From Adlercreutzia sp. ZJ141 (GTDB lineage: Bacteria; Actinomycetota; Coriobacteriia; Coriobacteriales; Eggerthellaceae), in contig NZ_JAAKEB010000018.1 of assembly GCF_011038965.1 (NCBI RefSeq), positions 1 to 41,170 of the forward strand: 41,170 nucleotides of DNA, written 5' to 3'. Positions 1-41,170 of this stretch are shown piece after piece (the first letter of the stretch is position 1; each line of letters begins with the position of its first letter). The position numbers and the translations under genes are program-made. Below the pieces are notes generated by a model. It was not told where the DNA came from, did no database searches, and saw only the letters and a list, made by a program, of their open reading frames with translations.

Positions 1-117
1 CGAGCGTGGCCATGGAGGCGGGGACACACCCGATACCGTTCCGAACTCGGTAGTTAAGCCCGCCATCGCCGAAAGTACTGCGGGGCAAGCCCGTGGGAGG
101 ATAGGGTGCCGCGCTCG
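1..117 (+). rRNA. rrf: 5S ribosomal RNA
   Basis: The first 117 bases fold as a 5S rRNA. The ends pair (CGAGCG at 1-6 with CGCTCG at 112-117), and the interior carries the conserved 5S core around GTTCCGAACTCGG and TAGTTAAGCC, followed by GGGAGGATAGGGTGCC. The gene appears complete or within a base or two of complete. It is probably the last gene of an rRNA operon whose 16S and 23S genes lie to the left of the window. A terminator follows at 181-207. Confidence 0.95.
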
Positions 118-180
118 CGGGGGGCACATGTGTGTTTTAGTGCCACCTGTGTGTTTGGCCCTTATCCCACAACAACAAAC

Positions 181-207
181 AAGGCCCCGTATCGTGCGGG
201 GCCTTTT
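181..207 (+). terminator. Rho-independent terminator of the rRNA operon
   Basis: AAGGCCCCG and CGGGGCCTT form a 9-bp GC-rich stem with a short loop, followed by T residues. It lies about 65 bases after the 5S rRNA, the expected position for the end of an rRNA transcript. Confidence 0.85.
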
Positions 208-330
208 GCTTGCTTAGACGTGCGTGGCGGGGTTTGGATGGAGACTCTCTTGCTTTCAAGTGTTGCTTTTGCTCATGTTGTCGACCATGAAAAGCTCAAG
301 GTGCGGTAGACTAGGAAAATACTGAATAAC

Positions 331-503
331 TCCGTTTGTCCTGCGTTTGCAATGGGGTGCTTGAAGGTGATAAACCTCGTTTGCGCACGTCAGTGTGCGC
401 ATTCGATTTTGGCCCTCAGCCTTCCGCTCTGCAAACGCAGATGAAACGGGATTAGCCAGTGTTTCACTAGAAGACACGCTGCGATTTTTGCTTGCGTGTG
501 TCT
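331..503 (+). promoter_or_regulatory. Structured leader before the EF-G-like gene
   Basis: This lies in the roughly 370-base gap between the 5S terminator and the EF-G-like gene, where no ORF looks real. Three nested pairings are visible: 331-337 with 444-450, then a 3x3 internal loop, then CTGCGTTTGCA at 341-351 with TGCAAACGCAG at 430-440 (perfect). Inside are GAAGG/CCTTC (363-367 with 420-424) and a hairpin TGCGCAC/GTGCGCA (382-388 with 395-401). A further hairpin, 474-479 with 494-499, encloses a T5 stretch. The base pairing is seen directly; a regulatory or small-RNA role is inferred. I do not recognise it as a known riboswitch class. Confidence 0.45.
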
Positions 504-580
504 GAAAGCTCGACTTGATGGTCTGCGCTGTCGCACGTGGTGCGCGCGTAGATCGCCTAACAGGAAGGTTGGTGGTCAAC

Positions 581-2650
581 ATGGCAGCTCCCGCTACCGA
601 GCATGTACGTAACATCGTGCTGGTTGGACAGGATGGGTCTGGTAAGACATCACTTGCAGAGGCTATGCTGCACGTATCCGGGCGTACGCCGCGTATGGGA
701 ACCACGCACGATGGGAAATCCTTCCTTGATTACGACGATGAAGAGATTCGCCGCAAGTTCACTATAGGCACTTCGATTGCGCCTATTCCGTATAAGGATT
801 TCAAAATCAATGTGCTCGATACGTCGGGGCACCCCGATTTTATCGGTGACACTATGGCTTGCATGCAGGCGGCGGAAATGGCTCTGTTTGTGGTTGACGC
901 CGTTGCTGGTCCGCAGGTGATGACCACGAAGCTATGGCGTGAAGCCGAGGATATGCGCCTTTCTCGTGCGGTATTTATCAACCACATCGACCGTGAACAT
1001 GCCGATTTCGACACCGCCATGGCGCTGCTGCATGCTCGCTTTGGCTCGCGCTTGGGTTCGGTAACTATTCCTATTGGTCAGGATGCCGATTTCAAGGGCG
1101 TCATTGACGTCATTCGCATGACGGCGCGTTACTTCGACCAAGATGGCACGACAGAACGTATCGAGGATATTCCTGAGAAGTATCTCGATGAGGCTCGTGT
1201 TGCGCGTGAGAAGCTGTGTGATTTGGTTGCTGAGGCCGACGACGATCTGATGATGAAATACCTTGATGGCGAAGAACAGCTCACACAGGAAGAGCTTGAG
1301 AACTTGCTTGACAAGGCTATTGCGCAAGAGCTGTTCATTCCGGTGTTCGTGGGTTCGACCATTATCGAGCAGGGTATCCAGGGTTTGATGGAAGATATTG
1401 CCACGTACTTCCCGCATCCACGTCATCATGGTCGCTTCCGCCTGGCGAATGGTGAGGAGACCTTTGTCGATGAGAACGGCGAGCCTGCTGCGTTCGTGTT
1501 CAAAACCATCGCTGACCCGTACGTTGGCCGCTTGAGCTTCCTGAAGGTGTTCTCGGGCGTGCTTGAACCTGGCATGGAGATCATCAATTCGCGCACGGGC
1601 AAAAAGGACCGCATCGGCCATTTGTATGTGATGATGGGTAAGGAAGCCACTGACGTGAAAAGCGCGAAGGCGGGTGACATCATCGTCGTGCCGAAGCTTT
1701 CCGACACGCGCACGGGTGACACGCTGTCGAAGTCGGGCGATATTGCGATCGATCCACTGCCGTTGCCAGTGCCCCAGTATCCGGTGGTCATTGAAGCATG
1801 CAACAAGAATGACGAGGATAAACTAGGTACGTTCTTAGCGCGCACGGCTGAAAACGACCCGACGGTTATCATTACCCGCAACGAGGAAACGCGTCAAACT
1901 GTGGTCACCACGATGGGTGATACTCAGGTGGAAACCATTTTGAAGCGTTGTAAGGATCAGACAGGCGTTGATGTTCGTCTTGGCAAGCTTCGTATTCCGT
2001 ATCGTGAGACGATTCGTAAAACCGCCGAGGCGCAGGGCCGTCACAAGAAGCAGACGGGTGGATCGGGTCAGTTTGGCGATTGCTGGCTGCGCTTGGAACC
2101 GAATCCGGGAGCGGGCTATGAGTTCTTGGACGAGATCAAGGGTGGCGCTATCCCCAATGGTCTCATTCCGGCTGTCGACAAGGGAGTGCAGGATGCCATG
2201 GCTGAAGGCTTCCTTGCTGGTTACCCCATGGTTGATATCAAATGTGTGGTGTATGACGGCAGCTATCATTCGGTTGACTCTAACGAGATGGCGTTCAAGA
2301 CGGCTGCTCGTATTGGCTTCCGCGCTGCATGCGAAAAGGCCGATCCGGTATTGCTTGAGCCGATGGCCGAGATTGATGTTACGGTAAGTGAAGAATACGC
2401 TGGCACGGTTATGGGTGATGTGTCCATGCGCCGTGGTCGCATTCTTGGCACCGACTCAAACGATGCGGGCGACACGATCATCATGGTGCGCATTCCCTAT
2501 GCTGAGGTGGTCACCTATACCAAGGATCTGCGCTCTATTACGCGCGGTAACGGTTCTTACACGCTGAAGCTCGAAGGTTACGAGCCAGCACCTGCTGATG
2601 TTACCAAGAAGCTGGTGGAAGCATATCAGGTGTCTCGTTCCAGTAACTAG
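581..2650 (+). CDS. Elongation factor G-like protein (EF-G2/FusA2 type GTPase)
   Basis: A 689-residue translational GTPase with EF-G length and domain order: G domain, domain II, then EF-G domains III-V. The P-loop is GQDGSGKT (16-23). Switch II is DTSGHPDF (80-87) where canonical EF-G has DTPGHVDF, and the base-specificity motif is NHID (134-137) instead of NKID. These departures place it with the EF-G-like paralogues (fusA2 of mycobacteria) and not the main translocase. Its exact role is not settled in the family; ribosome-associated GTP hydrolysis or recycling is possible. The ATG at 581 sits 12 bases after AGGAAGG (562-568); GTG at 572 is an alternative. The gene is alone on its strand, next to an rRNA operon, and paired hairpins follow its stop. 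Confidence 0.9.
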   Translation: MAAPATEHVRNIVLVGQDGSGKTSLAEAMLHVSGRTPRMGTTHDGKSFLDYDDEEIRRKFTIGTSIAPIPYKDFKINVLDTSGHPDFIGDTMACMQAAEMALFVVDAVAGPQVMTTKLWREAEDMRLSRAVFINHIDREHADFDTAMALLHARFGSRLGSVTIPIGQDADFKGVIDVIRMTARYFDQDGTTERIEDIPEKYLDEARVAREKLCDLVAEADDDLMMKYLDGEEQLTQEELENLLDKAIAQELFIPVFVGSTIIEQGIQGLMEDIATYFPHPRHHGRFRLANGEETFVDENGEPAAFVFKTIADPYVGRLSFLKVFSGVLEPGMEIINSRTGKKDRIGHLYVMMGKEATDVKSAKAGDIIVVPKLSDTRTGDTLSKSGDIAIDPLPLPVPQYPVVIEACNKNDEDKLGTFLARTAENDPTVIITRNEETRQTVVTTMGDTQVETILKRCKDQTGVDVRLGKLRIPYRETIRKTAEAQGRHKKQTGGSGQFGDCWLRLEPNPGAGYEFLDEIKGGAIPNGLIPAVDKGVQDAMAEGFLAGYPMVDIKCVVYDGSYHSVDSNEMAFKTAARIGFRAACEKADPVLLEPMAEIDVTVSEEYAGTVMGDVSMRRGRILGTDSNDAGDTIIMVRIPYAEVVTYTKDLRSITRGNGSYTLKLEGYEPAPADVTKKLVEAYQVSRSSN

Positions 2651-2697
2651 GAGCCGTAGAGTAGGGTACTTCGTCTACGGGTGAAGCTGTTGAGAGT

Positions 2698-2731
2698 AAG
2701 CGGGGTTCGGTTATGTGACCGAACCCCGCTT
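2698..2731. terminator. Bidirectional terminator between convergent genes
   Basis: A perfect 14-bp inverted repeat (AAGCGGGGTTCGGT and its complement) with a 6-base loop lies between the convergent EF-G-like and leucine-rich-repeat genes. A smaller hairpin, CCGTAGA/TCTACGG (2654-2660 with 2674-2680), sits directly after the EF-G-like stop. There is no long T run on the plus strand, so termination is inferred from stem strength and position. Confidence 0.7.
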
Positions 2732-2751
2732 GCATGAAAAGACCGTTTACT

Positions 2752-3798
2752 CTATAACTCAAGGCCGCAGGATACCGAACGGCTGGTGTTTGTTTCGGGG
2801 TCTACATCCGCAGTGGTGGGCGCATCAAGTGCGGCTTTTCGATCCATTAGATACGCTACGGCTTCGGTTTGTCCGCAGCGCGAGGCTGCATCGATGCCGC
2901 GCAGAAGGTTTGCACGCGTAAAGAAGCCGGGCTGGTTTTCGAGTGAGCGCAGATCAACGACACGTCCTGCTTCCGCGAGTGCTCGCATGAGAGGAAACTT
3001 GCTGGGAATCTCATCTAAGCGGTCTGGGTAAGAAGCTGCCACGCGCGCGCCGAGCAGCTTCTCTTGCGGAACGGTTGACAATAACAAGCGCTTCGCGTCG
3101 TCAAACGGCATAAGGTTTCGAGAAACCACATAGTCGGCGACCAGATAAACAGTTTGTGTGTTAAGGAAAGCCGAAGCGGTTGCGTCGGGATTCTCTCCGA
3201 TGATTGTTATCGTGGTGAGCTTTGGGCAATCTTGAAACGCACGTGGTCCAACGTAGGTTACCGAGTTCGCCAAGTTCACTGTTGAAAGTGAGCTGCAGTC
3301 GCGAAACGCGCTGCGACTGACCGTGGTGACCGAATGAGGGATGTGGATTGTGGGAAGGGTTGTGCATCCCCGAAACGCACTATCACCGATCGTTTCGACG
3401 CTGCTGGGTATCGTCACAGATACCAGCGAAGTGCAATTGCGAAACGCTCCGTCGCCAATGATGGTTACCGAAGAAGGGATGTCGATTTCCACAAGAGACA
3501 CACAGCCCCAAAATACACCGAGGTTGAGCGACTTTATGGCGGAGGGGAGACACACCGACGAAAGTGCACCGCATCTCTGGAAGGCGAAGTTTCCGATGAA
3601 CGTTATCGAGTCGGGTAGGACTACCGATTCTAAGCTTCGATGGTCTTCGAATGCTTTCGACCCGATGAACGTGACGGCCGTGCCTTCAACCTCGCTGGGT
3701 ATGATGACGTGTGTGACACCGTCATCGCATGCGACGACGTGCCAACCTTCATCGAAGAGTTCAAGGGTGAGCTCGCCGATGGTGCGAATGTTACTCAT
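2752..3798 (-). CDS. BspA-type leucine-rich-repeat protein (LRR_5)
   Basis: A 348-residue protein whose middle part (about 45-215) is seven or so tandem repeats of the LRR_5/BspA type, each close to SVTIIGDGAFRNCTSLVSV (Ser-Val, Ile-Gly, Ala-Phe, Cys, Ser-Leu positions). The N-terminus has no signal peptide or membrane segment, so unlike surface BspA proteins it looks cytoplasmic. The last 120 residues are not repeats and contain an ankyrin-like stretch near the end (ASRCGQTEAVAYLMDRKA). The start has AAAGGAG upstream. It lies 31 bases downstream of the VWA gene and is probably co-transcribed with it and the MoxR ATPase. The repeats suggest protein binding; the partner is unknown. Confidence 0.8.
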   Translation of the reverse strand: MSNIRTIGELTLELFDEGWHVVACDDGVTHVIIPSEVEGTAVTFIGSKAFEDHRSLESVVLPDSITFIGNFAFQRCGALSSVCLPSAIKSLNLGVFWGCVSLVEIDIPSSVTIIGDGAFRNCTSLVSVTIPSSVETIGDSAFRGCTTLPTIHIPHSVTTVSRSAFRDCSSLSTVNLANSVTYVGPRAFQDCPKLTTITIIGENPDATASAFLNTQTVYLVADYVVSRNLMPFDDAKRLLLSTVPQEKLLGARVAASYPDRLDEIPSKFPLMRALAEAGRVVDLRSLENQPGFFTRANLLRGIDAASRCGQTEAVAYLMDRKAALDAPTTADVDPETNTSRSVSCGLEL

Positions 3799-3829
3799 GC
3801 GGTGCTCCTTTTTGTTGTGCGCTTCTAGT

Positions 3830-5314
3830 CTAAGCTGAAGGCGGAGTTAAGTGGTTGATATCCTCGTTACCGAGCACGATCTGTACCGCCCATGGCGGAA
3901 CGTCCTCTGGACGGTGGTCATCATCGTAGAATACAAACGCCGTCCGGTATGCGGGCATGTGTTCGGGGTAGATGCCCCATCCGTCGGTGAAGTAGATGAG
4001 GCCACCCAGGTTTTCAAATGCCCCGTCCTCCAGCAGCGTGTCAACATGTTCGAATGCCGGGCGGAAGTCGGTACCTCCACCGCCGCGTACTGTTGCAGCA
4101 TATTCCCATTTCGTAAGGTCATCAAGGGTTATCACGACGTCGTCGCTGACCACGCCTGCATCGCACTGGATGATATGGATGTTCACCTGATCGAAGAATG
4201 ATTCGGTTGATTGTAAGATGTCGACGGTCGTTCCCATGAAGCGACGTACTGCCTCGCCGTATACGCTGCCCGAGGTGTCGATGACGATCACAAATTCGCG
4301 AATACGTTTTTCTTCGCGGCTTTCCAGTGGTTCGATGAGTGGCAAATCGCCGTAGAGCTTAAGGCCGAACGTATAGAAGATGTAATCGAACTCGTCATCT
4401 GAGAGACGCATCACTTCGCCGGGTGTAGCGAATTGCCGTAGGAACGCTGCGTAATCAATCTTTTCGCGTGAGATAGTCATGAGTTCTTCTGAAAAACCCG
4501 AAAGTTGTTCGCCGCGGGTGCGTGACATGGTTTGCAGGTTAACCGAGAGATTGACTGCAACGTGGCGCCACTCTTGCTTCTGACGTTCGGTAAGTGGACG
4601 AGCAAGGGTGTGCCCACTTGCTGAGCCGTCGTCGTGAGATGGGTTGTTCTCAGTATTGGTATTGCTGCACCCAGGGGCATTTGCCCCGTCGCTATCCGAG
4701 TCGTTTGTATGCTGTCCGTCTCCGTCAGATGGGTTGCTGTCGGCAGAATCATTTCCGTCAACGTCGCCTGCCCCGAGCGGTACGTACCAGATACCGTGGG
4801 CATCGGAGTGAAACAGGCTCGCCCATTTTTCCACATAAGAGTGCCATTGTCCCGCTCGCAAGCGTCCATATGCTTTTTCCGCAGTCACATGACCGCCTAA
4901 TTCGCGCTCGATACGCTCAAGAGCATCTGCGATTTCAACCCCTCGCATTCCGGGCCGTGGTCCGCAGAGCTTTGCCGCAGCGCGCTCTGCGGCAATGTCG
5001 CTAGCGAGATCCCAGAGGGGCTGATCGACTGACGGACCTACGTACGGATGCAAAAAAACGCAATGCATGACGCTGTGCAGCAGGTCGTGCTTGGGGGCTG
5101 CGCGTAAGCTGCGAAACGCTCGTAATACTCGCTCGGCATCGAATGCGAGGGAGAACCCATCGGTTGCGAAGGGGTCATCAAGAAACGAGGGTGTCACGTG
5201 CAAGCGCCCGACGGCGGCTGAGAGGAAATGGTTGTCAGCGAGCACGAGGGCTTTCGCCAAGTTGATGACGCGCAGCGCGAGCTCATCTTTTTCCGTCAGG
5301 TTGATTTGCGGCAT
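3830..5314 (-). CDS. VWA-like protein with putative metallopeptidase domain (DUF2201 type)
   Basis: A 494-residue protein in two parts. The N-terminal domain has a zinc-type motif H-S-V-M-H (His80, His84) with a further His at 89, as in the putative metallopeptidase domain paired with VWA-like DUF2201 proteins. A low-complexity Asp/Asn/Ser/Gly linker (about 183-236) follows, then the C-terminal VWA-like domain with a MIDAS-type DTSGS (346-350) and a second acidic loop FTDGWG. It lies 13 bases after the MoxR ATPase gene. MoxR-VWA pairs are known to act as chaperone-like complexes that remodel or insert metal into partner proteins; the client here is not known. No signal peptide is seen, so it is probably cytoplasmic. 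Confidence 0.85.
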   Translation of the reverse strand: MPQINLTEKDELALRVINLAKALVLADNHFLSAAVGRLHVTPSFLDDPFATDGFSLAFDAERVLRAFRSLRAAPKHDLLHSVMHCVFLHPYVGPSVDQPLWDLASDIAAERAAAKLCGPRPGMRGVEIADALERIERELGGHVTAEKAYGRLRAGQWHSYVEKWASLFHSDAHGIWYVPLGAGDVDGNDSADSNPSDGDGQHTNDSDSDGANAPGCSNTNTENNPSHDDGSASGHTLARPLTERQKQEWRHVAVNLSVNLQTMSRTRGEQLSGFSEELMTISREKIDYAAFLRQFATPGEVMRLSDDEFDYIFYTFGLKLYGDLPLIEPLESREEKRIREFVIVIDTSGSVYGEAVRRFMGTTVDILQSTESFFDQVNIHIIQCDAGVVSDDVVITLDDLTKWEYAATVRGGGGTDFRPAFEHVDTLLEDGAFENLGGLIYFTDGWGIYPEHMPAYRTAFVFYDDDHRPEDVPPWAVQIVLGNEDINHLTPPSA

Positions 5315-5327
5315 AGTCGCGTGCCAC

Positions 5328-6830
5328 CTAGGCGAGGTTGTCCGCCTGCTTGAGCAGGTTAAGACCCCGCTCGGTGAACAGCAAGCTCTTGTTGTGTCGC
5401 AGGTAGCCCTCGCATCCGTGCTCGCTCACCATGCGTACAAGCAGCGGGTCAGCGGAAAGCTTCGCGACCATCATCAGCGATTCTTGCGAGTCTTCTCCAA
5501 AGGTGGTATCAAGGAAGGAAAAGACGCTGTTCACCGACGAGATGGCGCGTTGCAGCAGCGAATCGCAGCGCTTTACCTGGGAATTGAACACCTCTTTTGC
5601 CGCATCGAATCGCGCGCTACCGGTTCGCATAGCTTCGTCGGCTGCATCTGCTGCCATGTTCAGTACGCTCACGCGCAGCGCCTTTACCACGCGGCGGTCG
5701 CCGGGTTCGCTTTTGGCACGGTTGCCCGTTTCGCATTCCCCGCGCACGGAACTTGCACGCTTGCGCAAGGCGAGTGCCGCTTCGTCGCCGACAAGCGTCC
5801 CTTTAAGCTCCATGAGGTCGGCGCGGACGAGGCGCAGGGCGCTTTCCAGTTCCATAGCGCCGTGAACTTGTGTTGACAAAGCATCGGTGAGTAAGCCAAC
5901 GAGGGCGATTCGCTCATCAAACCGGGCGGCGCGTGCTCGATCACGTATGGTGTCATCGAAAGCGCCACTCAGGATGTCTGGAATACGGTAGTCATCTCGG
6001 TAGGCGCGGAAGAGCTCATAATATGCGAAGAACTCGTGGGCGGTATCCTCGTCTTGTAGGTATTGGCGAATCAGTTCCGCGTTTACTATGAGGCTTTCCG
6101 CTTCATAGGCTTGCAGCATGCGGGAGAGGTCTTCCCATCCGCGTGCAGTCACCAGCTTTGCACCTTTTGCTCCAGCGCGCACTTTGTAAAACGAACCCGG
6201 CTTGGCATCAAGGAAAGTGGTTATCGCCGGGTGAACACCGTGAGCTGCAGCATAGTCTTGCCATACGGTTACGTCGGGTTCAATATCGATCCGCTTCAAG
6301 CGGTCGAGCGTGGCGGGGTCGAATTCGCGTGCTGCCCGGTTGTACTCGGGCGGGTTTCCGGCGGTGACGATGATCCACCCTTCGGGCAGGCGGTGCATGC
6401 CGAACGTTTTGTATTGCAGGAACTGAAGCATTGCTGGAGCAAGCGTTTCGCTGACGCAGTTAACCTCATCGAGGAACAGAATACCTTCGTCTACGCCGCT
6501 TGTGCGGCGCGCCTGATGAACAGCAGCGATGATTTCCGACATCGTGTACTGAGACACGCGGCAGTTTTCTCCATCGAATTCTTCGGAAGAAATGAACGGC
6601 AGGCCCAGTGCACTTTGTCGCGTGTGGTGCGTGATGGAATAGCTGACGAAGTTGATGTCGAGTTCTTGCGCGACTTGCGAGACAATTGCGGTTTTCCCCA
6701 CACCCGGAGGTCCGAACATGATGATGGGCCGCTGCATGTGGAAGGGAATGCGGTACAGGCCATGCTCGTCTTTCGACAGGTACGCCGTGATGGCGCTGCG
6801 TATCTGCTCGGTCGCTTGCTCGATGTTCAT
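5328..6830 (-). CDS. MoxR-family AAA+ ATPase
   Basis: A 500-residue AAA+ protein. Walker A is GPPGVGKT (40-47) and Walker B is ILFLDEVN with the acidic pair at 121-122, followed by a sensor region ending in TAGNPPEYN, all typical of the MoxR/dynein-related group. The C-terminal 200 residues extend beyond the AAA+ core, are rich in Ala, Arg and Leu, and look helical. The first gene of a probable three-gene minus-strand operon (MoxR, VWA protein, LRR protein), it likely drives remodelling of a client bound by the VWA partner. The start ATG has AAAGG about 8 bases upstream. Confidence 0.88.
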   Translation of the reverse strand: MNIEQATEQIRSAITAYLSKDEHGLYRIPFHMQRPIIMFGPPGVGKTAIVSQVAQELDINFVSYSITHHTRQSALGLPFISSEEFDGENCRVSQYTMSEIIAAVHQARRTSGVDEGILFLDEVNCVSETLAPAMLQFLQYKTFGMHRLPEGWIIVTAGNPPEYNRAAREFDPATLDRLKRIDIEPDVTVWQDYAAAHGVHPAITTFLDAKPGSFYKVRAGAKGAKLVTARGWEDLSRMLQAYEAESLIVNAELIRQYLQDEDTAHEFFAYYELFRAYRDDYRIPDILSGAFDDTIRDRARAARFDERIALVGLLTDALSTQVHGAMELESALRLVRADLMELKGTLVGDEAALALRKRASSVRGECETGNRAKSEPGDRRVVKALRVSVLNMAADAADEAMRTGSARFDAAKEVFNSQVKRCDSLLQRAISSVNSVFSFLDTTFGEDSQESLMMVAKLSADPLLVRMVSEHGCEGYLRHNKSLLFTERGLNLLKQADNLA

Positions 6831-6938
6831 AGATCAGCCTTTCCGCCTGCGTGGTTTGCATCGCATAACAATAGCAGCCTTCTGGCGAAAATGGCAGGGG
6901 CTTCGTGGTTCTTGTTATCCAATTTGAGGCAGATGCGT

Positions 6939-6974
6939 CGCATGCCCGCCCGTTTGATGTTGGGCGAGCATGCG
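6939..6974 (-). terminator. Possible terminator after the adhesin gene
   Basis: CGCATGCCCGCCC and GGGCGAGCATGCG form a 13-bp stem with one mismatch and a 10-base loop, about 40 bases beyond the adhesin stop. No T run follows on the minus strand, so it may be a processing or stabilising hairpin instead. Confidence 0.4.
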
Positions 6975-7016
6975 AGTTCGTGCGACTGAGCTGCACTAAG
7001 TTGCGTTCGGGGTGTG

Positions 7017-9401
7017 TTAGCGGCGTCGGCGCGCGAACGCGATGGTTGCAGCAATGATTCCTATCATTACCAATGCGGTGGCCAGTGCGAAGGATGCACC
7101 ACGCATGGCAGCGTCGCCGGTTGCGGGTAGCGTCGATGCGGGAGTGCTTGGAACGGTTGGCTTCTCAGGTGTTTGAGGCTCTTCGGGTGTTGTGGGTTCT
7201 TCGGGGGCTTCGACAGTTACGGTTTGGTCGGTGTTGGTAAGATCGGCATGGCTTGCAACCATACGGTCGTCGCGGTAGAGCTCTTCGAAAACAACAACGC
7301 TCGCACCGGCAAGTTCATCGGTGGAAAGGAAGAATGGGACCTCGATTGCACCCGTTGGGTTAGTGGGCGTAAACGATGCCTCTGCGGTGATGGGTTCGTC
7401 GGGTAACTCGGTTTCCGCGCTGCTATCTTCTGTGCGGGTTGTTGTGATGGGTTCTCCCGTGTCGGCGTTCATAAGGGTTCCGCGCACGGTGTATTCCTTG
7501 CCGGGAATAAGGCCGCTGTAAGCAACTCGGTCTACTATGGAGACGTCACTTTCGGGTGCGAGTACTTTGTCGCCGTCACGTGCGTCGGTTGCCGTGGTGC
7601 CTATCTCGGGCCAGCTGTCGGTTACGGTTCCGAGTTGTACGGTTACGGAATCACGAGCGATGGCGATGTTATCAATGCGCACGAGTTCAAGTCCTTCGTT
7701 TGCCGGGCAGGGTAGCTCTTCGAGTGAGTACACATCGTAAGGCAGCGCGCCACGTTCGTTGGTGGGGGTACTCTGCTTGTCGTCGGCTGTTCCGAACCAT
7801 ACGCTACAGGAGTCATCAAGAGGGTAGGTGGCATCGAGTTCAAACGGGTCGTTTCCATTGGCAACGACCGTGCCGGTGTCGTCGACGCGTGGTGTATGGG
7901 CTGCTGCGGTTGAGGCGTATCCGTTTGCGTCGGTTATGATGATGTGGGCTTCCCCGGTAGTTGCGCTCGTCAGCTTGAAGGGGACGTTCACGAGGCGTTC
8001 CATCGTCGAAGCACGAACTTTCGTGAATTCGAGATCACCACGTTTTACCTGGTTTTCTATTTTGGGAATCGCGAAGGTGACATCGGTTTGGCCATCTCCT
8101 ACTTCGGTGATGTTCGTAATTTGTACGTTGTCATCAACGGGCGGCAGATAGCCGCTCGGGGCAGTTTCTTCGCGAATGACGCAGGTGCCAAGCGGTAGTG
8201 CTGGCTTACCATTGGCGAAGAATAGATCGTCACCGTCCACCAGGTACGGCAGGGTTTCGCCGTCGGCGGTTTCAAACGTTGCGTCTGGTGTGTCGAGCAA
8301 CACGCGACCCTGCTCATCGGTTTGTACCGTCCAGCTGCGCAGTGGCGCGCCGGATGCTTGCGCTTCTTGCGCACTGCCGTATTGCCCGCCGTAGAAGTCG
8401 ATGGCGAAGCGCGCTTGGGCCAGGCTTGCTGCCCCAAGCGGACTGTTGCCCGCATCGTCACACGGAAGTTCGCCGTCGTGCTTGAGCAGCAGCAGATCGA
8501 GACTTCCGTAGCGCGGGGCGTCCTGTACGGTGCCGTCGTTAACGCGTGTAGCCTTTCCTGCTTGCACCGTCACCTGGTAAACGGTCGAATCGAGTATGTA
8601 GCCTGCAGGTGCCTTCGTTTCTCGAACCCAATATGTCCCTTGTCCGAGCTTTTCGGAGGCGGCGGTGCCATCGGCTTTCGTCGTCATGGCGCAAAGCTCT
8701 GTCGTGCAAGCCTCATCCTTGTACACGCCGTAACGTGCTCCTTCGAGCCGATAGCATGCGTTGCCATTTGTTAGTGTGTCATCGGCGCTTGTTTTGGCAA
8801 GCTCGATCCAGCCGGGGCTGGCGGTGGTCACGAGCACCTGTAGCTTGTCATCTGCTGGTTTCCACAGTGTCGACCATCCGTCTTCAACGCCACCACCCCG
8901 ATATGCAAGTGCTTCGTCGGCCAGTCGTTCAGCGGCGGCGAGCACGTCGGTGCCTGCGTAGTCGATCATGTGGTAGGAACGGTCGGTGATAAGCCATGCC
9001 GCAATCTGTGTAATGTCGGAGGCATGCAGCGCCGACCAGCTCTTGCCTCCAATCGTGGTGGTGTTCGGATAGCCATGGTACATCAGGTAATCCCAGCAAG
9101 CCGCGCTGGTTGTCTCACTGAATGCCGACCCGCCCGCCGATTCCGGCAGTGGTCCTTCCTTGTACTGGTTCGTACAGAACGCGACTGCCCCCTCCGTCGA
9201 GCGATACATGGTGCCCGAATTGGTTCCCGATCCTCCCTGATAGCAGTAAAACGTTGTGCTTGCCGCATAGGCCTCATCTGGTGCTACTACGTCAGGACGA
9301 GCGGTGGTGGCGTACAGTATACCTATACCGCATGCCACCGCTAGCGCCAAGGTTAAGCAAGCAGTTTTGATACGACGTGCTTTCGCGGTGCGCATAGTCA
9401 T
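7017..9401 (-). CDS. Sortase-anchored adhesin with thioester, SpaA/Cna-B-like and T-Q ester-bond domains
   Basis: A 794-residue surface protein. An N-terminal signal peptide ends near DEAYA (46). A thioester-type (TED/TQXA) domain follows, with the likely reactive Cys76 in AFCTNQ and Gln132 in TQIAAW. At least two SpaA/Cna-B-like domains come next (one around YGVYKDEACTT, with RETKAPAGYIL; another ending in REETAPSGYLP). About 599-728 is a VaFE/T-Q type domain (IGTTATD, VVVFEELY, DQTV), the family known for an internal Thr-Gln ester bond. A Pro/Thr/Glu wall linker, LPATG (758-762), a membrane segment and RRRR complete the sorting signal. The ATG at 9401 is 6 bases after AAAGGAGG, so the longer reading frame upstream is not used. 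No sortase lies in the window. It may tether to host surfaces through its thioester; this is known for the domain and inferred here. Confidence 0.9.
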   Translation of the reverse strand: MTMRTAKARRIKTACLTLALAVACGIGILYATTARPDVVAPDEAYAASTTFYCYQGGSGTNSGTMYRSTEGAVAFCTNQYKEGPLPESAGGSAFSETTSAACWDYLMYHGYPNTTTIGGKSWSALHASDITQIAAWLITDRSYHMIDYAGTDVLAAAERLADEALAYRGGGVEDGWSTLWKPADDKLQVLVTTASPGWIELAKTSADDTLTNGNACYRLEGARYGVYKDEACTTELCAMTTKADGTAASEKLGQGTYWVRETKAPAGYILDSTVYQVTVQAGKATRVNDGTVQDAPRYGSLDLLLLKHDGELPCDDAGNSPLGAASLAQARFAIDFYGGQYGSAQEAQASGAPLRSWTVQTDEQGRVLLDTPDATFETADGETLPYLVDGDDLFFANGKPALPLGTCVIREETAPSGYLPPVDDNVQITNITEVGDGQTDVTFAIPKIENQVKRGDLEFTKVRASTMERLVNVPFKLTSATTGEAHIIITDANGYASTAAAHTPRVDDTGTVVANGNDPFELDATYPLDDSCSVWFGTADDKQSTPTNERGALPYDVYSLEELPCPANEGLELVRIDNIAIARDSVTVQLGTVTDSWPEIGTTATDARDGDKVLAPESDVSIVDRVAYSGLIPGKEYTVRGTLMNADTGEPITTTRTEDSSAETELPDEPITAEASFTPTNPTGAIEVPFFLSTDELAGASVVVFEELYRDDRMVASHADLTNTDQTVTVEAPEEPTTPEEPQTPEKPTVPSTPASTLPATGDAAMRGASFALATALVMIGIIAATIAFARRRR

Positions 9402-9887
9402 GGAATGCCTCCTTTCGAAAAGCGCCGTATGAGGGCTTGTGCGACGCGTGTGCGTCGCCAGGCAACCAAGGTTGCGGCGCATGGGTCAATACCTTCGATC
9501 ATAGAGGCAGGGTACCTGCGCACAGTCGCACGTTTCCAACGGAACAGGAATGCTTTTCTACTCGCGATCAAGTGGGTTTTAGGTTGCGTTCCTGCGGGTT
9601 CCTTCGGTGTTTTGCCAGAAACCGTGTGAAACCTCGCAAAAACCTTGCAGGAATCTTGCAGGGGCTCTCATCTATCACGTGGGCCTTGCCGCTGTGTGTT
9701 TGTCTCAGGTTCTCGAATATCGGTTACACGGCGTTGGGGCGCAGTGTTAAGTAAGGCGTTATGTGAGGTTTCCGACTTCTTACGTCGGCAACCGGGCTTC
9801 TTTGATGCTTGTCGTACAATGACCGAATGCGAAACCAATGCGCCGCGTTGGCGCATGTTCACGATGTGGAAAAGGGAGGACATGCCT
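9402..9887. other. Divergent intergenic region between adhesin and glmS
   Basis: A 486-base gap without a convincing gene. It must hold the promoters for the adhesin (minus) and glmS (plus). Visible items: degenerate 11-bp tandem repeats (9609-9663, listed separately), a TACAAT box at 9815-9820 that could be a -10 for glmS without a good -35, and a 7-bp hairpin ATGCGCC/GGCGCAT (9838-9844 with 9850-9856) just before the glmS ribosome binding site. Confidence 0.6.
9609..9663. repeat. Degenerate 11-bp tandem repeats (TTGCAGG core)
   Basis: Five consecutive 11-base units can be aligned: GTTTTGCCAGA, AACCGTGTGAA, ACCTCGCAAAA, ACCTTGCAGGA, ATCTTGCAGGG. The last three are clearly related and the first two weakly. 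The same core in the same 11-base phase occurs at 33690-33755. The period matches roughly one helical turn, so proteins bound to each unit would face the same side. Function is unknown. Confidence 0.5.
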
Positions 9888-11711
9888 ATGTGCGGCATTG
9901 TCGGATACACAGGAGCTAAGCCCGTTTCAGGCATTCTGATCGAGGGCTTGCGGCGGCTCGAATATCGCGGATACGATTCTGCTGGTATTGCTGTCGAACG
10001 TGATGGGCGCGTGTCAGTTTGCCATCGTAAAGGCAAGGTTGCCGCGCTTGCTGAGGCCGTTGAGCAGCTTGACATGGGCGGGCAGTGCGGCATTGGACAT
10101 ACTCGCTGGGCAACTCATGGGCGCCCGAGTGAGGCGAACGCTCATCCGCACACCTCATGCGGCGGGCACATTGCTGTGGTACATAACGGCATTATCGAAA
10201 ACTTCGCCGAACTGCGCGAAGCGCTTGAGGCGCGCGGACACACATTCACGAGCGACACCGACACCGAAACGGTGGCGCATCTGATCGAGGAGGCCTACGA
10301 GGGTGATCTGATGGCTGCGGTGCGCACGGCGTGCGACCAGGTGGTGGGCGCGTACGGCTTGGCCGTTGTCTGCGATATGGAGCCGGGCGTTATCGTGGTT
10401 ACCCGCAAAGATTCCCCTATCGTCATTGGGCGCGGCGAGCACGGCAGCTACGTCGCCTCCGACATTATCGCCATGATCGACGCAACGCGTGACGTGGTGG
10501 TGCTCGGCGACGGCGAGTTTGCGAAGCTCACACCGCTTGGCATCGACTACTTCGACGGACGGGGTATGCCCATTACGCCCGCTGTTACCCATGTTGACTG
10601 GGATGTTGACATGGCGGAGAAAGGCGGCTATCCCGACTTTATGATGAAAGAGATTCACGAGCAGCCGCGTGTTATCCGCGACACGTTGGCGGGGCGTTTG
10701 GTGAATGGGTCACTTTCTATTGACGAGCTTGATATGAGCCCTGAAGAACTGAGTCTTATCGACCGCGTGTACGTGATCGCGTGCGGTACTAGCTATCATG
10801 CGGGTCTTATCGCGAAGAATCTCATCGAAGGTTGGGCGCGCATTCCCTGTGAGGTTGAGGTAGCAAGCGAATTTCGCTATCGCAACCCCATTATCACGCC
10901 TACTACGTTGGTGGTGGCGGTCAGTCAGTCGGGTGAGACAGCGGACACCCTTGCTGCCATCCGCGATGCGCGCGTGAAGGGTGCGAAGGTGTTCGGCATT
11001 ACGAACGTCATCGGCAGTCCTGTTGCGCGGGAAAGTGACGGAGTTATTTACACGAAGGCGAACAAAGAAATAGCCGTCGCCTCCACAAAGAGCTTCCTTG
11101 GTCAGGTAGTGAGTTTGACGCTTTTGGCCATGTTGCTTGCGCAGGTGCAGGGCGAGCTGAAGACAAATCAGCTGCGCATGCTATTCCGCGAGCTCGCTGA
11201 TACCGCCGCTCAGGTCGAGCGCATCCTTTCCGACACGGAAGCTGTAGACGGGGCGGCTCTGGCCTGCAAGGACGCGACAAGTGCACTGTTCATTGGGCGA
11301 GGCATGGGTGCGGCTATATCGTCGGAAGGGGCACTCAAGCTCAAAGAGATCAGTTACTTGCATGCGGAGGCGTATGCGGCGGGCGAGATGAAACACGGCC
11401 CCATTGCGCTCATTGACGAGGGATTCCCTATTATTGCGGTTGCTACCAAGAGCCCGGTGTACGACAAAGTTATATCAAACTTGCAGGAAAGTCGTGCTCG
11501 TGGCGCCATGATCGTGGCCATTGCTACCGAGGGCGACGAGGAAATTCGCAAGCACGCCGACCATGTAATCTACATTCCGAAGGTGCGCGATTGTTTCAGC
11601 CCTATTACCGCGAGTGTGCCGTTGCAGTTGCTGGCGCGCAGCATCGCTGTGGCGCGTGGCTGTGATGTCGATCAGCCGCGTAACTTGGCGAAGAGCGTGA
11701 CCGTTGAATAG
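9888..11711 (+). CDS. glmS: Glutamine--fructose-6-phosphate aminotransferase (isomerizing)
   Basis: A 607-residue enzyme that makes glucosamine-6-phosphate from fructose-6-phosphate and glutamine, the first step toward UDP-GlcNAc and peptidoglycan. The protein begins MCGIVGYTG, so removal of Met exposes the catalytic N-terminal Cys of the class II amidotransferase domain. Two SIS domains follow (SQSGET in the first; GRGMGAAISSEGALKLKEIS in the second), and the protein ends in KSVTVE, the usual GlmS C-terminus. The ATG at 9888 is 8 bases after GGGAGG; the ATG at 9882 would be only 2 bases away and would bury the Cys. The length matches the family. No glmS ribozyme is apparent. The acpS gene follows within 11 bases. 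Confidence 0.96.
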   Translation: MCGIVGYTGAKPVSGILIEGLRRLEYRGYDSAGIAVERDGRVSVCHRKGKVAALAEAVEQLDMGGQCGIGHTRWATHGRPSEANAHPHTSCGGHIAVVHNGIIENFAELREALEARGHTFTSDTDTETVAHLIEEAYEGDLMAAVRTACDQVVGAYGLAVVCDMEPGVIVVTRKDSPIVIGRGEHGSYVASDIIAMIDATRDVVVLGDGEFAKLTPLGIDYFDGRGMPITPAVTHVDWDVDMAEKGGYPDFMMKEIHEQPRVIRDTLAGRLVNGSLSIDELDMSPEELSLIDRVYVIACGTSYHAGLIAKNLIEGWARIPCEVEVASEFRYRNPIITPTTLVVAVSQSGETADTLAAIRDARVKGAKVFGITNVIGSPVARESDGVIYTKANKEIAVASTKSFLGQVVSLTLLAMLLAQVQGELKTNQLRMLFRELADTAAQVERILSDTEAVDGAALACKDATSALFIGRGMGAAISSEGALKLKEISYLHAEAYAAGEMKHGPIALIDEGFPIIAVATKSPVYDKVISNLQESRARGAMIVAIATEGDEEIRKHADHVIYIPKVRDCFSPITASVPLQLLARSIAVARGCDVDQPRNLAKSVTVE

Positions 11712-11721
11712 GCTGCGCGAC

Positions 11722-12324
11722 ATGCGTGAGGTGGTCGACGTGGGCGAAGTGGGTGGTTCGAGCGAAATGCTTGGTGGCCAGGTTGGTCTTGGTGTCGACA
11801 TTGTGGAAATCGCCCGCATGAAGGCTATTCTGGCGCGCACATCGAGCTTTGCGGAAAAGGTGTTCTCCGAGGCCGAGCGCGCATACTGCGAAGGCACGGC
11901 GTCACCCGAAGCTCATTTTGCCACACGCTTCGCCGCGAAAGAGGCGGTGCTGAAGGCGCTAGGAACGGGCTTTTCGGGTGGCATTGGCCCATGCGATGTG
12001 GAAGTTCGCCGCACTGCAAAAGGTCGTCCGTATGCGGTGCTTCATGGTGAGGCGAAGCGTGTTGCTTCCCAGTTGGGTGTACGTGAACTTCCCTTATCGC
12101 TGTCGTACACGCACGATGAGGCCGTCGCCTGCGCCATGGCTATCACCGATAGTTCGGTTCGTGCTTCCGAGGAACGCAAGGACCCGATGGAGGAATTGGC
12201 CCGCCGTTTCAAGGAAGCACGCGGCATGCTTGATAACCTTGAGGCACCAGTTGTTTCAAGTATTGCCGATGATTCCACCGAGGTTGCAGCTGATAAAACC
12301 ACGTTTTCTGCCGCCTGCATGTGA
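11722..12324 (+). CDS. acpS: Holo-[acyl-carrier-protein] synthase with C-terminal extension
   Basis: It transfers phosphopantetheine from CoA to acyl carrier protein. The core is recognisable: GVDIVEIARM near the start with the metal-binding Asp, RFAAKEAVLKALGTG with the KEA motif, and LSLSYTHDEAVACAMA at its end. Usual AcpS length is about 120-130 residues; here about 55 extra residues follow the core, charged then low-complexity, with no recognised domain. The start is uncertain: ATG 11722 has a weak AGG upstream, TTG 11704 overlaps the glmS stop, and ATG 11767 (MLGGQVGLG) would give the family-typical N-terminus but lacks a ribosome binding site. It lies between glmS and nnrD in one transcription unit. 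Confidence 0.88.
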   Translation: MREVVDVGEVGGSSEMLGGQVGLGVDIVEIARMKAILARTSSFAEKVFSEAERAYCEGTASPEAHFATRFAAKEAVLKALGTGFSGGIGPCDVEVRRTAKGRPYAVLHGEAKRVASQLGVRELPLSLSYTHDEAVACAMAITDSSVRASEERKDPMEELARRFKEARGMLDNLEAPVVSSIADDSTEVAADKTTFSAACM

Positions 12325-12336
12325 TAGAGGGCTTAC

Positions 12337-13320
12337 ATGTCTGAGAGTTTTGAATTTGTTTCCACCTTGCCGCTTATCCCCTGGCCGGCGGCCGATGCGA
12401 ACAAGTACACGCGCGGCAAGCTAACCGTGGTAGGTGGTTCGGCTGCTTATCCGGGAGCTGCGGGCTTGGCCGCGCTTGCCGCACAGCGCTTAGGAGCGGG
12501 CTACGTTGAGGTTGTGTGCGCGCCAGAATCGGTCGACATCGTTCGATCATGTGGGTTGTCGCTGGTAGTCAGGTCGTGGGATCATTGGCCGTGTACACGC
12601 ATCACGCCGAGCTCGGCGGGCAAACCGGTTGCCTACGTGGTTGGTCCGGGATTCGATGCCGACGATGCTGCATCTGCGCGCTTGCTAGCGTTCGTGCTCT
12701 CTATGGCTCAGGCACCTGTGCTTATTGACGGCGGTGCTATTGGGTGCTTGGCGTCACAGGATTGCCGTGGGCTTTTGCAGCGACGCGCTGAAGCGGGGCT
12801 TGATACGGTGATCACGCCGCATGGAGGCGAAGCTGCTCGCTTAGCGGTATGCGTGGGCGTTGCTCAGCCACCGCGTGTTTTCTCACGTGCTGAAGCATCG
12901 TCGCTGCAGACAGGCGCATGCACGAAGCTGGTGGCGTCCGCAAAGCTCGCAAAGCCCGCAGAACCGAGGCGCTCTTATCGAGCCGATCTGGCGGCATATG
13001 CGTGCGATCTGGCTGCAGCCTCGCGTGCGGTAGTGGTCTTAAAAGGCCCCGACACGTACGTGTCGGATGGTGTCTCTACCCAGTGCGTGTCGGACGGAAC
13101 GAGCGCGCTTGCCAAGGCTGGCACGGGCGATGTGCTGGCGGGCATCATTGGTGCCTACTTGGCGCAGGGTGGCCCTGTGTTCGAGTCAGCGGTATCGGGG
13201 GTAATGATGCATGCCCGTGCAGGACGCATCGCCGAGCAACGACTCACATCGGTGTGCGTTGTTCCCGAAGATGTTATCGCTTCGATTCCGGATGCGGTGC
13301 GCTCCTTCGATCAGTGCTAG
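12337..13320 (+). CDS. nnrD: ADP/ATP-dependent (S)-NAD(P)H-hydrate dehydratase
   Basis: A 327-residue ribokinase-like enzyme that repairs hydrated NAD(P)H. Visible family motifs are TVVGGSAAYPGAAGLAALAA near the start, VVGPGFD, TPHGGEAARL, VVLKGPDTYVSDG and the nucleotide-binding KAGTGDVLAGIIGAYL. Many bacteria fuse this domain to the NAD(P)HX epimerase (YjeF_N); that domain is absent here and no separate copy is in the window. ATG 12337 follows GAGGG by about 5 bases and starts 12 bases after acpS, a common neighbour of this gene in actinobacteria and firmicutes. Confidence 0.92.
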   Translation: MSESFEFVSTLPLIPWPAADANKYTRGKLTVVGGSAAYPGAAGLAALAAQRLGAGYVEVVCAPESVDIVRSCGLSLVVRSWDHWPCTRITPSSAGKPVAYVVGPGFDADDAASARLLAFVLSMAQAPVLIDGGAIGCLASQDCRGLLQRRAEAGLDTVITPHGGEAARLAVCVGVAQPPRVFSRAEASSLQTGACTKLVASAKLAKPAEPRRSYRADLAAYACDLAAASRAVVVLKGPDTYVSDGVSTQCVSDGTSALAKAGTGDVLAGIIGAYLAQGGPVFESAVSGVMMHARAGRIAEQRLTSVCVVPEDVIASIPDAVRSFDQC

Positions 13321-13377
13321 AATTGCCCAAATATCGCTCCCAGCTCACCTTGGGATTATGGTGCGGCTGGAATGTAA

Positions 13378-15546
<2,169 letters not shown>

Positions 15547-15703
15547 ACGACGGCCGTCGTATAAGATTACGAACCTGAGTCTTCGTTGATGAGAGTGATT
15601 GCATGTCTGTGGGCTCACGTTCTTGTTTCAAGTAACACAGTTCCATAATTCGTAGCACTATTCGCTGATTCGCGGGCAAAAAGCATCGCTGCTCTGCTAT
15701 TGT

Positions 15704-15735
15704 ATGTTACGGAATAAAAATTCGTAACATGTTAC
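15704..15735. promoter_or_regulatory. NikR-like operator upstream of the nickel/peptide ABC operon
   Basis: ATGTTAC (15704-15710) and GTAACAT (15724-15730) form an inverted repeat with exactly 13 bases between, and a third half-site ATGTTAC (15729-15735) overlaps the second to form the perfect palindrome GTAACATGTTAC. The arrangement resembles the GTGTTAC-N13/14-GTAACAC sites reported for NikR in deltaproteobacteria. It lies 39 bases before the start of the binding-protein gene, over the likely promoter. NikR itself is not in the window. Confidence 0.6.
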
Positions 15736-15774
15736 AGTATGGCTGCGTGCCGCTTATGACCCTTAGGAGGGCGT

Positions 15775-17430
15775 ATGGTTTCCTTATCACGAAGGCGTTT
15801 TGCGAAGTTGGCTGGTGTTGGTGTGGCGTCGCTTACCCTCGGCGGCGTGCTTGGTGCATGCACGGGAAACGGGGAAGGCGAAGCTGGTGGTGCGTCGGCG
15901 AATTCCAGCGAGGGTGTACGTCAGGTGATTGTGTCCATGACGCCGGGATCTGAGCCGGCGGCGGGTTTCGACCCGTTGGTTGCATGGGGCTGCGGCGAGC
16001 ATGTGCACGAGCCGCTCATCCAATCGACGCTTATCACCACTGATGTGAATCTCGGGTTCAAAAACGACCTAGCTACGTCGTATGAGTGTTCCGAAGATGG
16101 CTTGACGTGGACCTTCCATATTCGCGATGACGTGCGTTTTACCGACGGCGAGCCGCTTACTGCTACCGATGTCTCCTTCACCATAAACAGCATTGCCACA
16201 GGGGAGGCGTCGGAGTGTGATTTGTCCATGGTTGATGAGGCGGTGGTTGTCGATAACACAACGGTTGAAATCCGTTTGAAAAAGCCGTTTAATGCGCTGC
16301 TGTACACGCTGGCAGTGGTTGGTATCGTACCGGAGCACGCTTATGGTAACGATTACGGAAAGAACCCCATTGGTAGCGGCCGCTACGTACTTGAGCAGTG
16401 GGATCAGGGGCAGCAGGTTATCCTGCGCGCGAACCCCGACTACTATGGCGACGCTGTTCAGATGGAGCGCGTCGTGGTGGTGTTCATGGAAGAAGACGCC
16501 TCGCTTGCCGGTGCGCAGGCGGGTCAGATTGACGTCGCGTACACCTCAGCCACGCTCGCCGATGCATTGCCGAGTGGCTACGAGTTGCTGAACTGCGCTT
16601 CAGTAGACTCGCGTGGCATATCGCTGCCAAGTGTGCCGGTGGGTAGCCCTGCGAAAGAGGAAGACGGCGGCGTGTCGTATGAGGTGGGTAACGCTGCCAC
16701 CTGCGATGTGTCTCTGCGACAGGCGATGAACTGCGGTGTTGACCGCAACCGCATGATCGATCACGTGCTGAACGGTTATGGCACGGTTGCGTGGAGTGTT
16801 GGTGACGGCATGCCCTGGTCGTCTGCCGATATGGCTGTCGAGTACGACGTCGATCGAGCGCGGGAGCTTCTTGCTGAAGGCGGCTGGTCGGTCGCATCTG
16901 ACGGCGTGCTGGTGAAGGATGGCGTTCGTGCGTCGTTTAATTTGTACTATTCGGCAGGCGACTCGGTTCGTCAGGCACTCGCATCCGATTTCGCCGAGCA
17001 GATGGCCGAACTCGGCATCGAGGTAAACGTGAAAGGCGCCAGCTGGGACGACATTTATCCACATCAGTACTCAGAGCCGGTTTTGTGGGGTTGGGGATCG
17101 AACTCGCCAGTTGAGCTCTACGAGCTCACCCATTCGAATGGCTGGGGAAACTATGCAAGCTACGAGAACGCCCAGGTTGATGCGAATTTGGAGGCTGCGA
17201 TTGCGCAGCGCAACGTGGAGGATTCCTATGAATTCTATCAGCGTGCGCAGTGGGACGAGGAAACGCATACGGGTGTGGCACCGCGCGGGGCTTCCACGTG
17301 GATTTGGCTGGCCAACGTCGATCATTTGTACTTCCAACGCGCTGGGTTAAGCGTTGCTGAGCAGAAGCCGCATCCGCATGGGCATGGGTGGTCGCTTGTG
17401 AACAACGTTGATAGGTGGAGTTGGGCTTAA
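15775..17430 (+). CDS. ABC transporter substrate-binding lipoprotein, probable nickel (SBP_bac_5 family)
   Basis: A 551-residue solute-binding protein of the peptide/nickel family (SBP_bac_5). The N-terminus combines a twin-arginine motif SRRRFAK (5-11) with a lipobox LGAC (26-29), so it is probably exported folded by Tat and lipid-anchored at Cys29. The family core is clear: NDLATSYECSEDGLTWTFHI, RDDVRFTDGEPLTATDVSF, NPIGSGRY. The protein ends with HPHGHGW (533-539), a His-rich segment suited to metal binding. AGGAGGG precedes the ATG. It heads a five-gene operon behind a NikR-like operator; nickel is the likely substrate, with other metals or peptides as alternatives. Confidence 0.85.
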   Translation: MVSLSRRRFAKLAGVGVASLTLGGVLGACTGNGEGEAGGASANSSEGVRQVIVSMTPGSEPAAGFDPLVAWGCGEHVHEPLIQSTLITTDVNLGFKNDLATSYECSEDGLTWTFHIRDDVRFTDGEPLTATDVSFTINSIATGEASECDLSMVDEAVVVDNTTVEIRLKKPFNALLYTLAVVGIVPEHAYGNDYGKNPIGSGRYVLEQWDQGQQVILRANPDYYGDAVQMERVVVVFMEEDASLAGAQAGQIDVAYTSATLADALPSGYELLNCASVDSRGISLPSVPVGSPAKEEDGGVSYEVGNAATCDVSLRQAMNCGVDRNRMIDHVLNGYGTVAWSVGDGMPWSSADMAVEYDVDRARELLAEGGWSVASDGVLVKDGVRASFNLYYSAGDSVRQALASDFAEQMAELGIEVNVKGASWDDIYPHQYSEPVLWGWGSNSPVELYELTHSNGWGNYASYENAQVDANLEAAIAQRNVEDSYEFYQRAQWDEETHTGVAPRGASTWIWLANVDHLYFQRAGLSVAEQKPHPHGHGWSLVNNVDRWSWA

Positions 17431-17438
17431 AGGTAGCT

Positions 17439-18419
17439 ATGGCGCGGTTTCTCATTCGAAATGCTGTAAAGATGTTGCTGCTGCTTTTAGCAGTGAGCTT
17501 GTTGGTGTTCGCGTTGGTGAGCGTATCGCCTATTGATCCTGTTCAAGCGAACGTGGGTCAGGCGGCGTACCTTGGTATGAGTGAGGAAAAGCGCGCCCAG
17601 CTCAGTGAGTACTGGGGGGTGGAAACGCCGTTTTGGGAGCGCTACGTTTCGTGGCTTACCAGCGCCGTACAGGGCGACTTGGGTACATCGTTGCGGTTTA
17701 ATGCGCCGGTTTCTGAGGTTATCGCCACACGTGCGCTCAATTCGTTGGCGCTCATGGTAGTGGCGTGGGTGATAAGCGGTGCGTTAGGCTTCGTGCTTGG
17801 TGTTGCAGCAGGTGCAAACCGAGGGCGTCTTCTTGATCGTATTGTCAAGGGGTACTGCTTCCTGTTGGCGTCGGTTCCCACGTTTTGGCTGGGCCTGGTG
17901 TTCCTGATTGTGTTTTCGGTGCAGCTGGGGTGGTTTCCCTTTGGTTTTTCGGTACCCATTGGCGTTTCGGCCGACGACGTGACCCTTACTGACACGCTGC
18001 GTCATTTGATATTGCCTGCACTCACGTTGTCGGTGGTGGGCGTGGCGAACATCGCTTTGCACACGCGCGAGAAAACCATCGATGTGCTTGAGAGTGACTA
18101 CGTGCGCTTTGCTCGCGCGCGGGGCCTAACCCTGTGGGAGGCGCTTCGCGCGCATGGGTTGCGCAATATCGCGCTGCCTGCCATCACGCTGCAGTTCGCA
18201 TCTGTATCCGAGATTTTAGGCGGATCAGTGTTGGTTGAACAGGTGTTTTCGTATCCGGGGTTGGGGCAGGCTGCGGTTGTGGCCGGTCTTGGTGGCGACG
18301 CAGCGCTGCTTGCCGGTATTGCAGTGATGTCGGCAGCCATTGTGTTTTTTGGAAACTTGGTTGCGAACGTGCTGTACGGGGTGGTCGACCCACGTATCCG
18401 AAAAGGGGCCGTATTATGA
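17439..18419 (+). CDS. ABC transporter permease, NikB/DppB type
   Basis: A 326-residue inner-membrane permease with the BPD_transp_1 fold: one N-terminal membrane helix (MLLLLLAVSLLVFALVSV), a periplasmic segment (SPIDPVQANVG), then about five helices. The EAA-type coupling loop is visible (RFARARGLTLWEALRAHGLRN), and the family C-terminus GVVDPRIRKG is present. The ATG at 17439 is 5 bases after AAAGG and 8 bases after the upstream stop; the GTG at 17415 overlapping the previous gene is less likely. The gene overlaps the next permease by an ATGA. Confidence 0.9.
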   Translation: MARFLIRNAVKMLLLLLAVSLLVFALVSVSPIDPVQANVGQAAYLGMSEEKRAQLSEYWGVETPFWERYVSWLTSAVQGDLGTSLRFNAPVSEVIATRALNSLALMVVAWVISGALGFVLGVAAGANRGRLLDRIVKGYCFLLASVPTFWLGLVFLIVFSVQLGWFPFGFSVPIGVSADDVTLTDTLRHLILPALTLSVVGVANIALHTREKTIDVLESDYVRFARARGLTLWEALRAHGLRNIALPAITLQFASVSEILGGSVLVEQVFSYPGLGQAAVVAGLGGDAALLAGIAVMSAAIVFFGNLVANVLYGVVDPRIRKGAVL

Positions 18420-19360
18420 GCCGTCCCTTTGTCCAAGCGACTTCATCTGGAGAACTTGTTCATTCCGACGACGTTTTCGTCCCCACACCGTCTGAACCAT
18501 CTACATCATCTGTGCCGCTGCTGCATGCGCCGCGCCGCGCGCGTGTAGCTAACCGGAAAGCGACACTTGCGGCATTCATTGCCGCTGTCTGCGCGCTGGT
18601 TGCGGTGGTGGTTTTTGGCATTCTTGTTTCCGACGCTGCCACAGCTACCGATTTCATGGCGAAAAACTTAGCTCCAAGTGCACAGCATCCCTTCGGCACC
18701 GATTGGATGGGACGCGATATGCTACTGCGCACCGTGGCTGGCTTGTCAACGAGTGTGCTCGTGGGGTTGTTGGCCGCCACAGTGTCATCGATCATCGCGC
18801 TTGTTTTAGGCGCTGCTGCGGCACTGGGAGGCAAACGGGTCGATGCAGCGGTCACGTGGCTTATCGATCTGGTTATGGGCGTGCCCCATATTGTGTTGCT
18901 CGTACTGATATCGTTTGCGCTTGGTAAAGGGTTTTGGGGTGTAACTGTTGGCGTAGCGGTGACGCATTGGCCAAGTTTGGCACGTGTGGTGCGCGCCGAA
19001 GTGCTGCAATGCAAGCAAGCGGGTTATGTTGAGGTAGCGCGGCGGCTCGGGCAAAGCCGAGTGCGCATCGCGCTTACGCATGTGTTCCCGTTCGTGTTTC
19101 CACAGTTTTTGGTTGGGCTTATCCTGCTGTTTCCCCATGCCATCCTGCATGAGGCAGCTATTACGTTTTTGGGGTTCGGTCTGTCGCCCGAGCAGCCGGC
19201 GATTGGTATTATCTTGAGCGAATCAATGGCGTATCTGTCCGCTGGCATGTGGTGGCTGGCAGTGTTTCCCGGATGTGCGCTCGTTGGGGTGGTGCTGCTG
19301 TTCGACGTGGCGGGGTCGTGTTTGCGTAAGCTTGTCGATCCGCACAGTTCACAGGAATAG
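18416..19360 (+). CDS. ABC transporter permease, NikC/DppC type
   Basis: A 314-residue second permease of the nickel/peptide type. A variable cytoplasmic N-terminus of about 45 residues precedes the first helix (AAFIAAVCALVAVVVFGILV). The family signature HPFGTDWMGRDMLLRTVAG follows, then the core helices with the coupling loop RVVRAEVLQCKQAGYVEVAR. The start ATG overlaps the stop of the NikB-type gene, indicating translational coupling; the two proteins should form the membrane channel. AGGAGGT after the stop belongs to the next gene. Confidence 0.9.
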   Translation: MSRPFVQATSSGELVHSDDVFVPTPSEPSTSSVPLLHAPRRARVANRKATLAAFIAAVCALVAVVVFGILVSDAATATDFMAKNLAPSAQHPFGTDWMGRDMLLRTVAGLSTSVLVGLLAATVSSIIALVLGAAAALGGKRVDAAVTWLIDLVMGVPHIVLLVLISFALGKGFWGVTVGVAVTHWPSLARVVRAEVLQCKQAGYVEVARRLGQSRVRIALTHVFPFVFPQFLVGLILLFPHAILHEAAITFLGFGLSPEQPAIGIILSESMAYLSAGMWWLAVFPGCALVGVVLLFDVAGSCLRKLVDPHSSQE

Positions 19361-19372
19361 GAGGTCGCCGGT

Positions 19373-20458
19373 TTGCACGAGTTGCATCATCATGCGCACG
19401 ATTCGCACCATCATCACACGCATGCACCTGACTCTTATCATGGTGGGGGGCACCATTTACTGCAGGTAGAGGGGCTTTCTGTCGGTTTTCGTATGTATGA
19501 CACCGACGCTTCGTTCTTTTTGGCGAAGCAGCGCTTTGTTGAAGTTGTGCACGATCTGAGCATTTCGGTTCATAGTGGCGAGATTGTTGCCGTCGTGGGT
19601 GCATCAGGTTCGGGAAAGTCGCTTCTGGCCGATACTATCATGGGTATTTTCGAACCGAATGCCACAGTGCGAGGTCGGGTGTGGTTTGACGGCGAGCCGT
19701 GCGATGCGGAACAGCTCTCCCGCCTTCGTGGTAACGGAATATCGCTCGTTCCTCAAAGTATTGCCAGCTTAGACCCGCTGATGAAGGTGGGCCGCCAGGT
19801 TCGAGGGTTCGGCCGCGCGGCGCGAGGTGTGCAACGTGGCGGTCGTGCAGCGCGTCAGCGTGAGCTGTTTGAGCGTTACGGACTTGCATCTTCTGTGGAA
19901 GAACTCTATCCGCATGAGCTTTCCGGTGGCATGGCTCGTCGCGTGCTGCTCGCTTGTGCGCTTATGGACAACCCACGTGTGATTATTGCCGATGAGCCGA
20001 CGCCTGGGCTCGACCTTGAACTGGCTGTTCGTGCACTCGATGACTTCCGCGCGTTCGCCGACGGCGGGGGTGGGGTTATGCTTATCACGCACGACATTGA
20101 GCTTGCGCTCCGTGTAGCTGATCGTGTGGCTGTATTCCAAGACGGTACCATCGTTGAGGAAACCGCCGTGGAGAACTTTGCCAGTCCCGACACGCTGCAG
20201 CATCCCTTCACAAAGGAACTCTGGCACGCGCTTTTTGGTTCCGTCCGTTCTAACGAACGGCCGGAACTCGCCGACGCTGCGGTCGCACAGTGCACGCCAT
20301 CTTGCGGTTCCTACCCCTCGTCGCGGCCCGAAGGCCGCTTCCTCGGGCTCTCACCGCAATCTGGCGCACCCTGCGCACCCTCGCTGACTGATGTGGACCG
20401 AGGAGATGCTGCTCAGCTTGAGGAGGTTTGTTCTGAGAAAGGGATAACGCATGCTTGA
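19373..20458 (+). CDS. ABC transporter ATPase, NikD type, with His-rich N-terminus
   Basis: A 361-residue ATPase. Walker A is GASGSGKS, the signature LSGGMARR, Walker B IIADEPTPGLD, with an H-loop ITHD. The N-terminus is exceptional: 13 of the first 28 residues are His (starting HELHHHAHDSHHHHTH), suggesting metal storage or sensing on the cytoplasmic side of the importer. Translation must start at TTG 19373, 7 bases after a full AGGAGGT, because no ATG precedes the His stretch and the site is ideal. The C-terminal 80 or so residues after the ATPase core are low-complexity with four Cys and are not typical of the family. The gene overlaps the second ATPase gene by 8 bases. Confidence 0.88.
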   Translation: MHELHHHAHDSHHHHTHAPDSYHGGGHHLLQVEGLSVGFRMYDTDASFFLAKQRFVEVVHDLSISVHSGEIVAVVGASGSGKSLLADTIMGIFEPNATVRGRVWFDGEPCDAEQLSRLRGNGISLVPQSIASLDPLMKVGRQVRGFGRAARGVQRGGRAARQRELFERYGLASSVEELYPHELSGGMARRVLLACALMDNPRVIIADEPTPGLDLELAVRALDDFRAFADGGGGVMLITHDIELALRVADRVAVFQDGTIVEETAVENFASPDTLQHPFTKELWHALFGSVRSNERPELADAAVAQCTPSCGSYPSSRPEGRFLGLSPQSGAPCAPSLTDVDRGDAAQLEEVCSEKGITHA

Positions 20459-21044
20459 GGTTCGGGGTGTTACGTTTGCGTATCCGGGGTGTGCGCCGCT
20501 CTACCGCGATTTCAATCTGGCGGTTGAGCCGGGTGAGCGTGTGGCGCTTGTTGCGCGCTCGGGTTTCGGCAAAACGACATTGTGTCGCCTGCTTGCAGGT
20601 TATGAGTTGCCGCAGAAGGGGAGCGTGCTGGTTGACGGCGCACCGCTGCCGAGGCGTGGCGTGTGTCCGGTGCAGCTGGTGTCGCAGCATCCCGAACGGA
20701 CGGTCGACCCCCGTATGCGCATGCGTAATGTGCTCGCCGAGGCGGGAGAAGCCCCAACTGAACTGCTTTGCACACTTGGTATTCAGAGCCACTGGATGTC
20801 GCGCTATCCCCATGAGTTATCCGGCGGTGAATTGCAGCGTTTCTGCATTGCGCGGGCGCTTATCGCGCGCCCACGCTATCTCGTCGCCGACGAAGTGTCT
20901 ACTATGCTTGACGCTGTTACGCAGGCCCGAATTTGGCGCGTGTTACTCGAAGAAGTGGCGCGCGCGAACGCCGGACTCGTATTTGTGTCGCATTCGCCGG
21001 TGCTTACCGAGCGTATTGCCACGAGAGTCGTACGTCTTGATTAG
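20451..21044 (+). CDS. ABC transporter ATPase, NikE type, short
   Basis: A 197-residue ATPase, shorter than the usual 230-270. It keeps the signature LSGGELQR, a Walker B (YLVADEVSTMLD) and an H-loop (FVSHS). Walker A reads ARSGFGKTT, with Ala in place of the first Gly of the usual GxSGxGK[ST]. The Q-loop region (LVSQHPERTVDPRM) is present. The short form lacks the C-terminal oligopeptide-type extension. It overlaps the preceding ATPase gene by 8 bases and is the last gene of the importer operon; the two ATPases probably form a heterodimer with one more degenerate site. Confidence 0.85.
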   Translation: MLEVRGVTFAYPGCAPLYRDFNLAVEPGERVALVARSGFGKTTLCRLLAGYELPQKGSVLVDGAPLPRRGVCPVQLVSQHPERTVDPRMRMRNVLAEAGEAPTELLCTLGIQSHWMSRYPHELSGGELQRFCIARALIARPRYLVADEVSTMLDAVTQARIWRVLLEEVARANAGLVFVSHSPVLTERIATRVVRLD

Positions 21045-21149
21045 CGCGTTGCGGCCATGGCGCCGCACCGCTGAACTGCTCCACACTGCTGCACTACCGC
21101 ACTGCTCCGGCTCTTCTGTATCCATCGCTGCGCCGTCCTAGACGATATG

Positions 21150-21228
21150 AAGGAAACACTGATTGAATTCGTCTTACCCTGTGCCGAGTCGTCAACGAAG
21201 GGCAAGACGGATTAATTAGTGTTTCCTT
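21150..21228 (+). promoter_or_regulatory. Long hairpin after the nickel operon (terminator, sRNA or small mobile repeat)
   Basis: Bases 21150-21180 pair with 21199-21228 through 29 pairs, with one mismatch, one bulged A and an 18-base loop. Three of the pairs are G-U on the plus strand and would be A-C mismatches on the minus strand, so the functional RNA is probably the plus-strand one. No T run follows (GTTTCCTTAACTTC), so it is not a textbook terminator. It lies 106 bases after the last importer gene. Confidence 0.55.
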
Positions 21229-21586
21229 AACTTCTTGTGGTCTTTGACGGGCATTTCGCTCTGGTCTGGCGCTTTCGTTTCGCACGTCGTCAGAACTCTA
21301 TCGAATCCTTACTCGTGCTCTTGAGTGTTGTGGTTCCCATAGTATGGTGTCACTCATATGTAATCATGGTTACGATCAGCACAATCGTATGCCATACGTG
21401 ATAAGATTCTGCGGGAACGCATTTTTGCGGGGGAGGGGATACAAGTTAATGGGAAGAACTATCGGATGTTTGGCACTATGGTGTTAGGCATAAACGCGAA
21501 GCTCTTCGTTGCGCGTTCAGGTGCGGGCGCGCGCGAGATGGAAAGGGACTGTTGGTGCATGCTGGCTCGCAACCCAAACGATCATC

Positions 21587-21597
21587 GGGGGGGGGGG
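21587..21597 (+). repeat. Homopolymeric G11 tract at the start of the c-di-GMP gene
   Basis: Eleven consecutive G residues end 3 bases before the ATG at 21601, where a Shine-Dalgarno sequence would lie. Such tracts change length by slipped-strand replication. If translation starts at 21601, slippage would alter the ribosome binding site spacing; if at an upstream in-frame ATG (21466, 21478 or 21538), it would shift the frame. Confidence 0.8.
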
Positions 21598-21600
21598 TAT

Positions 21601-23757
21601 ATGGTAGCCACCTCTCTGAGTAAAAAGAAGACCGTTCTCGTGGTGGATGACTCGATGTTTAACCGCGCGTTGCTGGCTGACATGATGGCGGATGAGTTCA
21701 ATGTTATCGAAGCAGAGAACGGCAAGCAGGCTATTGCCGCCATTAGCAAGTTGGGGCTGGGTATTTCACTTGTGCTGCTCGACTACGTGATGCCTGAGAT
21801 GGACGGCTTCGCAGTGCTTTCCGTCATGCAGCGACGCGGCTGGATCAAAGACATACCTGTGGTTATGGTGTCGGCCGAAAGCGATCCGGCATACATTGAG
21901 CGCGCCTACGAGCTGGGTGTCACTGATTTTCTTACCCGGCCCTTCGATATTAACATCGTGCGTCACCGCGTGCGCAACACTATCATGCTGTACAGCAAGC
22001 AGCGAGTACTAGCTGGTATGGTGGCCGATGAGATCAACGAGCGCGAGCGCGACGTTAACCTTATGGTTTCCATATTGAGCCACATCGTGGAGTTCCGCAA
22101 CGGCGAAAGCGGCATGCACGTATTGCGTGTGCGTGCCTTAACTGAGATTTTGCTCACCTGTCTGGCGGAAAAAACCGATGCATATGATCTCGCCTCTGCA
22201 GACATCTCGACGATCTCCATGGCGTCGAGCTTGCATGATATTGGCAAGATTGCTATCGCCGAGGAAATCCTAAACAAGCCAGGGCGCTTGACCGACGAGG
22301 AATTCCGTATCATGAAGACACATTCGGCTGTGGGAGCCGAAATGCTGGAAAAACTACCCACCGGTCAAAACGAGCCGCTGGTGAAGACCGCGTACGCCAT
22401 TTGCCGTTGGCACCACGAACGCTACGATGGGCGCGGATACCCCGATGGCTTGGTGGGTGATGATATTCCTATTTCCGCTCAGGTGGTTGCTTTGGCTGAC
22501 GTGTATGACGCTCTCACCAGCGAACGCGTGTATAAGCCGGCCTTCTCACACGAGAAGGCCATGAGCATGATCATTGGTGGTGAATGCGGCGCGTTCAACC
22601 CGCTGCTTATTGACGTTTTGCGCGATAACGCTGACTCCATCCACGGACAGATGGAAAGCCTCTCATCCGACGGACGCGGCAATTACGGAACGAAACGCGT
22701 TATGGAGGCGTTGGCGGACGTTGACGAAAAGGGAACGACGAGCCGCACGATTAGCTTGTTGGATTACGAGCGTATGAAGTATAACTTCTATGCCGAGATG
22801 TCCAACGAGGTTCAGTATGAGCTGTCGCAAGATCCTCCTATGTTGGTGATGTCTGACTACGGGCGCATCAATTTGGGGCTGCCTGAGGTTATTCCCGATC
22901 CAGAGAAGAGCGAGGCGCTTATCCGTGTGTTTGGGCGCGAAGGGGTTACCGAGTTTCTTCATCGCATGATGGATACCTCGCCTGACGATCCCATCGTTCG
23001 TTTCGACATGTGCGGTGTGGCGAACGGCGAGACACGCTGGTACAACGTGGTGTCGCGCGCGCTGTGGTCCGATGATGACAAACCGGTGTACATGGGCGCA
23101 CTCGGCAAGCTCACTGACGTGCACGACCAGCGCTCACTTCTGATGGATTTGCAGTTTCGGGCATGGCACGACTCGCTCACGGCACTGGCGAACCATGCCT
23201 ACGCACGCAAGGTGGCAACCGAGCGTATGGAGGCGAATCCCGACTGCTTATTTATTATGCTGATTGTTGATTTGGATCATTTCAAGGAGGCTAACGATAC
23301 GTACGGCCACGAATTCGGTGACCGCGTGCTGCGCTACTTTGCCGATCGTCTCAGCGCTAGCGTGCGCGAGGATGATTTGGTGGCGCGTATTGGGGGCGAT
23401 GAATTCCTTGTGTTCATGATGTGCGACCAGGAAACCGACCGGCGACATCTGGCGCGGCGTATCCATTCTGCCATTCGCAGCGAATTCGAGGGTTTCCCCG
23501 TGTCGTCGAGTATGGGTGTTGCTTGCGCCGACGTGGTAGGAAAGGATTACGATGAAATGTTCCGCTGCGCCGACCGGGCGCTTTACCGCGTGAAACGGTT
23601 GGGTGGCGGTTCATGCTCGTTCTGCGAAGATGAGACAGGGCCCGTTTGCGAGGTATCGAGCCTGTCTCCCATCGATAAGCCAGAACGGAGCTATACCGGG
23701 CGTGAGCGACGCCAATCGGCAGGTGTCGCAAAACGGCGAGGAAACGATAAATCATAG
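21601..23757 (+). CDS. Response regulator with HD-GYP and GGDEF domains (c-di-GMP turnover)
   Basis: A 718-residue signalling protein with both c-di-GMP activities. An N-terminal receiver domain has phospho-acceptor Asp61 in LLDYVMPEMDG. An HD-GYP phosphodiesterase domain follows, with the HD pair at 212-213 in SLHDIGK and the DGRGYP motif starting at 276. A PAS-like segment (about 400-520) links to a GGDEF domain with intact GGDEF (598-602) and an I-site RxxD (589-592) five residues before it, so feedback inhibition by c-di-GMP is likely. ATG 21601 is chosen because the receiver begins directly after it. A G11 tract sits just before the start. The Hpt and hybrid kinase genes that follow are probable partners in a phosphorelay. 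Confidence 0.92.
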   Translation: MVATSLSKKKTVLVVDDSMFNRALLADMMADEFNVIEAENGKQAIAAISKLGLGISLVLLDYVMPEMDGFAVLSVMQRRGWIKDIPVVMVSAESDPAYIERAYELGVTDFLTRPFDINIVRHRVRNTIMLYSKQRVLAGMVADEINERERDVNLMVSILSHIVEFRNGESGMHVLRVRALTEILLTCLAEKTDAYDLASADISTISMASSLHDIGKIAIAEEILNKPGRLTDEEFRIMKTHSAVGAEMLEKLPTGQNEPLVKTAYAICRWHHERYDGRGYPDGLVGDDIPISAQVVALADVYDALTSERVYKPAFSHEKAMSMIIGGECGAFNPLLIDVLRDNADSIHGQMESLSSDGRGNYGTKRVMEALADVDEKGTTSRTISLLDYERMKYNFYAEMSNEVQYELSQDPPMLVMSDYGRINLGLPEVIPDPEKSEALIRVFGREGVTEFLHRMMDTSPDDPIVRFDMCGVANGETRWYNVVSRALWSDDDKPVYMGALGKLTDVHDQRSLLMDLQFRAWHDSLTALANHAYARKVATERMEANPDCLFIMLIVDLDHFKEANDTYGHEFGDRVLRYFADRLSASVREDDLVARIGGDEFLVFMMCDQETDRRHLARRIHSAIRSEFEGFPVSSSMGVACADVVGKDYDEMFRCADRALYRVKRLGGGSCSFCEDETGPVCEVSSLSPIDKPERSYTGRERRQSAGVAKRRGNDKS

Positions 23758-23792
23758 TTGAGATAAACGAAGAAACAAGGAGAGAGATAACC

Positions 23793-24161
23793 ATGACGTT
23801 GGAATCGTGCTATGCCATGATGGGTGGAGACTTAGAAGGGGTGCGCGGGCGCTTGCTCACCGACGAGCGTGTGGCGAAGTTTGTGGGGATGTTTCCTCAC
23901 GACGATACGTTTGCCAACCTTGAGCGCGCCATGGAAGCGCATGCGCTGGAAGACGCCTTCCGCGCAGCTCACACACTGAAAGGTGTGAGCCACGACTTAG
24001 GCTTCATGCCGCTGCACGTGGCAGCCGACGAACTCACGCAAGCGTTGCGTCCCGTTAAAGAGGGCGGCGCTGTTGATGAGGCGGCGCTTGTACCGCTCAT
24101 GGAAGCCGTGCAAGACGCCTACCGAACGACGATCGACGCATTGGCGACCGTTAACGAGTAA
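23793..24161 (+). CDS. Histidine phosphotransfer (Hpt) domain protein
   Basis: A 122-residue single-domain protein. The phospho-acceptor motif is AHTLKGVSHDLGF, with the His in the HxLKGxSxxLG context of Hpt domains. The flanking helices (LERAMEAHALEDAFRA; LHVAADELTQALRP) fit the four-helix bundle. It starts 35 bases after the HD-GYP/GGDEF gene behind AAGGAGAG and ends 56 bases before the hybrid kinase gene. It should shuttle phosphate between the kinase receiver domains and the receiver of the c-di-GMP protein; that pairing is inferred from gene order. Confidence 0.92.
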   Translation: MTLESCYAMMGGDLEGVRGRLLTDERVAKFVGMFPHDDTFANLERAMEAHALEDAFRAAHTLKGVSHDLGFMPLHVAADELTQALRPVKEGGAVDEAALVPLMEAVQDAYRTTIDALATVNE

Positions 24162-24217
24162 CGTGCCCGACTCACAATTTCATCAGGATAGTAGGACGGG
24201 AGAGAAGGTATCTCACC

Positions 24218-27178
24218 ATGCAAAGCGAGGATAAGAAAGAGCTTCGCTGGCGCATTGTCGTCGCGACGATCGTAGCGGCATGTATCGTGGCAATCATCGC
24301 CGCGTTTCTTTCGATGAATTATCAGCGCACCGTTTCTCAAAATGCGCTGTACCTCGAAGCAAGCACGAACCAGGCGCTCGAACGTCTTGATAGCGTGTTC
24401 GAGAACTCTCAACAGAGCTTATTCATGGCGAGTACTCTCTTCGAAGAGGTTCATCCGACCGACGACGAGATCTGCAACGAGCTGGAGTTTCTTGAGGAAG
24501 GTACACCTTTCGACTATCTAGCGTTCGAAACGGTTGATGGAACCACGTACAATTCGCGCGGCAAGGTCAGCCAGGTACAACCTCGGGAAAACCCCATCAA
24601 GGAAGCAGGCGTTGCCACGGTGAACGACGAGCGTATTGGTGAGGGTTTGTCCATCGTATTCTTCGAACCTGTGTATGACGGGGATACCTATGTCGGTGTG
24701 ATGTCGGGCGTATGGAGCAACGAGCTGCTCGAGAGGACCATATCGACAACGTATTACAACGAGTACGCGTCGACCTACCTGTGCAACGACGAGGGTGTTG
24801 TTATTGCATGCTCGAGCACGTTTGTAAAGGTTGAGTCTGATCAGCTTGACATCAGCGCGGTTGACAGTACTGATGGAACTTCAGTTGGAGAACTCTTGCC
24901 ATCGCTTGAGCGAGGCGAGTCCATGACGTTTACGTACGAATCTCCGCGTGGTTTGGGACTTGCGTACATGGTGAAGCTCTCCGATCACGACTGGACGTTG
25001 TTGCGCACCTATCCGGCAACCATCAATACATCCATTGTAGAGCGTACCAACATTATCGGCATTGCGCTGATCGCGGCCATCATCGTGGTGTTTATTTGTG
25101 CCCTCGCGGTTGTTATCGTGCGTGCGTCACGGAAGAATAAAGAGATCACAATTAAAAAAGACCAGTTCGAACGTGTTGCCGATGCATCTTCTCAGTTGTT
25201 TAAGCGCTTTGCTGTTCTCGATTTGCAAAACAACATATACGAGTATATCAAAGGGGAGGACCTCGACGATCGTCTTCCGAAACGCGGCAAGTTTACGGAT
25301 TTCGCTAACTTCTGGGTCAGTCAGGCCGTCTACGATGATGAGCGCGAGAAAGTGCGCGACATGATTATGCTTGATAGCATCATGCGCAACTTCACGCCCG
25401 ACGTGCAAATTATGCGTTTCGAATACCGCGTGAACTATCAGGGTGAGGTGCGGTGGCTGCAGCCGTCCATGGTGTGCCTGCGTCGCGATAATGAAGGCCA
25501 CCCTGCTAGCCTGCTGTACGCCGTGCAGGACGTGACCACGGTGAAGGTGGAGGAAGCGCGCGCCCGTGAGGCGCTCGAGGACGCCTACCGTGCCGCCGAG
25601 CAGGCATCGCGTGCGAAGAGCGACTTCTTAGGTAGCATGAGCCACGATATTCGTACGCCCATGAACTCCATCATGGGACTTACCGCCATCGCGACTATGC
25701 ATATCAACGATTCCGAGCGTGTGAAGGACTGCCTGCAGAAGATCACCGTGTCAAGCCGGCATTTGCTGGGGCTTATTAACGAGGTGCTCGACATGGCACG
25801 GATCGAGAGTGGCAATATCGGGCTGGCAGAGGATGACTTTGACTTGCCTGAAGCCATTGAGAATTTGCTTACCATCATCCATCCGCAGGTGGCGGCAAAG
25901 CAACAGCACCTAAAGGTTGATACTGCAGGTGTTATCCACGAGCATGTGGTGGGTGACTTCATGCGCCTGCAGCAGGTGTTCGTTAACATTATGGGTAATT
26001 CGGTAAAGTTCACGCCTGAAGGCGGCACCATTGGGCTTACCATCGCCGAAATTCCCACGCGCATCAGCGGGTGTGCGTGCTACCAGTTCACGTTCACCGA
26101 CACGGGTTGCGGCATGAGTGAGGAATTCGTTGAGCGCGTGTTCGAGCCGTTTGCGCGCGCGAACGACAACCGCATGACCAACGTTGAGGGCACGGGTTTG
26201 GGTATGTCCATCGTGAAGAGCGTGGTCAGCCTGATGAACGGCTCTATCGACGTGCAGAGCAAACTGGGCGAAGGTACCACGTTTGTGGTGACGGTGCATT
26301 TGAAGCTGCGCGAGGCTGATCTTGAAGACACCTCGGCGCTGTGCGATTTGTACGTTTTGGTGGCTGATAACGACCAGGTGGCGTGCGAGGGTGCCTGCGA
26401 GATGCTGGACGAGATTGGCATGGTACCCGATTACGTGCTTTCCGGCGATGCTGCCATTGCTCGTGTGCGGGAGCGGGTTGAGACACCCGAAGAATACTCA
26501 GCGGTTATTCTGGACTGGAAGATGCCAGGTAAAAGTGGCATTGAGACAGCTCGTGAGCTGCGTGAGATTCTACCCGACCATGTGCCTATCATCATTTTGT
26601 CGGCCTATGATTGGATGGCGATCGAGCAAGAGGCACGTATGGCGGGCATTGATGCGTTTGTGTCAAAGCCGATGTTTAAGTCTCGCTTGGTTCATGTGAT
26701 GAATAGCCTGCTGGTGGGTGGCAAGGACGATGAAGCTGAGCGTGATGATGCAGCGAAAGAAGCCGACTTGCTTCGCCAAGCCGACTTCTCGGATAAGCGT
26801 ATTCTGCTGGTTGAGGATAACGAGCTTGCAGCATCCATTGGATTGGATATCTTATCGTTTACGGGAGCTGCTACAGCGCATGCTATCAATGGTAGGGTTG
26901 CGCTGGAAATGTTGCGCGACAACCCGCCGGGAACCTTCGATTTGGTTCTCATGGATGGTCAGATGCCGGTGATGAATGGCTACGAGGCTGCGCGAGCCAT
27001 CCGTTCGTTAGGATTGGCTGGTCGCCCCGACTTGGCAACTATTCCTATTGTTGCACTCACAGCCGATGCATTCGCTGACGATATGAAGCGAGCGTTGAAT
27101 GCGGGTATGAACGCGCACATGTCAAAGCCGCTCGAGATCAACACATTGGTGAGGGTATTGAGGGAGTTCTTGCAGTAA
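24218..27178 (+). CDS. Hybrid sensor histidine kinase with two receiver domains
   Basis: A 986-residue membrane kinase. Transmembrane helix 1 (about 12-34), an extracellular dCache-like sensor (about 35-280), helix 2 (about 281-304), a PAS-like domain (about 315-450), HisKA with phospho-acceptor His476 in SMSHDIRTPMNS, a HATPase domain with NIMGNSVKFTPEGG, DTGCGMS and GTGLGMS, and two receivers. The first has Asp766 in ILDWKMPG, the second Asp913 in LMDGQMPVMNG; both keep the Lys of the SKP motif. The ligand is unknown. It ends a three-gene set with the Hpt and c-di-GMP genes; a strong terminator follows at 27199-27242. GGGAGAGAAGG precedes the start. Confidence 0.93.
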   Translation: MQSEDKKELRWRIVVATIVAACIVAIIAAFLSMNYQRTVSQNALYLEASTNQALERLDSVFENSQQSLFMASTLFEEVHPTDDEICNELEFLEEGTPFDYLAFETVDGTTYNSRGKVSQVQPRENPIKEAGVATVNDERIGEGLSIVFFEPVYDGDTYVGVMSGVWSNELLERTISTTYYNEYASTYLCNDEGVVIACSSTFVKVESDQLDISAVDSTDGTSVGELLPSLERGESMTFTYESPRGLGLAYMVKLSDHDWTLLRTYPATINTSIVERTNIIGIALIAAIIVVFICALAVVIVRASRKNKEITIKKDQFERVADASSQLFKRFAVLDLQNNIYEYIKGEDLDDRLPKRGKFTDFANFWVSQAVYDDEREKVRDMIMLDSIMRNFTPDVQIMRFEYRVNYQGEVRWLQPSMVCLRRDNEGHPASLLYAVQDVTTVKVEEARAREALEDAYRAAEQASRAKSDFLGSMSHDIRTPMNSIMGLTAIATMHINDSERVKDCLQKITVSSRHLLGLINEVLDMARIESGNIGLAEDDFDLPEAIENLLTIIHPQVAAKQQHLKVDTAGVIHEHVVGDFMRLQQVFVNIMGNSVKFTPEGGTIGLTIAEIPTRISGCACYQFTFTDTGCGMSEEFVERVFEPFARANDNRMTNVEGTGLGMSIVKSVVSLMNGSIDVQSKLGEGTTFVVTVHLKLREADLEDTSALCDLYVLVADNDQVACEGACEMLDEIGMVPDYVLSGDAAIARVRERVETPEEYSAVILDWKMPGKSGIETARELREILPDHVPIIILSAYDWMAIEQEARMAGIDAFVSKPMFKSRLVHVMNSLLVGGKDDEAERDDAAKEADLLRQADFSDKRILLVEDNELAASIGLDILSFTGAATAHAINGRVALEMLRDNPPGTFDLVLMDGQMPVMNGYEAARAIRSLGLAGRPDLATIPIVALTADAFADDMKRALNAGMNAHMSKPLEINTLVRVLREFLQ

Positions 27179-27198
27179 TCTTACAGTAAGAACGTACG

Positions 27199-27242
27199 AA
27201 AAGAGAGGGTACCGATGTTTATGTCGGTACCCTCTCTTTTTT
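27199..27242. terminator. Strong bidirectional terminator
   Basis: AAGAGAGGGTACCGA (27201-27215) pairs perfectly with 27224-27238, with an 8-base loop, followed by six T residues. A matching A run precedes the left arm, so it can serve both the hybrid kinase gene and the convergent pilus operon ending at 27309. Confidence 0.92.
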
Positions 27243-27308
27243 CGGTGCGGTTGTTCGGTGCGGTTGGTGTGGCTATTCTTGTTTGCTTGCTGCTACTCGT
27301 CGAATCGC

Positions 27309-28382
27309 TTACAATCCTTCAACCTCGAAACGCTTCTCCAAAGCTTCCTGATGGTGTGCGTAATGCAGTGCCACGTCTCGAGCTACATGCCCTTCTTTCA
27401 CCAGTGTAAACAGACTCTGGTCCATGGTACGCATACCTTCGGCGCCTCCTGCGGCGATAGCACTGTCGATTTGGTGCGTCTTCGACTCGCGAATGAGGTT
27501 ACGGATGGCGGTGTTCGTTACCATAATCTCGAAGGCCGGCATCACGCCGCCGTCGATGGTGGGCACGAGCTGCTGGCTGACAATAGCGCGAAGCACCATG
27601 GATAACTGAATGCGAATTTGACGCTGCTGCGAAGCAGGGAATGCATCAACGATGCGGTCGACCGTGTTCGCAGCACCCGAGGTATGCAGTGTGGAGAACA
27701 GCAGCTGCGCCATCTCGGCAGCGGTGACGGCGGTTCCAATGGTGTCCTGATCTCGCATTTCGCCCAGCAAGATGATGTCGGGGCTTTCGCGCATGGCCGA
27801 GCGCAGTGCCTCGCTATACGTGGCCACATCGGTGGGAATTTCGCGCTGCGTTACAATGCAGGTTCCATGACGATGTATGTACTCGATGGGATCTTCCATG
27901 GTAACAATGTGCCCGGTGCGTTCATGGTTCAGCTTGTCGATGATGCATGCGAGTGTGGTTGACTTACCCACACCAGCAGGTCCTGTCACCAGCACGAGGC
28001 CTTTCTGGAATCGCGTCAGGTCGAGTACTTCGTCGGGAATATGGAAGTCGGCGGGGTTGGGTAAGCCAAAGGGGATCACGCGGATAACCGCGCTGTACGA
28101 GCCACGCTGTCGGAAAATGTTCACGCGGAAGCGACCGATGCCGGCGATGGCGAAGGAGAAGTCGTCGTCATGGTTGAGACTGCTCTCGAACGCGTTCATG
28201 TTTCGCCCAGACATCTCGTAGATGCTGCGAACGAAGCGCTCGGTGTCGGCGGGTGTAAACGGCGCAACGTCAAGGCGCACCTGCCTGCCACCCATCTCGT
28301 AGGAAAGCGGCAGGCCAGCGATGACGAAGATGTCGGACGCGTTCGCGTCAACCATTTCCTTGAGTAGCTGTTTCAGTTCCAT
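27309..28382 (-). CDS. PilT-type pilus retraction ATPase
   Basis: A 357-residue secretion ATPase of the PilT group. Walker A is GPAGVGKS (134-141), the Asp box TMEDPIEYIH (161-170), Walker B ILLGEMRD (204-211) and the His box STLHTSGA (230-237). AIRNLIRE (292-299) is the C-terminal motif typical of PilT retraction ATPases, and the length also fits PilT, not PilB. The ATG at 28382 is 5 bases after AGGAG; an upstream in-frame start is less likely. It is the last gene of the minus-strand pilus cluster. No PilB/GspE extension ATPase is in the window, so it is either elsewhere or this protein is the only ATPase. Confidence 0.92.
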   Translation of the reverse strand: MELKQLLKEMVDANASDIFVIAGLPLSYEMGGRQVRLDVAPFTPADTERFVRSIYEMSGRNMNAFESSLNHDDDFSFAIAGIGRFRVNIFRQRGSYSAVIRVIPFGLPNPADFHIPDEVLDLTRFQKGLVLVTGPAGVGKSTTLACIIDKLNHERTGHIVTMEDPIEYIHRHGTCIVTQREIPTDVATYSEALRSAMRESPDIILLGEMRDQDTIGTAVTAAEMAQLLFSTLHTSGAANTVDRIVDAFPASQQRQIRIQLSMVLRAIVSQQLVPTIDGGVMPAFEIMVTNTAIRNLIRESKTHQIDSAIAAGGAEGMRTMDQSLFTLVKEGHVARDVALHYAHHQEALEKRFEVEGL

Positions 28383-28390
28383 GTTATCTC

Positions 28391-28909
28391 CTATCGTGAT
28401 TGAGCGGAACCCGACCACAGCACCTCGCCAGAGCCGGCTTCATTCCATTGAGTGGTGGCACGCCACTGAGATATTTCGTAGGTGGCATCGTCGCGAATGG
28501 TGAGCACTACCGAAAGCGTGCGTCCGCTGTCGCTTGAGAACTCGGCTCCCACCTGGTTGTCGTCTATGTAGGCACCCTCGTATGCACTGATGACGTCTGC
28601 TACGGCGACAAGCGCATCTGCTGTGACATCGGCGTTTGCCTCTTCAGCGTTGGTGACTTCACTGCTCGCACGCACACCAGCGAGCGCACCGTCGATTTCG
28701 GCAACGAAGCTTTGCGCCGCTTGCTCGTTGTTGTAGGTGGCGGATGTAAACCAGGCCTGCTTTTCTGCGGCGGTGTAGGCTGCTTGCGCTGTTGATACGG
28801 CAAGCACAGCCATAACCGCCAAGCAGAGCACGATCACGAGCGAGAACACGCTCACTGGGCCGATGCGTACCGACCCGCTTTCGCGTGTCATTCTTATGTT
28901 GCTGCTCAT
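28391..28909 (-). CDS. Pilin-like membrane-anchored protein of the pilus cluster
   Basis: A 172-residue protein with one N-terminal hydrophobic helix (VFSLVIVLCLAVMAVLAV, residues about 21-38) followed by a helical then beta-rich domain outside the membrane. This is the architecture of a pilin or pseudopilin, but no clear prepilin-peptidase G/FxxxE site is visible. The ATG at 28909 overlaps the stop of the upstream gene (TGATG), so the TTG one codon earlier is not needed. I cannot assign a named family. It lies 8 bases before pilT and is co-transcribed with it. Confidence 0.7.
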   Translation of the reverse strand: MSSNIRMTRESGSVRIGPVSVFSLVIVLCLAVMAVLAVSTAQAAYTAAEKQAWFTSATYNNEQAAQSFVAEIDGALAGVRASSEVTNAEEANADVTADALVAVADVISAYEGAYIDDNQVGAEFSSDSGRTLSVVLTIRDDATYEISQWRATTQWNEAGSGEVLWSGSAQSR

Positions 28910-29418
28910 CAACCCACCTCCCCGTTTGAGACGTAGCGTGACGTGTAGAGTGTATAGATTATTCTCTCGTTGTCAGAAACTGTTATATGAGCCACATAGA
29001 GCGTGCCTGCTTCTTGTGGATGCTGCTCGACAATGCGCTCAAGCTTAAAGTCCCTTTCACTGTCGGTAGCGCCGAAACCATCAGTAGCTTGAAGGCTTTC
29101 GCCTTCGGGGTTAGCTGCGAAAGCTTCAGCGTCGTTGGCAGCAAGTACCACGGCGCGTGACAAGTCATCGGAGGCAGCGCCCCGTTCGTACGATGACACC
29201 ATAAGTCCTGTGAGCACTGCGAGTGATCCCATCATGAACACGAGCAAGAACAGTGCCTCGATCACAAACGCCCGGCCGTGGCGCGATCTGTGCTCTGCGG
29301 GGTGCGCTCGCCGACGCATGCGCTCCATATTGATAGCTGTTGCGTCGCAACCTTCCAGTTCGGCACTTTTTTCACTCGCGATAGATTCTGCGAACGATGC
29401 GCTTAATGTTTCAGCCAT
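28909..29418 (-). CDS. Pseudopilin-like protein of the pilus cluster
   Basis: A 169-residue protein. About 50 hydrophilic residues rich in Arg and His precede a hydrophobic helix that begins AFVIEALFLLVFMMGSLAVL. Taking Ala as +1 puts Glu at +5, as in type IV prepilins, but the residue before it is Arg and the Gly is one position earlier than the consensus, so processing is uncertain. The exterior part carries a beta-rich end (GTLYVAHITVSDNERIIYTL). The ATG at 29418 is 8 bases after AGGAGG; the longer open frame is rejected because it runs through the neighbour. It overlaps the next gene by one base and is one base from the previous one. Confidence 0.72.
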   Translation of the reverse strand: MAETLSASFAESIASEKSAELEGCDATAINMERMRRRAHPAEHRSRHGRAFVIEALFLLVFMMGSLAVLTGLMVSSYERGAASDDLSRAVVLAANDAEAFAANPEGESLQATDGFGATDSERDFKLERIVEQHPQEAGTLYVAHITVSDNERIIYTLYTSRYVSNGEVG

Positions 29419-29419
29419 A

Positions 29420-29917
29420 TCAAGCACCTCCTCGCACGCTTCGCAGGGCGATGCACGTGGATCCCTGATCGGTGTAAATGGTAAGGAGTCCGTTCTCGTA
29501 CGTAAAATCAAAGCTCTCAGATGCAACCATTTCGCGAGCTCGTTCGGGCGTAAATGCCGAACCTGCGCGAGCGTATTCTTCCACAACGTTGCCTTGGTAC
29601 AGGTACAGCCGTGTCTCGTAATCACCTGCGTCCACGTGCTCGCTTAACACGAGTGCCGGCCCTTCGGGGCCTTCCGCAACACCCACGGCGTCAGTTACGT
29701 CATTGGTACGCACGGAATTAGACAGAAGCGAGAGCCCTAATCGCATTTCGTCGGCATTGGCGCGCATGCTGTTTGCTGATTGATATGCGTTCACGCCAAC
29801 GAGAAACGCTGCCAGCAAAAACAGAGTGATGACCGCGAACAACAGCGTGGTAAACATTCGTCCGCCACGCTCGCGGTCGTGTGATCTTATGCCAAAGTCT
29901 TTATCGCGGCCGGTCAT
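29420..29917 (-). CDS. DUF4860-like protein of the pilus cluster
   Basis: A 165-residue protein with an N-terminal basic stretch, a membrane helix (TLLFAVITLFLLAAFLVGV) and a domain ending TYENGLLTIYTDQGS. The pattern of RTNDV, ALVLSEHVDAGDYETRLYLYQGNVVEEY matches what I know of DUF4860 proteins found beside type IV pilus genes in Gram-positive anaerobes. The start ATG overlaps the preceding stop (ATGA). An internal Met at 29857 directly before the helix is an alternative start. Probably a minor pilin or assembly factor. Confidence 0.75.
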   Translation of the reverse strand: MTGRDKDFGIRSHDRERGGRMFTTLLFAVITLFLLAAFLVGVNAYQSANSMRANADEMRLGLSLLSNSVRTNDVTDAVGVAEGPEGPALVLSEHVDAGDYETRLYLYQGNVVEEYARAGSAFTPERAREMVASESFDFTYENGLLTIYTDQGSTCIALRSVRGGA

Positions 29918-30240
29918 TTCGCCAACACCACCACATTAGGCATTACGTTACCCGCAAACACGCTGTACGTGATTACGTAGTCATCATGGTTGACCACAAG
30001 CCCGTAATTGTCTTCAAGATACTGAAGCGAGGAAGGGTAGGAACCCTCGATCGCGCAGCACTGTTTCGCGCTGCCAAGAATAGCGTTGCGTACTGACAGC
30101 TCACCTTGCTCTCGCAGCGAAGCATCGATGCGTTCGAAGGTAAACCAGCCAACGATCACAATCAGTACCACTGCCAGCAGTGCGCCTACGCGCCGTCTGG
30201 CGCGGTGTCTCAGTTGATCCTGTGTAAGTTCGTGATGCAT
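29914..30240 (-). CDS. Small pseudopilin-like membrane protein
   Basis: A 108-residue protein: a basic N-terminus, one membrane helix (VGALLAVVLIVIVGWFTF), then a short domain with SVRNAILGSAKQCCAIEGS, YPSSLQYLEDNYGLVV and NVMPNVVVL. Proteins with this YP-x-x-LxYLE-x-NYG pattern are common in type IV pilus clusters of firmicutes and coriobacteria but lack a named function. It starts 3 bases after pilC and overlaps the next gene by 4 bases, so it is firmly part of the operon. Confidence 0.72.
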   Translation of the reverse strand: MHHELTQDQLRHRARRRVGALLAVVLIVIVGWFTFERIDASLREQGELSVRNAILGSAKQCCAIEGSYPSSLQYLEDNYGLVVNHDDYVITYSVFAGNVMPNVVVLAK

Positions 30241-30243
30241 AGG

Positions 30244-31332
30244 TTATCCTATCGAGCTCATGATGCCGATCAGCGGAAGCATTACGGCGATCAGTGTCGC
30301 GCCGATACTCACGGTCAAAAACGCCGCCAGCGTTGGCTCTACGCTGTCGATTACGTTGTCGATGCGGGTGATGGCGTCGTCGAAGAACGTGTCGGACAAG
30401 CTTCCCAGTACCGTTTCCAAGCTGCCTGTGCGCGATCCTACCATGAGCATGCGTGCGTATACAGGCTCGATGACATCGCTTTCCGATATCGCCTGCGGCA
30501 AGCTCTTGCCCTGCGCGGGGTCGACCATGGTTTCATGCGCTGCCGCAAGGCGGCTTTTGAGCTCGGCGTGTTCCACCATGTCTACCGCGCGTTGCATGGA
30601 GGTGTCGGTGTCCACGCCAGCTGAGACGAAGGTGGCGAGCGCCGCAGTGAAGCGAGCCACGGCAATTTGGCGCATGGGTTCGCGCGTGATCGGAAGCTTT
30701 TCGAACAAGCGCACCAGCTTTGCTCGCCCGTCCGGGGTCGAGCCGATGGCCATTCCCACCAACACCAGTACCGTGCACAAAAACGTGATAATAAGCGCCG
30801 CCCAGCCAATGCCGATAGACACATTCACGTAGGCAAACGAGCTTGCGGTCAGGTTACCTGTGAGCCCCTCGTACACGTCGACGAACACCGGAAGGATCAC
30901 CGCAGCGGAGAATAGCAAGATCACCGTCATCACACACAGAAGCGCTGCTGGATACGCGACAGCACTGCGCATTTTTGCGTATAGGCGATCTTCCTCGTCA
31001 TAGTGCTTCGCTAAGCTCCACAGTACGCTTTCCAAACGACCTGAGGTTTCTCCTGCGCCCACCATGTTTACCAGGTGAGTGGGAAACGCCCCGCTTTCTT
31101 CGAGCGCTGCCGCTAGCGACTTACCAGCCACGAGCGCTGCGTACACGTCGCTGCATGCGCTTTTGAAGCTCCCCGTGCTTGCCCGCCCCTTGTTTGCGAG
31201 TGCGCCTGCACTCTGCTGTTCCTCGCCAAGTAGGTACAGCGCCTCATCCGTTTGGATGCCGGCGGAGTACATGATGGCCAGGCTTTCGCAGAAGGCGGAA
31301 AGCGCGCCGCTTTCGAGCATCTTCGTTGCCAT
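30244..31332 (-). CDS. pilC: Type II secretion/type IV pilus inner-membrane platform protein (PilC/GspF)
   Basis: A 362-residue polytopic protein of the T2SSF family with the usual two repeated halves. The first cytoplasmic part has CESLAIMYSAGIQTDEAL and NMVGAGETSGRLESVLWSLAKHYDEEDRL, the conserved GE-x-SG motif; the second has FVSAGVDTDTSMQRAVD and MLMVGSRTGSLETVLGSLSD. Hydrophobic helices lie at about 140-160, 190-212 and the C-terminal end. It anchors the motor ATPase to the membrane. AAGGAG precedes the start at a somewhat long distance. It is the first clear pilus gene of the operon and lies 65 bases downstream of the lipoprotein gene. Confidence 0.92.
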   Translation of the reverse strand: MATKMLESGALSAFCESLAIMYSAGIQTDEALYLLGEEQQSAGALANKGRASTGSFKSACSDVYAALVAGKSLAAALEESGAFPTHLVNMVGAGETSGRLESVLWSLAKHYDEEDRLYAKMRSAVAYPAALLCVMTVILLFSAAVILPVFVDVYEGLTGNLTASSFAYVNVSIGIGWAALIITFLCTVLVLVGMAIGSTPDGRAKLVRLFEKLPITREPMRQIAVARFTAALATFVSAGVDTDTSMQRAVDMVEHAELKSRLAAAHETMVDPAQGKSLPQAISESDVIEPVYARMLMVGSRTGSLETVLGSLSDTFFDDAITRIDNVIDSVEPTLAAFLTVSIGATLIAVMLPLIGIMSSIG

Positions 31333-31397
31333 GTCCGTGTTCGCTCCTTGTCTTTCAGTAACGAATGAATTGCTGCGTGCTCAAGCGTTCTCTAACG

Positions 31398-32387
31398 CTA
31401 GTAAACGTATCGGTCGGTGTACGAACTACCGTCACCCACGAAGTTTGTCGATCCTCCGGCAGTAAACGTTAGATCGACGCGTGTCCACGTGTTTTCCTGT
31501 ACGCTGAAACTTGCAGCAATCCAGCTCCCATCAATATACACCATGTTCCATGCATGGTAGATGCCATCAGGCGCAACATCTCCGGTAATTATCTTGCAGG
31601 GGATGCCCTGACTGCGCAGCATCGCTGCGGTGAGCGATGCGTAGTCAAAGCAAATGCCACTTTTCGAAGAAAGTGTGCTGTCGGGGTCTGGCACGTAGCT
31701 GGTGGCGTCGGCGAGTGTTGCTGCCTTCTGTTCGTCATAAGCTACGTTTTCAACTACCCACTCACAAATGGCACGCAGTGCGTCACCCTCGTTTTGTGCG
31801 CCTTCGCACAGCTGGTTGGCTAGGCTCGTACTTTCGCTCGTCTCGTCGAACTGGCAGAATTGGTTGGGTCGGATGAAGGGCTGAAATTCGTCAGCCAGCG
31901 CTACGTCGGCTGAAATCGGGTCAGATAGCGCCGCATAGCGCGTGCCCGAGGTGTTCTCCCACACGCAGAATGTGTAGCTTCCGTCGCCCATATTTAAGGG
32001 GCACGAAATAGGCGTGCCGTCGTTGGGTAGGTCGTAGTAGTAGCTCATATCGCCCTGTGTCACCTCGAACTTCAGCCGCACGGGCGAGGTTGCCGCTGCG
32101 GCCACGTAGCCTTCGCTTATGTGAGAGGTGTCAATGAGCGCTCCGTTGCTGTTTGTGGCGGCCGCTTCGTCAAAGGGGGACGATGCCAGTTCGGCGCGTT
32201 CGAATGCAGGACCCGAGGTTTCACCGCTGGCTGCTGCGTTTGTTTCGCCGGTAGCGTTGCCATCTTGCGAGCCGCCCCCGCAGGCGGCAAGGCCAAAGGC
32301 GGCTGCTATCGCCAGCGTGATTACAAGTGCATGCTTCGCCGCGCGTAAAGCCAAGCGTTTTGTGAGGTGTCGCGCTCGGCCCTGCAT
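31398..32387 (-). CDS. Transglutaminase-like domain lipoprotein
   Basis: A 329-residue lipoprotein. The signal peptide begins MQGRARHLTKRLALRAAK and ends in the lipobox LAAC with Cys36. A linker rich in Ala, Ser, Thr and Glu follows, then a beta region, then the transglutaminase-like core (about 215-329) with a triad of Cys246 in KSGICFDYASL, His278 in YHAWNMVYIDG and Asp305 in RVDLTF. Such proteins cleave or modify peptides on the cell surface; the substrate is unknown. The start at 32387 follows AGAGGG and suits the signal peptide; an ATG at 32504 behind AGGAAAGG would add 39 residues before it. It lies 65 bases upstream of pilC. Confidence 0.85.
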   Translation of the reverse strand: MQGRARHLTKRLALRAAKHALVITLAIAAAFGLAACGGGSQDGNATGETNAAASGETSGPAFERAELASSPFDEAAATNSNGALIDTSHISEGYVAAAATSPVRLKFEVTQGDMSYYYDLPNDGTPISCPLNMGDGSYTFCVWENTSGTRYAALSDPISADVALADEFQPFIRPNQFCQFDETSESTSLANQLCEGAQNEGDALRAICEWVVENVAYDEQKAATLADATSYVPDPDSTLSSKSGICFDYASLTAAMLRSQGIPCKIITGDVAPDGIYHAWNMVYIDGSWIAASFSVQENTWTRVDLTFTAGGSTNFVGDGSSYTDRYVY

Positions 32388-32795
32388 GGAGCCCTCTGAT
32401 GCATCTTCTATGCAACCCGGCATAATGCACGTGCCTGTACGCGTTTCGCACGCGGCGCGATGGCGGCGTGTGAAAGCGACGACGTGTTGACGGGGGGCTG
32501 ACATGATGCATGCCTTTCCTGCAGTTTTCGAACGTTCGACTACAGGGGAAATGGTAACAGAGGGCAGGCGTTTTTAAAACTCAAACGAGGCGTTGTACCA
32601 GACAAAGCCCAAATTTTTGCATAGAGATTCTGCCTTAAGTCCACCTTGTCTTCTACGATGCGATTCAAAAAAGCTCAAGGCGGTTGATTCGTGTTGTATA
32701 CCAAAAACGTCGAGCGTCGCACAGATGGCGGCGCTCGACGTATGCGAGGGCTGTTCTCCACTCTCACACAAGAGGAAGGTAGCTGAACTCGTGCT
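32388..32795. other. Intergenic region between the SDR gene and the lipoprotein gene
   Basis: About 400 bases (290 if the lipoprotein starts at 32504). Apart from the possible longer lipoprotein N-terminus and the SDR terminator (32703-32741), nothing is recognised. A 65-codon minus-strand open frame (32574-32771) overlaps the terminator and has no recognisable domain. Confidence 0.5.
32703..32741 (-). terminator. Rho-independent terminator of the SDR gene
   Basis: On the minus strand ACGTCGAGCG pairs perfectly over 10 bp with CGCTCGACGT (32707-32716 with 32732-32741), followed by a T5 run (32703-32707). It lies 55 bases after the SDR stop. Confidence 0.88.
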
Positions 32796-33551
32796 TTACG
32801 AACGGGACAGTCCGTCGACGGGGATCACTGCTCCAGAAATGTAACTTGCCTTGTCTGACGCGAGGAACACGAACGCATTGGCTATGTCTTCGGGCTCTCC
32901 CATGCGGCCAAGCGGGATGCTTGCGATCAGCGGCTGAATGATGCTCTCGGGTAGGGCATCGACCATGTCTGTGTGCGTAATGCCCGGAGCAACCGCATTG
33001 ACGCGAATGCCCTCCGAGGCCAGCTCGCGCGCTATGGAAAGCGTGAATCCATTCACAGCGAATTTCGTTGTGGGGTAGGCGCTTCCAGAGGGCTGTCCGT
33101 GCTTGCCCACCATGGAAGACGTGTTTACGATAGCGCCGCCTTCTCCTTGCTCTATCATGATGCGAGCCGCCGCCTGCGTACAAACGAACACGGCGTTTAA
33201 GTTAAGGTCGACCACTTTTTTAAACTCGTCGAGCGTGTAGTCAACTAAGGGCGTGCGAGAACTCACTCCTGCATTGTTGCAGAGAACGTCGAGTTTTCCG
33301 AACGTGCGCGTTACTTCTGCGAATTCGGCAGCGACGGATTCCGGGTCGGTCAGTGCGGGGGAAATCCCTATAACGCGCCCCTCTGCTTCGGGCATCTCTT
33401 GCACCAGTTTCTCCACAGCGGCGTTTGCTGTTTCCGGGCGCGATCCACAAAGGGCTACGTTAGCTCCTTCGGCGAGGAATTTCTTGACGATGGTAAATCC
33501 AATTCCGCGGGTTCCGCCAGTGACAATTGCCGTTTTTCCCTCGAGCAGCAT
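32796..33551 (-). CDS. Short-chain dehydrogenase/reductase (FabG- or BaiA-like)
   Basis: A 251-residue classical SDR. The cofactor motif TGGTRGIG is at 11-18, NNAG at 92-95, the catalytic Ser at 145/146 and YPTTK with Tyr159 and Lys163. Arg38 after the second strand (GSR) suggests NADP(H). Residues such as TGGTRGIGF, RMGEPEDIANAFVFLASD and VDGLSR recall the bile-acid 3alpha-hydroxysteroid dehydrogenase BaiA as well as FabG. The gene stands alone, with no fatty-acid genes nearby, so a role in steroid, bile-acid or other alcohol oxidation is possible but unproven. AGGAGG is 6 bases before the ATG, and a terminator follows the stop. Confidence 0.88.
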   Translation of the reverse strand: MLLEGKTAIVTGGTRGIGFTIVKKFLAEGANVALCGSRPETANAAVEKLVQEMPEAEGRVIGISPALTDPESVAAEFAEVTRTFGKLDVLCNNAGVSSRTPLVDYTLDEFKKVVDLNLNAVFVCTQAAARIMIEQGEGGAIVNTSSMVGKHGQPSGSAYPTTKFAVNGFTLSIARELASEGIRVNAVAPGITHTDMVDALPESIIQPLIASIPLGRMGEPEDIANAFVFLASDKASYISGAVIPVDGLSRS

Positions 33552-33689
33552 TTAAAACCTCCTCATCCGTGTGTTTGCCAGCTGTACACACTATCTCATT
33601 TCCTCAGCGCAAGAACGCGCATAACCCTCTATCGCGTTGCCAAACGGATGACGATCGATGAACTTCGGTTGTGTGTGAGATTACGGGGA

Positions 33690-33755
33690 TTGACTTGAAG
33701 CAGGTCTGAGGCAGGATGTAGGTTGATCGCAGGTAGATTGCAGGAATGTTGCAAG
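33690..33755. repeat. Degenerate 11-bp tandem repeats (second locus)
   Basis: Six consecutive units in exact 11-base phase: TTGACTTGAAG, CAGGTCTGAGG, CAGGATGTAGG, TTGATCGCAGG, TAGATTGCAGG, AATGTTGCAAG. Ala/Gly positions 9-11 (AGG) are nearly invariant and the best units share TTGCAGG with the repeats at 9609-9663. Position and helical phasing suggest a multi-site protein binding array; function is unknown. Confidence 0.5.
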
Positions 33756-33845
33756 GTGGTCTGGGTAAGCACCATCTGTTTCACCCATATCGTTTGCTTC
33801 GTTTTGCATTGCTCGTGGAGAATGCGCGAGTTGCGAAGATTTCGG

Positions 33846-33872
33846 TTGTAAGCGTGTGCGTTGTGGTAATAT
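33846..33872 (+). promoter_or_regulatory. Candidate tRNA-Pro promoter
   Basis: An extended -10 element, TGG followed by TAATAT (33867-33872), lies 23 bases before the mature tRNA, with a TTGTAA -35-like box at 33846-33851. The 15-base spacer is short, which the extended -10 could compensate for. Confidence 0.5.
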
Positions 33873-33895
33873 ACCGTCTGCTGTGAGAGCGGCAT

Positions 33896-33972
33896 CGGGA
33901 TGTGGCTCAGCTTGGTAGAGCGCTGCGTTCGGGACGCAGAGGCCGCAGGTTCAAATCCTGTCATCCCGACCA
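33896..33972 (+). tRNA. tRNA-Pro (CGG anticodon)
   Basis: A 77-base cloverleaf. The acceptor stem is CGGGATG with CATCCCG, the D arm is GCTCAGCTTGGTAGAGC, and the anticodon stem CTGCG/CGCAG holds the loop TTCGGGA, giving anticodon CGG (codon CCG). The T arm has GGTTCAAATCC. Discriminator A and an encoded CCA end the gene. A terminator follows 8 bases later. Confidence 0.96.
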
Positions 33973-33980
33973 TGAGCTTT

Positions 33981-34011
33981 AAGGGATGTGCTTTTCAGAA
34001 CATCCCTTTTT
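33981..34011 (+). terminator. Terminator of tRNA-Pro
   Basis: AAGGGATGT (33981-33989) pairs perfectly with ACATCCCTT (34000-34008), with a T5 run ending at 34011. Confidence 0.9.
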
Positions 34012-34088
34012 GCATACGTAGGCCGCCTTACGGGAAAGGCGGGCGGGTTACGCCGATAGGGCGTCTCGTGTGGCAAATGGAGGTTGAC

Positions 34089-34340
34089 ATGAAATTTCTG
34101 GGAATGGGCGTGCCCGAGCTTCTCATCATCCTCGTGGTGATTCTGCTCATCTTCGGGCCAAAAAACCTTCCAAAACTCGGCAGTGCGCTTGGTAAGACCG
34201 TGAAGAATCTGCGCGAGGGCATCGGTGGCGACAAGGACGACGAGGAAGAAGTTGAAGAGGAAGTCGTCGAGGTTGTCGAAGAAGAGGAAGAAGCTCCCAA
34301 GAAGACAGTCAAGAAGACGGTTAAGAAGAAGTCTGAATAA
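34089..34340 (+). CDS. tatA: Sec-independent protein translocase component TatA
   Basis: An 83-residue TatA/E protein. A short N-terminus (MKFLGMGVPE) precedes one membrane helix (LLIILVVILLIFG), the conserved FGPKNLPKLG hinge, an amphipathic helix (SALGKTVKNLREG) and a tail of about 30 alternating Glu/Val then Lys/Thr residues. It forms the pore-like part of the twin-arginine export system. The ATG is 5 bases after GGAGG. TatC is not in the window. A Tat substrate candidate, the nickel-type binding lipoprotein, is encoded at 15775-17430. Confidence 0.92.
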   Translation: MKFLGMGVPELLIILVVILLIFGPKNLPKLGSALGKTVKNLREGIGGDKDDEEEVEEEVVEVVEEEEEAPKKTVKKTVKKKSE

Positions 34341-34353
34341 CCTCAGTTACTGC

Positions 34354-34393
34354 AGGCGGTGCGCGGGCGCAACGGCCGCGCACCGCCTTTCTT
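34354..34393 (+). terminator. Terminator of tatA
   Basis: AGGCGGTGCGCG (34354-34365) pairs with CGCGCACCGCCT (34377-34388) over 12 bp, followed by TTCTT. It lies 14 bases after the tatA stop. Confidence 0.85.
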
Positions 34394-34538
34394 GTTATTG
34401 GAGGCATGTGTGCTTCCGCACAAGGGCGCTCGATGTTGGACGATATTCCACATGGTGCCGCACATTTCGATTCGCATGAAGGCTGTGCACGCTGGACAAA
34501 CGGCGTGCCTGTTTTACGTTAAGGCAGGTGTGATTGGT

Positions 34539-35009
34539 ATGGCCGAGGGAAACTACGTTCTTACCCAAGAGGGTAAGGGCAAGCTTGAAGAAGAGCTCCA
34601 TTACCTGGAAACCGAGAAGCGCGACGAGGTTGGCGAGCGTATTAGGGTCGCCCGTGAGTTCGGCGACATCTCCGAGAACTCCGAGTATGACGACGCGAAG
34701 AACGAGCAGGGCATGATGGAGGCGCGCATCGCTGAGATTTCGCGTATTTTGTCTGAGGCGACGGTGGTCAACACTCCGAAGCGCTCGAGCCGCGTGAACA
34801 TCGGCTCCACGGTGACTGTCGACATGGGCGGCAGGGAGCGTGTGTTTACGATCGTAGGTGCCGCCGAGAGCGACGTCGCGTCGGGTAAGATCTCCAACGA
34901 GTCGCCGGTAGGCGCGGCGCTTTTGGGCTGCAAGAAGGGCGACGAGGTAAGCGCAACCGGCCCGACTGGCCGTGAGATTACCATGACCATCCTCAAAATC
35001 GAGCACTAA
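34539..35009 (+). CDS. greA: Transcription elongation factor GreA
   Basis: A 156-residue GreA that rescues backtracked RNA polymerase by stimulating transcript cleavage. The N-terminal coiled coil carries the catalytic acidic tip in the typical context FGDISENSEYDDAKNEQ, and the C-terminal FKBP-like domain has ISNESPVGAALLGCKKGDEV. Length is normal (about 158). The ATG at 34539 is about 8 bases after AGGTG and gives MAEGNYVLTQEG, typical for GreA; the longer open frame upstream runs through the tatA terminator and is rejected. lysS follows 214 bases later, a frequent order in Gram-positive bacteria. Confidence 0.95.
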   Translation: MAEGNYVLTQEGKGKLEEELHYLETEKRDEVGERIRVAREFGDISENSEYDDAKNEQGMMEARIAEISRILSEATVVNTPKRSSRVNIGSTVTVDMGGRERVFTIVGAAESDVASGKISNESPVGAALLGCKKGDEVSATGPTGREITMTILKIEH

Positions 35010-35223
35010 TTTTTGTTTCCCCCGTGCTGATGCGACGGCGGAATTGTACGTTCGCTGTGAAGGCTTGGGGCACCCTACCTTGCTGCTCTAAGTTTTCATC
35101 GCGTACGACGTACGCTTCATCAAGCTTTCACGGCAATTCGGGGCACCCTTGCCCTTCTCGCTGACGTATGCGTTTGACCCATAACATTGTATGAACCATT
35201 TGCACCATGAGATAAGGATTCAC
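35010..35223 (+). promoter_or_regulatory. Leader of lysS with palindrome and short direct repeats
   Basis: The 214-base gap between greA and lysS contains an inverted repeat, GCGTACG-A-CGTACGC (35101-35115), and two copies of GGGGCACCCT (35067-35076 and 35140-35149). No T-box signature or terminator is visible. The palindrome could be an operator; this is not established. Confidence 0.35.
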
Positions 35224-36741
35224 ATGACCGAGAACAACAAGACAGAGGTTATTGAGGACGACCCGATTGCGGTGCGCCGCGCCAAGCGCGAAGCGCTCAT
35301 AGCTGCTGGTCAAAACCCTTACGGCCATGCTTTCAGCTACACGCACCACCTCGCTGACCTAACTGAGTTGTATGTCAACCTTGAAGACGGTCAGAGTACC
35401 GAGGATGAAGTGGTGGTGGCTGGTCGCATCATTGCCAAGCGCGATCAGGGTAAAATCATCTTCATGAATCTGCGCGACTCATCGGGCGACATGCAGCTGT
35501 TCTGTCGCGTTAATGCGCTGGGTGATGAAGCGTTCGCGGACATGAAAGACCTTGACATGGGCGACTGGATCGGCGTTGCGGGCACCATGATGCGCACGCG
35601 ACGCGGTCAGCTTTCCATTGCGGTTGAGCGCTATGAACTGCTGAGTAAGTCGCTGCGTCCGCTGCCTGAGAAGTTTCACGGGTTAGCCGACAAAGAACTC
35701 CGTTATCGTCAGCGCTATGTGGATCTGATCATCAACCCCGAGGTGCGAGAAACTTTCGAGAAGCGCTTCAAGGTGGTTTCGGCCATTCGCCGTTACATGG
35801 AAGACCAGGGCTTTTACGAGGTTGAGACGCCGTTTCTTCATCCCATTCTGGGTGGTGCGAACGCGAAGCCCTTCGTTACACATTTCAATGCGCTTGATCG
35901 CGACTACTTTCTACGTATTGCCACCGAGCTGCCGCTGAAGCGCCTGTTGGTGGGTGGGTTCGAGAAGGTGTTCGAAATCGGCCGTCAGTTCCGAAATGAG
36001 GGCATGGACCCCTTCCATAACCCTGAGTTTACTACGATGGAGGCTTACCAGGCGTTCTCCGACCTCGATGGCATGATGGAACTCACCCAAGGTTACATTC
36101 AGGCGGCCGCCATGGCAGCCTGCGGTACGCTGCAGATTACCTATCAAGGACGAGATATCGACTTGTCGGGCAAGTGGCGTCGAGCAACTATGATCGAGCT
36201 GGCAAGCGAAGGTGCAACAGACACGGTTGACTTCAGCCGTTCGCGTGACGAGTTGGTGGCTATTCTCGAACGCAACGGTGGGCACGCAGACAGCGCGTGG
36301 GGTAAGGGTAAGCTTATCGCTGAGATCTTCGAAGCGGTTGCCGAAGATAAGTTGGTGCAGCCGACGTTTGTGGTCGACCACCCGCTTGAAGTGAGTCCGC
36401 TCGCGAAGAAGAAGCCGGGTGCACCTGAGCTTACCGATCGCTTTGAGCTGTTTATCTGTGGGCATGAGTATGCCAACGCCTTCACTGAGCTGAATGATCC
36501 GGTCGATCAGGCCGAACGCTTCCGTGCACAGGTTGAGGCGAAGGATATGGGCGACGATGAAGCCATGGGCTACGATGAAGACTACATTCGTGCGCTCGAA
36601 TATGGCATGCCTCCTGCGGGTGGTGTGGGTGTAGGCATTGATCGCTTGGTCATGTTGCTCTCCGATGCACCGAGTATTCGCGATGTGTTGCTGTTCCCGC
36701 ATATGCGCGATGAAGCTCCTGCGGGTGTCAAGCTGCACTAA
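35224..36741 (+). CDS. lysS: Lysine--tRNA ligase (class II)
   Basis: A 505-residue class II lysyl-tRNA synthetase. The N-terminal OB-fold anticodon-binding domain (VVVAGRIIAKRDQGKIIF onward) precedes the catalytic core with motif 1 (VVSAIRRYMEDQGFYEVETP), motif 2 (FEIGRQFRNEGMDPFHNPEF) and motif 3 (GVGIDRLVMLLSDAPSIRDV). Length and motifs are complete. The ATG at 35224 follows AAGGA by about 6 bases; an ATG at 35191 further upstream lacks a good site. A terminator follows the stop. Confidence 0.97.
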   Translation: MTENNKTEVIEDDPIAVRRAKREALIAAGQNPYGHAFSYTHHLADLTELYVNLEDGQSTEDEVVVAGRIIAKRDQGKIIFMNLRDSSGDMQLFCRVNALGDEAFADMKDLDMGDWIGVAGTMMRTRRGQLSIAVERYELLSKSLRPLPEKFHGLADKELRYRQRYVDLIINPEVRETFEKRFKVVSAIRRYMEDQGFYEVETPFLHPILGGANAKPFVTHFNALDRDYFLRIATELPLKRLLVGGFEKVFEIGRQFRNEGMDPFHNPEFTTMEAYQAFSDLDGMMELTQGYIQAAAMAACGTLQITYQGRDIDLSGKWRRATMIELASEGATDTVDFSRSRDELVAILERNGGHADSAWGKGKLIAEIFEAVAEDKLVQPTFVVDHPLEVSPLAKKKPGAPELTDRFELFICGHEYANAFTELNDPVDQAERFRAQVEAKDMGDDEAMGYDEDYIRALEYGMPPAGGVGVGIDRLVMLLSDAPSIRDVLLFPHMRDEAPAGVKLH

Positions 36742-36765
36742 CCACTCTGCGTCCATCAATCTTTC

Positions 36766-36804
36766 AATCGGCCTGCGCCTACTTGGCGTGGGCCGATTCT
36801 TTTC
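36766..36804 (+). terminator. Terminator of lysS
   Basis: AATCGGCC with GGCCGATT, extended inward by GCGCC/GGCG, forms the stem (36766-36798), followed by CTTTT. Confidence 0.88.
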
Positions 36805-36984
36805 GCGGGGTGTGTTGACAATGGATTGAGGATTTAACTCGCTTAGGATTCTTAACGACAATATTACCTTGGGTCAACATTGTAGAGGTCAAGGCGCATG
36901 GTATCATCGAGTTCAATCACAATGCCATTGGGGCTTTGTGTATGGGAAACAGGGATACTGGTATGCGGGGAGGAGTGTGGTCGT

Positions 36985-37536
36985 ATGAGTCCGAAAGCTC
37001 ATAAGAAGGAGAAATCGGCACCACGTCATGATTGGGGTATGGTCTTTGGCGGAGTGATGGTATTCATCGCAGGGTTTGTGCTTATGCTTTGGCCAGGGTT
37101 GACGCTGGTTTCTATTGCCACGGCGGCGGGACTTTTGCTTCTTGCTGTGGGTATTTACGATGTGATTGCGTATTTTCGTACACGTAAGAGCGCAGGTGTA
37201 TCGGGCTGGGTGATGGTCAATGCGGTGTGTGATATTATCTTAGGCCTCCTTTTCGTCACCCATCCTCTGATTACCGCCGAGGTCATACCCATGTTTATGG
37301 GAGTGTTCGTGTGTGTTTACGGTGTCTTCGCCATCGTGGCGGCGATTCGGTTGCGTAAGGTGGGCTTCGGCTGGGGGTTCATGCTGGCCAATGGTATTGT
37401 CGCTCTACTGTGTGGGCTGTCGTTTATACTGGTGCCGGAGTCGTTCGTGATTTTCCTTGGGCTGTTCTTGGCCATGCGCGGTGTAACCATGGCGGTGTTT
37501 GGCTTCATGGAGCCGCGCGCGGTGCCTTTCATTTAA
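36985..37536 (+). CDS. HdeD-family (DUF308) membrane protein
   Basis: A 183-residue protein with six predicted membrane helices in pairs and a basic N-terminus (MSPKAHKKEKSAPRHD), the layout of the HdeD/DUF308 family, some members of which take part in acid resistance in enterobacteria. Helices include VFGGVMVFIAGFVLMLWPG and FGWGFMLANGIVALLCG, with LWPG and LVPE turns typical of the family. The ATG at 36985 follows GGGGAGGAG by about 9 bases; the open frame continues to 36898 without a comparable site. Function here is unknown. Confidence 0.82.
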   Translation: MSPKAHKKEKSAPRHDWGMVFGGVMVFIAGFVLMLWPGLTLVSIATAAGLLLLAVGIYDVIAYFRTRKSAGVSGWVMVNAVCDIILGLLFVTHPLITAEVIPMFMGVFVCVYGVFAIVAAIRLRKVGFGWGFMLANGIVALLCGLSFILVPESFVIFLGLFLAMRGVTMAVFGFMEPRAVPFI

Positions 37537-37552
37537 GGAACCTGTGAATGCT

Positions 37553-37580
37553 GCGGCCCGCGCTGTGTTAAGCGGGCCGC
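37553..37580. terminator. Terminator between convergent HdeD and antiporter genes
   Basis: GCGGCCCGC (37553-37561) and GCGGGCCGC (37572-37580) make a perfect 9-bp stem with a 10-base loop. The following TTGTCT is only weakly T-rich, and the antiporter stop is 5 bases away on the other strand. Confidence 0.65.
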
Positions 37581-37584
37581 TTGT

Positions 37585-38811
37585 CTAATACTTGCTATCG
37601 GGTTCGTCGGTGTGGTTGTGCTGATCGCTGGGCGGATTTGTGCCGACCATGCGATAGGTGATCGACGCGAGGAGCGGCATGAGAAACACCGTCACGGCTC
37701 CTGCTGCCACCAGTACGCCGGCCGTGCTCTGCGTCATGACCTCGGCATTAACTGCAACCGAGGTGACAGCGACGATGAGGGGCAGAGCGGTGGTGCAGTA
37801 CAGTGCCACCGTCGCGCGGTTGTGCTGCGACATGTCGCGCGTGTCCTTTCCCGTTGAAAGGGCTATGTATACGGGCAGGCAGCGGATGATTAACAACGAG
37901 ACAATAAATGAAACCAGCAAAACCGGCCGTTGCGCCACCGACGTCAGGTCGATCTTCGCCCCAGATACCACGAAGAACAACGGGATTAGGAAGCCGTACG
38001 CAATGCCGTCGAGCTTCGTTTCTAGGTTGTGATTTCCTTCAGGGATTACGTAGCGCAAGATAAAGCCCGCTGCGAAGGATCCCAGTACAATGTCGAGGTC
38101 GAACAGTGCTGAGAAAGCTACAAGCATCATCAGCATCAGTACAGTAAGGCGCATCATTGTTTGTGATGTGGTGTCAGCTCGTTCGGTAAGGAAGTGGTAC
38201 AGCCTTGTGCCCGCGCGTTTCGATCGTGTGGGCACGATGGCCACGATCAAGCACAGTATGGCGAAGATCAGCAGGATGACGATCGTCTTCCATCCAGCGC
38301 GCGTCGACAGCAGTAACGCCATGGCGAGCACCGGACCGAGCTCGCCCCAGGTTCCGTATGCCAGCACCGATTCTCCCAATCGAGTTCCCATAAGTCCGCG
38401 TTCTTTTAAAATAGGCAACAGCGTTCCGAGCGCCGTGGTGGTGAGCGCAACGGTGAGTGCCACTACTTCCAGGTCGCTGGGGAATTCAAAGGCAAGGCTT
38501 AGTATCACGTAAGCTACAACAAAAGAGATTGCCCAGGTAGCGAGTCCGCGCTTGCCTTGGGAACCCATGAGGCTCTTCGGGTTTATTTCATAACCTGCCA
38601 ACAGGAACAGAAATGCGAGGCCCAATTCGGACAGCAATGACACAGAATCGGTGAGCCAGATGACGTTTGCACCGTGTGGTCCCAGTAAGGCTCCGGCGAG
38701 CAGCAGCATTACCGTTTCGGGAACGAGCTTTCGAGGTATCACGTTCGCCACGATGGGGCAGAGGGCCGATACAAGCGCGATAATGGTAAGCGAAATGAGG
38801 TCGGCAGTCAT
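37585..38811 (-). CDS. Cation:proton antiporter, CPA2 family
   Basis: A 408-residue membrane protein with about 12 helices and the Na+/H+ exchanger fold of the CPA2 (KefB/GerN-like) family. Recognisable parts are LLLAGALLGPHGANVIW near the N-terminus, ELGLAFLFLLAGYEINP, ALTTTALGTLLPILKERG and the late FLIPLFFVVSGAKIDL. It has no cytoplasmic RCK/TrkA domain and ends in a short hydrophilic tail with several His and Asp. It should exchange K+ or Na+ for protons. GGAG lies about 8 bases before the ATG. It is downstream of, but separated by a terminator from, the NhaC-type gene. Confidence 0.9.
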   Translation of the reverse strand: MTADLISLTIIALVSALCPIVANVIPRKLVPETVMLLLAGALLGPHGANVIWLTDSVSLLSELGLAFLFLLAGYEINPKSLMGSQGKRGLATWAISFVVAYVILSLAFEFPSDLEVVALTVALTTTALGTLLPILKERGLMGTRLGESVLAYGTWGELGPVLAMALLLSTRAGWKTIVILLIFAILCLIVAIVPTRSKRAGTRLYHFLTERADTTSQTMMRLTVLMLMMLVAFSALFDLDIVLGSFAAGFILRYVIPEGNHNLETKLDGIAYGFLIPLFFVVSGAKIDLTSVAQRPVLLVSFIVSLLIIRCLPVYIALSTGKDTRDMSQHNRATVALYCTTALPLIVAVTSVAVNAEVMTQSTAGVLVAAGAVTVFLMPLLASITYRMVGTNPPSDQHNHTDEPDSKY

Positions 38812-38923
38812 GGTCGCGATCTCCGTTCGGTTGAGGCTGGTCAGGGTGGTTTACCAGGTTTAGCCGGTAACGTAGCACTATACCGTAACGCACGATACGA
38901 ACGTGGCTCGGTATCGTCTTTCA

Positions 38924-38969
38924 AGAAAAAGAGGAAGGCGCGATCGAACTCGTATTCGGTCGCGCCTTC
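38924..38969 (-). terminator. Terminator of the NhaC-type transporter gene
   Basis: GAAGGCGCGATCGAA (38934-38948) pairs with TTCGGTCGCGCCTTC (38955-38969), 15 bp with one wobble position, and reads into a T5 run on the minus strand (complement of the A5 run in 38924-38931). It lies about 70 bases beyond the transporter stop. Confidence 0.88.
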
Positions 38970-39040
38970 GATAAATCGTTACAACCAAGCATCAACGACA
39001 TGACACCTTGACGCCACGACGTCGCTTTTCGTTGCGTGCC

Positions 39041-40585
39041 TTACGCCTTTGCGGTGCTTGCGTCGGTATCGTCCAGCTTGATGTCCTTTACGCTCACACC
39101 AACGAACTTCTTCATCACTACGAGCGTGCCCAGTGTGAGAACCACACCCAATGGCAGGCAGATAAAGGCATTCTGTACGAAACCGGCAATGACGAACATC
39201 ACAAACGACACTACCGCCATGGTGATGACGTAGGGTAACTGCGTTGAAACGTGATCAACATGCAGCATGTTTGCGCCCGCCGATGCCATGACCGTGGTGT
39301 CAGAAATAGGCGAGCAGTGGTCGCCTGCAACTGCGCCAGCCAGGCAAGCGGAGATGCCGATGATGAGCAGCGTGGGATCGCTTGCAAAGATGGGCATGAC
39401 GATAGGAATCAGGATACCGAAGGTTCCCCAGCTCGTGCCCGTGGAGAAGCCAAGGAACACGGCGACCAGGAAGATCACGGCGGGTAGCAGGTTGAACAGG
39501 CCCGGAGCCGCGCCTTCCATGAGTCCGGCCACGAACACGTCGGCACCCAGAAGGCCTGTCATGTTCTTCAGAGACACGGCAAAGGTAAGCACCAAGATGG
39601 CGGGCACCATGGCATTGAAGCCCGAGACGAACGACTCAGATGACTCGCGCAGCGTGAGCAGGCGGCGTGCCAGGAAGTACAGGAAGGTGAACACGACAGC
39701 AATGAGCGAACCCCACGGAAGTGCCACGAAGGCGTCGGTGTTACCGAAGGCTCCGATCACATCACCCGCAGCGTCGCCGCCGAAGAAGCCGCCTACATAC
39801 AGCATACCGCCGACGCAGCAGATAATGAGTACGAGGATGGGTACGAGCATGTCCCACAGGCTTGCCTTGCTGTTCTCGACGGCCGGCTCATCATCAAGTG
39901 CGCCCAGGTTACCATTCTTGTACGCTTCAAGTTCGGCCTTCGCCATAGGGCCGTAGTCGAAGTTCAGGAAGATAAGCCCGACAACAAATACGATCATCAG
40001 CAACGAGTAGAAGTTGAAGGGGATGGCGTTAATGAACAGCTCGATGCCGTTTACGTTCAGGTCGGATGCCACGCCAGAGACAGCGGCGGCCCACGATGAC
40101 ACCGGAGCAATCATGCAGATGGGAGCAGCAGTGGCATCGATGATAAAGGCCAGCTTTGCGCGTGAAACATTCTTAGAGTCTGTGAGCGGGCGCATGACCG
40201 AACCAACGGTGAGGCAGTTGAAGTAGTCGTCCACGAAGATGAGCACGCCCAGTACGAACGAGGCGAACTGCGTTCCCACACGCGAGGTTACGTGCGCGGC
40301 GGCCCACTTGCCGAACGCTGCGGCGCCGCCCGCTTTGTTTACAAGGGCGACCATCATGCCAAGCATCACCAGGAAGATGAAGATGCCGGCGTTGTCGGCG
40401 ACGGCGGGTATCATGCCGTCGTTGATGATGGCATCAAGGGTGGCAACTGGATTGAATCCGGCTACTAACAGCGCGCCCATGAGAATGCCGACGAACAGCG
40501 ACACGTACACTTCTTTGGTTGCCAAGGCCAAAACGATGGCAACCAGCGCCGGAACCAATGCCCAGGCAGTGTTGACGAATTCCAC
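39041..40585 (-). CDS. NhaC-superfamily transporter, probable lysine transporter (LysW type)
   Basis: A 514-residue protein with about 12 membrane helices of the Na+/H+ antiporter NhaC superfamily (PF03553). Typical segments are FVDDYFNCLTVGSVMRPLTD, DATAAPICMIAPVSSWAAA and GFSTGTSWGTFGILIPIVMP. A lysine riboswitch directly upstream indicates that the substrate is lysine or a related amino acid, as predicted for LysW. The GTG start at 40585 is 6 bases after AAAGGA; the ATGs at 40666 and 40651 lie in or at the edge of the riboswitch aptamer and are rejected. The protein ends with a hydrophilic tail (KKFVGVSVKDIKLDDTD). Import and export cannot be told apart from sequence. Confidence 0.88.
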   Translation of the reverse strand: MEFVNTAWALVPALVAIVLALATKEVYVSLFVGILMGALLVAGFNPVATLDAIINDGMIPAVADNAGIFIFLVMLGMMVALVNKAGGAAAFGKWAAAHVTSRVGTQFASFVLGVLIFVDDYFNCLTVGSVMRPLTDSKNVSRAKLAFIIDATAAPICMIAPVSSWAAAVSGVASDLNVNGIELFINAIPFNFYSLLMIVFVVGLIFLNFDYGPMAKAELEAYKNGNLGALDDEPAVENSKASLWDMLVPILVLIICCVGGMLYVGGFFGGDAAGDVIGAFGNTDAFVALPWGSLIAVVFTFLYFLARRLLTLRESSESFVSGFNAMVPAILVLTFAVSLKNMTGLLGADVFVAGLMEGAAPGLFNLLPAVIFLVAVFLGFSTGTSWGTFGILIPIVMPIFASDPTLLIIGISACLAGAVAGDHCSPISDTTVMASAGANMLHVDHVSTQLPYVITMAVVSFVMFVIAGFVQNAFICLPLGVVLTLGTLVVMKKFVGVSVKDIKLDDTDASTAKA

Positions 40586-40651
40586 GTCAATTCCTTTCCG
40601 CGGCGAGCCTGGACATGGCAGGGCGCGGTTGGAAAAACGGCGCGCAGCCAT

Positions 40652-40815
40652 GGCAGCTCTCCGCATTTCGCGACAGTGCGCAGCATGTTCTGCTGCGCCC
40701 CAGGATTCGGTTGGCTCGGGGGCCTTTTGTCCGATCCTTCGGCGATGCTCCCTTTCGCCCCCGCGCCACCCGAGCGCTCAAGGTGGGGGTTACTGATGGA
40801 CACCGCGCCTCTACC
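40652..40815 (-). promoter_or_regulatory. Lysine riboswitch (L box)
   Basis: Read on the minus strand, 40815 to 40652 contains the conserved L-box elements in order: GGTAG + AGAGGCGCG (5' P1 and core), CAGTAAC, GGGAGCATCGCCGAAGG (with preceding GAAA), the CCTGG...ACTGTC segment, and GGAGAGCTGCC at the 3' end. GGTAG (40815-40811) pairs with CTGCC (40656-40652) as P1. The order and wording agree closely with the B. subtilis lysC leader. After the aptamer, a T5 run (40633-40637) follows GC-rich sequence; GCTGCGC (40648-40642) can alternatively pair with an aptamer segment (40698-40692), a possible terminator switch. Expected effect: lysine lowers expression of the transporter. Confidence 0.9.
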
Positions 40816-41170
40816 ATGATTACAACGGACATATGGTAGCAGATTATTCGGCGGATGTGTATGGTTTGGTGGATAGGTACGGCGTTTTGACCGGTTGCAC
40901 GGTGTGTACAGTGCATATCCGGCCATTTGGTGCGTTTCCGCTTGACGTTGCCGAATTGTAATGCCGTTGCTGCATTCTCTTTCAAAGGATATGACCAACC
41001 TGTCGCCGTGCAAAACAAGCGAAGTGGTACGATATGCGCGATGTGCCCGTCTTTAGGATTTGACACCAGAATTCTTTAGGATTTTCGACATACGCTTATC
41101 TGTAAAAACCAGCCAATGAGCTGGTCTTTTTGTATATTCTGTGGAGGATTGACAAAATACTTCAAAAGGG
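40816..41170. other. Intergenic right end of the window
   Basis: About 355 bases with no convincing gene. The promoter of the riboswitch-controlled transporter must lie in the left part. A 12-base direct repeat TCTTTAGGATTT (41050-41061 and 41073-41084, period 23) and a terminator (41104-41132) are present, and a TTGACA box at 41149-41154 may be the -35 of a gene beyond the window. Confidence 0.5.
41104..41132. terminator. Bidirectional terminator
   Basis: ACCAGC (41108-41113) and GCTGGT (41120-41125) form a stem flanked by an A5 run on the left and a T5 run on the right, so it can work in either direction. No gene on the plus strand precedes it, so it probably ends a minus-strand gene to the right, or attenuates a plus-strand leader. 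Confidence 0.75.

Follow-up and report, generated by a model that had tools for sequence, protein, structure and literature searches.

A lysine riboswitch ahead of a LysW-like NhaC-family transporter gene in Adlercreutzia sp. ZJ141 points to lysine-repressed lysine uptake

We analysed a 41,170-nucleotide stretch of DNA from Adlercreutzia sp. ZJ141, a gut-type actinobacterium (the stretch is called the window below), which is one entire contig of a 2.29-Mb, 57-contig genome. Covariance-model and alignment evidence identifies a genuine L-box lysine aptamer, presumably able to bind lysine, ahead of a gene for a LysW-like member of the NhaC transporter family. The locus is probably a lysine-repressed lysine importer unit. 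The pairing of an L-box with an NhaC-family gene is already known in kind and has been predicted in other bacteria; new here are a covarying anti-P1 element, the Eggerthellaceae cases and a probable change of expression platform. The default label for genes like these is Na+/H+ antiporter. For the Eggerthellaceae and for related Clostridia alike, the riboswitch, together with its conservation and the OFF design seen in relatives, points to lysine uptake instead, which is useful for annotation.

Results

The L-box aptamer and the start of the transporter gene

Searching with cmscan identified the lysine riboswitch family RF00168 at 40821-40646 on the reverse strand (-), with 82.4 bits (E = 3.2e-20) against a gathering score of 30 bits and the full model (1-182) covered. 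A sequence-only reading had placed an L-box here and named lysine as the controlling ligand; the Rfam check confirmed the aptamer and supports the ligand through its class. The span given in that reading, 39041-40815, covers the gene and cuts 6 bases off the 5' end of the aptamer (40646-40821). P1 is formed by the 5' strand TCATGGTAG (40811-40819, -) and the 3' strand CTGCCATGG (40648-40656, -), for which a downstream element is an alternative partner; 6 of 6 core pairs and 3 further pairs are present. The P2 loop GCTCGGG (40769-40775, -) and the P3 loop CCCGAGC (40714-40720, -) match over 7 bp as the two halves of the P2-P3 kissing loop.

For comparison, 34 Eggerthellaceae leaders were compiled from 53 L-box loci (window included), after removal of 7 duplicates and of 12 loci without an NhaC match, among them L021 and L027, whose genes look like lysA. 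The kissing-loop motifs were located in 30 of the 34 and not in the other 4. Across these 30 leaders the loops pair better with their own partner (mean 5.8 bp) than with those of other leaders (4.5 bp, p < 5e-5), and pairing reaches at least 5 bp in 28. On these features the aptamer looks intact. It is the single L-box found in the genome; lysA and dapB therefore have none, since both lie on other contigs. As these two pathway genes, the two searched, are present, lysine auxotrophy is not supported as a reason for uptake.

The transporter gene (39041-40585, -) starts with GTG and encodes 514 amino acids. It has the same orientation as the aptamer, from which the GTG is 60 nt away, and is preceded by a Shine-Dalgarno-like AAGGAA (40591-40596, -) that is aligned in relatives. 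The start region of 20 aligned leaders is free of gaps, with TGGA invariant and the first base G or A, and 14 of the 34 leaders carry an in-frame stop within the 27 codons before the start, the window leader having none. A longer open reading frame from ATG 40666 begins inside the aptamer and was rejected. The start-region alignment and the in-frame stops thus favour the GTG at 40585, the start already proposed from the sequence. On the 3' side of the gene, a hairpin at 38969-38934 followed by CTCTTTTT (38926-38969 in all, -) is a likely intrinsic terminator; it folds at -23.5 kcal/mol and was spotted by eye, being absent from the list of the terminator scan. A promoter scan found no sigma-70-like promoter.

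An alternative partner for P1

Between the aptamer and the gene lies GCCATG (40614-40619, -), which is complementary to CATGGC at 40652-40647 and can pair with it only when P1 is open. This putative anti-P1 element was identified through covariation in the 34 leaders. The score used compares the pairing of a segment with its own leader and with those of others, relatedness being handled solely through the choice of representatives. Scored in this way, the P1 3' strand covaries with its own leader in all 34 Eggerthellaceae leaders taken together (p < 5e-5) and in 19 representatives (p = 0.00055), as compared with p values of 0.35-0.83 for control segments of the aptamer. A plain case is a pair of sequence neighbours, L032 and L118, with CATGGCTGA opposite TCAGCCATG and CATGATCGAA opposite TTCGATCATG. 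The same signal was observed in 36 leaders from outside the Eggerthellaceae (p < 5e-5; control 0.30), the ORF starts of which, like those used below for N-terminal extensions, were chosen by script and in some cases look wrong (e.g. L034, L042). The P1 5' strand shows no covariation among the Eggerthellaceae leaders (p = 0.42; representatives 0.57). It does covary in the non-Eggerthellaceae (clostridial) set (p < 5e-5), a point against the mechanism preferred below. When each leader was instead shuffled, the mean z was -1.32 for the P1 3' strand, -0.66 for the P1 5' strand and -0.24 for the control; 9 of the 34 leaders reached p <= 0.05, and the window itself was not significant (p = 0.184).

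Intrinsic terminators are frequent in the relatives outside the family, where a strict script found one in 27 of the 36 leaders and several of the remainder show one by eye. A near-identical script found six among the 34 Eggerthellaceae leaders, three of which contain the anti-P1 element, and L006 adds one more by eye. Since a P1 closed by lysine excludes the helix between the P1 3' strand and the leader, and the arm so freed would form the terminator in Clostridia, the logic would be that of an OFF switch. OFF is the best and natural reading of these alignments, and we infer that the same sign would apply in this species.

Control in the window leader

No intrinsic terminator was found by the scan between the aptamer and the gene in the window. 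The leader has a weak 5-bp hairpin (40651-40637, -4.7 kcal/mol) followed by five T (40637-40633; 40633-40651 in all, -), which overlaps the P1 3' strand. Were this a terminator, P1 would break the hairpin and lysine would therefore act as an ON signal. We rank this low because the hairpin is weak and TTTT lies as early as this in just 2 of the 34 leaders. Two-state folding left the Shine-Dalgarno sequence equally unpaired in both states in the window (0.67) and gave no general shift in its accessibility across the 34 leaders (3 up, 1 down). Control in the window is probably translational, at the GTG, a step to which the accessibility calculation lends no support.

The preferred mechanism is then as follows. 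When lysine is scarce, P1 would open, CATGGC (40652-40647) would pair with GCCATG (40619-40614) and the mRNA would be expressed; when lysine is bound, P1 would close, the alternative helix would be lost and expression would drop. The OFF step would be carried out by the terminator in clostridial relatives and probably at the GTG translation start in the window leader. The product would be an NhaC-family protein of LysW type, most likely importing lysine by coupling to Na+ or H+; the cell carries lysA and dapB as well.

Family and fold of the transporter

The protein matches PF03553 with 164.4 bits (Pfam cut-off 23) and is the one match to this family in the genome. The more specific NCBIfam models scored far below their cut-offs: 36.4 against 370 bits for the NhaC Na+/H+ antiporter equivalog (TIGR00931), 160 against 750 for Tet(35) (NF000013) and 29.6 against 650 for the ArcD arginine/ornithine antiporter (NF052307). 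All three models also match 50 of 50 aligned members. Residues H423, H442, Q449 and Y452 are among those common to LysW-like proteins and absent elsewhere in PF03553 (46 versus 13 rows). D119, D120, Y121 and W165 are likewise invariant in the LysW-like rows, 11 of the 13 other rows being gapped at these positions.

The AlphaFold2 model has a mean pLDDT of 89.8. Its top fold matches are an integrative model of MleN and structures of DASS/INDY and Pho90, with TRAP and ArsB structures lower, a fold that we take to be that of elevator-type carriers. MleN has a malate/lactate role, and the predicted fold leaves the substrate of the window protein unnamed. The MleN model (PDB 9a59) is the best structural match (Z = 23.8 over 412 residues, rmsd 3.8). 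A search of solved structures by sequence returned no match up to E = 1. The antiporters MjNhaP1 and SLC9C1 come far down in the Foldseek results (ranks 44-49, TM 0.12-0.14) and are not among the 50 VIA-align rows listed, neither of which excludes anything.

N-terminal extensions of at least 28 amino acids were observed in 53 of 80 relatives (script-chosen starts), and many resemble signal peptides or anchors by eye. CxxC motifs occur in the extensions of 21 of the 80, several of them DnaJ-like CxxCxGxG (loci L047, L048, L054, L056, L060-L062, L064, L066, L067, L069, L070, L072, L074, L082, L092, L096, L097, L099, L101 and L104).

Distribution of the L-box and transporter pairing

The transporter's nearest relative among the matches listed is a protein of an Eggerthellaceae MAG, at 91% identity. 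A same-strand upstream L-box was found for 44 of the best 80 homologues (17, 6, 10 and 11 per 20); 36 have none, including 4 whose available upstream DNA is shorter than 300 nt. Mapped onto a tree of 81 rows, the L-box label changes at least 16 times, which is below all 500 shuffles (mean 26.8), so that by this sequence tree the label is clustered, yet with frequent gains or losses. Rows from the Eggerthellaceae sit amid clostridial L-box rows, adjoining a MAG named Actinomyces.

Within the class (Coriobacteriia) an L-box is present in 169 of 396 genomes. Of 30 such loci that were fetched, 20 have this transporter; nine of the other ten precede lysA, dapA (some with dapB) or an amino-acid-binding ABC gene by eye, and the remaining one was too short. 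The two top-scoring L-boxes of the class (L003, L004) precede amino-acid-binding ABC components by eye, a probable lysine uptake system. An orthologue of the transporter scoring above 580 bits occurs in 59 of 138 Eggerthellaceae genomes. Of the 44 Eggerthellaceae orthologues compared, 35 have an L-box (33 within 290 nt upstream and 2 more on closer inspection), and for the other 9 none was found even at E = 0.05. A second NhaC-family group, approximately 42-50% identical to the window protein and usually matching in two pieces, is common in Eggerthellaceae (genera g6, g8, g11 and others).

The L-box also discriminates within PF03553: in a mainly clostridial sample it was present at 12 of 21 LysW-like loci versus none of 13 other loci (Fisher p = 0.0006). 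Of the 36 loci in the sample, the class to which Blautia hansenii belongs contributed 29, and the other 7 came from genomes in which a locus was already known. L157 and L189 were excluded because their ORF was wrong or weak, and the RNA scan covered all but L154, L155, L161 and L162. Among the 12 L-box loci, L153 and L156 were already in the homologue list and the L181 protein is identical to that of L093; two of the 13 others (L158, L160) come from Eggerthella sinensis. The tree of this sample gave long-branch warnings.

Genomic neighbourhood

The lysyl-tRNA synthetase gene lysS (35191-36741, +) lies 2.3 kb from the transporter. We rejected it as a sign of a lysine-themed neighbourhood, given that none of the loci of 80 relatives (up to 3 kb downstream covered) has a lysS match, the window itself matching. 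Just downstream of the transporter gene is an ORF resembling CPA2 cation:proton antiporters (37585-38811, -; 109.9 against a cut-off of 238.3 bits), and a further ORF (36898-37536, +) weakly matches the HdeD acid-resistance family (34.3 against 189 bits).

Discussion

Lysine uptake is favoured, not proven, because relatives have an OFF architecture, the L-box is confined to LysW-like members in the sample, the lysine decarboxylase family PF01276 was not found in the genome and the NhaC equivalog score is low; an OFF switch also fits an importer. The sequence-only reading had assigned lysine transport outright on the strength of the riboswitch. Its placement of the protein among the LysW-like NhaC proteins is supported, and the assignment itself was too strong, as a riboswitch shows control and not cargo. 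One rival is that the protein truly exchanges Na+ (or another cation) for H+ in the control of pH, lysine being only a signal because its decarboxylation competes for that role. The Pfam and COG names speak for this proposal, which is repeated in PMC11477304 and PMC5584792. The two neighbouring ORFs, CPA2-like and HdeD-like, would suit it, both scoring under their cut-offs, but no CPA2 match was found at the loci of 80 relatives (up to 3 kb downstream covered). The proposal is weakened because it rests partly on lysine decarboxylase, and PF01276, the sole decarboxylase family searched, gave no match; the equivalog score and the restriction of the L-box within PF03553 speak against it as well. 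We consider it unlikely.

The fold leaves the choice of substrate free, and the ArcD model is weakly matched by all members scanned, so another lysine-linked solute (ornithine, arginine, cadaverine or a compound of the diaminopimelate pathway), possibly exchanged with lysine, can be envisaged. Regulation follows lysine, however, and the ArcD score is a small fraction of its cut-off, which makes such a cargo improbable. Export of lysine, switched on by lysine, we regard as slightly more improbable still. The direction of transport could be either, the sign of the switch is deduced, and the five-T hairpin of the window would be disrupted by P1 in just the manner that an ON switch needs; against this stand the weakness and rarity of that hairpin, and the P1 3' strand alternative with terminators in most of the relatives outside the family, which follow OFF logic.

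With lysine import by the window protein retained as the probable function, a wider proposal is about evenly balanced between right and wrong: that LysW-like NhaC proteins are a broad family of lysine importers turned off by lysine, and that the Eggerthellaceae L-box has moved from termination, as in clostridial relatives, to translation, with the same covarying anti-P1 element retained.

Comparison with known systems

LysW, an L-box-linked gene of the NhaC superfamily, was reportedly predicted by Rodionov in 2003, and the arrangement in the window is alike in that an NhaC-superfamily transporter gene has an L-box directly upstream. Unlike LysW systems, the window leader has no terminator that the scan recognised. 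The lysW L-boxes described in passages of PMC5584792, under COG1757, belong to Firmicutes, Gammaproteobacteria and Betaproteobacteria, whereas the window gene is from the Eggerthellaceae (Actinomycetota). According to a 2024 review (PMC11477304), the function of L-box-linked NhaC proteins is unknown, and they could alternatively be Na+/H+ antiporters that regulate pH; the C. difficile gene CD1655, NhaC-like, preceded by an L-box and of unproven function, resembles the window gene by its description there. The OFF switches of B. subtilis and E. coli, also covered in that review, belong to the same aptamer class and control lysine biosynthesis, whereas the window's controls a transporter. Tyr T-boxes on NhaC members, described in PMC2494555, are consistent with an amino-acid role in some parts of this family. 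MleN (PDB 9a59), the best structural match to the transporter, is yet only 11% identical to it.
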